55,342 nt of DNA from Planctomycetota bacterium (GTDB taxonomy: Bacteria; Planctomycetota; UBA8742; UBA2392): NCBI GenBank assembly GCA_025993795.1, contig JAMQHL010000032.1, forward strand, positions 1-55,342. Reading direction: 5' to 3'. Within the stretch, counting starts at the first letter, position 1. Each line of letters begins with the position of its first letter. The translations under genes and the position numbers were made by a program. Positions 1 to 55,342 of this stretch are shown piece after piece. The notes beneath the pieces were generated by a model that did not search any database, was not told the DNA's origin, and was given only the letters and a program-made list of their open reading frames with translations.

Positions 1-62
1 GCCCGCCAGTGCGCCCCAAGCCGGAATCACACGCAAATCACGCCAACAAACCCCAACCCCGA

Positions 63-71
63 TTATCCACA
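63..71 (+). promoter_or_regulatory. Single perfect DnaA-box match
   Basis: TTATCCACA matches the consensus TTATNCACA exactly. I see no second perfect box nearby, so this is a motif match only and not evidence of an origin. Confidence 0.25.
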
Positions 72-113
72 ACCCCCGATGCAACATCCGGGCTAGTCGA
101 GGAAGTGAGTGCC

Positions 114-548
114 ATGGCGATCTATTTCTATGGGCGGACCAGCCAGTGGGGCGAGTTCAGTAACTTTGCACACTATCCCTTTGAACTGGAGGGCAGGCTC
201 TGGCCCACCAGCGAGCACTACTTCCAGGCGCAGAAGTTTGCCGGCACCCCGCACGAAGAGGCGATCCGCCTTGCGCGCAAACCCAACAACGCCGCCCGTA
301 TGGGGCGCCAGCGGTCACGGCCCCTGCGCCCGGACTGGGAGCAGGTCAAGGACGACGTCATGCGCAAAGCCGTGTGGGCCAAGTTCACCACCCACCCCGA
401 ACTCAAGGCGCTGCTGCTCAGCACCGGCGAACAGGAACTGGTAGAAAACGCCCCGGGCGACTATTACTGGGGCTGTGGCAAGGACGGCAGCGGGCGCAAC
501 ATGCTTGGCCGCATCCTGATGGAAACCCGCAAGAAGCTTCGGACCTGA
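114..548 (+). CDS. NADAR (YbiA-like) family N-glycosidase
   Basis: The 144-residue product has the compact NADAR/YbiA fold signature: an FSNF motif near residue 15, a PTSEHYFQAQKF stretch near residues 31-42, a central Lys/Arg-rich segment, and a C-terminal YWGCGKDGSGRNMLG segment. Family members hydrolyse the N-glycosidic bond of early riboflavin intermediates or remove ADP-ribose from modified guanine. Which applies here cannot be told from sequence. I start at the ATG at 114 because homology begins there and a GAGG lies about 11 nt upstream; the frame is open back to 9 but that part looks non-coding. The stop is 2 nt before the next start, so it is probably co-transcribed with the acyltransferase. 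Confidence 0.85.
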   Translation: MAIYFYGRTSQWGEFSNFAHYPFELEGRLWPTSEHYFQAQKFAGTPHEEAIRLARKPNNAARMGRQRSRPLRPDWEQVKDDVMRKAVWAKFTTHPELKALLLSTGEQELVENAPGDYYWGCGKDGSGRNMLGRILMETRKKLRT

Positions 549-550
549 AC

Positions 551-1366
551 ATGGAACGCGACGAACACATGCTGGTAGATCAGACGCGCCCAAAGGGGTT
601 GCGCGGCTGGATTTATCGCACCGCCGTGAACCTCGCGGCTGGTCTGGGGCGTGTATTGCTGTTCTGGCAGCCCCTGGGGGTCGGCAACATCCCGAAAACC
701 GGGCCGTTGCTGGTGCTGGCCAACCATCCCAGCTATCTGGAGCCGCCGACGCTGGTGGCATTGATGATCTATCACGCTGACCGCGACCTGTCGATCATGG
801 CCTGGGACAAGCTGTTTCGGATCCCGGTCATCAGCTTCTTTGCCCGCACCTACAAGGCCTACCCGGTCAATCGGGCCAACCCCGGCCGCGGGCCCTACGT
901 CACGCTGGTGCGCATTCTTGAGCAAGGCGGTGCCGCAGGCGTGTTTCCAGAAGGCTCGCGCAGTGAAGGCCGCCTGATGGGGCCGTGGAAGCCCGGGGCG
1001 TTGCGTGCCGCCTTTTCCACCAAGGCGACGATTCTTCCAATCACGTTCGTAACGGGCGGTGAGTTCTGGCCCAAGTCGCGCTGGCGCCCGTACTTCTTTC
1101 GGCGCCACACACAGGTCGTGCACAAGCCGCTGACCTACGAGCAGTACATGGCCGAAATCCCTGAGGGCATGCGCGAGAAGGAGTACCAGGAAGTTCTGTC
1201 TGAGCGCATTCGCGGCATCATCGATGGGCCGCTGGTTGCGCGAGAACGCGAGTACCAGCGGCACGTTGAGGCAAAGTCGATCGCATGCGACGGTTTGAAC
1301 GCGCCTGACCCGATTCGGCGGCGCCGCGAGCGCATGGAACAGGCCAAAGCGCGTCTTGTGCCGTAG
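551..1366 (+). CDS. 1-acyl-sn-glycerol-3-phosphate acyltransferase family (PlsC-like)
   Basis: The 271-residue product matches PlsC/LPLAT acyltransferases, which move an acyl chain onto lysophosphatidic acid at the inner membrane face. The acceptor motif is at residues 58-64 (NHPSYLE), with His59 but Glu64 where HX4D normally has Asp. A KAYPVNR block near 102-108 and FPEGSRS at 132-138 are the glycerol-phosphate binding blocks. The last 60 residues are charged and helical, beyond the usual domain. I place the start at ATG 551, 2 nt after the NADAR stop; upstream codons in frame overlap that gene. A weak hairpin follows the stop. Confidence 0.88.
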   Translation: MERDEHMLVDQTRPKGLRGWIYRTAVNLAAGLGRVLLFWQPLGVGNIPKTGPLLVLANHPSYLEPPTLVALMIYHADRDLSIMAWDKLFRIPVISFFARTYKAYPVNRANPGRGPYVTLVRILEQGGAAGVFPEGSRSEGRLMGPWKPGALRAAFSTKATILPITFVTGGEFWPKSRWRPYFFRRHTQVVHKPLTYEQYMAEIPEGMREKEYQEVLSERIRGIIDGPLVAREREYQRHVEAKSIACDGLNAPDPIRRRRERMEQAKARLVP

Positions 1367-1368
1367 TT

Positions 1369-1388
1369 TTGGGCCCGATTTGGCCCAA
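1369..1388 (+). terminator. Weak hairpin after the acyltransferase
   Basis: TTGGGCC (1369-1375) and GGCCCAA (1382-1388) form a 7-bp stem with a 6-nt loop just after the stop at 1366. No T-run follows, so termination here would be inefficient or Rho-dependent. Confidence 0.3.
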
Positions 1389-1495
1389 GCCGCAGGGGCC
1401 GGAATGCCGATGTACGTGCATGGCATTTGGCCCGGTTTCCCCCTGCTTGGTGGAAAGCCGGATATGTATAGTCTGGCCCCCTCATGGAGGATGGG

Positions 1496-1939
1496 ATGAA
1501 GCTTTCGCTCACATTCCTGACATTGCTGGCAGTGCTGCTGATCGCGGGTTGCAAAACCACCAACGGGACCAACAAGTCCGCATGGGGCGAGCCCTACGCG
1601 GACGTGCCGGTGCCGGCGAACTATGAGCCGCACGATAACCCGGCCTTCAAGCGCCAGGACAGCGGCGCCGGCAAGCGCATCTACGGCCGCTACAGCTACC
1701 GCAGCACGGGCGACAGCCTGGATACGCCCAGCACGGTGCTTAGCTGGTTCAAAGACAAGCTACCCGGCCAAGGCTGGGAGCTGATGGTAGAAGAATACAG
1801 CGATTCCGAAGGCACCATGAAGGTGCGCTTCAAAAAGGCAGACGACCAGCTAGAGTTGCAACTCGCGCCCGACGCTCGCGTGCAAAGCAGCAAGCGCTTC
1901 AGCGTCCTTACTGTTGAGATGAACCCGAAATTCGACTGA
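1496..1939 (+). CDS. Small exported lipoprotein of unknown function
   Basis: 147 residues. The N-terminus is a lipoprotein signal: MKLS, a hydrophobic stretch, then LIAGC with Cys19 as the lipidation site. The mature part (about 128 residues) has a Tyr-rich segment followed by STVLSWFKDKLPGQGWEL, which resembles small secreted alpha/beta domains that recur in lipoproteins of unknown function. ATG 1496 is chosen over 1484 because GGAGG lies 5 nt upstream of it. A TATAGT at 1467-1472 is a plausible -10. It is 11 nt from the cyclophilin gene and may share its transcript. Confidence 0.75.
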   Translation: MKLSLTFLTLLAVLLIAGCKTTNGTNKSAWGEPYADVPVPANYEPHDNPAFKRQDSGAGKRIYGRYSYRSTGDSLDTPSTVLSWFKDKLPGQGWELMVEEYSDSEGTMKVRFKKADDQLELQLAPDARVQSSKRFSVLTVEMNPKFD

Positions 1940-1950
1940 CGCAGGAACCC

Positions 1951-3846
1951 ATGGTCCGCACCAAAGTAAAAAGCAAGCAAAAGAAGGGCGAGCTTGTTGC
2001 CGCCTCCAAAGATGCCAGCCGCGACGTGCTTCCACGCACGGGCATGGGCCTTGGCGCCACGTTTGTCGACAGCGCCAGCAAGTTCCTGGCAGGCTACGGC
2101 AAGGTGCTGGGCCCGGCGATCGTGCTGATTGTTGCGGGCTTCTTCATCGTGTACTTCCTGACGCAATCGAAGGCGTCGGGCGAAGTCGCATTCAAGAACA
2201 AGATTGACCGCGCCGCGATGGTCGAAAAGCTGCCGGAGCTGAAAACCGGCATGGAAGTCGTCATCGCAGAATCCGAAGAAGAAGAACAGCTGGTCGCATA
2301 CGCCAACTATCGCTTCGGCACCCGCGCATATGCCCTGCTTTCGCACCCGTACAAAGCCGATGAGTTGAAAGACGTGATCGGTATTCTTGGCGGCGCGGCT
2401 GACAGGATCAACGCGCTTGAAGACGCCGCCAATGACGCCTGGGTGCGCCACCTCAACGGCCTGCAGGCCAAGCTCAAGGCCGACCTGGAGTTCCTTGAGA
2501 AGCCCGAAAACAAGAAGCTGCTGCCCTGGGATCACCACAGCAAGGCTGACAAGCCCGCCGCCAAAGAAGTTGACGGCGGCAACCCGATCGTCGTGTTTGA
2601 GACCGCTGTCGGCACGCTGCGCATTGAGCTGTTTGAAGACGAGGCCCCCAACGCGGTGAAGCACTTCGTAAGTCTGTGCGACGAGGGCTACTACAACCGC
2701 AGCGACGGGGGCACACTCAGCTTCAGCAACAGCTTCAACCCGACCGGCCCCTTCAAAGGCGCGACGGTCATCAGTGCCGGCAAGCAGGGCCGCCCCGTCG
2801 GTGTAGAGCTCAAGAAGCCCACAACCGCCAAAGAAGGCGACGACGTTGACACCGTGGCCGAGAACAATCCCTACCAGATTGACTACCAGGGCAGCACGAC
2901 GCAGCCCTTCAACGTCGGCTCGATCGCGCTTTCCCGCGACGCCGACGACCCGTCGCGCGCCCGTGGCGAGTTCTTTGTCGTGATCGAAACCAGCCCCGCA
3001 CTGGGCCAGAACTTCCTGCCGCTGGGCCGCGTGCTTGACGGCGAGCAGGGCATCAACGTCGCACGCCGCCTTCACCAGGCTGAGATCTACTACACCTACG
3101 TCGAGCAGAAGCGCAAAACCACAAAGTACGTGCCCAAGGTCTACTACGACGGTTGGCCCGTGCCGATGGACAAGCGCACCGAAGTGCCCAAGCCGGTGCG
3201 CTTCAGCGAGGTCAAGGTCGAGGTTGTTCCGGCCGACAGCAAGCTGAACCCGATTGTTGTCATCGAACTGGAAAAGGGCGACATTGTTATCGAGCTGTTC
3301 GAGGACGCCTGCCCGAACACCGTGGCCAACCTGATCAACCTGATTGAGGAAGGCTTCTTCAACAGCGAGTGCGAGTTCTACCGCATTGAGGGCACCGCGT
3401 CCGACATCGCCGAGATCTACAAAGCACAGGGGGCGCGGATCATACAGGGCGGATTTGCCCAGGCCGGGTCGCGCGAGGGCTATGATTACGGCATCCGCAA
3501 CGAGGCAGTAGACAACCCCAAGTACAAGGCAGCCGGGTTGGGCAACAGCCGCGGCACCATTGCCATGGCGCGCACCAGCGACCTCGACAGCGCCAGCACC
3601 GAGTTTTTCATCAACCTGAAGGACTGGCCGGACTGGGATAAGGAGCAGAGCCCATACTGCGCCTTCGGCGAAGTCATTTACGGCATTGAGCTGGCGGCAC
3701 TGGTGCAGAAAGACGACGCAATAAAGGGCGCGAAGGTAATCCGCAAGCGCGATCACAAGTATGTGCCGCAGGTGAAGTACAAAGAAGGCGGCGGGTGGGT
3801 AGAAAAGAAAGCCGTTGAGCTGCCCAAGCCATTGGGCCTGAAGTAA
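1951..3846 (+). CDS. Membrane-anchored protein with two cyclophilin-type PPIase domains
   Basis: The 631-residue product has a Lys-rich cytosolic N-terminus, one membrane helix at about residues 54-71, a helical linker to about 200, then two cyclophilin-like domains (about 213-380 and 428-605) expected outside the membrane. Domain 2 keeps the core pattern: FYR, IIQGGFAQ, GTIAMAR, STEFFINL and FGEVIYG. Domain 1 has lost the FHR and QGG segments but keeps GSIALSR, EFFVVIE and LGRVLDG, so it is probably non-catalytic. Cyclophilins isomerise Xaa-Pro bonds, so a role in folding exported proteins is likely. Its stop lies 7 bp from the stop of the convergent lipoprotein. Confidence 0.85.
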   Translation: MVRTKVKSKQKKGELVAASKDASRDVLPRTGMGLGATFVDSASKFLAGYGKVLGPAIVLIVAGFFIVYFLTQSKASGEVAFKNKIDRAAMVEKLPELKTGMEVVIAESEEEEQLVAYANYRFGTRAYALLSHPYKADELKDVIGILGGAADRINALEDAANDAWVRHLNGLQAKLKADLEFLEKPENKKLLPWDHHSKADKPAAKEVDGGNPIVVFETAVGTLRIELFEDEAPNAVKHFVSLCDEGYYNRSDGGTLSFSNSFNPTGPFKGATVISAGKQGRPVGVELKKPTTAKEGDDVDTVAENNPYQIDYQGSTTQPFNVGSIALSRDADDPSRARGEFFVVIETSPALGQNFLPLGRVLDGEQGINVARRLHQAEIYYTYVEQKRKTTKYVPKVYYDGWPVPMDKRTEVPKPVRFSEVKVEVVPADSKLNPIVVIELEKGDIVIELFEDACPNTVANLINLIEEGFFNSECEFYRIEGTASDIAEIYKAQGARIIQGGFAQAGSREGYDYGIRNEAVDNPKYKAAGLGNSRGTIAMARTSDLDSASTEFFINLKDWPDWDKEQSPYCAFGEVIYGIELAALVQKDDAIKGAKVIRKRDHKYVPQVKYKEGGGWVEKKAVELPKPLGLK

Positions 3847-3853
3847 TTGGGCC

Positions 3854-4339
3854 TTACTTTACCTCGACCCCGTCACTTTCCTTGGGCTCTTCGCCCGGGG
3901 CCCAGCCTTCGTCATCGTTTGCGGCTTGCCACGTCTCGCCCTTGGGCAGATGCTCAAACTTGCCCGTAACACCGTTCATGCGCACCTGCAGCGCGTTGCT
4001 GTTGCCCTTGGGCGTGGCCAAAAACCAGCCGCGCGCCAGTTTGCCGGCTGTGTCAAACTTCAGCGAAAAGAAAGCATAGCCGATGTCGGCGTAATCCTCG
4101 GTGGGGATCAGGTCCTTTTCGGATGCGCCAAACGATTCCAGGTCGCTGACCGAGAGTGGCGGTGCCTTCTTGGCGGCATAGTACTTGAGAACTGAGTCAC
4201 GAATCCGCAAAAGGTTTCCTTCGGCGGGTTTGGCGCGCGCGTGCAGGTCGCTGTCTGATGCCTCGGCCACGGCGTTTGCGCCGCCGCCACAGCCGGCAAC
4301 CAGAAGGCCAATCAGCAGGAATATTGAAACAATACGCAT
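3854..4339 (-). CDS. Lipoprotein of unknown function
   Basis: 161 residues beginning with a signal peptide and lipobox (LLVAGC, Cys17) followed by a Gly run. The mature part contains a helical segment (RIRDSVLKYYAAKKAPP) like the start of type-II-pseudopilin or DUF1559-like small domains, then a mixed beta region and an acidic tail. I do not recognise a specific family. It stands alone on the minus strand between two plus-strand units, and GGGGA lies about 10 nt upstream of the ATG. Confidence 0.7.
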   Translation of the reverse strand: MRIVSIFLLIGLLVAGCGGGANAVAEASDSDLHARAKPAEGNLLRIRDSVLKYYAAKKAPPLSVSDLESFGASEKDLIPTEDYADIGYAFFSLKFDTAGKLARGWFLATPKGNSNALQVRMNGVTGKFEHLPKGETWQAANDDEGWAPGEEPKESDGVEVK

Positions 4340-4411
4340 GCGTTTCCCCGGGGCGTGAGCAAACAGCAGCCAAGAGACTATGCTAAGAACGTCCGGAAGG
4401 GAACGGAGTTC

Positions 4412-5104
4412 ATGAACGAAACGCTGGTCACCGCGACGCGGCTTTCACGCACCTATCATCTGGGCGGCGAAACCGTCAGCGCATTGCGCGAGGTTGACAT
4501 GGCCGTCGGGCGCGGCGACTTCGTGGCGCTGCTGGGTCGGTCGGGCAGCGGCAAGAGCACGCTGCTGAACCTGCTGGGCGGGCTGGACCAGCCGACCGGC
4601 GGCAGCATCGTCGTGGACGGCCGCGAGCTGGCGGGCATGAACGCGACCGAGCTGAGCCTTTACCGGCGAACCACCGTCGGGTTCATCTTCCAGAGCTTCA
4701 ACCTGGTTACCTCGTTGCGCGCCTGGGAAAACGTGGCGCTGCCGCTGGTGTTTCAAGGCGTTGGCCGCCTGGAACGCAAGCGCCGGGCCGCAGAGCTGCT
4801 TGAACGCGTCGGGTTGTCCAAGCGCGCCAACCATGTGCCTAGCCAGATGTCGGGCGGCGAGCAGCAGCGCGTCGCGATAGCGCGCTCGCTAGTGAATCAC
4901 CCGCGCATGCTGCTTTGCGACGAGCCCACGGGCAACCTCGATACGGCTACGAGCGAGCAGATCATGGCAATTCTGCGCGAAACCCACGAGGGCGGGACTA
5001 CGCTGGTCATGGTAACCCATGATCCTGACCTGGCGGCCACCTATGCCAGCCGCACCATGCGCATGGCCGACGGCCAGTTTGTGCATGAGGGGGCGGCGGC
5101 ATGA
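4412..5104 (+). CDS. ABC transporter ATP-binding protein (LolD/MacB type)
   Basis: 230 residues with a complete nucleotide-binding domain: Walker A GRSGSGKST, Q-loop in FIFQSFNL, signature MSGGEQQRVAIAR, Walker B MLLCDEPTGNLD and switch His in VMVTHDPD. The short form and the NLDTATSEQI stretch place it with the LolD/MacB/FtsE group that drives mechanotransmission permeases. I start at ATG 4412 behind GGAAGGGAACGGAG; the in-frame extension to 4355 is unlikely. The stop overlaps the permease start by 4 nt (ATGA), indicating translational coupling. Confidence 0.93.
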   Translation: MNETLVTATRLSRTYHLGGETVSALREVDMAVGRGDFVALLGRSGSGKSTLLNLLGGLDQPTGGSIVVDGRELAGMNATELSLYRRTTVGFIFQSFNLVTSLRAWENVALPLVFQGVGRLERKRRAAELLERVGLSKRANHVPSQMSGGEQQRVAIARSLVNHPRMLLCDEPTGNLDTATSEQIMAILRETHEGGTTLVMVTHDPDLAATYASRTMRMADGQFVHEGAAA

Positions 5105-6597
5105 ACATCCTGGCACTGGCGCTGGAAGGGCTGCTGCGCAAGAAGTCGCGCAACCTGCTGACCATGGCGGGCGTTCTGATCGGCGTGTTCGCGCTGACCA
5201 TGATCGTTTCATTGGGGCAGGGCCTCAGCAGCGCAATCACCGATACCGTCAGCGGCAGCGACAATCTGCGCCAGATTGGGCTGACCGGCGGCTTTGGCAT
5301 TGAGCTTTCGAACAACCCCGCCGAGGTCCAGATCGACGGCGAGATGGAAGAAGACCGGCGCGAGCGGCTGCGCCGGGCCGCGATCAACCGCAGGCAGATT
5401 CGCCAGTGGAGCGGGCGGCGGGTGAACGAGATCGACGACACGACGATTGCCGAGCTTTCGAAACTTGAACACGTCGAGAGCATCACGCCCGTGATCATTG
5501 AGCGCTACGCGATCGATGCGGGCGCATGGAAGACCGAAGGCAGCCTCAGCGGCGGTGTCGATGTGTCGCGGCAACGCTATGCAGAGCGCGTCATTGCCGG
5601 GCGTTACTTCAGCGGCCCTGACGCCGATGAAGTCATCCTGCATGAGTACATGCTTTACAAGATGGGACTGCTGACCGGGCAGGACTACCAGCAGGTGCTG
5701 GGCAAGACGATCATGCTGCGCAGTATCGTGAACCCCAACGATGACCCCATGGCCAGCGCGCCACCGCAACTGCGCGCGTTCATGGAAAGCCTGACCGAAG
5801 AAGAGCGCCAGGCGATGATGAAAGTACTTCCCAAACTGCTCGAGCAGTTCGGGCAGATCGCCAGCCAGGCCCGCAAGCCCGTTGAGCGCCAGGTCACCAT
5901 CGTTGGCGTGCTGCGCGAAGCGCTGCCCGGCGACGTGTTCAACGTGATCGAAGACGGCAACGCGGTCCAGACCGACGTGTTTCTGCCGCAGGAGACCGCA
6001 CGCAATCTATTCAATGCCAGCGCCGTAAACCGCGAGTTGGGATACCCGCGCGCGCTGGTGCTGGTGGACGATGCCGAGAACGCGCCAGCCGTTGAGCAAG
6101 TCCTGCGCGACAAGGGTTTCACGGCCTTCAGTGTCGCCAGTGTGCTGCAACAGGTCGAGACAATGCTGACCGTCATCACGGTGATCATCGCGTTTCTGAC
6201 CGGCATTGCCTTGGTCGTCAGCACGCTCGGCATCGTCAACACCATGATCACCAGCGTGCTTGAGCGCACCCGCGAGATCGGCATTTTCAAAGCCGTCGGC
6301 GCGACCAACTGGCAGGTACAGGCGGTTTTCCTGACGGAGAGCGCGCTGATCGGATTGATCGGCGGCAGTCTGGGCCTGCTCGTGGCCGTGGTCGCGATGA
6401 TTCCCGGTGATGCAATCGCCGGCAGCATGATCGCCGAGCGCGCAGCCGTGCCCTATAACGGCAGCGTGTTTGTCCTGCCGCTGTGGCTTTCACTGGCGGG
6501 CCCGGCACTGGGCGCAGTCACCGCCGTGCTGGCGGCGATTTTTCCGGCCCGGCGTGCGGCGCACATCGACCCGGTGAAGGCCCTGCGCCACGATTGA
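5101..6597 (+). CDS. MacB/FtsX-type ABC permease
   Basis: 498 residues. Residues 1-45 hold KSRNLLTMAGVLIGVFALTM, the usual first helix of MacB_PCD permeases. A long extracytoplasmic domain follows to about 345, then three helices of the FtsX domain with the conserved VLERTREIGIFKAVGA loop and a C-terminal PARRAAHIDPVKALRHD. Together with the preceding ATPase it forms a type VII (mechanotransmission) ABC transporter. Substrates in this class range from lipoproteins to macrolides and peptides, and nothing here tells which. No membrane-fusion protein is adjacent. Confidence 0.92.
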   Translation: MNILALALEGLLRKKSRNLLTMAGVLIGVFALTMIVSLGQGLSSAITDTVSGSDNLRQIGLTGGFGIELSNNPAEVQIDGEMEEDRRERLRRAAINRRQIRQWSGRRVNEIDDTTIAELSKLEHVESITPVIIERYAIDAGAWKTEGSLSGGVDVSRQRYAERVIAGRYFSGPDADEVILHEYMLYKMGLLTGQDYQQVLGKTIMLRSIVNPNDDPMASAPPQLRAFMESLTEEERQAMMKVLPKLLEQFGQIASQARKPVERQVTIVGVLREALPGDVFNVIEDGNAVQTDVFLPQETARNLFNASAVNRELGYPRALVLVDDAENAPAVEQVLRDKGFTAFSVASVLQQVETMLTVITVIIAFLTGIALVVSTLGIVNTMITSVLERTREIGIFKAVGATNWQVQAVFLTESALIGLIGGSLGLLVAVVAMIPGDAIAGSMIAERAAVPYNGSVFVLPLWLSLAGPALGAVTAVLAAIFPARRAAHIDPVKALRHD

Positions 6598-6627
6598 GAG
6601 CCCGCGCCTGCCCAGCCCAACATGAAT

Positions 6628-6649
6628 CGCCCGCGCATGTGCGCGGGCG
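6628..6649. terminator. Hairpin between convergent ABC permease and rplT
   Basis: CGCCCGCGCA (6628-6637) and TGCGCGGGCG (6640-6649) form a near-perfect GC-rich stem in the 79-bp space between two converging operons. There is no strong T-run on either side, so it may act as a bidirectional, partly Rho-aided terminator. Confidence 0.5.
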
Positions 6650-6676
6650 ACCTGTCTTAGACGTCGATTGAGACAG

Positions 6677-7030
6677 CTACTTGGCCGACTTGGCCTGTTC
6701 CATGACCTTGGCAAACGCGTTGGGGTCGCGGATTGCCAGCTCGCTCAGGCTCTTGCGGTTCAGTTCGATGCCGGCTTTGTCGAGCAGGTGAATCAGCTGG
6801 CTGTAAGTCACACCGTGCAAGCGCGCGGCGGCGTTGAGGCGCGTGATCCAGAGCCGGCGGAAGTCGCGCTTGCGTGCCATGCGATGAAACCACGCGTAGC
6901 GCCATGCGCGTTCAACGGCGACGCGGGCCTGCCGATACGTCGTGCGGCGGCGGCCCCAGTATCCCTTGGCAAGTTTGCGGAACTTCTTCTTGCGCGCGTG
7001 GCGCGCAACCCGGCTGACTGCGTGTGCCAT
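6677..7030 (-). CDS. rplT: 50S ribosomal protein L20
   Basis: 117 residues, the normal length for bL20. The basic N-terminal helix ([20 protein letters not shown]) and the C-terminal globular half ([19 protein letters not shown], then [14 protein letters not shown]) are both typical. L20 is an early 23S rRNA assembly protein and in many bacteria represses its own operon. It is third in infC-rpmI-rplT, 117 nt after rpmI, with AAGGAGAAGG upstream of the ATG. Confidence 0.97.
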
Positions 7031-7147
7031 GTACCTTCTCCTTGGTTGCTTTCCGGGCGGGCCTGGCCCGACTTGAATCCGGTTGGCGTACCGATTGTGC
7101 CGGGCGAGTAAACACTCGACTTGAGACCGGCGGGGAAAACGTGTTGC

Positions 7148-7399
7148 CTAGCTTTCCTGCTTGTTTATCTCGCTTTGCGGCGGTGTCGGTGCCGGCGGCT
7201 TGCGGCGCACGCCCATCAGCTTGGCGACGTTGCGCGCATGGGTTGGGCTCAGCAGGTGGGTGCGGCGCTTGTTGCGGCGGCGCTTGGGGCTCTTGGTGCT
7301 CATCAAGTGTGAGCGACCCGCGTTATGGTGCTTGATCTTGCCCTTCTTGGTGACCTTGAAGCGCTTGGAAGCGCCCTTGTGGGTCTTCATCTTCGGCAT
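7148..7399 (-). CDS. rpmI: 50S ribosomal protein L35
   Basis: 83 residues. The first 65 are canonical bL35 (MPKMKTHKGASKRFKVT, then KSPKRRRNKR and a C-terminal basic helix). The last 17 (RRKPPAPTPPQSEINKQES) are a Pro-rich extension beyond the usual 64-66 residues. AAAGGA precedes the start. It sits 134 nt after infC and is expected to be co-transcribed with it. Confidence 0.95.
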   Translation of the reverse strand: MPKMKTHKGASKRFKVTKKGKIKHHNAGRSHLMSTKSPKRRRNKRRTHLLSPTHARNVAKLMGVRRKPPAPTPPQSEINKQES

Positions 7400-7533
7400 G
7401 GCTCTGTCCTTTCGACGTCACGCCGGGCGAACCTGGTTCGACTTGGAACCGCCGTGCGCGTCTCTGTTTGGCCCCGTTGCTCGTGCAACAGGCGCCGGTC
7501 ACTGTTTCCCGCGACCAGTGCGGGGTGAAGCTT

Positions 7534-8205
7534 TTAGCTTTGTTGGGCCTTCTCTGCCTCTGCTTTTTTGGCGGCTTCTTCTTTGGCCTGCTTGATGCGC
7601 AGTTCCATGGCCTTTTCTTTGTCTTTCTCAATCTGCTTCTTGCGGGCGTTGCGCTCTTCCGGCGTCATGGCCGTCAGCAGCAGGTGCATGCGCTTGCCTT
7701 CCCGGCGGATCGGCGATTCAACCTTGCTCAGGTCCTTCAGCTCCTCGATAAAGCGCTTCAGGATCTCGTCGCCACGCTCGGAGTGCGCCATCTCACGGCC
7801 TTTGAACCACACCTGGATCAATACCTTGTCTCCCCGCTCCAGAAACCCGATGCTTTTCTTCAAGGCTACCTGCACGTCGTGCTCGGCCGTGTTCGGGTGA
7901 AGCCGTATCCCCTTAACCTTGGCCTGGTGCGCCTTGTTGCCCTTGGCCCGCTTCTTCAGCGAGTACTTATACTGCCCGTAGTTCATGATCTTGCACACGG
8001 GCGGGCGCGCTGTCGGGCTGACCTCAACGAGGTCCAGACCGGCTTCTTCGGCCAGTTTCAGGGCATCTTCGGTCGCCAGCTCCCCGTGATTCGTACCTTC
8101 ATGATCAATCAACTGCACACGCGGTACGCGGATGCGTCGATTGATCCGGTGTTCTGTCTGCGGCCCGCGAAATGCGGTAACCGGGGGTGGCCGTTTTGCT
8201 CGCAT
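7534..8205 (-). CDS. infC: Translation initiation factor IF-3
   Basis: 223 residues. The N-domain begins at HRINRRIRVPRVQLID, and the C-domain holds IGFLERGDKVLIQVWFKGRE and the AHSERG block that contacts the 30S platform. The roughly 48-residue tail is Lys/Glu/Ala-rich and probably helical, absent from the usual ~180-residue factor. I take ATG 8205, behind AGAAGGAG 4-5 nt upstream, so this infC uses ATG rather than the rare AUU that controls E. coli infC. It is first in the operon, with a leader of some 300 nt that contains a terminator. Confidence 0.95.
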   Translation of the reverse strand: MRAKRPPPVTAFRGPQTEHRINRRIRVPRVQLIDHEGTNHGELATEDALKLAEEAGLDLVEVSPTARPPVCKIMNYGQYKYSLKKRAKGNKAHQAKVKGIRLHPNTAEHDVQVALKKSIGFLERGDKVLIQVWFKGREMAHSERGDEILKRFIEELKDLSKVESPIRREGKRMHLLLTAMTPEERNARKKQIEKDKEKAMELRIKQAKEEAAKKAEAEKAQQS

Positions 8206-8370
8206 AGACTCCTTCTGGCAGCAGCATAAAGGCGCACCCGTCGGGCGCGCCGGTAAGTCAATTGGCGGCGGGATGATAGCAGCAGAGAGTTTTTCCACAA
8301 CCGGGCGCAGCGGGTTCCGCGCCAGTGGCTGGAGCCTCAGCGATGGCTTGCCGACACCGGCCCCCGCACG

Positions 8371-8403
8371 AAAAAACACACCCGGCGCCTTGTGGGCGCC
8401 GGG
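8371..8403 (-). terminator. Intrinsic terminator in the infC leader
   Basis: Read on the minus strand, GGCGCCGGG-type arms (8395-8403 pairing with 8381-8389) make a 9-bp perfect stem with a 5-nt loop. After TGTG there follow six T (8376-8371). The T-run is 165 nt before the infC ATG. With no convincing minus-strand gene just upstream, it is best read as a leader attenuator for infC-rpmI-rplT. Confidence 0.65.
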
Positions 8404-8555
8404 CGAAGGGATTAGGTGCGCAGGCGAACAGAGATAACTTCAATCCCCCTTAAAAATCGAAGTCACGATCCTGCCCGCCTGCGCGTACCGACACCGAAGC
8501 CAGATTCCCCCCCTTAAAGGAAACCAACTCCATACGGGTCGGCGTAAGCTGTGGT

Positions 8556-8561
8556 TGTCAA
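8556..8561 (-). promoter_or_regulatory. Possible -35 of the infC operon promoter
   Basis: A perfect TTGACA lies on the minus strand at 8561-8556. A poor -10 (around GTATGG, 19-20 nt downstream) follows. If used, the leader would be about 320 nt and contain the terminator at 8371-8403. The interval 8206-8750 holds no gene that I can support. Confidence 0.3.
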
Positions 8562-8750
8562 CGCGGGTAACATACCACGCCCCAAGTCATGTGTGCGTCT
8601 CTTTTGGCCATTTTTCAGTGCCGGGGTTCGCGGTTCTTCAAACCGTGAGATTTGGCCTCGCGAACACGCGAAACCTGACAAACACCTGAAATTCCACCCT
8701 TTCCTCAAGCCCGCACACATGTCACGCCGATGAGGCTTGCCGGAGGCTTC

Positions 8751-9251
8751 ATGCCGGTTGCAGCCATCAAGCGCATTACCACCCGCATCCGCAAGCTGAT
8801 CGCGGAGACCGAGCCGCCATCCAGCGCGTCGCCGGTTCCTGCCAACCCCCGCGCCGAGGTTGCCGGGCGCCTGTGCTTGCAGGGCGCCGCACTGCTGCGC
8901 AAACGGCTGTTCCGGCTGCTGGCTGACAGGCACCGCGTGCTTTCGGTGGACCTTTCCAGGGTTCGCTTCATGGATGGCTGTGCGCTTGCGGTGCTGGTCG
9001 AGTTTGCGCAGGCCTGCATTGCCCGCGGGACTGCATTGCGCCTGATTCAACCGACAAGCCATGTCTGGAGCACGTTCACGCTGTATGGCCTGCGCGATAT
9101 ACTGGTCGAGTACGCCGACAACGTTGACCCGGAGATTGAGGGCACGCTGATCATCGTTGAGCAAGACTTTCCGGACAGCATCCGCCTGCCGGCATTGCTG
9201 GTGGTGGAAGATGACTTTCCCGACAGCATTCGACTGCCTGCTGCGGCCTGA
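8751..9251 (+). CDS. STAS-domain protein with a duplicated C-terminal peptide
   Basis: 166 residues. Residues about 35-130 form a STAS domain (LSVDLSRVRFMDGCALAVL), the fold of anti-sigma-factor antagonists such as SpoIIAA. The phosphorylatable Ser of the D-S/T-S turn is absent: here it is Asp75-Gly76-Cys77. The last 30 residues repeat one 13-residue peptide twice (residues 136-148 and 152-164, core DFPDSIRLPA) with a 16-residue period. ATG 8751 is preferred over 8730 because GGAGG is 4-5 nt upstream. No partner kinase is adjacent. Confidence 0.75.
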   Translation: MPVAAIKRITTRIRKLIAETEPPSSASPVPANPRAEVAGRLCLQGAALLRKRLFRLLADRHRVLSVDLSRVRFMDGCALAVLVEFAQACIARGTALRLIQPTSHVWSTFTLYGLRDILVEYADNVDPEIEGTLIIVEQDFPDSIRLPALLVVEDDFPDSIRLPAAA

Positions 9252-9329
9252 GACCGGGGCTGACCACTCGACCCGTCGCCGCCTCATCATTGATTGGCGC
9301 GGCGCCGCTTGCGGCGTTATACCCACGAC

Positions 9330-10730
9330 ATGGCGCACGTAGCTGTCATCGGTGCGGGCATCAGCGGTTTGACTGCGGCGTATCGGCTTTCCAGGGCCGG
9401 TGCGCGCGTAACGCTGTTTGAGGCGGGCGACCATGCCGGCGGCGTCATTCGCACGCTGCACGAGCACGGCTGCCTGCTTGAAACCGGTCCTGACTGCTGG
9501 GCGGGCAACAAGCCCGCGGGCATTGAGCTGGTGCGCGAACTGGGCCTTGAGGGCGAACTGATCGGCACGCGGCAAGGCGTGCGTCGCAGCTTCATCCTGC
9601 ACAAGGGCACACTCAAGCGCCTGCCGGAAGGGTTCTTCCTGATCAGCCCGATGTCGCTGGGTGCGCTGCTCAAGACGCCGATTCTCAGTGCGCGGGGCAA
9701 GCTGCGCATGGCCTATGAGCTGGTCTGCCCGCGCAGGTGGGGCGGCGCCGAGGAATCGCTGGCCGGCTTCGTGCGACGCCGATTTGGCGTGGAAGCCTTG
9801 CAGCGCATCGCGCAACCGATGATTGCCGGCATCTACACAGCAGACCCCGAGAAGCTGAGCCTCAAGGCCACGTTTCCGCAGTTCATCGCCATGGAGCAGG
9901 AGTACGGCAGCGTGATTGCGGCCCTGCGCGCCAAGGGCCGCCCCGGGTCTTCCGGCGAGAAGATTGACGCCAAAGCCGCCGGCCCCCGCTACGGCATGTT
10001 CGTCACGCTGAAACAGGGCCTGGGCACGCTGACCAGTGCGCTCGAAGCCGCGCTGCCGCCGGGCTGCCTGCAACGCAATACGCCGGTACTGACCTTGAAC
10101 GCGACGGAACGCGCCGTGTCGCTGGCACTGCCGGATGGCCCGGTGCAGGTGGATGCTGCGGTGGTGGCGCTGCCGGCGCACAAGGCAGCGGGGCTGCTTT
10201 CGGGCACCGACCCGGCGTTGGCGGGCGCGCTGGCGCGCATTGAATACGCGGGTGCGGCAGTCGTGAACTTTATCTTTGAGCGCGCGCAGATCGGCCATGC
10301 CATGGACGGCATCGGCGCCGTGATCCCGGCGATCGAGAACCGCCGCATCGTGGCATTCAGTTTCAGCAGCGTGAAGTTTGAGGGCCGCGCGCCGGAAGGG
10401 CTGGCAGTGGTGCGAGTGTTCATGGGCGGCGGCACAGCACCCGAAGTGGCGAAGTTGCCGCCGGAAGAGTTGACCGCCATGGCACTGGCCGAACTGCGCG
10501 ACCTGATTGGTGTGAAGGGCGAACCGAAGTTCTCAATCGCCGCGGCCCACATGGGCGCGATGGCGCAGTACCACGTGGGCCACCTTGATCGCGTGACCCG
10601 GATTCGCGAACTCGCCGCCCGGCATGCGCGCGTGGCGATCTGCGGCAACGCCTTCGACGGCGTCGGCATTCCAGACTGCATTCGAGGCGCGAACGAGGCC
10701 GTGCATTCGCTGATGGCACGGATGCAGTAG
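9330..10730 (+). CDS. hemG: Protoporphyrinogen/coproporphyrinogen oxidase (FAD-dependent)
   Basis: 466 residues of the HemY/PPOX family, which oxidises the porphyrinogen ring to the porphyrin late in haem synthesis using FAD. The N-terminus has the dinucleotide fold GAGISGLTAAYRL and Glu of VTLFEAG. The mid region LETGPDCWAGNKPAG and KQGLGTLTSAL are family blocks, as is the C-terminal YHVGHLDR and CGNAFDGVGIPDCIRGA. Whether it takes protoporphyrinogen or coproporphyrinogen is not decidable by eye. There is no Shine-Dalgarno at ATG 9330, and TATACC sits 6 nt upstream, so it may be leaderless. Confidence 0.93.
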   Translation: MAHVAVIGAGISGLTAAYRLSRAGARVTLFEAGDHAGGVIRTLHEHGCLLETGPDCWAGNKPAGIELVRELGLEGELIGTRQGVRRSFILHKGTLKRLPEGFFLISPMSLGALLKTPILSARGKLRMAYELVCPRRWGGAEESLAGFVRRRFGVEALQRIAQPMIAGIYTADPEKLSLKATFPQFIAMEQEYGSVIAALRAKGRPGSSGEKIDAKAAGPRYGMFVTLKQGLGTLTSALEAALPPGCLQRNTPVLTLNATERAVSLALPDGPVQVDAAVVALPAHKAAGLLSGTDPALAGALARIEYAGAAVVNFIFERAQIGHAMDGIGAVIPAIENRRIVAFSFSSVKFEGRAPEGLAVVRVFMGGGTAPEVAKLPPEELTAMALAELRDLIGVKGEPKFSIAAAHMGAMAQYHVGHLDRVTRIRELAARHARVAICGNAFDGVGIPDCIRGANEAVHSLMARMQ

Positions 10731-10766
10731 GCAACGCCCCCAAATGCGGGATGTCGCGCCGCCGGG

Positions 10767-10772
10767 TACAAT
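10767..10772 (+). promoter_or_regulatory. -10 box (TACAAT) directly before the exonuclease
   Basis: TACAAT is separated from the ATG at 10779 by 6 nt and there is no Shine-Dalgarno. Transcription about 6-7 nt downstream would begin at the start codon, giving a leaderless mRNA. No clear -35 is seen. Confidence 0.55.
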
Positions 10773-10778
10773 GCAACC

Positions 10779-11315
10779 ATGAGCCGCGCCTTCATTGACC
10801 CCGTGCCCGGCACCTTCGTCGCGATCGATTTTGAGACCGCCGACCACGGCCCTGACTCAGCCTGTGCTATCGGCATGGTCCGGGTAGAGCGCGGGCGCGT
10901 GGTGCGGCGCGTGCGCCAATTGCTCAGGCCGCCGCGCGACCAGATGTTTTTCACACACATTCACGGCATCACGCTGGATGAAGTTGCCGACAAACCCGTG
11001 TTCGGCCGGGCGTGGCTGCTGCTGAGAGAAGTGCTGGATGGCGCGACGTTTCTGGCGGCGCACAACGCGGGGTTTGACCGCGCAGTACTGGAATCGTGTT
11101 GCGAAGCCGCCGGGCTGGAAGCCCCGGTGCTGCCGTGGGTATGCACGGTGCGCCAGGCGCGGCGTACACTGGGGATTTTTCCGGCCCATCTGGGAAATGT
11201 CGCGCGCGTGCTGAGCATTCCGCTGAACCATCACGATGCCCTGAGTGACGCCGAGGCATGCGCGCGGGTGGTGATGCTAGCGCGAAGCAGAATCAAGCGC
11301 GCCGTGGTGGGTTGA
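10779..11315 (+). CDS. DnaQ-like 3'-5' exonuclease (DEDDh)
   Basis: 178 residues with all exonuclease motifs: Asp17 and Glu19 in AIDFETAD (Exo I), His95-Asp100 in HNAGFD (Exo II), and His152-Asp157 in HHDALSD (Exo III). These residues bind two metal ions that cleave 3' nucleotides. It is about the size of the catalytic half of the Pol III epsilon subunit and lacks a polymerase-binding tail, so it may be a stand-alone proofreading or RNA/DNA-trimming enzyme. Neighbours (haem and aminoacyl-transfer genes) give no functional clue. Confidence 0.9.
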   Translation: MSRAFIDPVPGTFVAIDFETADHGPDSACAIGMVRVERGRVVRRVRQLLRPPRDQMFFTHIHGITLDEVADKPVFGRAWLLLREVLDGATFLAAHNAGFDRAVLESCCEAAGLEAPVLPWVCTVRQARRTLGIFPAHLGNVARVLSIPLNHHDALSDAEACARVVMLARSRIKRAVVG

Positions 11316-11378
11316 GTGCGACGGGACCGCCGGAAACCCCCTCAATCAGCAGCCCTAAACAGGTTACCTTATTAGCGC

Positions 11379-12113
11379 ATGGGCACCCTTAACGTCAGCG
11401 TTGCTACCCTGATCGGCCCGCACTCGGTGCCCTTGGGTCTGCATTCGCACGAGTGCAGCTACCTGCCTGACCGGCAAGCCACCGAAGAAGCCTGGCTGGC
11501 GTGGCAGGTCAGTCCGGCTGCTTACCACGAGCTGATGGACCGCGGCATCCGGCGCAGCGGTAACATCCTGTACCGTACGCGCTGCCAGGGTTGCCGCATG
11601 TGCGTACCGATCCGTGTGCCCGTCGCCGACTACAGTCCGACCAGGAGCCAGCGTCGCGTGCTGCGCCGTAACGCAGACGTGCAGATGTCGGTCGGCGAGC
11701 CCGACCTCACGCCGGAGAAGCACGATGTCTACACGCGCTACCTTGCGGCCCAGCACGACAAGAGCCCGCAGGGCGCTGATGAGAACAGCCTGCGCGAATT
11801 CCTGTACTCAAGCTGCGTTGCCAGCATTGAGGTTGAGTATCGTGACCCGCAGGGGCGTCTGCTGGGCGTGAGCATCTGCGACATCAGCCGCCGCAGCATG
11901 AGCAGCGTGTACCACTTCTTTGAGCCCGCAGAGGCCAAACGCAGCATCGGCGTGTTCAGCGTACTGAGCGAGATCGAGCTGTGTCGCCGCAAGAAGATCC
12001 CTCACTATTACCTTGGGTACTGGGTCAACGGCTGCAGCACGATGGACTACAAGCAGCGCTACAGGCCCTTCGAGCTGCTGGTCAACGGCAAGTGGCGGCG
12101 GAAGCCTGGTTGA
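11379..12113 (+). CDS. bpt: Aspartate/glutamate leucyltransferase (Bpt/ATE family)
   Basis: 244 residues matching bacterial protein transferases that add Leu from Leu-tRNA to proteins with N-terminal Asp or Glu, marking them for ClpS/ClpAP. The N-terminal Cys motif (CSYLPDR and CQGCRMCVPIRV) and the C-terminal GNAT-like block (KIPHYYLGYWVNGC, then YKQRYRPFE) are present. Length is normal (about 240-250). Bpt and Ate cannot be separated fully by eye, but bacterial homologues of this length are mostly Bpt. Confidence 0.9.
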   Translation: MGTLNVSVATLIGPHSVPLGLHSHECSYLPDRQATEEAWLAWQVSPAAYHELMDRGIRRSGNILYRTRCQGCRMCVPIRVPVADYSPTRSQRRVLRRNADVQMSVGEPDLTPEKHDVYTRYLAAQHDKSPQGADENSLREFLYSSCVASIEVEYRDPQGRLLGVSICDISRRSMSSVYHFFEPAEAKRSIGVFSVLSEIELCRRKKIPHYYLGYWVNGCSTMDYKQRYRPFELLVNGKWRRKPG

Positions 12114-12231
12114 CAGCATGGCCGGGCGGCATATCCTCCCGGCCATGTTCATGTGTCCGAGCAACTGTTGTTGTCGATAACCCGGCTGCCTGCCGTGCGA
12201 CCAACGTTGTTTGACTGTTCGGACCAATCCC

Positions 12232-12642
12232 ATGTTGACGATAACCCGGGCCATCAAGGCCTCGATTGAAGCTCACGCCGTTGAAGCGTACCCGCACGAA
12301 TGCTGCGGCGTGCTGGTCGGTCGCGTTGAAGCCGACGGGCGTGTCGCTGTCGAATCGGCACGCGCCGGAAACCTGAACACGCAGCGCGCCCACGACCGCT
12401 TTGACCTGGACCCGAAAGACTACATGCGCATCGACCGTGAAGCGCGGGCGCGCGGGTTGGACATCGTCGGCATTTATCACTCGCACCCAGACCACCCGGC
12501 GCTGCCCAGCGAGACCGACCTCACTGCCGCGTGGGAGGGCTACAGCTACATCATCGTTGCCGTGAACCGGGGCCAGCCCGGCGACTTTCACTCATACGAA
12601 CTGGGTGACGGCGCCTTCAGGCCGGAAGAGCTGCGATGTTAA
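12232..12642 (+). CDS. JAMM/MPN+ metallopeptidase (Mec-like)
   Basis: 136 residues with an exact JAMM zinc site: Glu23 in PHECCG, His83 and His85 in YHSHPDHP, seven residues, Ser93, two residues, Asp96. This matches small bacterial JAMM enzymes such as mycobacterial Mec+, which cuts cysteine from the C-terminus of the sulfur carrier CysO. The next gene is a cysteine synthase, the same pairing as mec-cysO-cysM, but no MoaD/ThiS-like carrier is visible between or near them. ATG 12232 is used; the frame opens at a TTG at 12211. Confidence 0.88.
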   Translation: MLTITRAIKASIEAHAVEAYPHECCGVLVGRVEADGRVAVESARAGNLNTQRAHDRFDLDPKDYMRIDREARARGLDIVGIYHSHPDHPALPSETDLTAAWEGYSYIIVAVNRGQPGDFHSYELGDGAFRPEELRC

Positions 12643-12743
12643 GGGAGCGCAGGCCACCGGCCTGCACCTGCCGTGGGCGGCTCGCCCACGGCATTGCGCG
12701 GACAAGACGTCCGCGCCCCGGGCAGGTGGGAAGCCTGCGCTCC
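12643..12743. repeat. Cloverleaf-like multi-hairpin intergenic element
   Basis: Nearly the whole space between the JAMM gene and cysteine synthase is nested inverted repeats. The outer stem pairs 12644-12654 (GGAGCGCAGGC) with 12733-12743. The second stem pairs 12665-12672 (CACCTGCC) with 12721-12728. Three arms lie inside: AGGCC/GGCCT (12651-12663), CCGTGGGCG/CGCCCACGG (12671-12691) and GCGCGGAC/GTCCGCGC (12696-12716). The first arm overlaps the outer stem and competes with it. It resembles REP/IRU-type non-coding mobile repeats, and may also affect mRNA stability between the two genes. Confidence 0.7.
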
Positions 12744-12758
12744 TGAAGAGAACCAGCC

Positions 12759-13685
12759 ATGACGACGACGCTTACATCCCTGACCGAACTCAAACGCCGC
12801 GTACCGGCATTGCAACTGATCGGCAACACGCCGCTGCTTGAGGTCAACGTCTATGAGAACCTGTTCCCGCAGCTTTCGATCAAGGCCAAAGCGGAATGGG
12901 TCAATCCGGGTGGCAGCATCAAGGACCGCCCGGTGCTGAGCATGCTGGCAAAAGTGCTTGAGCAGGACACGCTGGGTGACCGCCGCGTGCTGGACTCAAC
13001 GAGCGGCAACAGCGGCATCGCGTACGCGATGATCGGGGCCGCATTCGGTATCCCGGTAACCCTGGTGATTCCGGGCAACGCAAGCCTCGAGCGCCTGCGC
13101 CGCATCAAGGCCCACGGCGCGGAAGTCATCCTGACCGACCCGCTACTGGGCTACGACGAGGCCATGCGAAAGGCCCACGACCTGGCCCACATCGTGCCGG
13201 ACAAGTACTTCCTGATCGACCAGTACAGCAACCGCGCAAACTGGGAAGCGCACTACTTCGGCACCGGCGCCGAGATCATTGCGCAAGCTGGCGAAGTCAC
13301 GCACTTCATTTCCGGCGTCGGCACCGGCGGCACGTTGACAGGCATTGGCAAGCGCCTGAAAGAACACAATCGCGCCATCCAGATTGTGCTGGTGCAACCT
13401 GAGGAGTTCCCTGGCATCGAAGGCCTGAAGCCGCTCAGGGCCCCCGGCAGCATCAAGCCGAAGAATTTCCACGCGCATCTCGTGGACCGGTGCATCGAGA
13501 TCACCGTGGATGAAGCCTTTGAGGCAAGCCGGCTGCTCGCGCGTAACGGGCTGTTCGTGGGGCAAAGCAGCGGCGCAAACCTGGCGGCTGCCCGCAGACT
13601 GGCTGAGAATGAGCCGGGCGCGAAGATCGTAACGGTGTTTGCCGACACTGGCGAGCGTTATTACTCAACCGGATTGTGGGATTGA
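12759..13685 (+). CDS. cysM: Cysteine synthase family (PLP, CysK/CysM)
   Basis: 308 residues of the beta-family PLP enzymes that make cysteine from an activated serine and a sulfur donor. The Schiff-base Lys is K55 in NPGGSIKDRP, the substrate loop is TSGNSG at 81-86, and GVGTGGTLTG binds the PLP phosphate. The downstream neighbourhood turns to the minus strand at 13693. The adjacent JAMM peptidase suggests the carrier-protein route used by CysM, so the symbol is a context-based guess: CysK (O-acetylserine plus sulfide) remains possible. Confidence 0.88.
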   Translation: MTTTLTSLTELKRRVPALQLIGNTPLLEVNVYENLFPQLSIKAKAEWVNPGGSIKDRPVLSMLAKVLEQDTLGDRRVLDSTSGNSGIAYAMIGAAFGIPVTLVIPGNASLERLRRIKAHGAEVILTDPLLGYDEAMRKAHDLAHIVPDKYFLIDQYSNRANWEAHYFGTGAEIIAQAGEVTHFISGVGTGGTLTGIGKRLKEHNRAIQIVLVQPEEFPGIEGLKPLRAPGSIKPKNFHAHLVDRCIEITVDEAFEASRLLARNGLFVGQSSGANLAAARRLAENEPGAKIVTVFADTGERYYSTGLWD

Positions 13686-13692
13686 ACGCGGC

Positions 13693-14139
13693 TTACTTGC
13701 CCGTCGAGCCGAAACCGCCGCTGCCGCGAAGGGTATCGGAGAGTTCATCTGCCTCGCGGAAGGTCGCATGGCTGACCGGGGCAATGACGACCTGTGCGAT
13801 GCGCTCGGCACGCTTGATCTCAAAGGGCTCAGCACCGATGTTGATCAGCAGCACCTTCAGTTCACCGCGATAGTCAGCGTCAATCGTGCCCGGCGCGTTC
13901 AGCACGGTGACGCCATGCTTGGCAGCCAGACCGCTGCGCGGGCGTACCTGCATCTCGTGCCCGGGCGGGATCTCATAGCAGAAACCGGTCGGCACCAGCG
14001 CGCGCTGCCCCGGCGTCAGCAGTACCGGTGCTTCGATCGCGGCGTGTACGTCAGCACCGGCAGCGTGTTCGGACTGATACGCGGGCAGCGGCAGCCCGTC
14101 CGCATGAGCAAGTCGCTTGAGTTTCAGCAGGACAGCCAT
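13693..14139 (-). CDS. dut: dUTP diphosphatase
   Basis: 148 residues with the trimeric dUTPase motifs in order: AGADVHA (I), PTGF (II), [11 protein letters not shown] (III, phosphate binding), [11 protein letters not shown] (IV, uracil pocket and catalytic Asp) and GSGGFGSTG at the C-terminus (V, the arm that closes over the neighbouring site). It hydrolyses dUTP to dUMP and PPi. It is the last gene of the six-gene minus run that begins with thyX, whose substrate is dUMP. Confidence 0.96.
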
Positions 14140-14179
14140 GTGTGCGGTTTAGCGGCAAGCGGCACAAGGTGCAACGCCG

Positions 14180-15115
14180 CTATCGTGGAGTGATCTGTAC
14201 CGGCTTGTCGGCGGGCACGACCCGGGCTTCAAGCCTTGCAACCAGCCCGGCTGCATCGAGGCGGCGGGCATCCTCTGCGGGCAGCCTTGTACTCTGCTGC
14301 CGGGCTTCGCGGGCCAGCAGCAAGGCGGCTTCTTCAAGCCCTTCGCGCTCAAGGTGGCGGGCGAGGCGCAGGCGAACTGCCACCGGCACGGGCTTGTCAC
14401 TGTCCACTTCCGCGCGCAAGCTGCCGTCGGGTTGCGGGGTCAACTTGAGAACGGTCTCGGACTCGCAGTCTGCCATGGCCTTGCCATCGAGGCGGTCAAC
14501 GATGCGCGTGGTAAGCAGCAGGCTGTCGCTCTGTTCGCGCAAGTCGCTGGTTTGTTCGCGGACAAAGCGTTTGCCGATTTTCACTGTGGCCGCGTGTACC
14601 CAGCTCTGGCGTATCGAAAGCTGGCCATCGCACAGGCTGATCAGCCGCCGCAGCGTTGAAGACGCGCCCGCCAGCTCGCTTGTTTCATCCAGCAGCACCC
14701 AGCTATGGCCCGCGAGCTTCCGTGTGGCAAGCACCAGCGCGCCCGTGGTGCTGAACGTGCAACGCCCCAGCGGCGTGGTACCGCGCATGATCACGACGGC
14801 TGTTGCGGCATCGCGACGAAGTACCACCGCCTGCTCGTCGGCGGCGCCGAAGTCGCCCTTTGCGCATAGCGCCAGCGTCAGCGGCTCAACTTCGCCAACT
14901 TCCACATTCATGTGCTTGCGCGTGGTTTCATCCAGCAGCGCACGGCGGGCCCAGCGCTTGGCGTCGGCGTCACCCTCAAGGGCGCGCAGCGGCGCCAGCG
15001 CGGCCAGGCACAGGCCGCCCAGGATCGCGGCAAGGGGGACAAGTCGCAGCCCGCCGGGCAGCCCTGGCAGGCGGGTGCTGCTGGTCCGGAATCGCGCGTG
15101 GTTGGGGTGATGCAT
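14180..15115 (-). CDS. Secreted or membrane-tethered protein of unknown function
   Basis: 311 residues. A long basic N-terminus is followed by one hydrophobic helix at about residues 25-43, which could be a signal anchor. The rest is mixed alpha/beta: a beta-rich middle (LALCAKGDFGAADEQAVVLRR and a TTPLGRCTF block) and a helical C-terminal quarter (VRLRLARHLEREGLEEAALLL). I recognise no family. It is 37 nt after the zinc-ribbon gene and 40 nt before dut, within the same run. Confidence 0.65.
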   Translation of the reverse strand: MHHPNHARFRTSSTRLPGLPGGLRLVPLAAILGGLCLAALAPLRALEGDADAKRWARRALLDETTRKHMNVEVGEVEPLTLALCAKGDFGAADEQAVVLRRDAATAVVIMRGTTPLGRCTFSTTGALVLATRKLAGHSWVLLDETSELAGASSTLRRLISLCDGQLSIRQSWVHAATVKIGKRFVREQTSDLREQSDSLLLTTRIVDRLDGKAMADCESETVLKLTPQPDGSLRAEVDSDKPVPVAVRLRLARHLEREGLEEAALLLAREARQQSTRLPAEDARRLDAAGLVARLEARVVPADKPVQITPR

Positions 15116-15152
15116 GGCGCCGCCTCAGTAGTTCCTGTCGGCAGCGCGGCAC

Positions 15153-15371
15153 CTATTCCTTGAGGTCGTCTTGCCCGGTCTCGTCGATTGTTGCGCGCCT
15201 GCGGCCTGACAGCAGCGCGAACACCGGGGTGCGGTTGGGCAGGTTGCACTTGGGGCAGACCGCGAGCCTTTCATCCAGCTCATCGGGGCAGATCTCGACT
15301 TCGCCGCGGCATCCGGCGCAGATAATCGTGTATCGCAGCGGGCGGGAAATGCGCACGGGCGGCTCGCTCAT
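15153..15371 (-). CDS. Small zinc-ribbon protein
   Basis: 72 residues with two CxxC knuckles (CAGC at residues 18-21 and CPKC at 39-42), the spacing expected of a zinc ribbon, as in small regulatory or membrane-linked ribbon proteins. No signal peptide. Its ATG overlaps the stop of the response-regulator gene (ATGA at 15371-15368), so the two are translationally coupled and may work together. No specific function can be assigned. Confidence 0.7.
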   Translation of the reverse strand: MSEPPVRISRPLRYTIICAGCRGEVEICPDELDERLAVCPKCNLPNRTPVFALLSGRRRATIDETGQDDLKE

Positions 15372-16252
15372 GAAACCCTCCGGCGCAGCAGGCGCCCGAC
15401 GACGGCGCTCAAGTCCTCGCGAGAAAAGGGACGGCGCAACAGTGCGTCGGCGGGTCGCAAGTCGGCCTCCGAAACGTCGGCATAGGTACAGATCAACACC
15501 GGGATCTGGCGCGTGTACTTGTCGGCCTTGAGGCGCTGCGCGACATCGCGGCCCGTCAAGCCGGGCATCTCGTAGTCTGAAACCACAAGGTCCGGACGTT
15601 GTTCATTTACGCGGTCAAGCGCGTCGGCGCCGCTGGCGGCGGTTTCCGTGCCGAAGCCCTCCGCGCGCAGCATGGCGTCGGTCAGCGCGGCGTTGGCCGG
15701 CTCATCATCAACGATCAGGATGCGGCGGTGGTCGGCGCCGGGCCGCTTGAAAGCGCCGGTGGCGGCTTCGCTGGTGGTGCGGAAGGTGGGCAATGCGGAA
15801 CCTTCCCATGCTGCCTCAATCGCCAGTTTGATCTCGAAGTTGCGCGCGCGCAAAACCTGCCATTGGCCGCTGTCGTCTGCGCGGGGCGAGCCCGCGTCGT
15901 CGTGACAGTCGGCCAGAAAGTAAAAGCCGCCGCCGTAGACGCACTGCTCAATGGCGAACTTCATGTGCGGATACCGATAGTTCCCGAGCCGAAGCACAAA
16001 CCGGCGGCAGGCATGTGCCGTGCGGCCGGTTTCATCAGCAAAGCGCGTGAGAACTTCGGGTAGTGAAAGGTCAGACCAGTCCGGCAGCACGGGGCAGATG
16101 CCGGATCCAGCGGGCCAGGCATGGCGCCAGTAAATCCGCAGGGCGCGGACTACGTCGTGGTGCGAGATGTTCAAGTCGGACGCCACATTCGTCTCCACCT
16201 GCATTACCTTAAACGTCAAATAGGCATGAAACACTTCAGCAAAAGTGCGCAT
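15368..16252 (-). CDS. Response-regulator protein with unknown N-terminal domain
   Basis: 294 residues. Residues 176-290 form a CheY-like receiver: Asp182-Asp183 acidic pair, Asp226 as phospho-acceptor in LVVSDYEMPG and Thr256 in the signalling position. The usually invariant Lys before Pro is Arg274 (LLRRPF). The N-terminal 165 residues are an unrecognised domain rich in aromatic and Arg residues (LRLGNYRYPHMKFAI, then GGGFYFLADCHDD). A C-terminal receiver after a non-DNA-binding domain suggests a protein-interaction output. No cognate kinase is nearby. Confidence 0.8.
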   Translation of the reverse strand: MRTFAEVFHAYLTFKVMQVETNVASDLNISHHDVVRALRIYWRHAWPAGSGICPVLPDWSDLSLPEVLTRFADETGRTAHACRRFVLRLGNYRYPHMKFAIEQCVYGGGFYFLADCHDDAGSPRADDSGQWQVLRARNFEIKLAIEAAWEGSALPTFRTTSEAATGAFKRPGADHRRILIVDDEPANAALTDAMLRAEGFGTETAASGADALDRVNEQRPDLVVSDYEMPGLTGRDVAQRLKADKYTRQIPVLICTYADVSEADLRPADALLRRPFSREDLSAVVGRLLRRRVS

Positions 16253-16282
16253 TCTGGGCGAAATACGGGGTTTAGGGGCGGC

Positions 16283-16696
16283 CTATGCGGCCTCGGACTG
16301 CTCGACTACGCGGGCGTCGGCCCAGGTTTCGTCGATGCCGTAGTATTCGCGGGCGTCGGCCTGGAAGACGTGGACAATCAGGTCGCCGAAGTCCACCAGA
16401 ACCCACCAGCCGCTTTCGCGGCCTTCAACACCGATAGGCGTGCGTTTGCCGCGCAGCTTCAACTGGTCGCGCACTTCGTCGGCGATGGCTTTGGCATTCA
16501 CCGAACTGCTGGCGGTGCAGATGACGAAATAGTCGGCAACAATCGTGAGCCCCTGGACTTCGAGGATGCGGATATCGGTGGCTCGCTTTTCGGCGCAAGC
16601 AGCGTAGGCAATGCGCGCGGCTTCAAGGGTGTCGATGGTCCGGTCTCCTGTTTCGCGCCGGCGGCGCGGCCTGCCATTCATTATTACTTTCGCCAT
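16283..16696 (-). CDS. rsfS: Ribosome silencing factor
   Basis: 137 residues of the RsfS/YbeB/Iojap family, which binds L14 on the 50S subunit and blocks 30S joining in stationary phase or starvation. Diagnostic stretches are ADYFVICTASS (residues about 56-66) and the C-terminal WVLVDFGDLIVHVF and YYGIDETWADA. The frame opens at a TTG at 16714, but I prefer ATG 16696. It lies 15-34 nt downstream of thyX in the same run. Confidence 0.94.
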   Translation of the reverse strand: MAKVIMNGRPRRRRETGDRTIDTLEAARIAYAACAEKRATDIRILEVQGLTIVADYFVICTASSSVNAKAIADEVRDQLKLRGKRTPIGVEGRESGWWVLVDFGDLIVHVFQADAREYYGIDETWADARVVEQSEAA

Positions 16697-16729
16697 GGCG
16701 ATGTGCAGGCCCAAATCGTGTTTTCACGC

Positions 16730-17671
16730 TCAGACCTTGCGGTGCTTGGTGCGTGTGCGTTCGCTGCCGTCGCCGAGCTTGACCACTTCGTAATCGCCAA
16801 ACAGATTCGGCGCCTCTTTCAACAGCAGACGGCAGACGTCGCAGGCCAGCGCGCGAATCTCAGCCTCGGCGTGAATGTCGCCGCGCAGCTCAATGAAGTG
16901 GCGCCAGGCGCGAGCATTGCCGGTCACGAAGATCTTGGTCTCGGTGGCATTGGGCAGCACGGCGCGGGCGGCTTCGCGGGCCGCCTTGCGGCGGGCGCGC
17001 ACCGTCAGCTTCTTGAAGGCCTTGGCGGCATCGGCATCGTCGGCGACAAGCTTGCGCCACGCGTCAACGCTCAAGCCGTTGCGCCCCGCGACGGGCTCAC
17101 TGAGCGAAAACTTTCCGGTTTCCCCCTCAGTGAGCATCTCTTCCCGCAGGGCGAAGTCGACCAGCCCTTGCGGCGTCGCATATTTCTCGGCCAAAGCGTC
17201 TGTCAACTCGCCGTAGACTTTCAGACTGACGTTGCAGAACTCGCGCAACTTTGCTTCCAGTGCGGCATCACCCTGCAGCGCCGGCGGCACGATGAAATTG
17301 GCTTCCGACTCATCGACGTAGCGCTGTGAAAGCTGGCTGTAACCGAATCCGGCGCGATGGCGAATCAGCTCGTGGGTCAGGCTGCGGGAGATGCCGGTGA
17401 ACACGAGGCTGAAGACGGTGTGCTCAAGCACGCTGCCGTGGCCGACCTGCAGGATGTGGCCGAGATAGCTGGCGTTATCCTTACGGCCCTGCTTGTCGCC
17501 GAAGCTCATGTAGCAGATGCGGCCCGCCAGCTCGGGGATGCGCTGGGCGGGGTTTTCAGTGTCGGTCTGCCAGAGCGCGCCTTCGTCATCCAGGAAGCGC
17601 TGCACCTCGTCGGGGGGCATCACCTGCCGGCCGACGACATAGATTTTCGCACGAGAGAAGTAGTTGGCCAT
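16730..17671 (-). CDS. thyX: Flavin-dependent thymidylate synthase
   Basis: 313 residues. ThyX methylates dUMP to dTMP using methylenetetrahydrofolate, FAD and NADPH. Clear family regions are GHILQVGHGSVLEHTVFSL and ISRSLTHELIRHR with the signature Arg-His-Arg, then YSQLSQRYVDE. The spacing from RHR to the SxR pair is eight residues rather than the textbook seven. A C-terminal segment (ARAWRHFIELR and HAEAEIRALA) is also typical. At 313 residues it is longer than the common ~220-250. First gene of a run that ends with dut. Confidence 0.94.
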   Translation of the reverse strand: MANYFSRAKIYVVGRQVMPPDEVQRFLDDEGALWQTDTENPAQRIPELAGRICYMSFGDKQGRKDNASYLGHILQVGHGSVLEHTVFSLVFTGISRSLTHELIRHRAGFGYSQLSQRYVDESEANFIVPPALQGDAALEAKLREFCNVSLKVYGELTDALAEKYATPQGLVDFALREEMLTEGETGKFSLSEPVAGRNGLSVDAWRKLVADDADAAKAFKKLTVRARRKAAREAARAVLPNATETKIFVTGNARAWRHFIELRGDIHAEAEIRALACDVCRLLLKEAPNLFGDYEVVKLGDGSERTRTKHRKV

Positions 17672-17769
17672 GGCGCGAACATAGCACCCCGGGCACCGGC
17701 GCGGGCGATGTGGATACGTGTCGGAAAGTCACGAGCGCAGAAAGCGATCGATCGCGTCATAGCACTGCG

Positions 17770-18078
17770 TCAGTTTCTGGCTTTGCAGACGCCAACCCAG
17801 CTTTCCGCCCAATCCTCATGATCTGTCCAGTGGCGATCAGGGCGGAAGAAGCTGACTTCGTCGGATCCCCCAGCCGCATAGTCGGCAGGGGCAAGTTTCA
17901 GCGCACCTTGGTCGGTGTAGTCCTTGGTGGTGAGCATGCCGACGAGTACGTTTACACCGCTGGCTTGCAGAACCAGTGCAGGGCGCAAATCTTCGGTCTT
18001 GGTGGCAACGTCGGCTCCTGGCGGAACAACGCGGGGAAAGCTGAACCAGACTACGTCGCCCTTACGAAGTCGTGCCAT
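17770..18078 (-). CDS. MazF/PemK-like type II toxin candidate
   Basis: 102 residues with the PemK/MazF N-terminal pattern (RKGDVVWFSFP) and RPALVLQ, the strand carrying the catalytic-core Arg of these ribosome-independent mRNA endonucleases. Length fits (about 100-115). It lies 8 nt downstream of a small charged ORF in the antitoxin position. Assignment rests on fold-level motifs only; a non-toxic MazF-like domain is possible. Confidence 0.7.
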   Translation of the reverse strand: MARLRKGDVVWFSFPRVVPPGADVATKTEDLRPALVLQASGVNVLVGMLTTKDYTDQGALKLAPADYAAGGSDEVSFFRPDRHWTDHEDWAESWVGVCKARN

Positions 18079-18086
18079 TGCAGGTG

Positions 18087-18401
18087 TCAGTCCTGGTTCA
18101 GAGCCTCTCGGTGATACAGGCGTGGTGACGACTGGTCGGATTCCGACCCTTCCCTCTCGCTCAGCGCGCGAAAGCGCGCGTTGTTTCTCTCGCGCAGAAG
18201 CCGCTCAGCCTTAACCCGTATTGCAGCGCGCTGTGCCGCTGAAAGAACGTCGCGCGCGGGGTTGGACGTGGCCGTTACTGCAACATGAACGCTCAATGCC
18301 GGCGCTTCGATCTCTTCAGATACATGGATCTTTATTGTCTTTATTCCAGCTTCACGATTCTGCCTGCGGTGTCCATTTTTCGCCCACTTTCCACGCACCA
18401 T
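18087..18401 (-). CDS. Candidate antitoxin partner of the MazF-like gene
   Basis: 104 residues, highly charged. The middle (about 60-95) is Arg/Ala-rich and helical (AQRAAIRVKAERLLRERNN), which could neutralise a basic-surface toxin, and the first 25 residues are basic. I see no standard DNA-binding signature (no clear AbrB or RHH pattern). The call relies on position: same strand, 8 nt before the toxin. Alternatively a short unrelated protein. Confidence 0.5.
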   Translation of the reverse strand: MVRGKWAKNGHRRQNREAGIKTIKIHVSEEIEAPALSVHVAVTATSNPARDVLSAAQRAAIRVKAERLLRERNNARFRALSEREGSESDQSSPRLYHREALNQD

Positions 18402-18453
18402 CGCACGGAAGCACTGCCTGGATTATGGGATTTGGCGTCATAGGTCGTGCCGC

Positions 18454-18942
18454 CTACATCATCATCGGGTCGACATCTTCTTCGTGGGACAAGCCGGTGT
18501 CGTCGGCGGGTGCCAGCTCGGCGCCTTCTTCGGGCTCGTCGGGTACCGTGAACTCGCGCGTGGACTTGTCGATGCGGTCAAAGTGATCCAGCGCGGGTTT
18601 GGTCGTGGCCGCATCGTTGGGGTTCATCGCTTCAAAGAACCTGATCTGCGCCGCCATGTCCTGTGCGGCGCGCGCCACCTCGGTAACAGCCGTGGCAATG
18701 CGTCCGCGGATGTGGCGGATATCGCCGGCCTCGAGTGTCTTGTCTTTCAGCAGGCTGTCGTTGAGCTTCTTGAGGTCCTCATACGTGCCCTCAAGCTCCT
18801 GGCACACCTGCTCATAGTCGTCGGCAAGTTGCTGCGGTTTTACCGGCTCGCTGCCTGTGGCAAACGGCTCGGTGATCGATGCACAAAGGCGCGAAGCCTC
18901 TACGCGTTTTTCAAGAAACAGGAGTGTCAATTCCGCCGACAT
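18454..18942 (-). CDS. Helical protein of unknown function
   Basis: 162 residues. Residues 1-110 are mostly long amphipathic helices (QLADDYEQVCQELEGTY and DIRHIRGRIATAVTEVA), suggesting a coiled coil. The C-terminal 35 residues are acidic and probably disordered (EPEEGAELAPADD, ending in PMMM). I start at ATG 18942 because GAGGG lies 6 nt upstream; the frame is open to a GTG at 19005. No family recognised. It is 52 nt upstream of the putative antitoxin on the same strand. Confidence 0.6.
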   Translation of the reverse strand: MSAELTLLFLEKRVEASRLCASITEPFATGSEPVKPQQLADDYEQVCQELEGTYEDLKKLNDSLLKDKTLEAGDIRHIRGRIATAVTEVARAAQDMAAQIRFFEAMNPNDAATTKPALDHFDRIDKSTREFTVPDEPEEGAELAPADDTGLSHEEDVDPMMM

Positions 18943-19076
18943 CACGCCCTCGTTTCTGCCCATAGGACGACCCATGATAGCGACAATCTTGTAAGGGCTG
19001 AACACTGTTCATGTTCCAACCTGAATTCCATTTGGCGGCGGGGAATCTATGTGGGAAACTGGGGATGAGGTCACTT

Positions 19077-19403
19077 ATGGCGTACTGCTTCCTCGACATG
19101 CCGGCCGACTCGGCCGACTTTGACACCTTTCACGGCTACTTCGTGGCCCGCGCGCCGCGTGTTGCGCGCGGCGGTACTGTGCGGCGCCCCGGCGACGAAC
19201 TGGTGTTGAACCTTCCGCCTGCGGGGTCGCTGGTCGGGTTTCGGGCGGAGCCGCTGGCGTGCCTGATGCGCCGCGGCTTGAAGGTGCCGGTGCGGGCAAC
19301 CACCCAGGCGAACATGGCGCCGAACTACCTGCTGGCGTCGTGGCTTGGCGTGCCGGCCCTGTGCGGTGCGCTTGTCTGGATGATTGGCATGATGGGCTGG
19401 TGA
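19077..19403 (+). CDS. Small protein with a C-terminal membrane helix
   Basis: 108 residues. The N-terminal part has no signal peptide and includes a Gly/Arg-rich beta segment (RAPRVARGGTVRRPGDEL). Residues about 85-106 form a likely membrane helix ending in MIGMMGW. ATG 19077 has GAGG 6 nt upstream. The stop overlaps the next gene's GTG start (GTGA at 19400-19403). I cannot assign a function. Confidence 0.55.
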   Translation: MAYCFLDMPADSADFDTFHGYFVARAPRVARGGTVRRPGDELVLNLPPAGSLVGFRAEPLACLMRRGLKVPVRATTQANMAPNYLLASWLGVPALCGALVWMIGMMGW

Positions 19404-20482
19404 ACCAAGCCAGCAACGAAGCCTGCGTTGCCCCGCCCCCCGATTTTGCGCTGCTGCGCACTCTGCCCAACATGGATGTGCCCCATGTTCGCCTGGGCGA
19501 CTATCCCACTGCGGTTGAGCCCCTGTCCGCGCTGGGCGACGTATGGCTGAAGCGGGAAGACGCCAGCTCAGGCCTTTACGGCGGCAACAAGCTGCGCACG
19601 CTTGAAACGCTGGTCGCAGACGCACTGGCACGCAAGGCAGAGCGCGTCTGGACCCTGGGCGCATACGGCAGCAACCAGGCGCTTGCGTTGATCCTGCATG
19701 CGCGGCAACTGCACGTGGCCACCGGCACTGTGCTGTTCCCGCAGCGCGCCACGCCCACAGCCGCCGAAAATCTGCGCGCCATTATCAGCCACGGCGACCG
19801 TTTGGTCGCTCTGCGCAGCATTGCCACTTTTCCCGCCCATTGGTGGATGCGAAGTCGCGCCCACCCAACCGAATACCTGATTACCCCCGGCGGCGCGGTG
19901 CCCTTGGGCGCGCTGGGTCACGTCGGCGCCGCACTGGAACTGGCTGAGCAGGTGCAGGCGGAAATGATGCCGCCGCCGGCGCACATCGTGCTTGCCGTTG
20001 GCAGCACCTGTACCACCGCCGGCTTGCTTGCCGGGCTGGCACTGGCGCGCAAAGTGGAGGCATGGCCGTGGCCGCTGCCGGTCGTGCATGCCGTGCGCGT
20101 GACACCGTGGCCAATCACGTCGCGCGACATGGTTCTGCGCCTGGCCCGCGCCACCGCCCGCGAGATTGCTGCGCGTGGCGGGCCGACGGTTGAGATAGAC
20201 CCAGGCTGGTTGCGCCTGCACACCCGGTACTTCGGCTGGGGCTATGCGCGTATTACCAGGGCCGGGCTGCTTGCAGCAGCGAAGTTCCGCGAGCTTTCGG
20301 CGCCGCCGCTGGATACGACTTACGCTGCGAAGTCAGGCGCGGCGTTGCTGGACCTCATGGAGTTGCCCGGGGCCAAGCTGTTCTGGTGCACGAAAAGCAG
20401 CGCGGCGCTGCCGCCGGACAACCCGGAAAAACTCGCGGCCGCTCCAGCCTTCATACGAAGATGGCTGACACGGGCGCCGTGA
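19400..20482 (+). CDS. PLP-dependent D-cysteine desulfhydrase / ACC deaminase family enzyme
   Basis: 360 residues. The fold-type II PLP signature is VWLKREDASSGLYGGNKLR with the Schiff-base Lys in GGNKLR, as in D-cysteine desulfhydrase and ACC deaminase. LGAYGSNQALAL follows as the substrate loop and GSTCTTAGLLAGL as the PLP-phosphate loop. Substrate cannot be fixed from sequence. I start at GTG 19400, which overlaps the previous stop; the next in-frame ATG (19472) would remove conserved residues. Confidence 0.8.
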   Translation: MNQASNEACVAPPPDFALLRTLPNMDVPHVRLGDYPTAVEPLSALGDVWLKREDASSGLYGGNKLRTLETLVADALARKAERVWTLGAYGSNQALALILHARQLHVATGTVLFPQRATPTAAENLRAIISHGDRLVALRSIATFPAHWWMRSRAHPTEYLITPGGAVPLGALGHVGAALELAEQVQAEMMPPPAHIVLAVGSTCTTAGLLAGLALARKVEAWPWPLPVVHAVRVTPWPITSRDMVLRLARATAREIAARGGPTVEIDPGWLRLHTRYFGWGYARITRAGLLAAAKFRELSAPPLDTTYAAKSGAALLDLMELPGAKLFWCTKSSAALPPDNPEKLAAAPAFIRRWLTRAP

Positions 20483-20520
20483 GGACTCCGGCAGGCAAGG
20501 CCACTCACATCGCCACAGCG

Positions 20521-20745
20521 CCCGCATGCGGGGTTGCCATGCGTGGTGTGGGTGTCCCGCCCGCATGCAGTTCGTAGCGTAAGCACCCGCCCACGGCCTG
20601 CGCAGCCGGGGATGCCGTTCTACCCCCGAAAGAGCGTTTCTACGCATGTCTTGCGAATCAGTTCGTTGGATCTCAGCACGTGCGCCTCGTACCTGGACTG
20701 CACTGCCGCAGATTCCTCACTGCGTGACGCGGGCAAGGACGCCCG
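20521..20745. repeat. Intergenic region with inverted-repeat remnants
   Basis: The 426 bp between the PLP enzyme and the S41-like gene (20483-20908) hold no convincing gene. They contain a 12-bp palindrome CCCGCATGCGGG (20521-20532), a 9-bp inverted repeat GCATGCGGG/CCCGCATGC (20524-20532 with 20560-20568), and a small stem CGGGC/GCCCG (20730-20734 with 20741-20745). The sequence style matches the cloverleaf element at 12.7 kb, so this may be a decayed relative. Confidence 0.4.
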
Positions 20746-20908
20746 TGCTACCCCATCGGCGGGATTTCGATGCCGCTTGCTGGCCGCACGGGGCGTGGCG
20801 TGCCTGCGCTCAGCATTGCTGGAATGATTCCCTGGCACGGAACGCTGAATGCCGTCGGTTTTGGCCTGTGCGCGCTGGTCGGCGGGAACATCGCCGGCAC
20901 ATGCGGGC

Positions 20909-23227
20909 CTACTTGCTGATCATCGCGTATTCCGGAATCGCGCTCAGGTCGATGCCCGCCAGCTTGGCGGCCTCTTTTACCGCACCGGTGAACATGCTGT
21001 CTTCCTGCAGATCAACGCCGATATCTACGCCCTTTTCGGCAAGCCGCGCGCGTACTTCGCGGCGCACGAGATAGCGCAGCTCTTCCTTTTCGATCTGCAG
21101 CTTCAGCGTGGCGTAGATGTCATCCAGGCCGGGCCAGGCGGCGAGGTTGCGGTTGTCGCCCATGGCCAGCTTCTTCAACTGGTCGCCGTCGGTGTCAGAG
21201 AGCAGCTTGGCCAGATATGCGCCGAACTCATTGCTTTCGATCGCTTGCTCAAACTGGTCGTAAATCCAGCCCTCGAACAGCCGCGGGTGCAGCTCTGCAT
21301 CGGGCTCAACGCCTCGGTCATACCAGGCCACGGCGCTGACGGGGCCGTGAAAGCGCCCAACGGTCAACAGCAGCGCGGCCGTCTTGCCGTCGTCGTCAAG
21401 CTCTTTGCCGTTCAGCGGAATCAGCTCCTGCACGATGGCGCGGCCGAAGGTGCGCGTGCCGGCGATGCGTGCTCGCTTGTGCTCGCGCAATGCACCGGCC
21501 AGCACCTCGCCGGCGTCGGCGGTGCCGCCGTTGACCAGCACCACCAGCGGCGTTGCCGTGTCAGGCTCGGCGGCGCTGGTGCGGTACTCAGTCTTGGGCG
21601 CAAGCTCGGTGCTGCGGCCCATGCTGAAGGTGACCAGCATGTCTTTGGCCAGGAAAAGACTCGCTACCTGGGCCGCGGCTTCGACGCTGCCGCCCGCGCA
21701 ATTGCGCAGGTCCAAAATCAAGGCCTTGGCCTTGGCGTTGCGCAGGCTTGCCACGGCTTCCTTGACACGGGCGGGCGACGCGGCATTCAGTTCAACCACG
21801 TGCACCATGCCGATGCCGCCGGGCAGCATTTCCTGCGTAACGGCCTCGTACTCGGGTGCCTGATGCGTGACGTGTACCCAGCGCGACAACAGCCAGCCAT
21901 CGCGGAAGATGTTCAGGCCCAGCGAAGTGCCGACGGCACCTTGGAACTGCGTGATGGCGTCATCCAGCGGCAGAAGCTGGAAAGGCTCCGCATCGTCGGG
22001 GAGCGTGCTGGAATCAATGCGCAACTTGTGCACGTCGGCAGGCGTCGCGCCGCGCACAACCCGATAAATGCGGTCGCCGGCGCGAATGCCGGCACGCTCA
22101 GCGGGGCTGCCCGGTTTTACGCTGAGTACGCGAGTCAGGCGCACCTGACGGCCTTCAGCGGCCCGGGCGCTGCCCAGCATCAGTCCAAGTGTAGGCGCGG
22201 CGAAGCGGCGAATCTCGCCTGCATCGCGCAGCTGATTGTCCTCGAGAAGGCACGTATACGGGTCAAGGCCCTCAAGCATGCGATTGGCAGCGGCATACAG
22301 CAGCTTGCGGCCGGAAACCGCATCGGGGTAAATGTAGCGCTCCTTGATCATGCGCTCGAGGTTGTCGAGGAGTCGGGTGTCGATCTTCTCGACCTTTTCC
22401 ATGCCGGGGTGGGTGCCCTCAAGCACGGCTTCGAAGCGTTTCAGCGCGCGCTCATAGTCGAGCGCCCTCTGCGCAACGCGACCGCGCAGGGTGGGTTCAT
22501 CGGCAAGCATCTCAAGGATCGGCTTGCTGTCGGCGTTGATCTGGTTGATTTCGCCAAGCGCCAGTGCCGCGATGATCTTGAAGCTGTCGCTTTCACTGGC
22601 CAGCATCTCGCGCAGCACCTTGGTCGCGTTGGTATCGCGCGAACTGCGCCACAGGGCAATCGCCAGCGGCGCGCGCACTTCGGGCTCGTACACCTGCTCG
22701 GTGACGGCCTTGCGCAACAGTTCTTCGTGGCGCGTGCTGGCGACGGCGCCCAGCACTTCTGCCGCGGCAATCCGGTCGGCGGCAGCACCCTCGGCCACAA
22801 CGATCGACAGCAGGCCCTTGACGCCAAAGTCCCATCCACCGTTGTCGAGGCTGCCGAGTGTCCAGGCGGCGCGATAGCCGGCGATGCGGGGGACCACCGG
22901 CAATTTGGGCACCCGGGCCTGCAACTCCGGCGCGATGGTCTTGCCCAGGTCTTCAATGTTTTCGACGATGCGGAAGGATTCGGGCAGGGTCTTGGCTGCC
23001 TCCAGTCGATCCAGCAGCCCGTTGAGTTCTTTGAGCAGGCCCTCGCGGGTGGCTTTGCTGGCCGGGCCGGCGTTGTCGCCTTCTTTCTGTACCAGGACCT
23101 CATCCAAGCCGGTGCGTACAGCGGCCGGGATTGGGGCTGGGGCTGGCGGCGGCGCGTCGGTGCGCGAGCAGGCGGCAAGCAGGCACAGAGCAAGCAGAAT
23201 TGCGGACTTCATCGCAGACTTCTTCAT
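20909..23227 (-). CDS. S41 (C-terminal processing) protease-like lipoprotein, catalytic residues substituted
   Basis: 772 residues. A lipoprotein signal ends in LLAAC. Residues about 110-270 are helical repeats resembling HEAT. A short CTP N-terminal helix bundle follows, then a PDZ-like segment (VKPGSPAERAGIRAGDRIY) and the S41 core (LILDLRNCAGGSVEAA and LVVLVNGGTADAGEV). In active CTPs the nucleophile is the second Ser of SASASE; here it is Asp (TADAGE). The general-base Lys of TFGKG is Arg (TFGRA), and the third residue Asp is Glu. It is therefore probably a pseudoprotease or peptide-binding scaffold. ATG 23227 has GAGG upstream; the frame opens at a TTG at 23239. Confidence 0.85.
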   Translation of the reverse strand: MKKSAMKSAILLALCLLAACSRTDAPPPAPAPIPAAVRTGLDEVLVQKEGDNAGPASKATREGLLKELNGLLDRLEAAKTLPESFRIVENIEDLGKTIAPELQARVPKLPVVPRIAGYRAAWTLGSLDNGGWDFGVKGLLSIVVAEGAAADRIAAAEVLGAVASTRHEELLRKAVTEQVYEPEVRAPLAIALWRSSRDTNATKVLREMLASESDSFKIIAALALGEINQINADSKPILEMLADEPTLRGRVAQRALDYERALKRFEAVLEGTHPGMEKVEKIDTRLLDNLERMIKERYIYPDAVSGRKLLYAAANRMLEGLDPYTCLLEDNQLRDAGEIRRFAAPTLGLMLGSARAAEGRQVRLTRVLSVKPGSPAERAGIRAGDRIYRVVRGATPADVHKLRIDSSTLPDDAEPFQLLPLDDAITQFQGAVGTSLGLNIFRDGWLLSRWVHVTHQAPEYEAVTQEMLPGGIGMVHVVELNAASPARVKEAVASLRNAKAKALILDLRNCAGGSVEAAAQVASLFLAKDMLVTFSMGRSTELAPKTEYRTSAAEPDTATPLVVLVNGGTADAGEVLAGALREHKRARIAGTRTFGRAIVQELIPLNGKELDDDGKTAALLLTVGRFHGPVSAVAWYDRGVEPDAELHPRLFEGWIYDQFEQAIESNEFGAYLAKLLSDTDGDQLKKLAMGDNRNLAAWPGLDDIYATLKLQIEKEELRYLVRREVRARLAEKGVDIGVDLQEDSMFTGAVKEAAKLAGIDLSAIPEYAMISK

Positions 23228-23584
23228 GGTGGTCCTCAACCGCCAGAATATCAGACAGGCGGCTTTGAGCTTATACGCGGAGAGCCAAAGAGACAGTCCC
23301 TTTTCCGGTGCGGCAGAGGCGGTTTGCGGGGTTGAAGCGCAAAGGCCAGACCGATGACCACGGCGAAAAAGCCTTTGGCCACGGAGCCCCCGGATGCTCC
23401 CGGCGAACTGCGAGGCGACAGGGCTGGCAGGATGGGAAGGGCTGAATCCCGCGCACTGCCTGTCCTGCTTTTTCTCTTGCAGTTCTCCGAGTTCATCCGT
23501 GACCTCTGTGGCTGCCTTGTGCCTTCTTATGGTCAGCAGGATGCGGGCAAGCGGGGCAAGAATTCCTGGCTTTTAGGAATGCAG

Positions 23585-23604
23585 ATAACCGCTTATGCGG
23601 TTAT
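23585..23604. promoter_or_regulatory. Palindromic operator upstream of arsR
   Basis: ATAACCGC-TTAT-GCGGTTAT is a perfect 8-bp inverted repeat with a 4-nt centre, 10 nt before the arsR ATG. It overlaps a -10-like TATATT. Position and symmetry fit an ArsR autorepressor site controlling arsR-arsI-acr3-arsC. The upstream stretch 23228-23584 has no gene that I can support. Confidence 0.75.
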
Positions 23605-23613
23605 ATTCATGCC

Positions 23614-23994
23614 ATGGATGAGCTTGCCAACATCTTCAAGGCACTCGGCGACGAAACCCGGCTCAAGCTGGTTGCCCTGTTGATCCGCTACGGCGAACTG
23701 TGCGTCTGCGATCTTGAGCACGTGATTGGCGCCAGCCAAAGCAAGACCTCTCGCCACCTGCGGTACCTGCTGCACGCGGGGCTCGTCACCGACCGCCGAG
23801 AAGGCGTCTGGTCTTACTACAAACTGGCCGGTGATTCGGACGACCGTATCAAACTGCTCCGTTCGACTTTGAAAAAACTGCTTACCCCTGAGCTGACACA
23901 ACAGCTCGAAACCGGCTTCGTCAGCTGGTGTTGCGCGCCGGGCAGCAATTGCTCTCCCGCCGCCGCAAAGTCACTGGCTCACGCGGCGAAATGA
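23614..23994 (+). CDS. arsR: ArsR-family arsenite-responsive repressor
   Basis: 126 residues, winged helix-turn-helix. The As(III) site is the classic ELCVCDL motif (Cys30 and Cys32), and the recognition helix is ASQSKTSRHLRYL. A second Cys cluster near the C-terminus (SWCCAPGSNC) is extra and could supply a third thiolate. Binding of As(III) releases the operator. It is the first gene of the ars operon, directly behind a palindromic operator. Confidence 0.93.
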   Translation: MDELANIFKALGDETRLKLVALLIRYGELCVCDLEHVIGASQSKTSRHLRYLLHAGLVTDRREGVWSYYKLAGDSDDRIKLLRSTLKKLLTPELTQQLETGFVSWCCAPGSNCSPAAAKSLAHAAK

Positions 23995-24002
23995 GGAATC
24001 CC

Positions 24003-24530
24003 ATGAAAACCCGCATCCACATCAGTGTCCCCGTCAGAAACCTTGCCGCCAGCACGGCCTTCTACTCCCGGCTGTTCGGCACGGCCCCCAGCAAGGAAAA
24101 GCCAGACTACGCCAATTGGCGCCTCGACACACCGGCCCTGCACCTGGCGCTTGTGCATGCGCCGCACGCGGTGCAGGAACCGAGCAGCGTACGCCACTTC
24201 GGCGTCGAGCTGTTCGACAACGCCGAGCTCAAGGAATGGCGTGGCCGAGCCCAGAAAGCCGGCATGGAGCTGCGTATCCAGGACCAGGTCACCTGCTGCT
24301 ACGCCGTCGCCGACAAGTTCTGGGCCCAGGACCCGGACGGCAACGAGTGGGAGTTCTGGGTTCGCAGTGAAGAAGCCGAAACCATGCACGGGCAGCAGCG
24401 GGCTGCCAAAGAAGGCGAGTGCTGCGCTCCTGCCCAATCCGAGGCTGCGACGGAAAGCTCCGCTGCGTCACCTTGCTGCACACCGGCCGAGAAAGCCAAG
24501 GCACAGGCCGCCAAGCAGGGCTGCTGCTGA
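24003..24530 (+). CDS. arsI: ArsI-type C-As lyase (VOC family) with a Cys-rich tail
   Basis: 175 residues. The first 120 match ArsI, a non-haem-iron dioxygenase that cleaves the carbon-arsenic bond of trivalent organoarsenicals such as methylarsenite. Metal ligands are His6, His65 and Glu117, and the substrate-binding vicinal pair is Cys98-Cys99 (TCCYAVADKFWAQDPDG). The last 55 residues are Ala/Glu-rich and carry three further vicinal pairs, Cys140-141, 158-159 and 174-175. ATG 24003 is 8 nt after the arsR stop. Simple glyoxalase or CadI-type family members are the alternative. Confidence 0.85.
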   Translation: MKTRIHISVPVRNLAASTAFYSRLFGTAPSKEKPDYANWRLDTPALHLALVHAPHAVQEPSSVRHFGVELFDNAELKEWRGRAQKAGMELRIQDQVTCCYAVADKFWAQDPDGNEWEFWVRSEEAETMHGQQRAAKEGECCAPAQSEAATESSAASPCCTPAEKAKAQAAKQGCC

Positions 24531-24602
24531 TCTCAGTCTGCCAAGCCGGGGTGCCTCGCGCGCCCCGGCTTTGCGCTTTCCAGACCGACAGCGGGGCTTG
24601 TC

Positions 24603-25679
24603 GTGGGACGATTCGAAAAATATCTGTCTCTGTGGGTTGCGCTTGCGATCGGCGCCGGCGTGGGCCTTGGCACGGCGGCGCCGAGCATGGTGCAGCACAT
24701 CTCGCGGCTTGAGTTCGCCCGCGTCAACCTGGTTGTGGCTGCGCTGATCTGGGTGATGATCTACCCGATGATGCTCAAGGTCGTGCCCCGCGCCATCGCC
24801 AAGGTGGGGCAGCGGCCCAAGGGGTTGGTCCTGACGCTGGTGATCAACTGGCTGATCAAACCCTTCACGATGGCTGCCCTGGCGATCCTGTTTTTCAAGT
24901 ACATCTTTGCACCCTTCGTGCCGGCGCAAGACGCCGCCCACTACATCGCGGGCATGATCCTGCTGGGCGTGGCGCCATGCACGGCGATGGTGTTTGTCTG
25001 GAGCAACCTGACCAAGGGCGACCCGGCTTACACGCTGGTCCAGGTGACCGTGAACGACCTGATTCTGGTCTTTGCGTTTGCGCCGCTTGCCGGCTTGCTG
25101 CTGGGTGTGACAGACCTGTTCGTGCCGTGGGACACGCTGGTGCTGTCGGTCGCCATCTTCGTGGTGCTGCCGCTGGCGGCGGGCATGGTGACGCGCTTTC
25201 TAAGGCTGCGAAGCGGGGGCGGCGAAGAAGGGGTAGACCGCATCGCGGCGCGCCTGAAGCCGTTTTCCATGATCGGCCTGTTGCTCACGATTGTGCTGTT
25301 GTTTTCGTTCCAGGCCGAGACGTTGCTCAATCAGCCCCTGCGCGTGGCAATGATCGCCACGCCGCTGCTGATCCAGGGCTATGGCATCTTTTTCATTGCC
25401 TATTTCGCGGCGAAACTGCTGAAGCTTGAGTACAAGGTCGCGGCGCCTGCCGCGCTGATCGGCACATCCAACTTCTTTGAGTTGGCGGTAGCAGTGGCAA
25501 TCAGCCTGTTCGGCCTGAGCTCGGGCGCGGCGCTGGCCACCGTCGTGGGCGTGTTGATTGAAGTGCCGGTGATGCTGTCGCTGGTGGCGTTTTCCAATCG
25601 CACGCAACACTGGTTTCCCAAGGCCGTACTGGAAGAGCCCGCCTCTGCGAAACCCGTCGTCGTGCGGGGGCAGCCATGA
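24603..25679 (+). CDS. acr3: ACR3-family arsenite efflux permease
   Basis: 358 residues, about ten membrane helices. The conserved Cys126 in [15 protein letters not shown] and the following [12 protein letters not shown] are hallmarks of Acr3, which exports As(OH)3 using the proton gradient. The helix-breaking [14 protein letters not shown] near residue 285 is also typical. Third in the ars operon. Its stop overlaps arsC by 4 nt (ATGA at 25676). Confidence 0.95.
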
Positions 25680-26101
25680 GCTGGCAGCATGACATTGAAC
25701 AGATTCGCGCGCTGGCGCCGAGGCACATTCTGTTCCTGTGTGTCCAGAACAGCGCGCGCAGCCAGCTTGCCGAAGGCATTGCCCGCAGGTACGCACCGCC
25801 GGGCGTGCGCATCAGCAGCGCCGGGTCGATGCCGGCGTCTGTGCGGCCGCAGGCGATGGAAGCGCTGGCCGAGATCGGTATTGACGCGTCAAGCCACGGC
25901 AGCAAGTCGATCGGCGACATAGACGCCGGCAGCGTGGATGTGGTAATCACGCTGTGCGCAGAAGAAGTGTGCCCGGTGTTTCCGCGCCAAGTGGTGAAGT
26001 TTCACTGGCCGCTGGACGACCCATCGGGCGGCGGTGTCGAAGCGTTTCGCACCGCGCGCAACGAGCTGGTCAAGCGCATGCAGGCCCTGTTCGACCGTTA
26101 G
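25676..26101 (+). CDS. arsC: Arsenate reductase (low-molecular-weight phosphatase type)
   Basis: 141 residues. The P-loop CX5R is Cys22-Arg28 (CVQNSARSQ). The resolving thiols are Cys94 and Cys99 in TLCAEEVCP, and HWPLDDPSG supplies the general-acid Asp. It reduces As(V) to As(III), which Acr3 exports. The first-to-second Cys distance of 72 residues equals that of pI258 ArsC. The TLCAEEVCP form is also seen in mycothiol-linked enzymes, so the electron donor is uncertain. Confidence 0.94.
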
Positions 26102-26113
26102 CACGACTGGCCC

Positions 26114-27811
26114 TTACAGGCCGATTCCAAGCTGCAGTTCAATGCCGTTCAGCACGTTGCGGCCTGTGCGCAGGGCGATCTCGAGTGTGCGGCCGTTGAC
26201 CCTCGCCAGCACGCTGGCGCCCGCGCCGGTGTCGCTCAGCAATGCCCCGACGTACTTCTCGATGTTGCTGACCGTCGCGTCCACGTCGTTGGGTACGCTC
26301 AGGCGCTGCTTTGCGCGGATAATGGCTTCGCCGATGCGCGCCGCGACAAGCTGGTACGCAACTGTGCCCAGCTTGCCCTCTTCTTCAGCCTTGCTGGGCC
26401 GATGCACCGTGGGCGCGAGCAGCACCCACGCCGAGTCGTTGTTCGGCTGGCACATCAGTGGAGTGAAGCCCGATTTGTTCAGGTCTTTCAGATGCCGGTC
26501 TGACAACAGTGCGCGCAGGGGGTACTCGTCGCCGATGCCGTGGGCATGCACCGGCAAGCCGGTGATCTCGCCGTGCGAGGCCCCGGTGTGTGACCCGGGC
26601 CAGCCCGTGCTGTCCATGCTCTGGGCGACGGTTGCGCCGACCAGCCACACCGGCGAGCCCCACAGTGCGGGCAAGTCGGCGCCGTGCTTGACGCGGGTGT
26701 ACGCGGGCCGGGCGACGTATGGGTTCAAGGCCGCTGCCAGCCAGCGAGACCCGTCTTTGTCGCGCAGGCTGCGCCACTTTTCGAATGCCTTGCCCTCGAA
26801 GTAATTGGCGGGTGCGTCCATGCCCGCAAGTACGGTCATGTCGGCGCGAAGGAACTCTTCGCCCGCTTCGAACACCACGATGCACTGCAGTGACTGGCCG
26901 GCGTCGCCCCACTGTTGCAGCGCTTCCAAGCCTGCGGGCGTGTTGTTGACTGCGTCGGCCAGCAACAGCATGGCCAGCGGCGCGTTACTGGTTCCCGCGC
27001 TTTCTGCGCTGTAGACGCTTTCCTGCCACGCGTCGTAGTCGCCGTCGTAGACCTCAATGCGTGCGCCCTTGCCGCGCTTGCACAGCAGGTGCAAGCCGCG
27101 CCAGTTGCGCTCAAGGGCCTGCACGCTTTCGTGGGTGAGCACCGGGGCAAGCTGCTTCTCCAGCAGTTTTTCGGCGGCGGCGATGGCCGCGCTAACGTCG
27201 ATGCCCTTCTGCGAGCCGCCCAGTCCGGCTGCAAAGCTGTCAATCGCTGACGCGCCGGCGTCGGGCTTGTTGGCGTCAACCATGTTGAAGATGGAGTCGA
27301 TGGCGGTGTCCACGGAATCCTTGTCCGACATCTCGCCGCCTGCGGCGTGAGTGGTGCCGCCGATCTTGTCGAACACCATTTCCAGCGGCTCGCGCAGCGC
27401 CGGTACAGCCTGGATGTCCGCGAGCTCGCGTTTGAAATCGTTCGGCTTGAGGCTGCCATCGGCAAGGCCCCTGGCGCGTCGTACGAAGTCGGCCACCGGG
27501 GCCAGCGCCTTGATGCGGGCGGCGATATTTCTCGGCTCGAAATCTTTGATCGACGAAGGAGAGAAGTCGATCTCGATGGTCTTGCCGGTGCCCAGGAAGT
27601 TCTCAACCTCAAAAAGCGCGCGCGGCATGAAGTCGCTGAGGCGTTTGTCAAAGTTGTGGGCGTCAATCACTGCCGGCTCACGGGCCGCGCTGCGGTTGGC
27701 GGCGCAGAAGTTGCCCACCGTCATGATGCGCAGCGGCATCGACTTCAGGTCAGGCAGGTTGCTCTTTCCAAAGCCGAAGTCACCGGTTAACCCCTGCACC
27801 TTATCTGCCAT
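26114..27811 (-). CDS. TssB-TssC fusion: contractile (type VI) sheath protein
   Basis: 565 residues. The N-terminal ~160 look like TssB/VipA (FDKRLSDFMPRALFEVENFL, then IDFSPSSIKDFEP and a helical LAPVADFVRRARGL). From about 215 the protein matches TssC/VipB (HESVQALERNWRGLHLL at 227-243, ALNPYVARPAYTRV, LWGSPVWLVGA, GFTPLMCQPNNDSAWVL). In standard T6SS these are two genes of about 165 and 490 residues; here the large-subunit part is about 350. No other T6SS gene (baseplate, Hcp, ClpV) is in view. GGAGG precedes ATG 27811. An unfused ancestor or a non-secretory sheath are alternatives. Confidence 0.8.
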   Translation of the reverse strand: MADKVQGLTGDFGFGKSNLPDLKSMPLRIMTVGNFCAANRSAAREPAVIDAHNFDKRLSDFMPRALFEVENFLGTGKTIEIDFSPSSIKDFEPRNIAARIKALAPVADFVRRARGLADGSLKPNDFKRELADIQAVPALREPLEMVFDKIGGTTHAAGGEMSDKDSVDTAIDSIFNMVDANKPDAGASAIDSFAAGLGGSQKGIDVSAAIAAAEKLLEKQLAPVLTHESVQALERNWRGLHLLCKRGKGARIEVYDGDYDAWQESVYSAESAGTSNAPLAMLLLADAVNNTPAGLEALQQWGDAGQSLQCIVVFEAGEEFLRADMTVLAGMDAPANYFEGKAFEKWRSLRDKDGSRWLAAALNPYVARPAYTRVKHGADLPALWGSPVWLVGATVAQSMDSTGWPGSHTGASHGEITGLPVHAHGIGDEYPLRALLSDRHLKDLNKSGFTPLMCQPNNDSAWVLLAPTVHRPSKAEEEGKLGTVAYQLVAARIGEAIIRAKQRLSVPNDVDATVSNIEKYVGALLSDTGAGASVLARVNGRTLEIALRTGRNVLNGIELQLGIGL

Positions 27812-27836
27812 GCAACACCTCCGGCCGCATCCTAGC

Positions 27837-27869
27837 AAAAGCAAGGGCACGGACATCGTGTCCGTGCCC
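27837..27869 (-). terminator. Intrinsic terminator after the cpYpsA gene
   Basis: On the minus strand, an 11-bp perfect stem (27859-27869 with 27845-27855, core GGGCACGGACA) with a 3-nt loop is followed by TTGCTTTT. It lies between the cpYpsA stop (27893) and the sheath-fusion start (27811), so the two genes are probably separate transcription units. Confidence 0.8.
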
Positions 27870-27892
27870 CATGTGATTGTGCATTGCAGTCG

Positions 27893-28360
27893 TTAGCGGA
27901 ACACACGCAACAGCAGGTCTTTGACCGCGCCGTGCAGGCCTGCGGCTTCGGATTCACGGCTGCCCGCTACGTTGAGCGTCTTGATGTCGTGCTCTTCAAG
28001 CCATTCGCGCACGGTCTTGACTGCATAGTCGGTGGCTTCGGCGTTCAGGTCGAGGTGCAGGATGGGCTTGCTGTGCTTGCGTGCAAGTTCGGCGGTGAGC
28101 TTGCTGCCGCCGGACAGGCGACCGAAAGTGCAGATGAGAGTGCCGTCGCCCTCGGCGACGTTGGCTTCGGTGCGGTCGGGGTAGTCGCGAGAGTCCACTT
28201 CGCTGAGCTGATAGCGAGGGGGAATCACACCGTCTTCTGACTTGCGGCCCTTGGGGCAGCGGCCGCCGTGGGCAATTGCCAGCTCAATCGCGGCATCCAG
28301 CGCGCCGCGGTCGGCGCCGGTTTGTCCGCCGGAGATAATAGTGGCAACAGCTAGCTTCAT
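27893..28360 (-). CDS. Circularly permuted YpsA / putative molybdenum-carrier family
   Basis: 155 residues. The N-terminal IISGGQTGADRGALDAAI is the hallmark nucleotide-binding loop of this Rossmann-like family, related to SLOG/LOG proteins, and GTLICTFGRLSGGSKLTAELA follows as the second loop. SLOG-type domains bind nucleotides or their derivatives; the 'Mo carrier' name comes from a crystal structure and is unproven here. ATG 28360 has GAGG 6 nt upstream. It neighbours the sheath fusion, but a terminator separates them. Confidence 0.88.
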   Translation of the reverse strand: MKLAVATIISGGQTGADRGALDAAIELAIAHGGRCPKGRKSEDGVIPPRYQLSEVDSRDYPDRTEANVAEGDGTLICTFGRLSGGSKLTAELARKHSKPILHLDLNAEATDYAVKTVREWLEEHDIKTLNVAGSRESEAAGLHGAVKDLLLRVFR

Positions 28361-28674
28361 CTTGGTCCTCATCACAGGCGCATCCGTCTCGGGAAACAAA
28401 ATTGCCGTGGGTTGTCCCACAGCGGGGCGGAATCATAACGAGAAATGCGCCAACGACCGAAAGAAATCCAAGATTCCGTTTCGTCGCCTGGGAGCACAAG
28501 ACTATGACAGGTGTCTTATAACGCGGGTGCCGCGTGAGCCCTAGAAATGGGCAGCATCCGTCAGATCTGCCGCCGGATGCCGGGGAGCAACCCAACAGCG
28601 CCGAGGGAAACAGCGCCTCAAGAAGTGGCCCCGGTCAACTCTGCCAAGCCGACTCACGGGGCGTTGCAGCTTGC

Positions 28675-28680
28675 TACAAT
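28675..28680 (+). promoter_or_regulatory. -10 box (TACAAT) directly before the NicO gene
   Basis: TACAAT ends 6 nt before ATG 28687, with no Shine-Dalgarno, giving a probable leaderless start. The 326 bp between this gene and the divergent cpYpsA gene (28361-28686) show no ORF that I can support. Confidence 0.5.
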
Positions 28681-28686
28681 CCGGCG

Positions 28687-30414
28687 ATGCGGACTATGGC
28701 CTGCATCCTTGTCCTTGCCTGCGCGGGAGCCCTGTCGGCTCATCCATTTGACGACCGGGTGGACATGATCACCGAGCTGGTGCTCACGCGAGACAAGGCC
28801 ACGCGCACCGAGCACATGGGCCTGACGGTACAGTACCGCTATGACGGCGTGTTCAGCAGCTACAACGAGTTGCAGGCGCTGGATACCGACAAGAGCCAGA
28901 CCATCTCGCGCGCTGAACGCGACGAGCGCTATCGTGTGCTGGCAGCGGACCTGGTTGACGCCATTCACCTGCTGCTGCGAGGCGAGCGGGTGAAACTTGT
29001 CCCCCAATACGACGCCTTTGAGTTCGTCAACCTGGCCAACCCCGATGATTCCGTGAGCGCACCCGGCGGCATGGCGGTCAAGGATTGCCGTATCGGATAT
29101 TTCTTTGTGTTCGACCTGGTGCTGGCCTCTGCATGGGGACCGGGCGCGCACATGGTGGAGATGACTTTCACCAACAAACGCATCACTGTGCTGGACCCCG
29201 CCGAACAGATGCGGGTATGGGACGACCGCGACGGAACCCGCCGCGCGATCTACAGCACGCGGCATGAGAAGACGCCCGAGAACTTTCACCGCCTGATTTT
29301 CAACTGGGAAGTGACTACGAAGACGGCCGGCAGCGCCGCGATACAGCCTGTTGAGCCGAACCCCAGGGTACCCCCGAAAGACCCGCCCGCAAACACCGAG
29401 CAACCCAAGTCGGGCCGCGAGCAATTGATCGATACGGACAGAGAGAGGCGCGACACCACGTCGGTCGATTTCAAGATCAGCGCGATGTTTGAGGCACTGC
29501 GCGACAACAGCGCCGAGCTCGGCGTGTGGCTGGCTGTGCTGTTTTCGATGTTCTTGCTGGGTGCCTGGCACGCGTTGCAGCCGGGCCACGGCAAGACGCT
29601 TGTCGCGGGCTACTTGATCGGAACACAGGGCACGAAGACAGACGCGCTGTTTCTGGGTGTTGTCGTAACGGCGGCCCACACCAGCGGCGTGCTGTTGTTG
29701 ATGGGCGGGGCGTGGGCAGCCAGCGAGTTCTGGCCCGGCTTGCTGAAGAACCCCGAGAAGCAGCTTGCCGAATGGATCACGCTGGCAGTGGGAGCAACGA
29801 TTCTGCTGATGGGCATGGGCCTCGTGCTCAAGCGCGCAGGCGGCGGCGGCCACGAGCACGATTTGTTCGGGCGCCATGTTCATCCGGAAGACGATCATGC
29901 CCACGGACATGAGCACCCGCACACCCACGAGAAGTCACCCGAGGATTCCGACCTGCTGCGCCAAGCCGCGCACGAGCACGATCATGCGCACGGGCATTCG
30001 CACGATCACGATCATGGCCACGCGCACGGGCACCATCACCACCGCGACCCGGCCAAGATGACGCGGCTTGAGATTCTGCGACTTGGCATTCTGGGCGGGA
30101 TCGTGCCGTGCCCCAGCGCGTTCGTGATCGGATTGATCGCGTTTCAGCAACAGTGGTACTTGAGCGGTTTGATCATGGTGATTGTGTTCAGCCTGGGGCT
30201 GGCAACGGTGCTGGCGGCCATCGGGCTGGTGCTGGTGCAGACGAAGGGCTACCTGAACCAGCGGCGCAAAGAGAGCAAGAGCCGCCTGTACCGTATTCTG
30301 GAAAAGAAGCTGCCGGTGTTCGGGGCGCTGCTGATCGCGCTGATCGGGGCGGTGATGACACTGATGGCGCTGATTCGCCTCGAGATCGTGGACCCAAGCC
30401 GGTTCACCGTCTAA
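28687..30414 (+). CDS. NicO/RcnA-like metal exporter with exported N-terminal domain
   Basis: 575 residues. A signal peptide ends near AHPF, and a DUF1007-like beta domain (about 20-235) follows. Within it DTDKSQTISRAE (residues 66-77) is a textbook EF-hand loop. After a Pro-rich linker come six or so membrane helices of the NicO (nickel/cobalt) fold, with WHALQPGHGKTLVAGYLIG and ILGGIVPCPSAFVIG as the paired signature loops. Between them lies a very His-rich cytosolic or periplasmic loop (about 400-458). Ni/Co efflux is the likely role; the His loop would buffer or sense metal. Confidence 0.85.
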   Translation: MRTMACILVLACAGALSAHPFDDRVDMITELVLTRDKATRTEHMGLTVQYRYDGVFSSYNELQALDTDKSQTISRAERDERYRVLAADLVDAIHLLLRGERVKLVPQYDAFEFVNLANPDDSVSAPGGMAVKDCRIGYFFVFDLVLASAWGPGAHMVEMTFTNKRITVLDPAEQMRVWDDRDGTRRAIYSTRHEKTPENFHRLIFNWEVTTKTAGSAAIQPVEPNPRVPPKDPPANTEQPKSGREQLIDTDRERRDTTSVDFKISAMFEALRDNSAELGVWLAVLFSMFLLGAWHALQPGHGKTLVAGYLIGTQGTKTDALFLGVVVTAAHTSGVLLLMGGAWAASEFWPGLLKNPEKQLAEWITLAVGATILLMGMGLVLKRAGGGGHEHDLFGRHVHPEDDHAHGHEHPHTHEKSPEDSDLLRQAAHEHDHAHGHSHDHDHGHAHGHHHHRDPAKMTRLEILRLGILGGIVPCPSAFVIGLIAFQQQWYLSGLIMVIVFSLGLATVLAAIGLVLVQTKGYLNQRRKESKSRLYRILEKKLPVFGALLIALIGAVMTLMALIRLEIVDPSRFTV

Positions 30415-30549
30415 CCGATCCGGGATAGACACTGAGAAGAGTCCTTACCAGCCAGGCCAACGGTGATAGCCGCGAGAACGCGAGAGCGCCAATGAATGGC
30501 CTTTCTTCGCGGCTGGCATTGCAGTCTGGTTGCCACCAAACAGGATCTT

Positions 30550-30990
30550 CTAGCGTTCAAGCATCAGCGTAACCGGGCCGTCGTTGACCAGCTCAACATC
30601 CATGTGCGCACCGAACCTACCGCGCGCCACCGGCTTGGCGAGCTTTGCTTCCAGCAGCGCGCAAAACTGTTCATACAGGGCCATGGCCTGTTCCGGCGGC
30701 GCTGCTTGGATGTAGCTGGGCCTGTTGCCCTTGCTGCTGTCGGCGTACAGCGTGAACTGGCTGACGGCCAGCACTTCGCCGCGGGTGTCGAGCACGCTGC
30801 GGTTCATCTTGCCGTCAGCATCTGCAAACACGCGCAGGTTGCATACTTTGCTCACCATCCATTCAAGCTGCTCGGTGCCGTCGCCCTGGCCGATGCCGAC
30901 CAGCAACAGCAGCCCCGCATTGATGCTGCCGACCACGCGGCCATCGACACTGACCTGTGCGCGCGAAACTCTTTGCAGCAGCACTTTCAT
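30550..30990 (-). CDS. dtd: D-aminoacyl-tRNA deacylase
   Basis: 146 residues. Dtd removes D-amino acids (and Gly from tRNA-Ala) mischarged onto tRNA. The two active-site blocks are SQFTLYAD (near residue 78) and the cross-subunit Gly-cisPro motif NDGPVTL near the C-terminus. The start, ATG 30990, overlaps the previous stop (ATGA), so it is the last gene of a three-gene minus run beginning at 33542. Confidence 0.96.
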   Translation of the reverse strand: MKVLLQRVSRAQVSVDGRVVGSINAGLLLLVGIGQGDGTEQLEWMVSKVCNLRVFADADGKMNRSVLDTRGEVLAVSQFTLYADSSKGNRPSYIQAAPPEQAMALYEQFCALLEAKLAKPVARGRFGAHMDVELVNDGPVTLMLER

Positions 30991-32393
30991 GGCTTGGCTA
31001 CCCACAGCGGGCAGCCGCCCTGCTTCAGGCCCAGCACGACTACCCAGTGCGCGGTCGTCCAGACTGCGCCAAGGTCGCGATCAAGGTTCATGCCCATGCG
31101 CTGGGTGTCGGCGGTGGGGCGATATGCGAACGTGTGGTCGGGGTTGCGTACCATCATGAACTCGTTGCCTTGCGCGGCCCAGTACTTGTCAAGCATGCCC
31201 TCGCGCTGCGCGGCAATCGCCACGGAAAGCTGGTGCATGGTAGGCGTGCTGTGCCCGCCAAAGGCATGCGGGTGGTTCTTGTCAAAGTACGCCTTCATCT
31301 TTGCGTAGCTGTCGCGGCTTGTGACACCCAGCGCGGCAAAGGCATTCATGGCGCCAGCTGTACGGCCGACATCGGTGCCCCACAGCTTGTCGTGTGAATA
31401 GTGAATGCCGCCGTCTTCGCCCTGGCACTTCTCAACATAGGACAGCATTGGCTCCACCTTTTGCGCATCGACATCTACGCCTGCCTGGCGGATGCATCCA
31501 AGCGCCGCGAGGCAGAAGTTACTCACCACCTCAAGATGCACATAATCCAGCACGTTCGCGCCGCCGGGGCCCGCGGCAAACCCGCCGTCAGGCTCGGCCT
31601 GTTTCAAAATGCGGTCGCGAACCCACTTCAACTTGCTTTCAAGCCGCTTCAGCTCGCTGCGCTTGAGCCATCTCTCGTCAGCGGCCTTAAGCACGTGCGC
31701 CAAAAAGATGCCGCCGTACCCGAGGCCCCAGTTGGTCTGGTCGTTATTCTTGCCTTGCAGCTTGCGGTAGTGCTTTTGTTCGCCGACGTACTCACTGACG
31801 AACACTGCGGCTTTGACGATGTTGGCTGCATACGCGCCCTCGTGCGGCTTGCCCCCGGCGGCAAGCCACGCCATGCCGGCAAGGCTGGTCAGGACGACCT
31901 GGCTTACCTCCGGCGAAAGCGTGCTGCGAAAAGCACCCTCGCTGTCCTGCCGGGCGGCAAGCCACTTGCAGGCGTTATCGAGAATTACGCGCGCGCGGGC
32001 GTCGGCGTCGGTGAAACGCGCCAGTGCAGCCGTCAGCTTCAGGGTGTCAGCGCCGCGCTTGAGCATCAACTCGCAGCTTGCCGGGTCTTTGGCCTCGGCG
32101 CTGGCGATTGCGTCACCCAGCTCAAGGTATGCGTCTTGCTCAAAGACTTTCGCCGCGCCGTAGATTGTGTCGCCGACTTTCAGGCCGGCCTTCTCGGCGG
32201 GGCCGCCCTTGAGTAATTCCACGACCGAAAGGCCGCACTTTCCCCCGTCCGGAAACTCGCCACGAACGACGCTGGCTTTGCCGCCCAGTGGGCCAAGGTT
32301 GTACAGGTCCGGGAGCTTCTGTTGGCTGTGGCCGGGCACGGTCAGCGCCAGGACGGCGGCGGCGACAAGCAAAGTGATCGTCAGTGTGCGCAC
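30987..32393 (-). CDS. Secreted protein with PDZ and terpene-cyclase-like alpha/alpha toroid
   Basis: 468 residues starting at GTG. A signal peptide (cleaved near GHSQ) precedes a PDZ-like domain (about 50-115, GGPAEKAGLKVGDTIYG). The remainder is a helical repeat like prenyltransferase/squalene-cyclase domains: WLAARQDSEGAF, ILKQAEPDGGFAAG, CQGEDGGIHYSHDK and GGCPLWV, each a Q/E-DGG turn. It lacks the DXDD acid motif of cyclases, so it is unlikely to be a terpene cyclase. It resembles DUF6288-type secreted proteins. Function unknown. Confidence 0.75.
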   Translation of the reverse strand: MRTLTITLLVAAAVLALTVPGHSQQKLPDLYNLGPLGGKASVVRGEFPDGGKCGLSVVELLKGGPAEKAGLKVGDTIYGAAKVFEQDAYLELGDAIASAEAKDPASCELMLKRGADTLKLTAALARFTDADARARVILDNACKWLAARQDSEGAFRSTLSPEVSQVVLTSLAGMAWLAAGGKPHEGAYAANIVKAAVFVSEYVGEQKHYRKLQGKNNDQTNWGLGYGGIFLAHVLKAADERWLKRSELKRLESKLKWVRDRILKQAEPDGGFAAGPGGANVLDYVHLEVVSNFCLAALGCIRQAGVDVDAQKVEPMLSYVEKCQGEDGGIHYSHDKLWGTDVGRTAGAMNAFAALGVTSRDSYAKMKAYFDKNHPHAFGGHSTPTMHQLSVAIAAQREGMLDKYWAAQGNEFMMVRNPDHTFAYRPTADTQRMGMNLDRDLGAVWTTAHWVVVLGLKQGGCPLWVAKP

Positions 32394-32411
32394 TTCAGCC
32401 TGCTCTATGAG

Positions 32412-33542
32412 CTACTTGACGATGGCCCGCGTCGGCCGTGTGGGGTCGCGGTTTTCCTTGCTGTAGCGGTCCACGGTGACGCTGTCGCGGCGGCCGTCCC
32501 AGCTTCCGCGCGCCAGTTTCTTTTCGACCGTGCGACCGCGCTCTTCGACATCGCAGATCACGTTGATAATCGGCAGGCACTTCGGGTAGCGGTCGCGAAG
32601 CTGGTAGTACCAGCCGTACACGAACACGGCCTTCTGGTGGTCGTACATTCCCAGCCAGATCGTCTCGTCCACCTTGACCTTGATCTCGCACTTGCTGACT
32701 TTTTCCTGCAAGTCACGTTCCGGTCCGCCCATCTGCCATGTGCCAAGCGCGTCGTTGGGCACGCTGATTTCAAGATAGCGGTGCAGCAGCATGCGCGGCT
32801 GGGCCTCGCTGGTCCAGTCGGCGATCATCTGGCCGGCGAGTTCAGCCTCTTTGTTGTTGCCGACTTCCTTGTCCCAGGTTGCGCGCTCTTCTTTCAGCCT
32901 GGCGCGCTCGGCCTGCTGCGCGGTTTTGCGTTCATCCAGCTGTTCGCGACCGCTTTGCACGCGGTCGCAGCGTTTGACAAAGTCGTCCGCAGCCGCTTGC
33001 AGGCCTTTGTCTTCCGGTTGCAGGGCGGCAGCTTCTTTGGCTGTCTTCTTGGCGTCGCGGAAGTTGCGGGCGTACAGGTATTGCTCGGCCAGGTACATCA
33101 TGAGTTGCGGGTCGCGCCCCTGTTGCACCAGCAGCAGGTAGTGTTCGAGCGTCTTGATGGCCTCTTCGTACTTGAAGTTGGCGACGAGCGCCTTGGCCAG
33201 CCCGAGCCGCGCCCCGGCGTGCTTGGGCTCGGTACGCACCAAGTCGCGAAACGCGTCTTCCGCTGCCGGGCCCTGGCCCTGCTTCAGCAGGTCCTCGGCG
33301 GCTTCCATGCGTTCGGCATAGGTTGTGGCTTTGTCGATGCGGTCGATGCGCGTGCGCTTGATGGTGATGACGGCTTTCTTGCCCTCGACATCAACCTCGA
33401 CTTTGATCTCGGTGTCGCTCTCTTCAATGATGCGGCCGATGATCTTGCTGCCTGACTTCATGTAAATGGTCTCGGCCGCCGCCGACGAGTACGCGGTGAA
33501 GACCAGGGCCAGCGAGCAAACAACAAGGCAAAGCCGTCGCAT
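32412..33542 (-). CDS. Secreted TPR-containing protein
   Basis: 376 residues. A signal peptide ends at AAAE; then a small beta domain (IYMKSGSKIIGRIIEES, an SH3/Sm-like strand set), helical TPR-like repeats (about 75-190, AGARLGLAKALVANF), and a coiled-coil stretch (EQLDERKTAQQAERARLK). The C-terminal third is a beta-rich region of unknown type. First gene of the minus run to dtd. A TACCCT lies 6 nt before the ATG. Confidence 0.7.
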   Translation of the reverse strand: MRRLCLVVCSLALVFTAYSSAAAETIYMKSGSKIIGRIIEESDTEIKVEVDVEGKKAVITIKRTRIDRIDKATTYAERMEAAEDLLKQGQGPAAEDAFRDLVRTEPKHAGARLGLAKALVANFKYEEAIKTLEHYLLLVQQGRDPQLMMYLAEQYLYARNFRDAKKTAKEAAALQPEDKGLQAAADDFVKRCDRVQSGREQLDERKTAQQAERARLKEERATWDKEVGNNKEAELAGQMIADWTSEAQPRMLLHRYLEISVPNDALGTWQMGGPERDLQEKVSKCEIKVKVDETIWLGMYDHQKAVFVYGWYYQLRDRYPKCLPIINVICDVEERGRTVEKKLARGSWDGRRDSVTVDRYSKENRDPTRPTRAIVK

Positions 33543-33664
33543 GGCTCAAGGGTAACCCGCGGTGCCGCACGCGCAATCGAAAGCGGCAACACCCTTTGCG
33601 AATGTGCAGTGGGCCGGCCCCCCGTCGCAAAGGGCGATACGGGCATGAAAGGCGGGCTTGCAGG

Positions 33665-34618
33665 CTATGCGGGCAGTACGTCGCTCAAATAGCGCAGTAG
33701 GTTGCGCGCGAAGATTTTCTCGATTGCTTCGTCTTTGTAGCCACGTGTGCGCAGCGCTGCCTCAAGGTTGGGCAGGTCGCCGACGTGGCGCAGGTCGGCG
33801 CACGTGTCATTGAAGCCGTCAAAGTCGCCGCCCAATCCGACATGATCGAGCCCGCACACGTCAACTGCGTGGGCAATGTGGTCGGCCACGTCGGCGCAGG
33901 TGGCTTGGCGCACGCCGGGTTCAAACGCGTCCGGCAGCAGGTGCCCGGGATAGAAATCGATGCCGACAAACCCGCCGCGCTGCGCAATGGCGCGCAGCAT
34001 GCTGTCGTCAGCATTGCGGGTGATGTTTACGCGCGTGCGCACGCCCACGTGCGTGATGATTGGCGGCTTGCGAATCAGCGCCATGACCTCCCCGAAGGCT
34101 GGCTGCGGCAGGTGTGCACAATCTACGGCGATGCCCAATGCCTCCATGCGCGGGATCAGTTCGCGACCAAATCGGCTCAGGCCCCGGCGCGGCTCTGGCA
34201 CGCCGCAGCCGTCGGCAACCTCGTTGGCGTGGTTGTGGGTCAAGCCGATGCCGCGCACGCCCAGCGCAAAGAAGTCATCCAGCAGTGAAAGCTCGCCGCG
34301 CAGGGGGCCGGCGCCCTCAAGCCATGGCATCAAGCCGATGCGGCCACCGCCGGGTGCCTGCACATCTGCCGTGCAACGCACGGGCGTAAACGTATGCCCG
34401 TAATGGCTGTGCAGCGTCTGGATGATGCGGCGCGCGAATTCTTCGGCGGCCTTCCCTGAGTAGTGCGAAGGCGTAAACACGCTGCAGACCTGGATCAACT
34501 GGCCCACGTCGCGCATGCGCGGCACGTTGACGTGCAAGCCGCCGTCACGGGCAAGGGGGTCCAGTCCCTCAAGGGCAACGCGAAAAAAAGTGTCGGCGTG
34601 GGCATCGGCGTACAGCAT
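33665..34618 (-). CDS. M19 (renal dipeptidase-like) membrane dipeptidase
   Basis: 317 residues of the amidohydrolase-type M19 family, zinc dipeptidases that also accept D-amino-acid dipeptides. Zinc ligands: His7-x-Asp9 (DAHADT), bridging Glu101 (MPWLEG), His169 (DCAHL) and His190 (THVGVR), with GGDFDG near 265. No signal peptide, so probably cytosolic. It diverges from the following membrane protein, with 121 bp between their starts. Confidence 0.92.
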   Translation of the reverse strand: MLYADAHADTFFRVALEGLDPLARDGGLHVNVPRMRDVGQLIQVCSVFTPSHYSGKAAEEFARRIIQTLHSHYGHTFTPVRCTADVQAPGGGRIGLMPWLEGAGPLRGELSLLDDFFALGVRGIGLTHNHANEVADGCGVPEPRRGLSRFGRELIPRMEALGIAVDCAHLPQPAFGEVMALIRKPPIITHVGVRTRVNITRNADDSMLRAIAQRGGFVGIDFYPGHLLPDAFEPGVRQATCADVADHIAHAVDVCGLDHVGLGGDFDGFNDTCADLRHVGDLPNLEAALRTRGYKDEAIEKIFARNLLRYLSDVLPA

Positions 34619-34726
34619 GGACTCTCCGCATCACCCATCGGTCGTCTGGCCGCTTTGACTGTAATGCCGCTGCCCGATCGTCGGCAGGTATTCCGGCTGT
34701 GCTATGGCCCGGACCGGCGATGCCCC

Positions 34727-34732
34727 TATAAT
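34727..34732 (+). promoter_or_regulatory. -10 box (TATAAT) directly before the membrane protein
   Basis: Consensus TATAAT ends 7 nt before ATG 34740 with no Shine-Dalgarno, again indicating a leaderless transcript. Confidence 0.6.
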
Positions 34733-34739
34733 CCCGCCG

Positions 34740-36893
34740 ATGCTCAGGCTTTCCCTGATCTGTCTGCTGTTGGCTGCGCCGCTGTGTGCGCAGGAGCTGG
34801 CGATTGACGTAGACGCCGGCATTGGCGGCATGGTGGCTACGCCTGCCACGGAAATCCGCATCAGGATCACCAAGAATGACAGGCGCCCGTTCGTGGGGCG
34901 CGTCATCATCGACATGGGCCAGCCCGACTTCACGGGGGGCGGTGGCCCCCGGGCGCGGCGCGGCATGGGTTTCATGGCCGATGTCAAGATCAGCCAGGAC
35001 ATCAACCTTGAGGAAGGCGCCCTGCAGCGCACCATCCGCATGGAAGTACCTGTCGGCAGCATCGCGCTGTCGGCCCATGTGCTGCTGGAGCGACAGGTCT
35101 CCGGCACTTACTACGAGACGGTCACCGAGACCGACCTGCACCTGCCGGTGCGCAACAGCGGCACAAAACTTGTCGGGTTTGTCAGCGAGGCGCGGCTGGC
35201 GATGGCGCGGCCGTATGTGTTCTTTGAGCTGGTTGAGATCGCGGTCGAGGAGTTGCCGGAAAGCTGGAAGCCGCTTGCCGGTTTCGACGCGATTATCCTG
35301 AATGACGACCGTATCACGCGTGCGCAAAGCAACGCCCTGATCGACTACATGAGTATGGGGGGCACGGTGCTGCTGTCGCCTCGCGGCAACGCGAGTTTCA
35401 ACCCGGAAACGCCGGCTGGCAGCCTGCTTAAGATTCCGCCCACCATTCGACCGCGCACCGTGACGATGAAAGACTTCGACGCGCTGCTCAAGAAGCCCAG
35501 GCTGGGCGGAGTCGCCCCTGCCATCAATGGCACGACCATGCCCGCCCCGCCCGGCGAGATCCGGCCGGACGGCGAACAGCCGGCTGAGCGAACGGAGCTT
35601 GTTGAGCTGGTCGAATCCAAGCCCGGCGACGCATTCACCCTTTGGCCCCATGCGGGCCGTGCGCACCCGGTGCCTGACGCACTGGGGCTGGTGAGCAACG
35701 CGCCGGTCGGCGCCGGCAACCTGGTGCTGATCCATGTCAACCTTTCGGACTACCCCTTCAGCCAAGGCAAGCTTTCGTACGCCGCGGTGAACCTGATGCT
35801 GCTGGCCATGCAGGGCGTGGACGACCGTCTGGGTCGCTCACCGTACCGTGCGCTGGCAGCAGAGAACGTGCGCAACTCCATCGACATCGCGGGGCGCCGC
35901 ATTCCTGGCCGCGAGGCGATGGTGCTGCTGCTGTTGCTGTATGTGACCGTGGCAGGCGTCGGCATGTTTCTGCTGGCGCGGCGTGTTCGCCGCCCGGAGC
36001 TTTACCCGGCGGCCCTGCTGGCTGCAGCACTGTTGAGTGTGGGCCTGGTGTTCACATTTGGCGAAATATTCAAGCGCAGCGGCGACCGTGTGAAGACTGC
36101 ACGCATCCTGATCAGCGACGACACGACAGGCCGTAGCGCGGTGTTTACGCTTGGTTGCAGCTATGCCGTGGGCGGCGACAAGCTGCTGTTCCAGCAGTCG
36201 CGCGACAGCCTGTTTGCGCCGACCAACTTTGAAACGCGGCTTGGGCGCCCCGGCGCGATGCCCGACCAGCCGCAGGACTTCAGCGCGCATTTCACCGCGA
36301 CCGAAATTCACACCGAGGTGACTGGTCTGGATCGCTGGCAGAACGTGTTCTTCATGCACCGGCAGCCGTCGGCGCCTCCGGAAATGAAGCTGCATGTTGA
36401 AGCGCTGCAGGGAGCCTGGAAAGTAACCAACCTGAGCCCGCATAAGCTTCAGGGCGTCATCTTTATTGTCGGCCGGCCCGCCAGCGGTGTCGGCTCCCAG
36501 CGCGGCGCCTGGCACTACCAGTCATCACTGTCGCCCACGGGCGAGCAGGACGATGCAGTCACGTTCAGCCAAAGCACCGAGATGGACGGCTCGGCGTACA
36601 AACTTGACGAAGACCTCAAGCGCGACGTGTCGGATGGCGACGCGTTTGACGTGCTGGCGCAGTTGATGAACATTCACCCGGACGACCGTATTCTGCGCCA
36701 CACAACGCTGGCACAGGTCGAAGGCATCCTGTGGGAAAGCGGCGTGCTGCCCGTTGAAGGCCAGTACGTGATGATCTGCGTATTGCCGCCGGGAGCGATC
36801 TCGCCGTCAAGCATCGGCGCCCAGGAGGTCGATGAATCCGATGTCGGACAGGTCAACCTCTGGATCGTCCGCGGCGTGCTCAATACCCGCTAG
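34740..36893 (+). CDS. Membrane protein with glutamine-amidotransferase-like ectodomain
   Basis: 717 residues. A signal peptide (cleaved near LCAQ) precedes a beta-sandwich, then an alpha/beta region with FDAIILNDDRITRAQ and ALIDYMSMGGTVLLSP, the usual GATase-I-like/DUF4350 pattern of a non-enzymatic domain. Two membrane helices (about 397-445) follow, then a C-terminal beta domain. I see no catalytic Cys-His. Such architectures are common in Planctomycetota-type genomes, often near cell-surface gene clusters, but the function is not known. Confidence 0.75.
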   Translation: MLRLSLICLLLAAPLCAQELAIDVDAGIGGMVATPATEIRIRITKNDRRPFVGRVIIDMGQPDFTGGGGPRARRGMGFMADVKISQDINLEEGALQRTIRMEVPVGSIALSAHVLLERQVSGTYYETVTETDLHLPVRNSGTKLVGFVSEARLAMARPYVFFELVEIAVEELPESWKPLAGFDAIILNDDRITRAQSNALIDYMSMGGTVLLSPRGNASFNPETPAGSLLKIPPTIRPRTVTMKDFDALLKKPRLGGVAPAINGTTMPAPPGEIRPDGEQPAERTELVELVESKPGDAFTLWPHAGRAHPVPDALGLVSNAPVGAGNLVLIHVNLSDYPFSQGKLSYAAVNLMLLAMQGVDDRLGRSPYRALAAENVRNSIDIAGRRIPGREAMVLLLLLYVTVAGVGMFLLARRVRRPELYPAALLAAALLSVGLVFTFGEIFKRSGDRVKTARILISDDTTGRSAVFTLGCSYAVGGDKLLFQQSRDSLFAPTNFETRLGRPGAMPDQPQDFSAHFTATEIHTEVTGLDRWQNVFFMHRQPSAPPEMKLHVEALQGAWKVTNLSPHKLQGVIFIVGRPASGVGSQRGAWHYQSSLSPTGEQDDAVTFSQSTEMDGSAYKLDEDLKRDVSDGDAFDVLAQLMNIHPDDRILRHTTLAQVEGILWESGVLPVEGQYVMICVLPPGAISPSSIGAQEVDESDVGQVNLWIVRGVLNTR

Positions 36894-37036
36894 GGCCAGC
36901 GACACTGAAATATCCCTGACTGCCCGCGTGTTCACCTGCGGGCCAAGCCGACACCGCCTGAAGCCGCGTTTCGTTACAGGCGTGAGTTCGGCTGGTGGGT
37001 AATCCCCCGGCCGAGTTGCCAGTATGCTCAGGAGGC

Positions 37037-37999
37037 ATGTTGCGGTTCTTCCTGGTTGCTTTGGTCCTTGCTGTGTGCGCCGCGCTGCCGGCGCGTGAGA
37101 TTTCCGTTTCGTCAGAAGGCGCGAATCAAGCCACCGTGGCGCGGCTGCAATCGCAGATCGAGCCCGCGTTTGACTCAATCCATGGCAAGACCGGTGTGGC
37201 CGACGATGCCCCGGTTTCCCTGCACGTCGTCGGCGGCGCGGACGCGTTTGCGCGCATTGCCCGGGCAGATGGCGTGGGCATGAACGCCGAGAGCGTGCTG
37301 GGGTATGCCATGCCCAGCCGCCGTCGCGTCGTGCTGAACCTGAGCGGAATCACCGAGCGCGGCCTGGACCCGATCGGCGTGTTGCGCCACGAGCTGGCGC
37401 ACCTGGTCATGGGCAGCCAGTTGCGGGTCGTGCGCCCGTTGTGGTTTGAAGAGGGCGTTGCCCAGTACATTGAGGGCGTTGCCCTGAACGAGCTGCGCGA
37501 AGCGGCGGGCTCGCCCAGCCTGGCAACATTTGGCAGCCTGGAAGATCTTTCCAATGCGCTGCGTGAAGAGACACGCTCGGGGCCGGCGTACGCGGAGTCT
37601 CGCGAAGTCATCCGCCTGATCGTGGCGCGCCACGGCGAGCAGGAGTTCATTGCCCTGATGAATGCACTGGAGAGAGGCGACGGGCCATTCGAGGCGGCAT
37701 TCGAAACGTCCACCGGTGAAACGCTGCAGGCGTTTGAGGCGGCGTGGCTGGAAGACCAGGAGGGGCGCGCCGGATCACGGTTTGCGCGGTTCTTCGGCGG
37801 CATGTTCTGGTGGGTGGTGCTGGGGCTGACCGGCCTGCTGCTGCCGCTGGTGTGGTTGCTGCGAAAGCGGCGCGGCAAGTCGCAGGTTGATATGTGGGAA
37901 GAGCAGGAGAAGCACTTCCCCAGCGACCCGTCTTGGGCCTACGCGGACCCCGACGACGAGCAGTACACGCCGCCGGACCCAGACACCTGGAAGCGCTGA
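37037..37999 (+). CDS. Gluzincin-like (M1/MA superfamily) membrane peptidase
   Basis: 320 residues. A signal peptide (cleaved near LPAR) precedes a metallopeptidase domain with HELAH (His118, Glu119, His122) and the downstream PLWFEEGVAQY, whose Glu is the third zinc ligand: a peptidase-MA pattern. A membrane helix lies near residues 258-280, followed by an acidic, disordered tail (DPDDEQYTPPDPDT). The start ATG 37037 has GGAGG too close (1 nt), and TATGCT is 8 nt upstream. It converges on the antiporter gene with a 5-bp gap. Confidence 0.8.
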   Translation: MLRFFLVALVLAVCAALPAREISVSSEGANQATVARLQSQIEPAFDSIHGKTGVADDAPVSLHVVGGADAFARIARADGVGMNAESVLGYAMPSRRRVVLNLSGITERGLDPIGVLRHELAHLVMGSQLRVVRPLWFEEGVAQYIEGVALNELREAAGSPSLATFGSLEDLSNALREETRSGPAYAESREVIRLIVARHGEQEFIALMNALERGDGPFEAAFETSTGETLQAFEAAWLEDQEGRAGSRFARFFGGMFWWVVLGLTGLLLPLVWLLRKRRGKSQVDMWEEQEKHFPSDPSWAYADPDDEQYTPPDPDTWKR

Positions 38000-38004
38000 C
38001 TGCT

Positions 38005-40338
38005 TCAGGTAGTGCGCTGTCGCGGGGCCTTGAGCAACAGCTCGCGCACGTCGTCTTGCGTTTTTGCGTTGCGCCAGCGGGTTTCGAAGTCACCGGATTG
38101 CCAGATCTGCGCGATTGCTGACAGCGCCTTCAAGTGGAAGTTGCGCTGATCGGGCGTTGCGGCCATCACGAACAGCGCGTTGACCGCCTCTTCATCGGCA
38201 GCCAGCACCACGCCCTGCCGACAGCGGGCGACCAGCAGCGCGAAACGCCCCTCGCCCTCAAGAATGATGTGCGGAACCGCCAGGCCCTGCGTGAGAACGG
38301 TGCTGCTTGAGGTCTCTCGCTCATGCAACGCGGCGTTGAGTTGCTCTGGCGACTCGGAAACCACGTTTGCCAGTGCGTCGCTTGCGCGCCGGAAGAACGT
38401 CTCACGATCAAGGGCAGCGTCGATATCGAGCACCGGGCAGGTCTTGACCAGCTCGTCAAAGCGGTCGCTTGTCGGTTGCAGCGCGGCTTTTGAGCGCGCA
38501 ATGACCAGAGTGTCCGAGGCCTTGAGGTTCATGCCCGAGTGAAACGGCGTGATGCGTTTCTTGCCCTCATGTTCCGTTTCAACGACCAGCGGCAGCACCG
38601 GCGCGCCCCCGTTCAGGAACGCCAGTACTTCAGCAGAGGTGGTGGCGGGGGCCGGCATGCGCTCGATGATTACCGCGTCGCGTGAGAACCAGTGGTCCCA
38701 GTCCGACATCGAAACCGCCTGCGCGAACAGCAGGCTGGCGTCCAGGTGGGCAAAAGTCTGGGTGTCGGCGCCGCGGTCTTTGCCCAGTACGAGTACCTTC
38801 AGGTCGGGCACCATGAAGACGTCGCGCAACTGCCGCGCGACCAGGGCGTTGATCTCCGCATTGCCGGTCATGGCAATGGCCATTGCAGCGGCTGGCGCAT
38901 GGGCCGATGACAGCGCCTCGGTCTCCAGCGCGTTGCCGACGACCGCATCCAGGCCCTCGCGTTTCGCGTCTTCTACGCGTCCGGGGTTGCTGTCGATCAG
39001 CCAGACTGGTTGTGTCGCTTTCAGCAGCTTTGCCAGGGCGCGCGCCAGGGGCGCGGCGCCCACGATCAGCACCGTGTTGCGCTTGCCCGCGCTGCGCACC
39101 AGCAGGTTCAGTCGCTTGAGCCAGTCTGTACCCCACTTCATGAAGAACGGAACGGTGGCGGTGGTGATGATCGCCATGAACACCAGGATGCTGAAAATCT
39201 CTTTGCTGATCAGGCCCATTTCAAGGCCGATGCCGGCCAGGATGATCTCGACCGCGCCGCGGCCATTCATGCCGCCGCCCAGAACAAGGCCTTCGCGCCA
39301 GCCGTGGCCTGTGGGCAGATAGAACAGTGCCGTGCCGACAATTTTGCCGACAAACGCGATCAGCATGATCAGCACGAACAGCAGCAGGTCAGTCTGGAAC
39401 ACCTCAAAGCTGACCATGAAGCCCGACATCACAAAGAAGATTGGCGCCAGAAACCCGACCGAGACGTCCCGCACCAGGTCGTTCAATTCGCGGTTCAGCT
39501 TGGGCTCAAGCATGCCTTCCCGCAGGAACAGGCCCGCAACGAATGTGCCCAGAATCGCGTGCAGGCCGCCCAGGTGGGCGCCTTCGCCGAATGCCAGCGC
39601 GATCACCAGCATCAGCGTGAAGTAGATGCCGCGGCTCTTGATGCCGAAGCGCTGCAACTGCCTGAACAGGAACGGCAGCACGAACAGGCCCACCAGCGCG
39701 GCCACACCAAAGAACATCACCGCCCGGGCAAGCACCCGCGCCAACTGCATGACTTCAAGCGTCTCTTCCTCGGCAAAGCCGATCACGCCCGCAAACACGA
39801 CCAGGGCCAGCGTGTCGGCAATCAGCGCGCCCGCCATCATCACGTGTGCGATGCGGGTATCGAGAATCTTCAGGTCCATCAGGATACGGGACTTGGTTGC
39901 AAGACTGGTCACGCCTGCGGCAATACCCACAAATATGCCCGCAATGTGCGGATTCATGCCCTCGGGCAGTGTGTCTTCAAACAGCACGATCACGCCCCAA
40001 CCCATCAGGAAAGGCGCGATGAATCCACCAATCGCCACCAGAAACCCTGACCACGAGGCCTTGCCCAGTTCTTTGGGGTCGATTTCCATGCCGATGTACA
40101 ACATCAGCAGCAGCACGCCCGCCTGGGCCAGCACGTTCAGCGCCTCGTAGCCACCCTGTACGCCAAGCCACTGGTTGATCCACGAATTGTCGCCGAGCAA
40201 GCCCAGCAACGCCGGGCCCAGCATGATCCCGATCAGCAGTTCACCCAGCACGGCAGGATAGCCGATGCGTGTTGCGATCGACCCGCCCGCCCAGGCGGCG
40301 AGCAGTACAAGCAGCAAATTCAGGACGTTGAGTTCCAT
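38005..40338 (-). CDS. CPA2-type cation:proton antiporter fused to RCK_N-like and EIIA-like domains
   Basis: 777 residues. Residues 1-415 are a KefB/CPA2-type antiporter with 12-13 membrane helices (IGYPAVLGELLIGIMLGP and an internal GGGMNGRGAVEIILAG). Then comes a Rossmann fold of RCK_N type (VLIVGAAPLARALAKLL, about 435-545), a C-terminal RCK-like segment, and finally an EIIA-type domain with the phospho-His in LTQGLAVPHIILEG. The EIIA domain implies control by phosphotransfer or nitrogen-PTS-like signalling. I start at ATG 40338. Confidence 0.85.
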   Translation of the reverse strand: MELNVLNLLLVLLAAWAGGSIATRIGYPAVLGELLIGIMLGPALLGLLGDNSWINQWLGVQGGYEALNVLAQAGVLLLMLYIGMEIDPKELGKASWSGFLVAIGGFIAPFLMGWGVIVLFEDTLPEGMNPHIAGIFVGIAAGVTSLATKSRILMDLKILDTRIAHVMMAGALIADTLALVVFAGVIGFAEEETLEVMQLARVLARAVMFFGVAALVGLFVLPFLFRQLQRFGIKSRGIYFTLMLVIALAFGEGAHLGGLHAILGTFVAGLFLREGMLEPKLNRELNDLVRDVSVGFLAPIFFVMSGFMVSFEVFQTDLLLFVLIMLIAFVGKIVGTALFYLPTGHGWREGLVLGGGMNGRGAVEIILAGIGLEMGLISKEIFSILVFMAIITTATVPFFMKWGTDWLKRLNLLVRSAGKRNTVLIVGAAPLARALAKLLKATQPVWLIDSNPGRVEDAKREGLDAVVGNALETEALSSAHAPAAAMAIAMTGNAEINALVARQLRDVFMVPDLKVLVLGKDRGADTQTFAHLDASLLFAQAVSMSDWDHWFSRDAVIIERMPAPATTSAEVLAFLNGGAPVLPLVVETEHEGKKRITPFHSGMNLKASDTLVIARSKAALQPTSDRFDELVKTCPVLDIDAALDRETFFRRASDALANVVSESPEQLNAALHERETSSSTVLTQGLAVPHIILEGEGRFALLVARCRQGVVLAADEEAVNALFVMAATPDQRNFHLKALSAIAQIWQSGDFETRWRNAKTQDDVRELLLKAPRQRTT

Positions 40339-40618
40339 GTCGGGCGAAATCGGAATTCTGACCGCTGCAAAAGGCGCATGATGGTAAGGGCGGTTGAGTC
40401 CGCTGGCAAAACTTATCGGTTGGTTTTGTTCCGCGACGTCGCCGCTTCGCACGCGTGCGTTGTTTCGGCGCGTCCGGACTGCGCGGCCCGCCGGGTGGGC
40501 CGCCGCCAGCGCAAGCGGGTGTTGATGCAAGTCTCATTTGCAATGGCGTTTGTGCCGCTTCGACTTGTGATGTACCCTTTTGAGGTCTAGTCCTGTCGCA
40601 TCCGTCCCGGAGTCATCG

Positions 40619-42391
40619 TTGCTGGTGCTGGGTATCAATGCTTACCATGCCGATTCAGCCGCTGTGCTGATCTCGGACGGTCGCGTCGTTGCCGCCATTG
40701 AGGAAGAGCGCCTCAACCGCATCAAGCACTGTGCGGGCTTTCCGGCACTGGCTATTCGCGAGGTGCTGCGCATCGGCGGCGCGAGCCTTGCCGATGTTGA
40801 CGAAGTGGCGATCGCCCGCGATTCCACGGTAAACCTGCGTGCGCGCCTGGCATGGGTGTTCAAGAACCTGCGCCGCAGCAGCAAGGCCGTGCGCAAGCGC
40901 CTTACCGACCGCGCCGGACTGAGAGATCTCGAGCAGCAATTGTGCGATGCCTGCGGCGAGCCGCGCAGCGCGCTGCGCTCGCGAGTCAAGCGCGTGGAAC
41001 ACCACTTCGCCCACGCCGCCAGCACGTTTCTTTCCAGCCCATTTGAACGCGCGGCAATCCTGACGCTGGACGGGTTTGGTGACTTTGCAAGCGCGATGCT
41101 GGCCATCGGTGATGGCGGCAGTATCAAACCGATTTCGCGCGTCGCTTACCCGCACAGCCTGGGCATCCTGTACACCATGGTCTGCCAGTTCATCGGGTTC
41201 GACCGTTACGGCGATGAAGGCAAGGTGATGGGTCTGGCGCCCTACGGTCAGCCCGAGTACGCGGACTTCTTTCGCAAGCTGCTGCGCTTCACGCAGACAG
41301 GCTTCGAGCTTGACCTCGATTACTTCAACCACCACACACTGGGCGTGGCAACCGGCAGCGACGAGTACGGCAGCCCGCACTTCGCAAATCTGTTCACGAC
41401 CAGCATGTCGCAGCAGTTCGGTCCACCGCGCAGGCGCGATGAGCCGCTGACCGACCGTGACCGCAACCTTGCAGCCAGCCTGCAACAGCGGCTGGAAGAG
41501 GCCTTTCTGCATCTGGCGGGCCTGCTGCACCGCCAAACCGGGCTCGATGCTTTGTGCCTGGCCGGCGGGGTTGCCCTGAACGGTGTGGCCAACGGACGCC
41601 TGCTGCGCGAGTCGCCGTTTCGCAAGCTCTACGTGCAACCGGCGGCGGGTGACGACGGTACCGCACTGGGTGCGGCGGCCTGGATTGCCGCGCGCGCCGG
41701 CGACCCGCGCCATGAGATGACACACGCCTATCGCGGCACAAGTTTCACCGAAAGCGAAATCGCCCCCGTGCTGGAGGGACTGGGCGAGTTTGGCGTGCAG
41801 CGGCTGGACGAAGATGAGCTGTGCGCGGCGACAGCGCGACTGATCGCGGACGGCAGGGTGGTCGGGTGGTTCCAGGGCGCCATGGAATGGGGCCCGCGGG
41901 CGCTGGGCAACCGCAGCATCGTGGCGCACCCGGGCCTGCGCGGCATGAAAGATATCCTGAACGCCCGCATCAAGCAGCGCGAGCCTTTCCGCCCGTTCGC
42001 GCCCAGCATCAAGGCTGAGCGCACGGGCGACTACTTTGACAGCGCGCACGAGTCGCCCTTCATGCTGCATGTGTACCCGACGCGCCCCGGCAAGCAGAAC
42101 GAACTCTGTGCCGTTGACCATGTGAACCACACGGGCCGTGTGCATACTGTCACTCGTCAGCAGAACCTGCGCTACTGGAAGCTGATCGACGCCTTTGAGC
42201 AACTGACCGGCACGCCGGCCCTTCTGAACACCAGCTTTAACGAGAATGAGCCAATTGTGTGTACGCCCGCCCAGGCCGTCGATTGCTTCCTGCGCACGCG
42301 TATGGACGCCGTGGCCCTGGGCAACGCGCTCGTAACCCGCCCCGGGATACAGGCTGTCAGCATGCTGGAGAACCATGCCGCGCGCGCATGA
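40619..42391 (+). CDS. Carbamoyltransferase (NodU/CmcH family)
   Basis: 590 residues. The N-terminal ASKHA-like domain begins LGINAYHADSAAVL and has EHHFAHAAST and LTLDGFGDFASAML; the C-terminal carbamoyltransferase domain has FQGAMEWGPRALGNRS and LLNTSFNENEP. Members carbamoylate hydroxyls of sugars, nodulation factors or antibiotics using carbamoyl phosphate. No ATG is in frame, so the start is TTG 40619 (TTG 40580 and GTG 40625 are alternatives). Followed by a membrane protein and a WecA-like transferase, it probably modifies a surface glycan. Confidence 0.88.
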   Translation: MLVLGINAYHADSAAVLISDGRVVAAIEEERLNRIKHCAGFPALAIREVLRIGGASLADVDEVAIARDSTVNLRARLAWVFKNLRRSSKAVRKRLTDRAGLRDLEQQLCDACGEPRSALRSRVKRVEHHFAHAASTFLSSPFERAAILTLDGFGDFASAMLAIGDGGSIKPISRVAYPHSLGILYTMVCQFIGFDRYGDEGKVMGLAPYGQPEYADFFRKLLRFTQTGFELDLDYFNHHTLGVATGSDEYGSPHFANLFTTSMSQQFGPPRRRDEPLTDRDRNLAASLQQRLEEAFLHLAGLLHRQTGLDALCLAGGVALNGVANGRLLRESPFRKLYVQPAAGDDGTALGAAAWIAARAGDPRHEMTHAYRGTSFTESEIAPVLEGLGEFGVQRLDEDELCAATARLIADGRVVGWFQGAMEWGPRALGNRSIVAHPGLRGMKDILNARIKQREPFRPFAPSIKAERTGDYFDSAHESPFMLHVYPTRPGKQNELCAVDHVNHTGRVHTVTRQQNLRYWKLIDAFEQLTGTPALLNTSFNENEPIVCTPAQAVDCFLRTRMDAVALGNALVTRPGIQAVSMLENHAARA

Positions 42392-42806
42392 CATGAGCGG
42401 CGACGCTGAACTCGTGCGCGAAAGCGCGCGCAAGGCGAACATTGCCGACGCGCGCAATGCGCAACTGCTGGCATATGCGCGTGAGGCTACGCTGACTTCG
42501 TTGCTGCTCTGCCTGCTGGGGCTGATTGGGCTTGCTGTGTGCGTGATCGGGAACTTCGACCTTCGCATCGGCGCAGAAGCGGAGGTCTCGCGCTTGCAGA
42601 ACGGGGTGATCGCGCTGCATCGCTCTGGTTACGACCTCACGTCGCTGTTTCTTGGCATCGCGACCGCCGGGTTTGCCAGCACGCTGGTTGTGTGCGGCGG
42701 CGCTGCAGGGCACTTACGGAGTATGCCGACCTCGTCGGCGTACATTGTGGTTCTTTCAGGCGCCTTGAGTGCGCTGGGCCTCGTGATACTGGTCTTGCAG
42801 GGATAG
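42375..42806 (+). CDS. Small membrane protein, three helices
   Basis: 143 residues. A charged N-terminal ~35 residues precede three membrane helices (about 40-60, 90-110 and 121-141). I start at ATG 42375, behind GGAG 5 nt upstream, overlapping the carbamoyltransferase by 17 nt; ATG 42393 is an alternative. No family recognised. Its position between a carbamoyltransferase and a WecA-like enzyme suggests a role in the same surface-glycan pathway. Confidence 0.6.
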   Translation: MPRAHDMSGDAELVRESARKANIADARNAQLLAYAREATLTSLLLCLLGLIGLAVCVIGNFDLRIGAEAEVSRLQNGVIALHRSGYDLTSLFLGIATAGFASTLVVCGGAAGHLRSMPTSSAYIVVLSGALSALGLVILVLQG

Positions 42807-42825
42807 ACACCCGGGATTGCACAGC

Positions 42826-44256
42826 ATGGATTTCTACATTCCATTTTTCGCCGGTGTGGTCACCGCCGCCGCCGTCGTACTTGCCGGCGGCGGTTGGTTC
42901 CGGCGTGCGGCGTGGCGCACCGGGCTGATTGACCGGCCCAAACTGCGCGGCATTCATGGCGAGCCGGTGGCGCGCTCGGGCGGCGTTACGATTGCCACGG
43001 CGCTGATTGCCAGCGTGCTCGTCCAGATGATGGTCGCCCGCGCGCTGGACGTGCATCAAGCCTACCTGAGCGACCTTGACCACGTGTACCTGCTGCTGGT
43101 TGCGCTGTTGCTGATGGGCGGGGGAATCATCGACGACATCAGGCCACTGGGCGCCAAAGTGAAGTTGCTGCTTCAGGCCGCAGCGGCCACGGTCGCCTGG
43201 TTTCTTGACTTCCGCATTGACCTGGTCAGCCTGGCCGGGTTGACCGAGTTCAGCGTCGGATGGCTGAGCCTGCCGGTCACGGTGGTCTTCATTGTCGCGA
43301 TCACCAACGCCTTCAACATGATTGACGGCGTCGATGGCCTGTGCGCGGGCACCAGCTTTCTTGCGCTGGTGGGTGTAGGGCTGTATGCCATGTTCGGTGG
43401 CGACTTCCAGCTTGCGCTGGCGATTCCGCTGGGCGTTGCCGCGCTGGCATTTCTGAAACAGAATTTCGGCAGGCCGCGGGCCTTCCTGGGTGACTCGGGC
43501 AGCATGCTGCTGGGTTTTCTGGTTGCGGTGCTTGCCCTGCGCGCCGTGGTTACGCCCTCCGGGGCGGTCGCTGTCGTGCCGCTGTTCCTGCTGCTCAGCC
43601 TGCCAATTGTTGACATCACGGTCGTGTTCTTTCGCCGCCTGCTGCAGGGTGCGAATCCGCTGCAAGCGGACCGCGGGCACATCCATCACATCCTGCTGCT
43701 GCTGCTCGGCGGCAGCAACCCGCGTGTCACCGGCATACTGCTGGCAATGGCCGCCGTCGGGGCCATCGGCGCCCTGGTGTCGGGGTGGCTGCCCGCTGCG
43801 GCTGGGCTTGCGCTTGCGTTGCCGCTGGGGCTGTACATGACGGTCTACGCGATGGGCGGCTACCTGTCGTGGACCAATCTGCGCAACGCAGGCCCCGCGA
43901 CTGACCTTGCCGTCGCGCTGGCCGAAGTTGCCCACGCGCACGGGGCGCAAGGCGCGCTTGAGGGCGAAGACCTGATCCGGCTGTTGGGGCGCATCGGCGT
44001 GACTGCAGTCGGCTTGTTCAATGAAGAGGGTGCTCGCGTCTGGAGTGCCGGGGTGCCCAGGACCGACCGCGACCCGCTGACACTGCCACTGTATGCGGCG
44101 GGCCGTGTACGCTGCGGCCGGCTGCACCTGCAAGGACGCTTCGGTGCCGGCCGCATGGCCTTTGCGGCGCACCTGTTGCAGCCGCTATACCCGGCGTTCA
44201 TGGAAGTGCTCGACGCCCCCAACCCCGTCATGCCCAAGACCGTCCGCGCGAGTTGA
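42826..44256 (+). CDS. WecA/TagO-like undecaprenyl-phosphate sugar-1-phosphate transferase with C-terminal extension
   Basis: 476 residues. The MraY-like core (about 1-345, ~11 helices) has GGGIIDDIRPLG (Mg-binding Asp pair), NAFNMIDGVDGL, FLGDSGSM and the ADRGHIHH His-rich loop. These enzymes move GlcNAc-1-P (or similar) onto undecaprenyl phosphate, the first step of O-antigen or teichoic-type polymers. About 125 residues follow the core, with the look of a small alpha/beta or GAF-like sensor domain, not seen in WecA. Third in the glycan trio. Confidence 0.88.
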   Translation: MDFYIPFFAGVVTAAAVVLAGGGWFRRAAWRTGLIDRPKLRGIHGEPVARSGGVTIATALIASVLVQMMVARALDVHQAYLSDLDHVYLLLVALLLMGGGIIDDIRPLGAKVKLLLQAAAATVAWFLDFRIDLVSLAGLTEFSVGWLSLPVTVVFIVAITNAFNMIDGVDGLCAGTSFLALVGVGLYAMFGGDFQLALAIPLGVAALAFLKQNFGRPRAFLGDSGSMLLGFLVAVLALRAVVTPSGAVAVVPLFLLLSLPIVDITVVFFRRLLQGANPLQADRGHIHHILLLLLGGSNPRVTGILLAMAAVGAIGALVSGWLPAAAGLALALPLGLYMTVYAMGGYLSWTNLRNAGPATDLAVALAEVAHAHGAQGALEGEDLIRLLGRIGVTAVGLFNEEGARVWSAGVPRTDRDPLTLPLYAAGRVRCGRLHLQGRFGAGRMAFAAHLLQPLYPAFMEVLDAPNPVMPKTVRAS

Positions 44257-44307
44257 GCACCGGGCCAGTTGCCGGGGCCGGAGAACAGCCGGTGGGTTGC
44301 GGCGCTA

Positions 44308-44351
44308 CTTCGCCGCTGCTTTGCCGCTGCTTCGCCGCGACTTCGCCGATG
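44308..44351 (+). repeat. Four tandem 11-bp repeats
   Basis: CTTCGCCGCTG, CTTTGCCGCTG, CTTCGCCGCGA and CTTCGCCGATG follow one another, 11 bp each, in the 185 bp between the WecA-like gene and the RCC1 gene. The period is close to one DNA turn. Confidence 0.7.
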
Positions 44352-44410
44352 GAGGGGCACCGTCTTCCGCGAACTGGGCCTGAAGCTCGCCGTCACGCAA
44401 TTTCTGTGGA

Positions 44411-44435
44411 TGCCGGCACGCGCCGGCAGCATATT
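44411..44435 (+). promoter_or_regulatory. Hairpin and -10-like box before the RCC1 gene
   Basis: TGCCGGC-ACGC-GCCGGCA (44411-44428) is a perfect 7-bp stem. CATATT (44430-44435) then lies 6 nt before ATG 44442 in the -10 position. No Shine-Dalgarno is visible. Confidence 0.35.
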
Positions 44436-44441
44436 GGCGCC

Positions 44442-45527
44442 ATGCGTACGATTCTGGCTTCCATTGCCGCCCTGTTGCCGCTGCTTGCCGCATGTTCGGG
44501 CGGTGCCGCCAACGCGCCCGCGCCTGCAAATCCGCCTGTCAACCAGCCCGCGCAACCGCCAGCCGCGCCACCCGGCCCCAAGCTCTGGGCGTGGGGCGAG
44601 TTTGTCGGCGGCTGGGTTACTGCGCCGTTTCGCATCCAGGGGCCAGAGGGCATCACGCGCGTGGCGACCGCGACTGAACCGAAGCACGCGTGGGCGATGG
44701 CTGTTGCAGACGGCAAGCTTTGGGTGTGGGGCAAAGACGCACCCGGCAAGTTCATCGGTGGGCTGACAAACACCCCCAAGGCTCTGCCGCAGTTCGCGGG
44801 TGTAACCGACGTGGCGGCGCTCACCGACCAGTGCGCGGTGCTGGCAGACGGCAAAGTGTGGTGGTGGGATGCAGAATCCGCCGAACCTCAACCTGTAGCC
44901 AGAACCGAAAGGGTCACGCGGCTGTTCCCGTCCGACGATGCGGTCAACGCGGTTGCCGATGACGGAACGTGGTGGCAGATCATCAGGGGACTCGCCATGC
45001 CGCGAGGCAGCGAGCATCTGCTTGTGCAAACGCAATTCGCTGCCGGCCTGGAAGCGCACCTCAATACCAAGGGTGAAATCCGCCTGTACGGCGATGCCAG
45101 CCGGGGGCAGCTCGGCGATGGCAGTGTGCCCGATCGGCGAGTGCGCGAGAAGTGCGGCTTCACGAAGAAGTCCATGCAGATCGCGCTGGGAGACGGCTTT
45201 GTGGTGGCGCTTGCGCAAGACGGCACCATCTGGACATGGGGCGACAACAAGGGTGCATTGGGCCACGGAGCCAGTTGGAGCACCGAGAAAAGCCGCAAGC
45301 CCGCGCAGATCATCGGCTTGACAGGCATTGTGCAGGTACAGGCGGCCGGCCACAGCGCCTATGCGCTGGATGACCAGGGCAGTCTGTGGTGCTGGGGTGA
45401 CAACGACAGGGGCCAGCTCGGGCTCGGCGACAAGACCCGCAGGCACACGCCCGCCAAGTTGCAGGGCATGGGCAAGGTGAAGTGGTTTCACGCCGCGATC
45501 AACGCCGTGTACTGCGAAACCGAGTAG
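44442..45527 (+). CDS. RCC1-repeat lipoprotein
   Basis: 361 residues. The signal ends in a lipobox (PLLAACSGG), followed by a long Pro/Ala spacer. The body is a seven-bladed RCC1-like propeller: repeated W-x-W-G turns such as KLWAWGEF, KLWVWGKD, TIWTWGDNKGALGHG and LWCWGDNDRGQLGLGD. In bacteria such proteins are mostly cell-surface adhesins or binding proteins; no enzyme motif is seen. It converges on the large surface protein, with a strong terminator between. Confidence 0.8.
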   Translation: MRTILASIAALLPLLAACSGGAANAPAPANPPVNQPAQPPAAPPGPKLWAWGEFVGGWVTAPFRIQGPEGITRVATATEPKHAWAMAVADGKLWVWGKDAPGKFIGGLTNTPKALPQFAGVTDVAALTDQCAVLADGKVWWWDAESAEPQPVARTERVTRLFPSDDAVNAVADDGTWWQIIRGLAMPRGSEHLLVQTQFAAGLEAHLNTKGEIRLYGDASRGQLGDGSVPDRRVREKCGFTKKSMQIALGDGFVVALAQDGTIWTWGDNKGALGHGASWSTEKSRKPAQIIGLTGIVQVQAAGHSAYALDDQGSLWCWGDNDRGQLGLGDKTRRHTPAKLQGMGKVKWFHAAINAVYCETE

Positions 45528-45675
45528 CGAGCGCTACGCGACCCATCTGCCGGTTGGTGATGCCCGTGACCACGGCCTCTCGGCGCGCAAGACAGCCGCG
45601 CAGCTTTGCGCGACGGATGCCCCCAAACGTACGTGCGTGCGAACAGTGCCGTCAGAGCCTGTCCGGCATCCGGTC

Positions 45676-45711
45676 AATGAAACTGCCCGCCTCACGGCGG
45701 GCAGTTTCATT
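45676..45711. terminator. Strong bidirectional terminator hairpin
   Basis: A 16-bp perfect stem (45676-45691 with 45696-45711, core CTGCCCGCC/GGCGGGCAG, 4-nt loop) whose outer arms AATGAAA/TTTCATT give T-rich tails on both strands. It separates the RCC1 gene (+) from the choice-of-anchor-D gene (-). Confidence 0.85.
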
Positions 45712-45723
45712 GCTGTCTGCTGT

Positions 45724-48700
45724 TTATGCCCTGCGACGCCTTACGGCCAGCGCAAGCGCGCCCAAGGCCGCAAGCGCCATCAGCAGCCACGGCGTGCCAT
45801 GGCCTGTCTCGCATCCGCTGCCGCCGCTGCCGCTGCCGCCGCCGCTGAAACCACCGCCCGGCGCAGGCTGGACCGTCAGGCTGAAGGTGCGATCGGCTGT
45901 GCCACCGTTGGCATCGGTAACGCGCAGGTCGAACTGGAAGACGCCGGCAGATCCAGCCGGCGTGCCGCTGATCGTGCCCCCGGTGGACATGCTAAGGCCC
46001 ACCGGCAGGCTCGTGCCATTGCGCTGGCTCCAGGTGTATGGCGCGGCGCCGCCGGACGCGCGCAGGTCAACGGGCCCGTAGACTTGTCCAACCTGTCCCT
46101 GGGCCAGCGTGGTGTTGCTGTCGATCTGGACACCGTTGGGGTCTGCGGCAACACCGCGAATCGGCAACTGGAACGGGTTGGGATTGCCCGAGTCGTTGTG
46201 GGCAAAGTTGATGGTCGCTTCTTTCAAGCCGACCTGGCTTGCATTGAACGCGACCGTGAAGCTGACCAGGCTGCTTGGAGACACGGTGGCTGGAAAGCCC
46301 GTGGCGGTCCAGCTGAAGCTGCTGGCGTTGGGCCCGGTGATGGTGGGTGCCTGCACGGTCAGGTTGGCGTTGCCGGCATTGACAATCACGATCGTGACCG
46401 GTGCGGTCGGCATAGAGGCAAGCAACACCGTACCGAAGTCGCGGCCACCAGAAGGTGTTGAGTTGTGAACAAGGATCGGGCCGCCTGCGCTGCCTTCACG
46501 CACTTCAACATTGGGCGCGTCGCCGAACCCCGAGACCTCGAAGATGAACGGGTTATTCACCAGCGGGTCGTCGTGCGCAAAGCTGATGTTTGCGCTCTTG
46601 GCGCCGTAGCTGCTGGGGTCGAACGCTACGGTAAACGTGGTGGAAACGCCGACGGCCAGGGTGGTAGGCATGCCTGTGGAGTTGACGACAAACTGGTTTG
46701 CCTGCGCGCCGGTCGCGACGGGCGCGCCCAGCGTCATCGTCGCGCTGCCGGTGTTCTCGATATAGATCGTCAATGCAGCGCTGGCACCGGCGTTGACGTC
46801 GCGCCCACCGAAGGCGCGCAGCGTGCCGCCTGCGGGGCTGTTGTAGCCAATGATGCTGCCCAGGGCGTCAGTCTCGCGCACTTCAATGACGGGCGCGTTC
46901 AGCAAACCGTTGCCGGTAATGCTGAAAGTGAACGGCGTTGTGGTCTGCGCCGTCGCGTTGTGTGTAAAGCTGACAGTCGCGTTCTTCACGCCCGCCGATG
47001 TCGGGTCAAAGGCTATGCCGAACTCGGAGGTCGCACCGGCATTGATCGACGTTACGAATGCCCATGGCGTGGTTGTGCTCAACTGGAAGTTGCCGGGTGC
47101 CGCACCGCCGATGGTCGGGTTGCCGATCACCAGCGCCTGGCTGCCGGTGTTGGTGATGCGGATCGTCAGGTAGCCGGTGGGGCCGGCGGTGATGATCTGG
47201 TTACCGAAGTCGCGCCCGTTGGCCGCGGCCTGGCCATTGGTGACGGTGAAGGTCGTGGTACCGGCCTGCGATGCCGGCGCGGTGGCTTCTTGTACAAAGA
47301 TCGCGGGGGTGCCGCTGGCGATGCCGTCTCCAATCACCTCAAACGTGAAGGGTGTGGTCGCGGGGTTGCTGGCGTTGTGGCCAAAGCTGACAGTGGCGGC
47401 CTTGCTGCCCGCAGACTGCGGCGCGAACCGAATACTGAAATACGTCGTTCCCGTAAACGCCGTGGTGCCGGGTATGACATGCGGATTGTTCATGGCACTG
47501 GTGTCGATCACGAAGTCTGCCGTGTCGCCCGCTGACAGCGTCGGAAGCGGGTTGATCGTCGTGTCCGTCGCAAAGCGGTTCCAGATCACAATGTTCACCC
47601 AGCCGCTGCTGCCGCCGGTGGCGACGGTACCGAATTCGCGGTTGGTGCCGGCTGCGGCCTGGCCGAGCGTGACCTGGGGACCGGTGAAGTCGATTTCATG
47701 GACCTCAAGCTCGGGCGCTGTACCGGTGCCGGTGCCGGTGAAGAGTACGCGATACGGCGTGGTCGTGGGCGCCGTTGCGTTGTGCGTAAACTCAACGTAA
47801 GCGTCAAGCTGGCCAAGCGCGTGGGGGTCAAATCGGACAGAGAAGAAAATCTGCGAAGTTGCGCCACTGGTGGTAATGGTCATCGTTGGCGTAGTCCACT
47901 GCGCGGTATCAAGCCGGAAGTGCGCCGCACCAGTGCCGCCCAGCGTCGGCGTGCCGATGTTGATGCTGCTGGTGGTGTTGTTGATGATGACAATATTCAG
48001 CCAGCTTCCGGGGCCGGCGTTGATGTCGCGGTTGCCGAAGTTGCGCAACGTGCCGGTGGCTGTCTGGTTGTGGCCAACCAGCGCGCCCTGGAAGTTCGTT
48101 TCGTGCACATTCATCTCAGGCGGCGGCGGTGGCGGCCCCTGGTCAACGTAGAGAATCTCGTCTCGTTCTGTCTCAACGGGTTTGTTGGTGGTGGCCTCCG
48201 TGCCCTGCAAGCGTGCGCGCGCCTGCAAGGTTGTGTTCGCGCCGGCGGCTGCCAGTGCCGTGCAGTTGAAGACTCCCTGAATTACCTGCCCGGTGGTGTT
48301 GGCATTGACCACAAACGGAATCGTCGGCGTCAATGTGAACGTGCCGACGTTCTCGGCGCTGCCGGTGGTGTAGTTCGTGACGGCCACGGTGAAGCTGTTG
48401 ACGGTGATGTTGTTCGCCGTCGTGTTGTTCACGGTGATGGAGAAGTTCGCCTGCGTGCCGGTGTAGACCTTGGGGTCGTTCTGGCTTCCCACGGTGTAGG
48501 GGCTGACGATGGTGAAGTCGGTGCAGACCAGCTTGGTCGTGCTGGGCAGTTCGCGCAGCTCGACATCATCAATGCACCAGCCAGCGTACTGCACGCTGGA
48601 GTCCGTGGTACCCATGCCGAACCGCACGTGCACAGTTCCCTGGTTTCCCGCAACGGCTGAGATGTTGAGCTTATGCTGGGTCCAGCCGGTATCGCCGACA

Positions 48701-49986
48701 GCGCCCGGGTTGGTCCACACCTGGGTCCAAGACGTGCCGTTGTTTGACACGGCGATGTACGCGTGGTCCCAAGTGGAAGTCTCGATGTTCAGCCAACGCC
48801 AGTACGAAAGTTCAACATCCGAGGTGCCAGTGCAGTTGATCGGCGGCGAAGTCGCCCAGATGGTGCTGCCCACGTTGTTGGGATAGGCCGCACCAATATT
48901 GTCGCCCAGGATGTAGTTGTCTGTGCCGGCAGAATGGTCGGTCGTCGGCTCAGGGCCGCCGTAGGGCGGCGTGTACGGCGCGCCGCAGGGACCGCGCTGC
49001 CATGTCAGGCCCGAGCCTGAACCCAGCGTCCAGCCTTTATCGACCGAGAAGTCATCCAGGAACGGCAGTGCCGCCGGCGGCCCCTGGATGTAAAGCGTGA
49101 AGTTCTCGGTGTCGGTGGCTGCTACGTTGTCGGTTACGCGAATCGTGAAATTGTACTGCTGGCCGCCGGTTCCGGTGCCGGGCGAGCCGCTGATTACGCC
49201 TGCGGTTGACAGCGAGACGCCGGTCGGCAACGCGCCGCTGATCAGGCTCCATGCGTACGGTGTGGTGCCTGCGACGGCCTGCAATGTCTGTGAATAGGGC
49301 ACGCCCTCTGCGCCGGCGGGCAGCGATGGAGGAGTTATGATCGTCAGCGAACCGCCGGTGTAAGTGATGCGCAGGGACGGCACGGCCGCGCGCGTGCCGT
49401 ATTCCATGCCCGCAAACGGGAACGAGTAATAGCTGTCGTCATAGCCGTATGTCGTCCGGCTGCCGGCGACTGAGCGCATGTAGCAGCCGCCGCCGGAGCT
49501 CCAATCTGTATCGTCCGACGAGAAATCAATCAGCAGGTTCGACGTGCCGTTCCAGGTGAATGGCGCGCTGAAAGTGAACGTGTACCAGTTGCCGGCAGTG
49601 AACGACGATGACGGTATGCTCGTCGGGCCGAACACGTTTGTGTAGCCGCTTGCAACAAACGTCCCGGTTACGGTGGAAGCAGTAGTGTGTTGTATGCGAA
49701 TGCGCGCATTGGCCACTGTAGGCCGGCCGGGCACCTGGGCGCACTTGAACGCGATGGCAGTGATTGCCGAGTTGGCGGCCAGCCCTATGCCAGTCAATTC
49801 GCTGGCCAGGTAGATCGACTCGGACCGCGTGTCTTCGTAATAAGTGTTGAGCGGGTAGCCCGACGACGTGCCTGTACTCTCCGGCGCGCCTGTCAATATC
49901 TCCGTTGTGATCTGCGCCGACAGCGACGTCGCGGTCAGCAAAAGCACGCATGTGATCGCGCACAGCTTCTTCCATTGTTTGCACAT
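45724..49986 (-). CDS. Large surface protein: Ig-like, choice-of-anchor-D repeats, Gly-Cys/helix/Arg C-terminus
   Basis: 1420 residues. A signal peptide (cleaved near LSAQ) precedes a jelly-roll domain (about 30-210), a putative Ig/cadherin-like domain (about 215-310), a second jelly-roll with WCIDDVEL (about 320-480), then five choice-of-anchor-D repeats (about 610-1290), each opening with a PE-V-E type strand (EMNVHE, ELEVHE, AIFVQE, VIEVRE, NVEVRE). A second Ig-like domain follows. The C-terminus is a Gly/Ser linker, GCETGHGTPW, one hydrophobic helix and RRRRA: a MYXO-CTERM-like anchor, processed by myxosortase in families where this is known. Probably an adhesin or sheath component. Confidence 0.85.
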   Translation of the reverse strand: MCKQWKKLCAITCVLLLTATSLSAQITTEILTGAPESTGTSSGYPLNTYYEDTRSESIYLASELTGIGLAANSAITAIAFKCAQVPGRPTVANARIRIQHTTASTVTGTFVASGYTNVFGPTSIPSSSFTAGNWYTFTFSAPFTWNGTSNLLIDFSSDDTDWSSGGGCYMRSVAGSRTTYGYDDSYYSFPFAGMEYGTRAAVPSLRITYTGGSLTIITPPSLPAGAEGVPYSQTLQAVAGTTPYAWSLISGALPTGVSLSTAGVISGSPGTGTGGQQYNFTIRVTDNVAATDTENFTLYIQGPPAALPFLDDFSVDKGWTLGSGSGLTWQRGPCGAPYTPPYGGPEPTTDHSAGTDNYILGDNIGAAYPNNVGSTIWATSPPINCTGTSDVELSYWRWLNIETSTWDHAYIAVSNNGTSWTQVWTNPGAVGDTGWTQHKLNISAVAGNQGTVHVRFGMGTTDSSVQYAGWCIDDVELRELPSTTKLVCTDFTIVSPYTVGSQNDPKVYTGTQANFSITVNNTTANNITVNSFTVAVTNYTTGSAENVGTFTLTPTIPFVVNANTTGQVIQGVFNCTALAAAGANTTLQARARLQGTEATTNKPVETERDEILYVDQGPPPPPPEMNVHETNFQGALVGHNQTATGTLRNFGNRDINAGPGSWLNIVIINNTTSSINIGTPTLGGTGAAHFRLDTAQWTTPTMTITTSGATSQIFFSVRFDPHALGQLDAYVEFTHNATAPTTTPYRVLFTGTGTGTAPELEVHEIDFTGPQVTLGQAAAGTNREFGTVATGGSSGWVNIVIWNRFATDTTINPLPTLSAGDTADFVIDTSAMNNPHVIPGTTAFTGTTYFSIRFAPQSAGSKAATVSFGHNASNPATTPFTFEVIGDGIASGTPAIFVQEATAPASQAGTTTFTVTNGQAAANGRDFGNQIITAGPTGYLTIRITNTGSQALVIGNPTIGGAAPGNFQLSTTTPWAFVTSINAGATSEFGIAFDPTSAGVKNATVSFTHNATAQTTTPFTFSITGNGLLNAPVIEVRETDALGSIIGYNSPAGGTLRAFGGRDVNAGASAALTIYIENTGSATMTLGAPVATGAQANQFVVNSTGMPTTLAVGVSTTFTVAFDPSSYGAKSANISFAHDDPLVNNPFIFEVSGFGDAPNVEVREGSAGGPILVHNSTPSGGRDFGTVLLASMPTAPVTIVIVNAGNANLTVQAPTITGPNASSFSWTATGFPATVSPSSLVSFTVAFNASQVGLKEATINFAHNDSGNPNPFQLPIRGVAADPNGVQIDSNTTLAQGQVGQVYGPVDLRASGGAAPYTWSQRNGTSLPVGLSMSTGGTISGTPAGSAGVFQFDLRVTDANGGTADRTFSLTVQPAPGGGFSGGGSGSGGSGCETGHGTPWLLMALAALGALALAVRRRRA

Positions 49987-50159
49987 TCCGGTTTTCTCCT
50001 GAGAAACTACAACTCCGGTCGCCTGTATGGACCCGGCTTACGGCACAAAAGCGCCGCGGTTCTTCAACCGCTGCCGAATCCCAGACTGTGCCCCCACGCG
50101 GGCCCAGTGTACCACACTGATATGCCAAAATGTCGGAAAAGATCGGCCCCCAAGCCAAG

Positions 50160-50966
50160 TCATTCCCGTGTTCCTACCTCTTCTCGAAAGGACTCCGGAA
50201 GCCGGTCCGGTGCCTCCCCCTGTGCCCAAAGCGTGCTGAACAGCCGGCGCATGTTCTCGGCCAGGCCCTTGTTCGGAACCACCAGCGCCATCGTGCTGCC
50301 GTCCTCTTCATTCAATTCCATCATGGCGATGCGGCGATCCACCACCAGAAAGCGCAGCGGCACATGCTCGATGAATCGCACCGTGTCGGTCTCTTCGGCT
50401 TCCTGCAGGGTAGCCGCGCCGTGCACCGGGTCATGCAGCAGCGACTTCTCCACCACCTGCTTCAGTTTCACGCCGCGCGCCAGCACCCGCTTGTCCTGCG
50501 CAATGTCAGGCGGCATCACCAGCGGGTCTTTCACCGCGATCAGTACTTCGGACTCCGCCGTTTCGACGGCATCGTCGATCAGCGCCTTGATCTGCTGGCT
50601 GCGCACCAGGCGGATGCCCAGGCTGCCCGGGTCCTCGCCGGGGGCGTCCGGGGCGACGCTCGACAGCTCAGCCATGTGGGCCTGTGCCTCGGTCAGCGAA
50701 TCCTCAATGGTGCGCCGATAGTTTTCGAAGGCCTGCTCGGGCGGGAGGCCGCGGAACAGCTTGACGTCGCCGAGCACCTGTTCGGCAAAGCCGCGCTCGA
50801 CCAGGCTGGTCAGTGCGCCGTAGACTTTGCTTTGGGGCACGCCGCTCTTGCGCACAACGCGGGATGCGGGCGCACGCGTTTCACCAAGCAGCGCAATGTA
50901 GACCTGCGCTTCGTACCCTGAGAGGCCCATCTTCTTGAGCTTCTGGATCCATTCATCGCGATTCAC
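50160..50966 (-). CDS. TrmB-family transcriptional regulator
   Basis: 268 residues. The N-terminal winged HTH (residues about 8-70) has LSGYEAQVYIALLGE and GVPQSKVYGALTSLVERG, typical of TrmB sugar-sensing repressors of archaea and some bacteria. A short helical linker then leads to a PLD-like ligand domain (about 120-260). GTG start, behind a full GGAGGTGA Shine-Dalgarno. A 20-bp inverted repeat 30 nt upstream could be its operator. It faces away from the capsid-like gene. Confidence 0.85.
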   Translation of the reverse strand: MNRDEWIQKLKKMGLSGYEAQVYIALLGETRAPASRVVRKSGVPQSKVYGALTSLVERGFAEQVLGDVKLFRGLPPEQAFENYRRTIEDSLTEAQAHMAELSSVAPDAPGEDPGSLGIRLVRSQQIKALIDDAVETAESEVLIAVKDPLVMPPDIAQDKRVLARGVKLKQVVEKSLLHDPVHGAATLQEAEETDTVRFIEHVPLRFLVVDRRIAMMELNEEDGSTMALVVPNKGLAENMRRLFSTLWAQGEAPDRLPESFREEVGTRE

Positions 50967-50995
50967 GAATCACCTCCGGCCATAGCGAATTCACA

Positions 50996-51015
50996 CCGTG
51001 CGTGTAGTCGCACGG
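50996..51015. promoter_or_regulatory. Inverted repeat upstream of the TrmB gene
   Basis: CCGTGCG-TGTAGT-CGCACGG: two perfect 7-bp arms with a 6-nt centre, 30-49 nt upstream of the TrmB start. Candidate autoregulatory site. The rest of the 454-bp space to 51421 has no gene that I can support; it includes a run of eight C near 51351. Confidence 0.35.
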
Positions 51016-51420
51016 AACGAGTTTCACTAACGCCGGATTCATTCGTTGAGGGCTTTGCGCGAGCATTCCTGAGGCGCAAAGACCATGCCCAGGAACTGGG
51101 TGTTGGCAGGCAGCGATGTCTTCAAGGCTCTACGCATTTGTTGGGTGGATGTTCTAACAGGCACAAAGCGTCGCTCAAAGAAAAACCCGGAATTCCGCGA
51201 GCGTTAGTCAACCAAGCGCGGCAACTGCACAAATCCAGCTACAGCCAGGCAGAATCACCGCGAAGTGGCTCCGGCTTCCAGCGCCGGGGTGTGTCAGCAG
51301 TGGCATGCCGATGGCGCAAAGATGTTTATCACATTATCACTTATGCGTTGCCCCCCCCGTTTCTGTTGTACGCTTGCCGTTGAACGTCGCCAAAGGGGGC
51401 GGACTTTCAGGGGGCAAGCC

Positions 51421-52371
51421 ATGGCATCCTCGCCTGTCAACGCAGCGGACCTCACACAAGAGCAGTTGGTCAAATTCCTGATCGAGAAAATCAAATGGAA
51501 CGTCGAAATCGCGCCCTTCTGGCCCACGCGCGGCGTTGTCGGCGGCAAGCTGCGCTATGCCCGCACCAACCAGCTGAGCTCGGCTGACATCAACGCCATG
51601 GCGACCATCCTGGCCGACGGCGCCAACATCGTTGATCAAACCCCCGCCGTTGACGAAAATGTCACCTACACGCTGGGCGAGCTCTCAAGCCGCTATAAGC
51701 TTGACTACAACGCCCAGGACCGCTGGCGCTACCAGAGCATCGACAACGCGCTTTCCCTGTTGGCTTGCCTGCGCTGCCTGCTGATGAGCTTCCGGAAGCT
51801 CGACCTCGACAACACCAGCGCCGAGGGCGACTACGACTCGCTTTACGACATGTGCGACGCGGGCCAGATCGTTGATATGGCAGGCGTTGCGCCGACGCTG
51901 GCCAAGCTGCAGGAGACCTGGCACCTCGTGGTGGCTGGCACGCGGCCGAACCTGATCATGTGTAACCGGCGGGCCAGCCGGGCGATCATCAAGGCGTTCA
52001 ACGATAAGAACATGCACCCGACTGAGATCGAAATGATGTTCCCGGACCCGATCACGGGCAAGAAGAGCCCGCGCCGCGTGCCTGCGATCAACGGCACGCC
52101 GATTCTGATCAACGACCTGATCGCGACGGCAGACGGGACCGACCTGACGCGCATCTACATGATGGTCATGGGCGAAGACTGCGAACAGGGAATCCACGGC
52201 GTCATCGGCCTCGTGCCCAAGGACCTCGAGGGCAAGCTGTTCATCCGCCGCGAATCCGCCGAGCCCAGCGCCGCCACAACCTCGCTTATGAACGTGACAT
52301 ACACATACCCGACAGCCACAGCCATGGGCTGCGCCAGCGCGCTGGCCATCCTGGAGGACGTACTGGTGTAG
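51421..52371 (+). CDS. HK97-fold major-capsid-like protein (stand-alone)
   Basis: 316 residues, soluble, no signal peptide. Pattern matches HK97-fold capsid or encapsulin-type proteins: an N-terminal arm, GDYDSLYDM (the 'FDGL'-like turn), LIMCNRRASRAIIKAF, and RVPAINGTPILINDLIATADGTDLTRIYMMVMGE, ending in a strand set and TATAMGCASALAILEDVLV. Start ATG 51421 follows GGGGGCAAGCC. No portal, terminase or protease gene is in the window. Encapsulin shell or domesticated capsid are both possible; the fold call is by eye and moderate. Confidence 0.55.
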   Translation: MASSPVNAADLTQEQLVKFLIEKIKWNVEIAPFWPTRGVVGGKLRYARTNQLSSADINAMATILADGANIVDQTPAVDENVTYTLGELSSRYKLDYNAQDRWRYQSIDNALSLLACLRCLLMSFRKLDLDNTSAEGDYDSLYDMCDAGQIVDMAGVAPTLAKLQETWHLVVAGTRPNLIMCNRRASRAIIKAFNDKNMHPTEIEMMFPDPITGKKSPRRVPAINGTPILINDLIATADGTDLTRIYMMVMGEDCEQGIHGVIGLVPKDLEGKLFIRRESAEPSAATTSLMNVTYTYPTATAMGCASALAILEDVLV

Positions 52372-52391
52372 GGGCGCGGCCCGCCGCGCCC
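52372..52391 (+). terminator. Hairpin after the capsid-like gene
   Basis: GGGCGCGG-CCCG-CCGCGCCC, an 8-bp perfect stem immediately after the stop codon, without a T-run. Confidence 0.4.
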
Positions 52392-52410
52392 GGAAATGGC
52401 CGCGGGCGTC

Positions 52411-52492
52411 CGAAACCTGGCAACAAGAGCCGGACTTGCCCGACGAAGCCTTGGCGAACTCGGGAGCGCAAGCGCGCGGTAAGCATCCGGGC
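52411..52492 (+). repeat. Stem-loop repeat, copy A
   Basis: Core ACAAGAGCCGGACTTG then a stem CCCGA (52439-52443) / TCGGG (52460-52464). A related copy lies in the opposite orientation at 54817-54912; the two share most bases over about 80 bp, with small gaps. Confidence 0.6.
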
Positions 52493-52537
52493 CGGGAATT
52501 CGCACCGCACACCCGCCAAAGCCCGTAGAATGAAAGG

Positions 52538-53593
52538 ATGGTCATGGCGTCAGACAAGAAAGAATGCGGCTGCACCCCAACGCCCAGCCTTCCGCGCCGG
52601 TCATCGGTCCTGTTCGAGGGTGTCGGCAACGACCCGCTGACACCAACAGCAACCGGCCTGACCCTACCGTTCGCCCAAAACGGCGTATTCCGCCTGCCAA
52701 AGCACATGGTAGACGAAACCCCAGCGCACGAACCAACGCCCAGAGCAAGCTCCGGCAACGCACTGGGCACAGGCCTGAACGCGGTGTTTGCCGAAGCGGC
52801 ACGTTCGCCGGGTGATGTGTCCGGGAGGCAAAGGTCTCATTCCTACGTCGGCCTTGACCATGATTCACTTCGAACGCTCTTGCGAAACGTTGATGTGAGT
52901 GGAGCACTACTGCCTGCCTCAGATACAGGCGTAGGCATCCCACAAATGGTTGGCGCCCCCTTCTTCAGGTCCGTGCTTGCCACTAGCAATGGGTTTCCCG
53001 ATTCGCTGTTAGAGGACCTCATCCAGGGGCAATCCGTAGGAGTTGGCGCGACTGGAATGGGGTCCGGCGGCAGCGCCGGTGGCGCACCCAGCATTGAGAT
53101 CAGGGGAAAGAAAGGCAAGACTGCCATAGGCATCATCCCGCTTGTCAAGATTCCGCAGTTACCCAAGCCGGGCGGACCTTTTGGCCCGCCAAACACCAAG
53201 TTGACTGGCGTTGGAATCACTATATATGTTGACGACCCGGCCGTACTCGCTGTTCTCCTGCGAATTGCATTCTGGCCGTTCTCACTATTGTGGCTGCTGT
53301 TCGGTGACCACTCGGACAATCCGAAGGCCGGAGCCTACTATCGCAAACGGAAGTACGATTGCAAAGACCACTGTGATTCGGTTTCTGATGATCTGCGTGC
53401 TAGAGCAAGTGCGGCGTACTCAGGTGCAATATCGAACTGCGGAGCGGATCAAGCATGTGCAGCCCGCGCGAATGAGAGATACAACGCGACAATGGACGCT
53501 ATCGACGAGTGGCAGCTGAACTGTAAGGTGGCATGCTGGAAATACTGGGATGCGAAGTACGACGAAGCATTTCCTTCGCAAGCTGGAGAATAG
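52538..53593 (+). CDS. Composite ORF of unknown function with Cys-rich helical C-terminus
   Basis: 351 residues (ATG 52538; ATG 52544 has a better-spaced AAAGG). Residues 1-100 are Pro/Gly-rich and encoded at about 64% GC; the rest is at about 55%. Residues about 225-255 form one hydrophobic segment (PAVLAVLLRIAFWPFSLLWLL), then a helical tail has three Cys pairs spaced CxxxC, CxxxxxC and CxxxC, perhaps disulfide-linked hairpins. I see no known catalytic motif. Layout (conserved-looking head, foreign tail, next gene a MORN/YwqK-like lipoprotein) recalls polymorphic effectors, but that is inference. Confidence 0.6.
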   Translation: MVMASDKKECGCTPTPSLPRRSSVLFEGVGNDPLTPTATGLTLPFAQNGVFRLPKHMVDETPAHEPTPRASSGNALGTGLNAVFAEAARSPGDVSGRQRSHSYVGLDHDSLRTLLRNVDVSGALLPASDTGVGIPQMVGAPFFRSVLATSNGFPDSLLEDLIQGQSVGVGATGMGSGGSAGGAPSIEIRGKKGKTAIGIIPLVKIPQLPKPGGPFGPPNTKLTGVGITIYVDDPAVLAVLLRIAFWPFSLLWLLFGDHSDNPKAGAYYRKRKYDCKDHCDSVSDDLRARASAAYSGAISNCGADQACAARANERYNATMDAIDEWQLNCKVACWKYWDAKYDEAFPSQAGE

Positions 53594-53594
53594 A

Positions 53595-54563
53595 ATGCGC
53601 GCGCGACTCGTGCGCGGACGGCGCGATAGTACTCGCGCCCGCTTAATCTCCGCTGCAATTCTTTCCCTGGCGGCAACCGCTATGTTGGGTTGTCACGCGC
53701 CGGAGCGTTTTCAGTTAGCAATCGACTACGATGCAACTGGTGAGCCGGCGCGAGTTGCTGTTCTCAAAGTTCACGACGGGAGCATTTTGCGGCATGGACC
53801 ATGGGCAGAGTACCACAGCAACGGGCAGACAGCCACATCGGGTACTTATGCGTACGATCGTGCGCACGGCTGGTGGGTCAAGTATTTTCCATCGGGCAGC
53901 GTGGAAGCAGTGTCGTCATTCCGGAACGGTCGACAAGATGGTCCCACGTACACATTCTTCGCAGACGGCAGGGTCAGTACTCTTCACTATTACGTGGACG
54001 GTGTGGCCAATGGTCCGTACCTTGCTTGGTATGAAGATGGCAACATTGAGACCAGGGGCATGTTCACTCTAGGCCGGGAGTCGGGCCGCTGGACGTGGTA
54101 TTTTCCAAGCGGCCGTGTCGACTCCATTGAACAATACGCCGACGGCGTTCTGAACGGTTATTATGCCCAGTGGAGCGCTCAAGGTAGCAAAGTAATGGAC
54201 GGTATCTTCTTATGCGGCCGCGCCATTGGAAAATGGAAGGTCTACCGACCGAACGGAAGTGTGGCCCGCTACGCCCATTTTCTTACAGGCGTCCAGCATG
54301 GGCTTGCTGTCGAGTACCACGATAATGGCCAGCAATCTGCCGTCGGCCATTTTCTATTCGGGCACGCATGCGGATTGTGGCGATACTATTATGAAAGCGA
54401 GGAGCTGATGGCCGAGGGCAGTATCTTGGCGGGGAAACGTGTTGGGCAATGGATATATTACAATGAAGACGGAACAATTTCGGAAGTTGTGGACGGTGGT
54501 TTGGAGGAAGTAGAGTATGACTTACCCTCGGTGATGCCTCCGGGGTCAACACGGGATAAGTAG
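53595..54563 (+). CDS. MORN-repeat lipoprotein (YwqK-like)
   Basis: 322 residues. A basic n-region (about 18 residues) precedes a lipobox (AMLGC, Cys33). The body is about nine MORN-type repeats of 22-24 residues (GPWAEYHSNGQTATSGTY, then GRWTWYFPSGRVDSIEQY, GKWKVYRPNGSVARYAHF), the YwqK pattern: a hydrophobic-aromatic pair, then xxGxx. YwqK proteins are immunity partners of YwqJ-type toxins in Bacillus. It begins 1 nt after the previous stop, so is translationally coupled to the composite ORF. GC is low relative to the window. Confidence 0.8.
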   Translation: MRARLVRGRRDSTRARLISAAILSLAATAMLGCHAPERFQLAIDYDATGEPARVAVLKVHDGSILRHGPWAEYHSNGQTATSGTYAYDRAHGWWVKYFPSGSVEAVSSFRNGRQDGPTYTFFADGRVSTLHYYVDGVANGPYLAWYEDGNIETRGMFTLGRESGRWTWYFPSGRVDSIEQYADGVLNGYYAQWSAQGSKVMDGIFLCGRAIGKWKVYRPNGSVARYAHFLTGVQHGLAVEYHDNGQQSAVGHFLFGHACGLWRYYYESEELMAEGSILAGKRVGQWIYYNEDGTISEVVDGGLEEVEYDLPSVMPPGSTRDK

Positions 54564-54594
54564 TCGTCAAGGCCCGAGTGTGGATAGCGAACGG

Positions 54595-55342
54595 ATGAGA
54601 CGTGGCAGGGTTGCTCAAATGGGGAATGTAGGAGCACTTCGTCCCGGTGAAACCGTCGGGATGTTTGGGCTGGATGCGGCTTTGGAGACTTGCCTTCCTG
54701 CGCACTTCGGGCGGGTGGTTGGGGGTGTTTCAGTTTCTGGGGCGCCGGGGCGGATGGGTTCAGCATCCGCGCCGTCTTCGAGCGATGACTTTGGCGACGA
54801 GAGAGGGCCGGTCGTTGCCCGGGATACTTCGCGTGACACGAACCCGGTCGCTGGTGCTCCCGACTTCGCCCAAGCTACGTCGGACAGGCCCGGCTCTTGT
54901 TTTTCTGTTTCGTCGCCAGACATTCCCCGGGCTTTGGGGCTTTCGGGAACCATAACGACGACAGGCACCGCTTCGTGGAGTCAGCCCCCAACTGGCGACT
55001 GCGACCCGCCGGGCCGCGAAACCCCGTTCGACAACTTCGCGCAGCTGGTGGCTCAGACTCGCATGCCCTTTCCCGACCAGGAACGCGACTCCGCCTGCTA
55101 CGGCGGCGGCATCTCCGGCACCGGCGACGTGGAAGGCCCCTCGACCAGCACCGACAACGCCATCGCCCGCTATGACGGCACCACCGGCAACGTAATCCAG
55201 AACAGCGGCGTTACGATCAATGACGATGGCGACATGTCCGGCGGCGCTTCCATTACGATTGCCAAGAACCTTTTCACCGGCAACGGCAACGCGGCCAAGC
55301 CCAGCCACTCATTTCAGGGCGACACCGGGTCAGGCATGTTCC
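54595..55342 (+). CDS. Phage tail-fibre-like protein (partial, 5' start uncertain)
   Basis: An open frame runs from ATG 54595 to the end of the window. Its 3' part reads STDNAIARYDGTTGNVIQNS, then GVTINDDGDMSGGASI and GDTGSGMF: the repeated pattern of tail-fibre or tail-spike proteins, often followed by an S74 peptidase chaperone. The 5' part (about 54600-54912) overlaps repeat copy B and has no obvious domain, so the true start may be later, for example near the ATG at 55063. It is truncated by the window edge. Confidence 0.6.
   Translation, partial: MRRGRVAQMGNVGALRPGETVGMFGLDAALETCLPAHFGRVVGGVSVSGAPGRMGSASAPSSSDDFGDERGPVVARDTSRDTNPVAGAPDFAQATSDRPGSCFSVSSPDIPRALGLSGTITTTGTASWSQPPTGDCDPPGRETPFDNFAQLVAQTRMPFPDQERDSACYGGGISGTGDVEGPSTSTDNAIARYDGTTGNVIQNSGVTINDDGDMSGGASITIAKNLFTGNGNAAKPSHSFQGDTGSGMF
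54817..54912 (-). repeat. Stem-loop repeat, copy B
   Basis: Opposite orientation to copy A. On the minus strand: ACAAGAGCCGGGCCTG, then the stem CCGAC/GTCGG around a GC-TTGG-GC centre. It lies inside the 5' part of the tail-fibre-like frame. Confidence 0.6.

Follow-up and report, generated by a model that had tools for sequence, protein, structure and literature searches.

Polymorphic toxin-like cargo cassettes behind encapsulin-like shell genes in a family of Planctomycetota

Encapsulins have so far been regarded as compartments for enzymes and for storage, and polymorphic toxins as proteins that ride secretion systems and phage parts. In the YwqJ/YwqK pair of Bacillus, a MORN_2-type protein is encoded behind a variable protein. 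Family 2A encapsulins are described as loading their cargo via a disordered N-terminal domain (PMC8049743). Capsid-linked polymorphic toxins (MuF) are known from temperate phages, and delivery by capsid-like particles has been proposed (PMC5576092, PMC3482391). A term search of the text of a large encapsulin survey finds no word beginning 'toxin' (PMC8346489), and the abstract of a 2024 Brevibacillus study presents encapsulin-like capsids as putative antibacterial proteins (PMC11245835). In titles and abstract openings of the openly licensed literature, no published description of an encapsulin-borne polymorphic toxin-like cargo was found.

Here, we describe a locus laid out like a polymorphic effector/immunity system for which an encapsulin-like shell is the carrier, and from which we infer toxicity, immunity, loading and delivery. 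If this is true, a shell with a swappable, partner-linked cargo would join the two fields, and encapsulins would gain a role in bacterial conflict.

The window and its encapsulin-like shell gene

The stretch of DNA analysed, referred to as the window, is 55,342 nucleotides long and makes up all of contig C23 in a 3.29-Mb genome assembled in 75 contigs. The features under study lie near its end:

51421..52371, + strand: shell protein, 316 aa, predicted HK97 fold, Family-2-encapsulin-like (AF2 model, PDB matches, PHROG)
52544..53593, + strand: cargo ORF, 349 aa (P0001), with its ATG at 52544; the ORF of an earlier note on this DNA begins at 52538
52544..52801, + strand: conserved head, residues 1-86, with C8-x-C10, predicted shell-loading part (identity to P0002 and to the G014 locus)
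52802..53218, + strand: Gly/Pro-rich linker, residues 87-225, without Cys (composition)
53243..53299, + strand: hydrophobic stretch, residues 234-252, mean hydropathy 2.1 over 19 residues, the highest among 25 cargos examined
53309..53590, + strand: variable tail, residues 256-349, three Cys pairs (Cys positions, weak likeness to other cargo tails)
53595..54563, + strand: third gene, MORN_2 repeat protein with a lipobox-like N-terminus, predicted partner/immunity protein (Pfam, relatives behind other cargos)
54580..55342, + strand: weakly tail-fibre-like ORF that runs off the contig (phrog_28473, E 0.0079) and may not belong to the cassette

Cys 8 and Cys 10 near the N-terminus, the upstream shell gene and the weakly tail-fibre-like ORF at the contig end had gone unnoticed in the earlier note. 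A motif in this last ORF (54580-55342), STDNAIARYDGTTG, recurs in ORFs located behind shell genes at two related loci, L027 (12206-13402) and L030 (10650-12677), at the latter immediately behind the shell.

The AF2 model of the window shell has a pLDDT of 75.5. Its nearest solved fold, by Foldseek, is the Family 2A encapsulin SrpI (PDB 6X8M), with approximately 18% identity in the structural alignment, and its best seven matches in the PDB are all Family 2 type encapsulins, placed above all the phage capsids listed. The shell also matches the PHROG 212 major head protein (E 1.2e-8). From the model, we infer that the window shell is probably an encapsulin-type HK97 protein. Pfam PF19307 (SrpI-like) has no match in the window shell and matches only one of 16 shells (E 1.2e-5); for this reason the shell is named Family-2-like and not a member of that family. 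Within the 13 shell-bearing genomes introduced below, PF19307 otherwise finds only two other, canonical SrpI-like genes, in G006 (contig 33) and G013 (contig 88), two genomes that hold these canonical encapsulin genes beside the new shells. Several shell copies are broken by frameshifts or stops. At L045, L062, L070, L073 and L076 the shell gene is in two reading-frame pieces and the cargo ORF behind it is open.

Among 31 genomes near the window's, the shell is found in 13, all of one Planctomycetota family, with 1-11 matches each when fragments are counted and at least three in nine of the 13. Across 392 Planctomycetota genomes it occurs in 20, namely 13 of the 16 of the window's family and seven others. 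When named genomes were scanned with the shell alignment, 30 loci came up, 29 in Planctomycetota records and one on a contig labelled Fimbriimonadaceae, another phylum. The latter (L060, 1-4964) holds the end of a shell gene, a cargo, a MORN gene, a second shell and a second cargo in tandem, through either misbinning or transfer. In another Planctomycetota family, L089 and L090 have a tandem shell gene pair behind what by eye is a sigma-54-type regulator, with no Cys-head cargo in view; shells of family f69, which have a different arrangement, were set aside. Shell and cassette genes are often found at contig ends (window 55342, L031, L037, L039, L043, L075), as expected of repeated genes. For the comparisons that follow, 87 shell matches were reduced to 46 without duplicates, of which 34 loci were kept. 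Excluded were 11 pieces, which were either parts of shells already counted or lacked sequence downstream, and a single locus followed by 101 nt.

Cargo genes and the third genes behind them

The earlier note had drawn attention to a drop in GC content inside the cargo ORF, which was confirmed: 63.7% in 52561-52860 versus 55.3% in 52861-53580, in a window of 62.9%, with the neighbouring MORN gene similarly low at 55.4%. The fall from the first 300 nt to the rest of the ORF amounts to 7.8 points. An equal fall is seen in one of 165 control genes and a difference as large in either direction in four of them. The first 200 nt have a higher GC content than the part after 300 nt in 24 of 25 cargo genes, among them the window's. 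The head, which the note took to match its host, does have a GC content near the window's; it is more than host-like, however, being the Cys-pair head found behind encapsulin-like shell genes. Other claims of the note stood as made. The tail has three Cys pairs (273/277, 299/305 and 327/331 in P0001 numbering) and matches no known family at E 1 in Pfam or 0.1 in NCBIfam, and the neighbour is a predicted MORN lipoprotein by its match to Pfam PF07661 (MORN_2, E 7.6e-20) and its lipobox-like N-terminus. Read by eye, the sequence of the window tail suggests a helical hairpin. Its closest relative is the tail at L043, a weak match (phmmer E 0.016, six-sequence set). Whether the Cys tails that look helical (window, L037, L038, L043, L070, L035) have one fold in common was considered, and the idea was rejected, their mutual phmmer E-values being 0.005-1.7.

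The window cargo has a single relative among 5.8 billion proteins, P0002 (352 aa), which is 72% identical to it over residues 8-87 and unrelated behind; a global protein search with head residues 1-92 returned the window protein and P0002 only. The head occurs a third time, with 49% identity over residues 1-76, at a locus of G014 (L002/L027), a genome of the window's family; the shell gene that precedes it there has 78% identity to the one in the window, and the reading frame is broken between head and tail.

A C-x(1,2)-C motif within the first 22 residues of an ORF at most 450 nt downstream of the shell is present at 26 of the 34 distinct loci, and a Cys-pair ORF lies further downstream at two more (L041, L030). 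The scan is loose, in that any start codon counts, and it also scores at 151 of 1040 random places (approximately 15%), in four of 28 cases when the same stretches are read on the reverse strand, and in seven of 23 stretches upstream of shells; among called control genes the motif is found in two of 213. A convincing Cys-pair cargo is absent from the scanned stretch at six of the 34 loci, four of which (L042, L067, L065, L009) are without any convincing cargo. At L012 and L032 the cargo has a head without the Cys pair, followed by a segment in common with L033. Head type and the presence of a Cys pair in the shell are associated (Fisher p 0.0036), in a table of 20 of 33 rows typed by eye and confounded by descent.

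Residues 20-150 of the cargos are 9.8% Pro versus 5.5% in controls, and the tails are 3.2% Cys versus 1.1%, with at least four Cys in the last 150 residues of 16 of 22 cargos and of 18 of 160 controls. No hydrophobic N-terminus was seen in any of 26 cargos. Searches of 28 cargos against Pfam and NCBIfam gave no match below E 0.004, scattered single matches at E 0.004-0.09 being regarded as noise, and returned none of the cysteine desulfurase, terpene cyclase, polyprenyl transferase and xylulose kinase families. The MuF domain was likewise absent from the 28 (Pfam), and PADLOC had no match for the window proteins and P0002.

The gene behind the cargo, termed the third gene, starts within 60 nt of the cargo stop in 21 of 23 cases. 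A hydrophobic start is found in 18 of these 23, versus 67 of 213 controls, and is lacking in five. Starts of third genes were re-chosen, as a first rule had skipped those beside the cargo stop, and the 213 controls were kept under the first choice. Hydrophobic starts numbered 16 of 27 by the first rule, 19 of 24 after re-choice (cargos above 100 aa) and 18 of 23 without L027, which was removed because it proved to be a piece of tail. Ten third genes that were scanned carry PDZ (three, one just under the cut-off), MORN_2, LRR and transglutaminase-like domains, the rest having no match over the cut-off. The transglutaminase-like domain (PF01841, E 4.4e-20) is in the third gene at L038 11084-12571, unlike the repeat scaffolds elsewhere. 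Relatives of the window MORN protein are encoded near other shells or cassettes (L064, L060, L046, L116), whose tails end in what by eye is a beta-type Cys domain, unlike the window's. As MORN relatives follow such tails, the MORN type is tied to no single tail type, and the pairing for the window itself is therefore weaker.

Tail and third gene are exchanged together

Tails and third genes are swapped as a unit, whichever head precedes them. This is seen where the window's own genome (contig 17) and G002 (contig 4), both of one genus, have shell, cargo and third gene at a matching chromosomal position (L036/L037). A single blastn match, 91.5% over 1453 nt, takes in the shell gene and the cargo gene up to about nt 300; it is uneven, 100-nt blocks ranging from 71 to 98% with one shell block at 79%. 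The tail and third gene that follow cannot be aligned, after which the flank resumes at 91.3%. The earlier note had proposed a comparison of homologous loci, and this came out positive, with a conserved N-terminus of about 100 residues, unrelated C-termini and different genes behind. The even divergence along the whole ORF that it had named as the contrary outcome did not occur.

Among 22 cassettes, all six pairs with similar tails also have similar third genes (permutation p 5e-5). Pairs with similar heads have similar third genes in three of 33 cases (p 0.58) and similar tails in one of 33 (p 0.61). The pairing of tail and third gene is not one to one, because 15 of 21 pairs with similar third genes, mostly repeat proteins (LRR, MORN), have dissimilar tails. 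The 22 were taken from 29 cargos, leaving out the near-copy L072, those shorter than 200 aa (L010, L030, L027, L046) and those without a third gene in view (L060, L019); they include the second cassette of L035, probably a head fused to a lipoprotein remnant.

For one tail type, B1, a prediction was set beforehand. At four further places, three of them new, B1 precedes the third-gene type of L036, L063 and L068 (E 2.3e-16, 2.1e-13, 5.6e-9 and, in two pieces, 8.4e-5), such that this tail is followed by the same type in seven of seven cases overall. L027 and L076 have different heads and share both the tail (E 4.7e-70) and the third gene (E 4.3e-98), while a MORN third gene and, as read by eye, the tail are common to L060 and L046.

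Cassettes are also found in tandem without a shell between them, at L116 and L040; L116 (1-2560), at a contig start, reads head, tail, MORN and then a new head. In the window's own genome, a lipoprotein-like relative stands free behind a complete cassette (L115, E 2.3e-27). This sequence (L115 1824-2420) resembles L035 6809-7435, being free-standing in one genome and fused in frame behind a bare head in the other. The lipoprotein-like sequence of the second L035 cassette is like a leftover partner gene.

B1 is the best-modelled tail type (pLDDT 88), and its model has no convincing match in the PDB. A pore-forming (Cyt-like) fold was rejected, the PDB rows having E 0.08-0.3 and TM below 0.2. 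The invariant residues of B1 are Cys (mostly), Ala and Val only, none of catalytic type. As judged from these residues, an enzyme seems less likely than a domain that binds or acts on membranes. A global search with the B1 cargo alignment returned five proteins, of which two are named, both as hypothetical proteins of Planctomycetes or Planctomycetaceae.

Interpretation and comparison with known systems

The earlier note had read the window ORF and its neighbour as a polymorphic toxin/immunity locus. The layout, a shared head with swapped tail and next gene, agrees with this; no known toxin domain was found. The explanation preferred here, which we hold to be somewhat more probable than an even chance, combines an encapsulin-like shell, a head-loaded cargo, a swappable tail toxic outside the producer and a third protein, predicted to be exported, that protects kin. 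Judging by its fold, the shell gene product would assemble into an encapsulin-like compartment, into which the conserved N-terminal head and linker would load the cargo, by analogy with Family 2 encapsulins. The particle would be released by lysis or another route. As the layout suggests, the tail would then act as a toxin outside the producing cell and the exported third protein, here the MORN lipoprotein, would protect kin, the cognate effector/immunity pair meeting outside the cytoplasm. If the cargo is cytoplasmic and the partner with which it is inherited is exported, the two would make contact only outside the producer's cytoplasm; a released effector with kin immunity would therefore fit better than an internal complex.

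A more detailed version is held with less than even confidence. It pictures a nanocompartment turned weapon carrier, with encapsulin-type shells multiplied along the chromosome and interchangeable, disulfide-stabilised toxins of no known kinship that are loaded through the Cys-pair head, released and directed at the envelope of neighbouring cells, and with a cognate exported MORN, LRR or PDZ protein, encoded after each tail, that protects kin. The Cys-pair head is a simple candidate loading signal, and the loci yield tails that have no known relatives, along with probable cognate binders.

The tail and third protein may instead form a pair for kin/non-kin recognition (ligand/receptor or adhesin) that does no killing, with the shell storing or displaying the ligand. 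The binding scaffolds PDZ, LRR and MORN among the ten third genes scanned are consistent with this, as is the resemblance of the MORN protein to the adhesin model NCBIfam LIC20035 (66.6 of 250 bits, far under the cut-off). So too is the lack of conserved catalytic-type residues in tail B1, although many toxins are pore formers without catalytic residues. Recognition alone, however, leaves unexplained the block replacement at a fixed site, the tandem spare cassettes and the free-standing partner gene, all typical effector/immunity traits, and this reading is considered unlikely.

It is improbable that the loci are remnants of prophages or gene transfer agents with a variable structural or decoration protein as cargo. 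The HK97 fold, the PHROG major head protein match and the weakly tail-fibre-like ORF downstream speak for such an origin. Against it, the predicted shell fold lies closer to encapsulins than to capsids of phages, and the flanking genes look chromosomal by eye. Portal PF04860, TerL PF03354 and prohead protease PF04586 each occur in none of the 13 genomes. Terminase PF03237 does match in 10 of the 13, a point in favour of such an origin, but not in the window's genome, and only one of its 15 places is near a shell fragment (approximately 11 kb, G011 contig 32); the others are more than 70 kb off or on other contigs, the latter being weak evidence in draft genomes. Weak relatives, with 22-27% identity, are found in 11 viral contigs and also favour this origin; scans of viral contigs with the window shell alone and the window cargo alone gave no result.

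Slightly less probable again is action of the cargo within the cell that makes it, such as that of an abortive-infection toxin kept in the shell until phage attack. Such a role would suit the want of a hydrophobic N-terminus in all 26 cargos and the fold common to the shell and phage capsids. Most third genes look exported, however, and their products would thus be unable to neutralise a cytoplasmic toxin; moreover, the Cys-rich tails suit an oxidising place and PADLOC had no match for the window cargo and P0002. An ordinary metabolic encapsulin with an enzyme-type cargo and tails differing by plain divergence is very improbable: known encapsulin cargos are described as mostly enzymes (PMC8346489), but 28 cargos here match nothing in Pfam or NCBIfam below E 0.004, and tail and third gene were replaced as a block at one site where shell and head are still 91% identical.

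The preferred reading, a shell-borne toxin with kin immunity, has partial counterparts among known systems. The kinship to YwqJ/YwqK put forward in the earlier note extends to the MORN_2 repeats of the window partner; no YwqJ-type domain was found, and the MORN protein has a lipobox-like start and is one of several third-gene types. As described for SrpI and its cysteine desulfurase (Family 2A; PMC8049743), the cargo gene adjoins the shell gene and the N-terminal region is Pro-rich and may be disordered. Unlike in that system, the cargo is variable and without a cysteine desulfurase match, several loci are present per genome, the partner is mostly exported-looking and the head carries a Cys pair. 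With the MuF toxins of phages, the loci share a capsid-linked conserved part joined to variable C-termini, as set out in PMC5576092 and PMC3482391. They differ in having an encapsulin-like carrier and chromosomal-looking loci, with no MuF in 28 cargos and neither portal PF04860 nor TerL PF03354 in 13 genomes. In contrast to the classical polymorphic toxin systems CDI and Rhs, they show no known trafficking or toxin domain, their head is only about 60-100 residues long and their partners are mostly exported-looking. What they share with these systems, described in part in PMC3482391, is a constant head, a swappable tail, a co-swapped downstream gene and spare cassettes.
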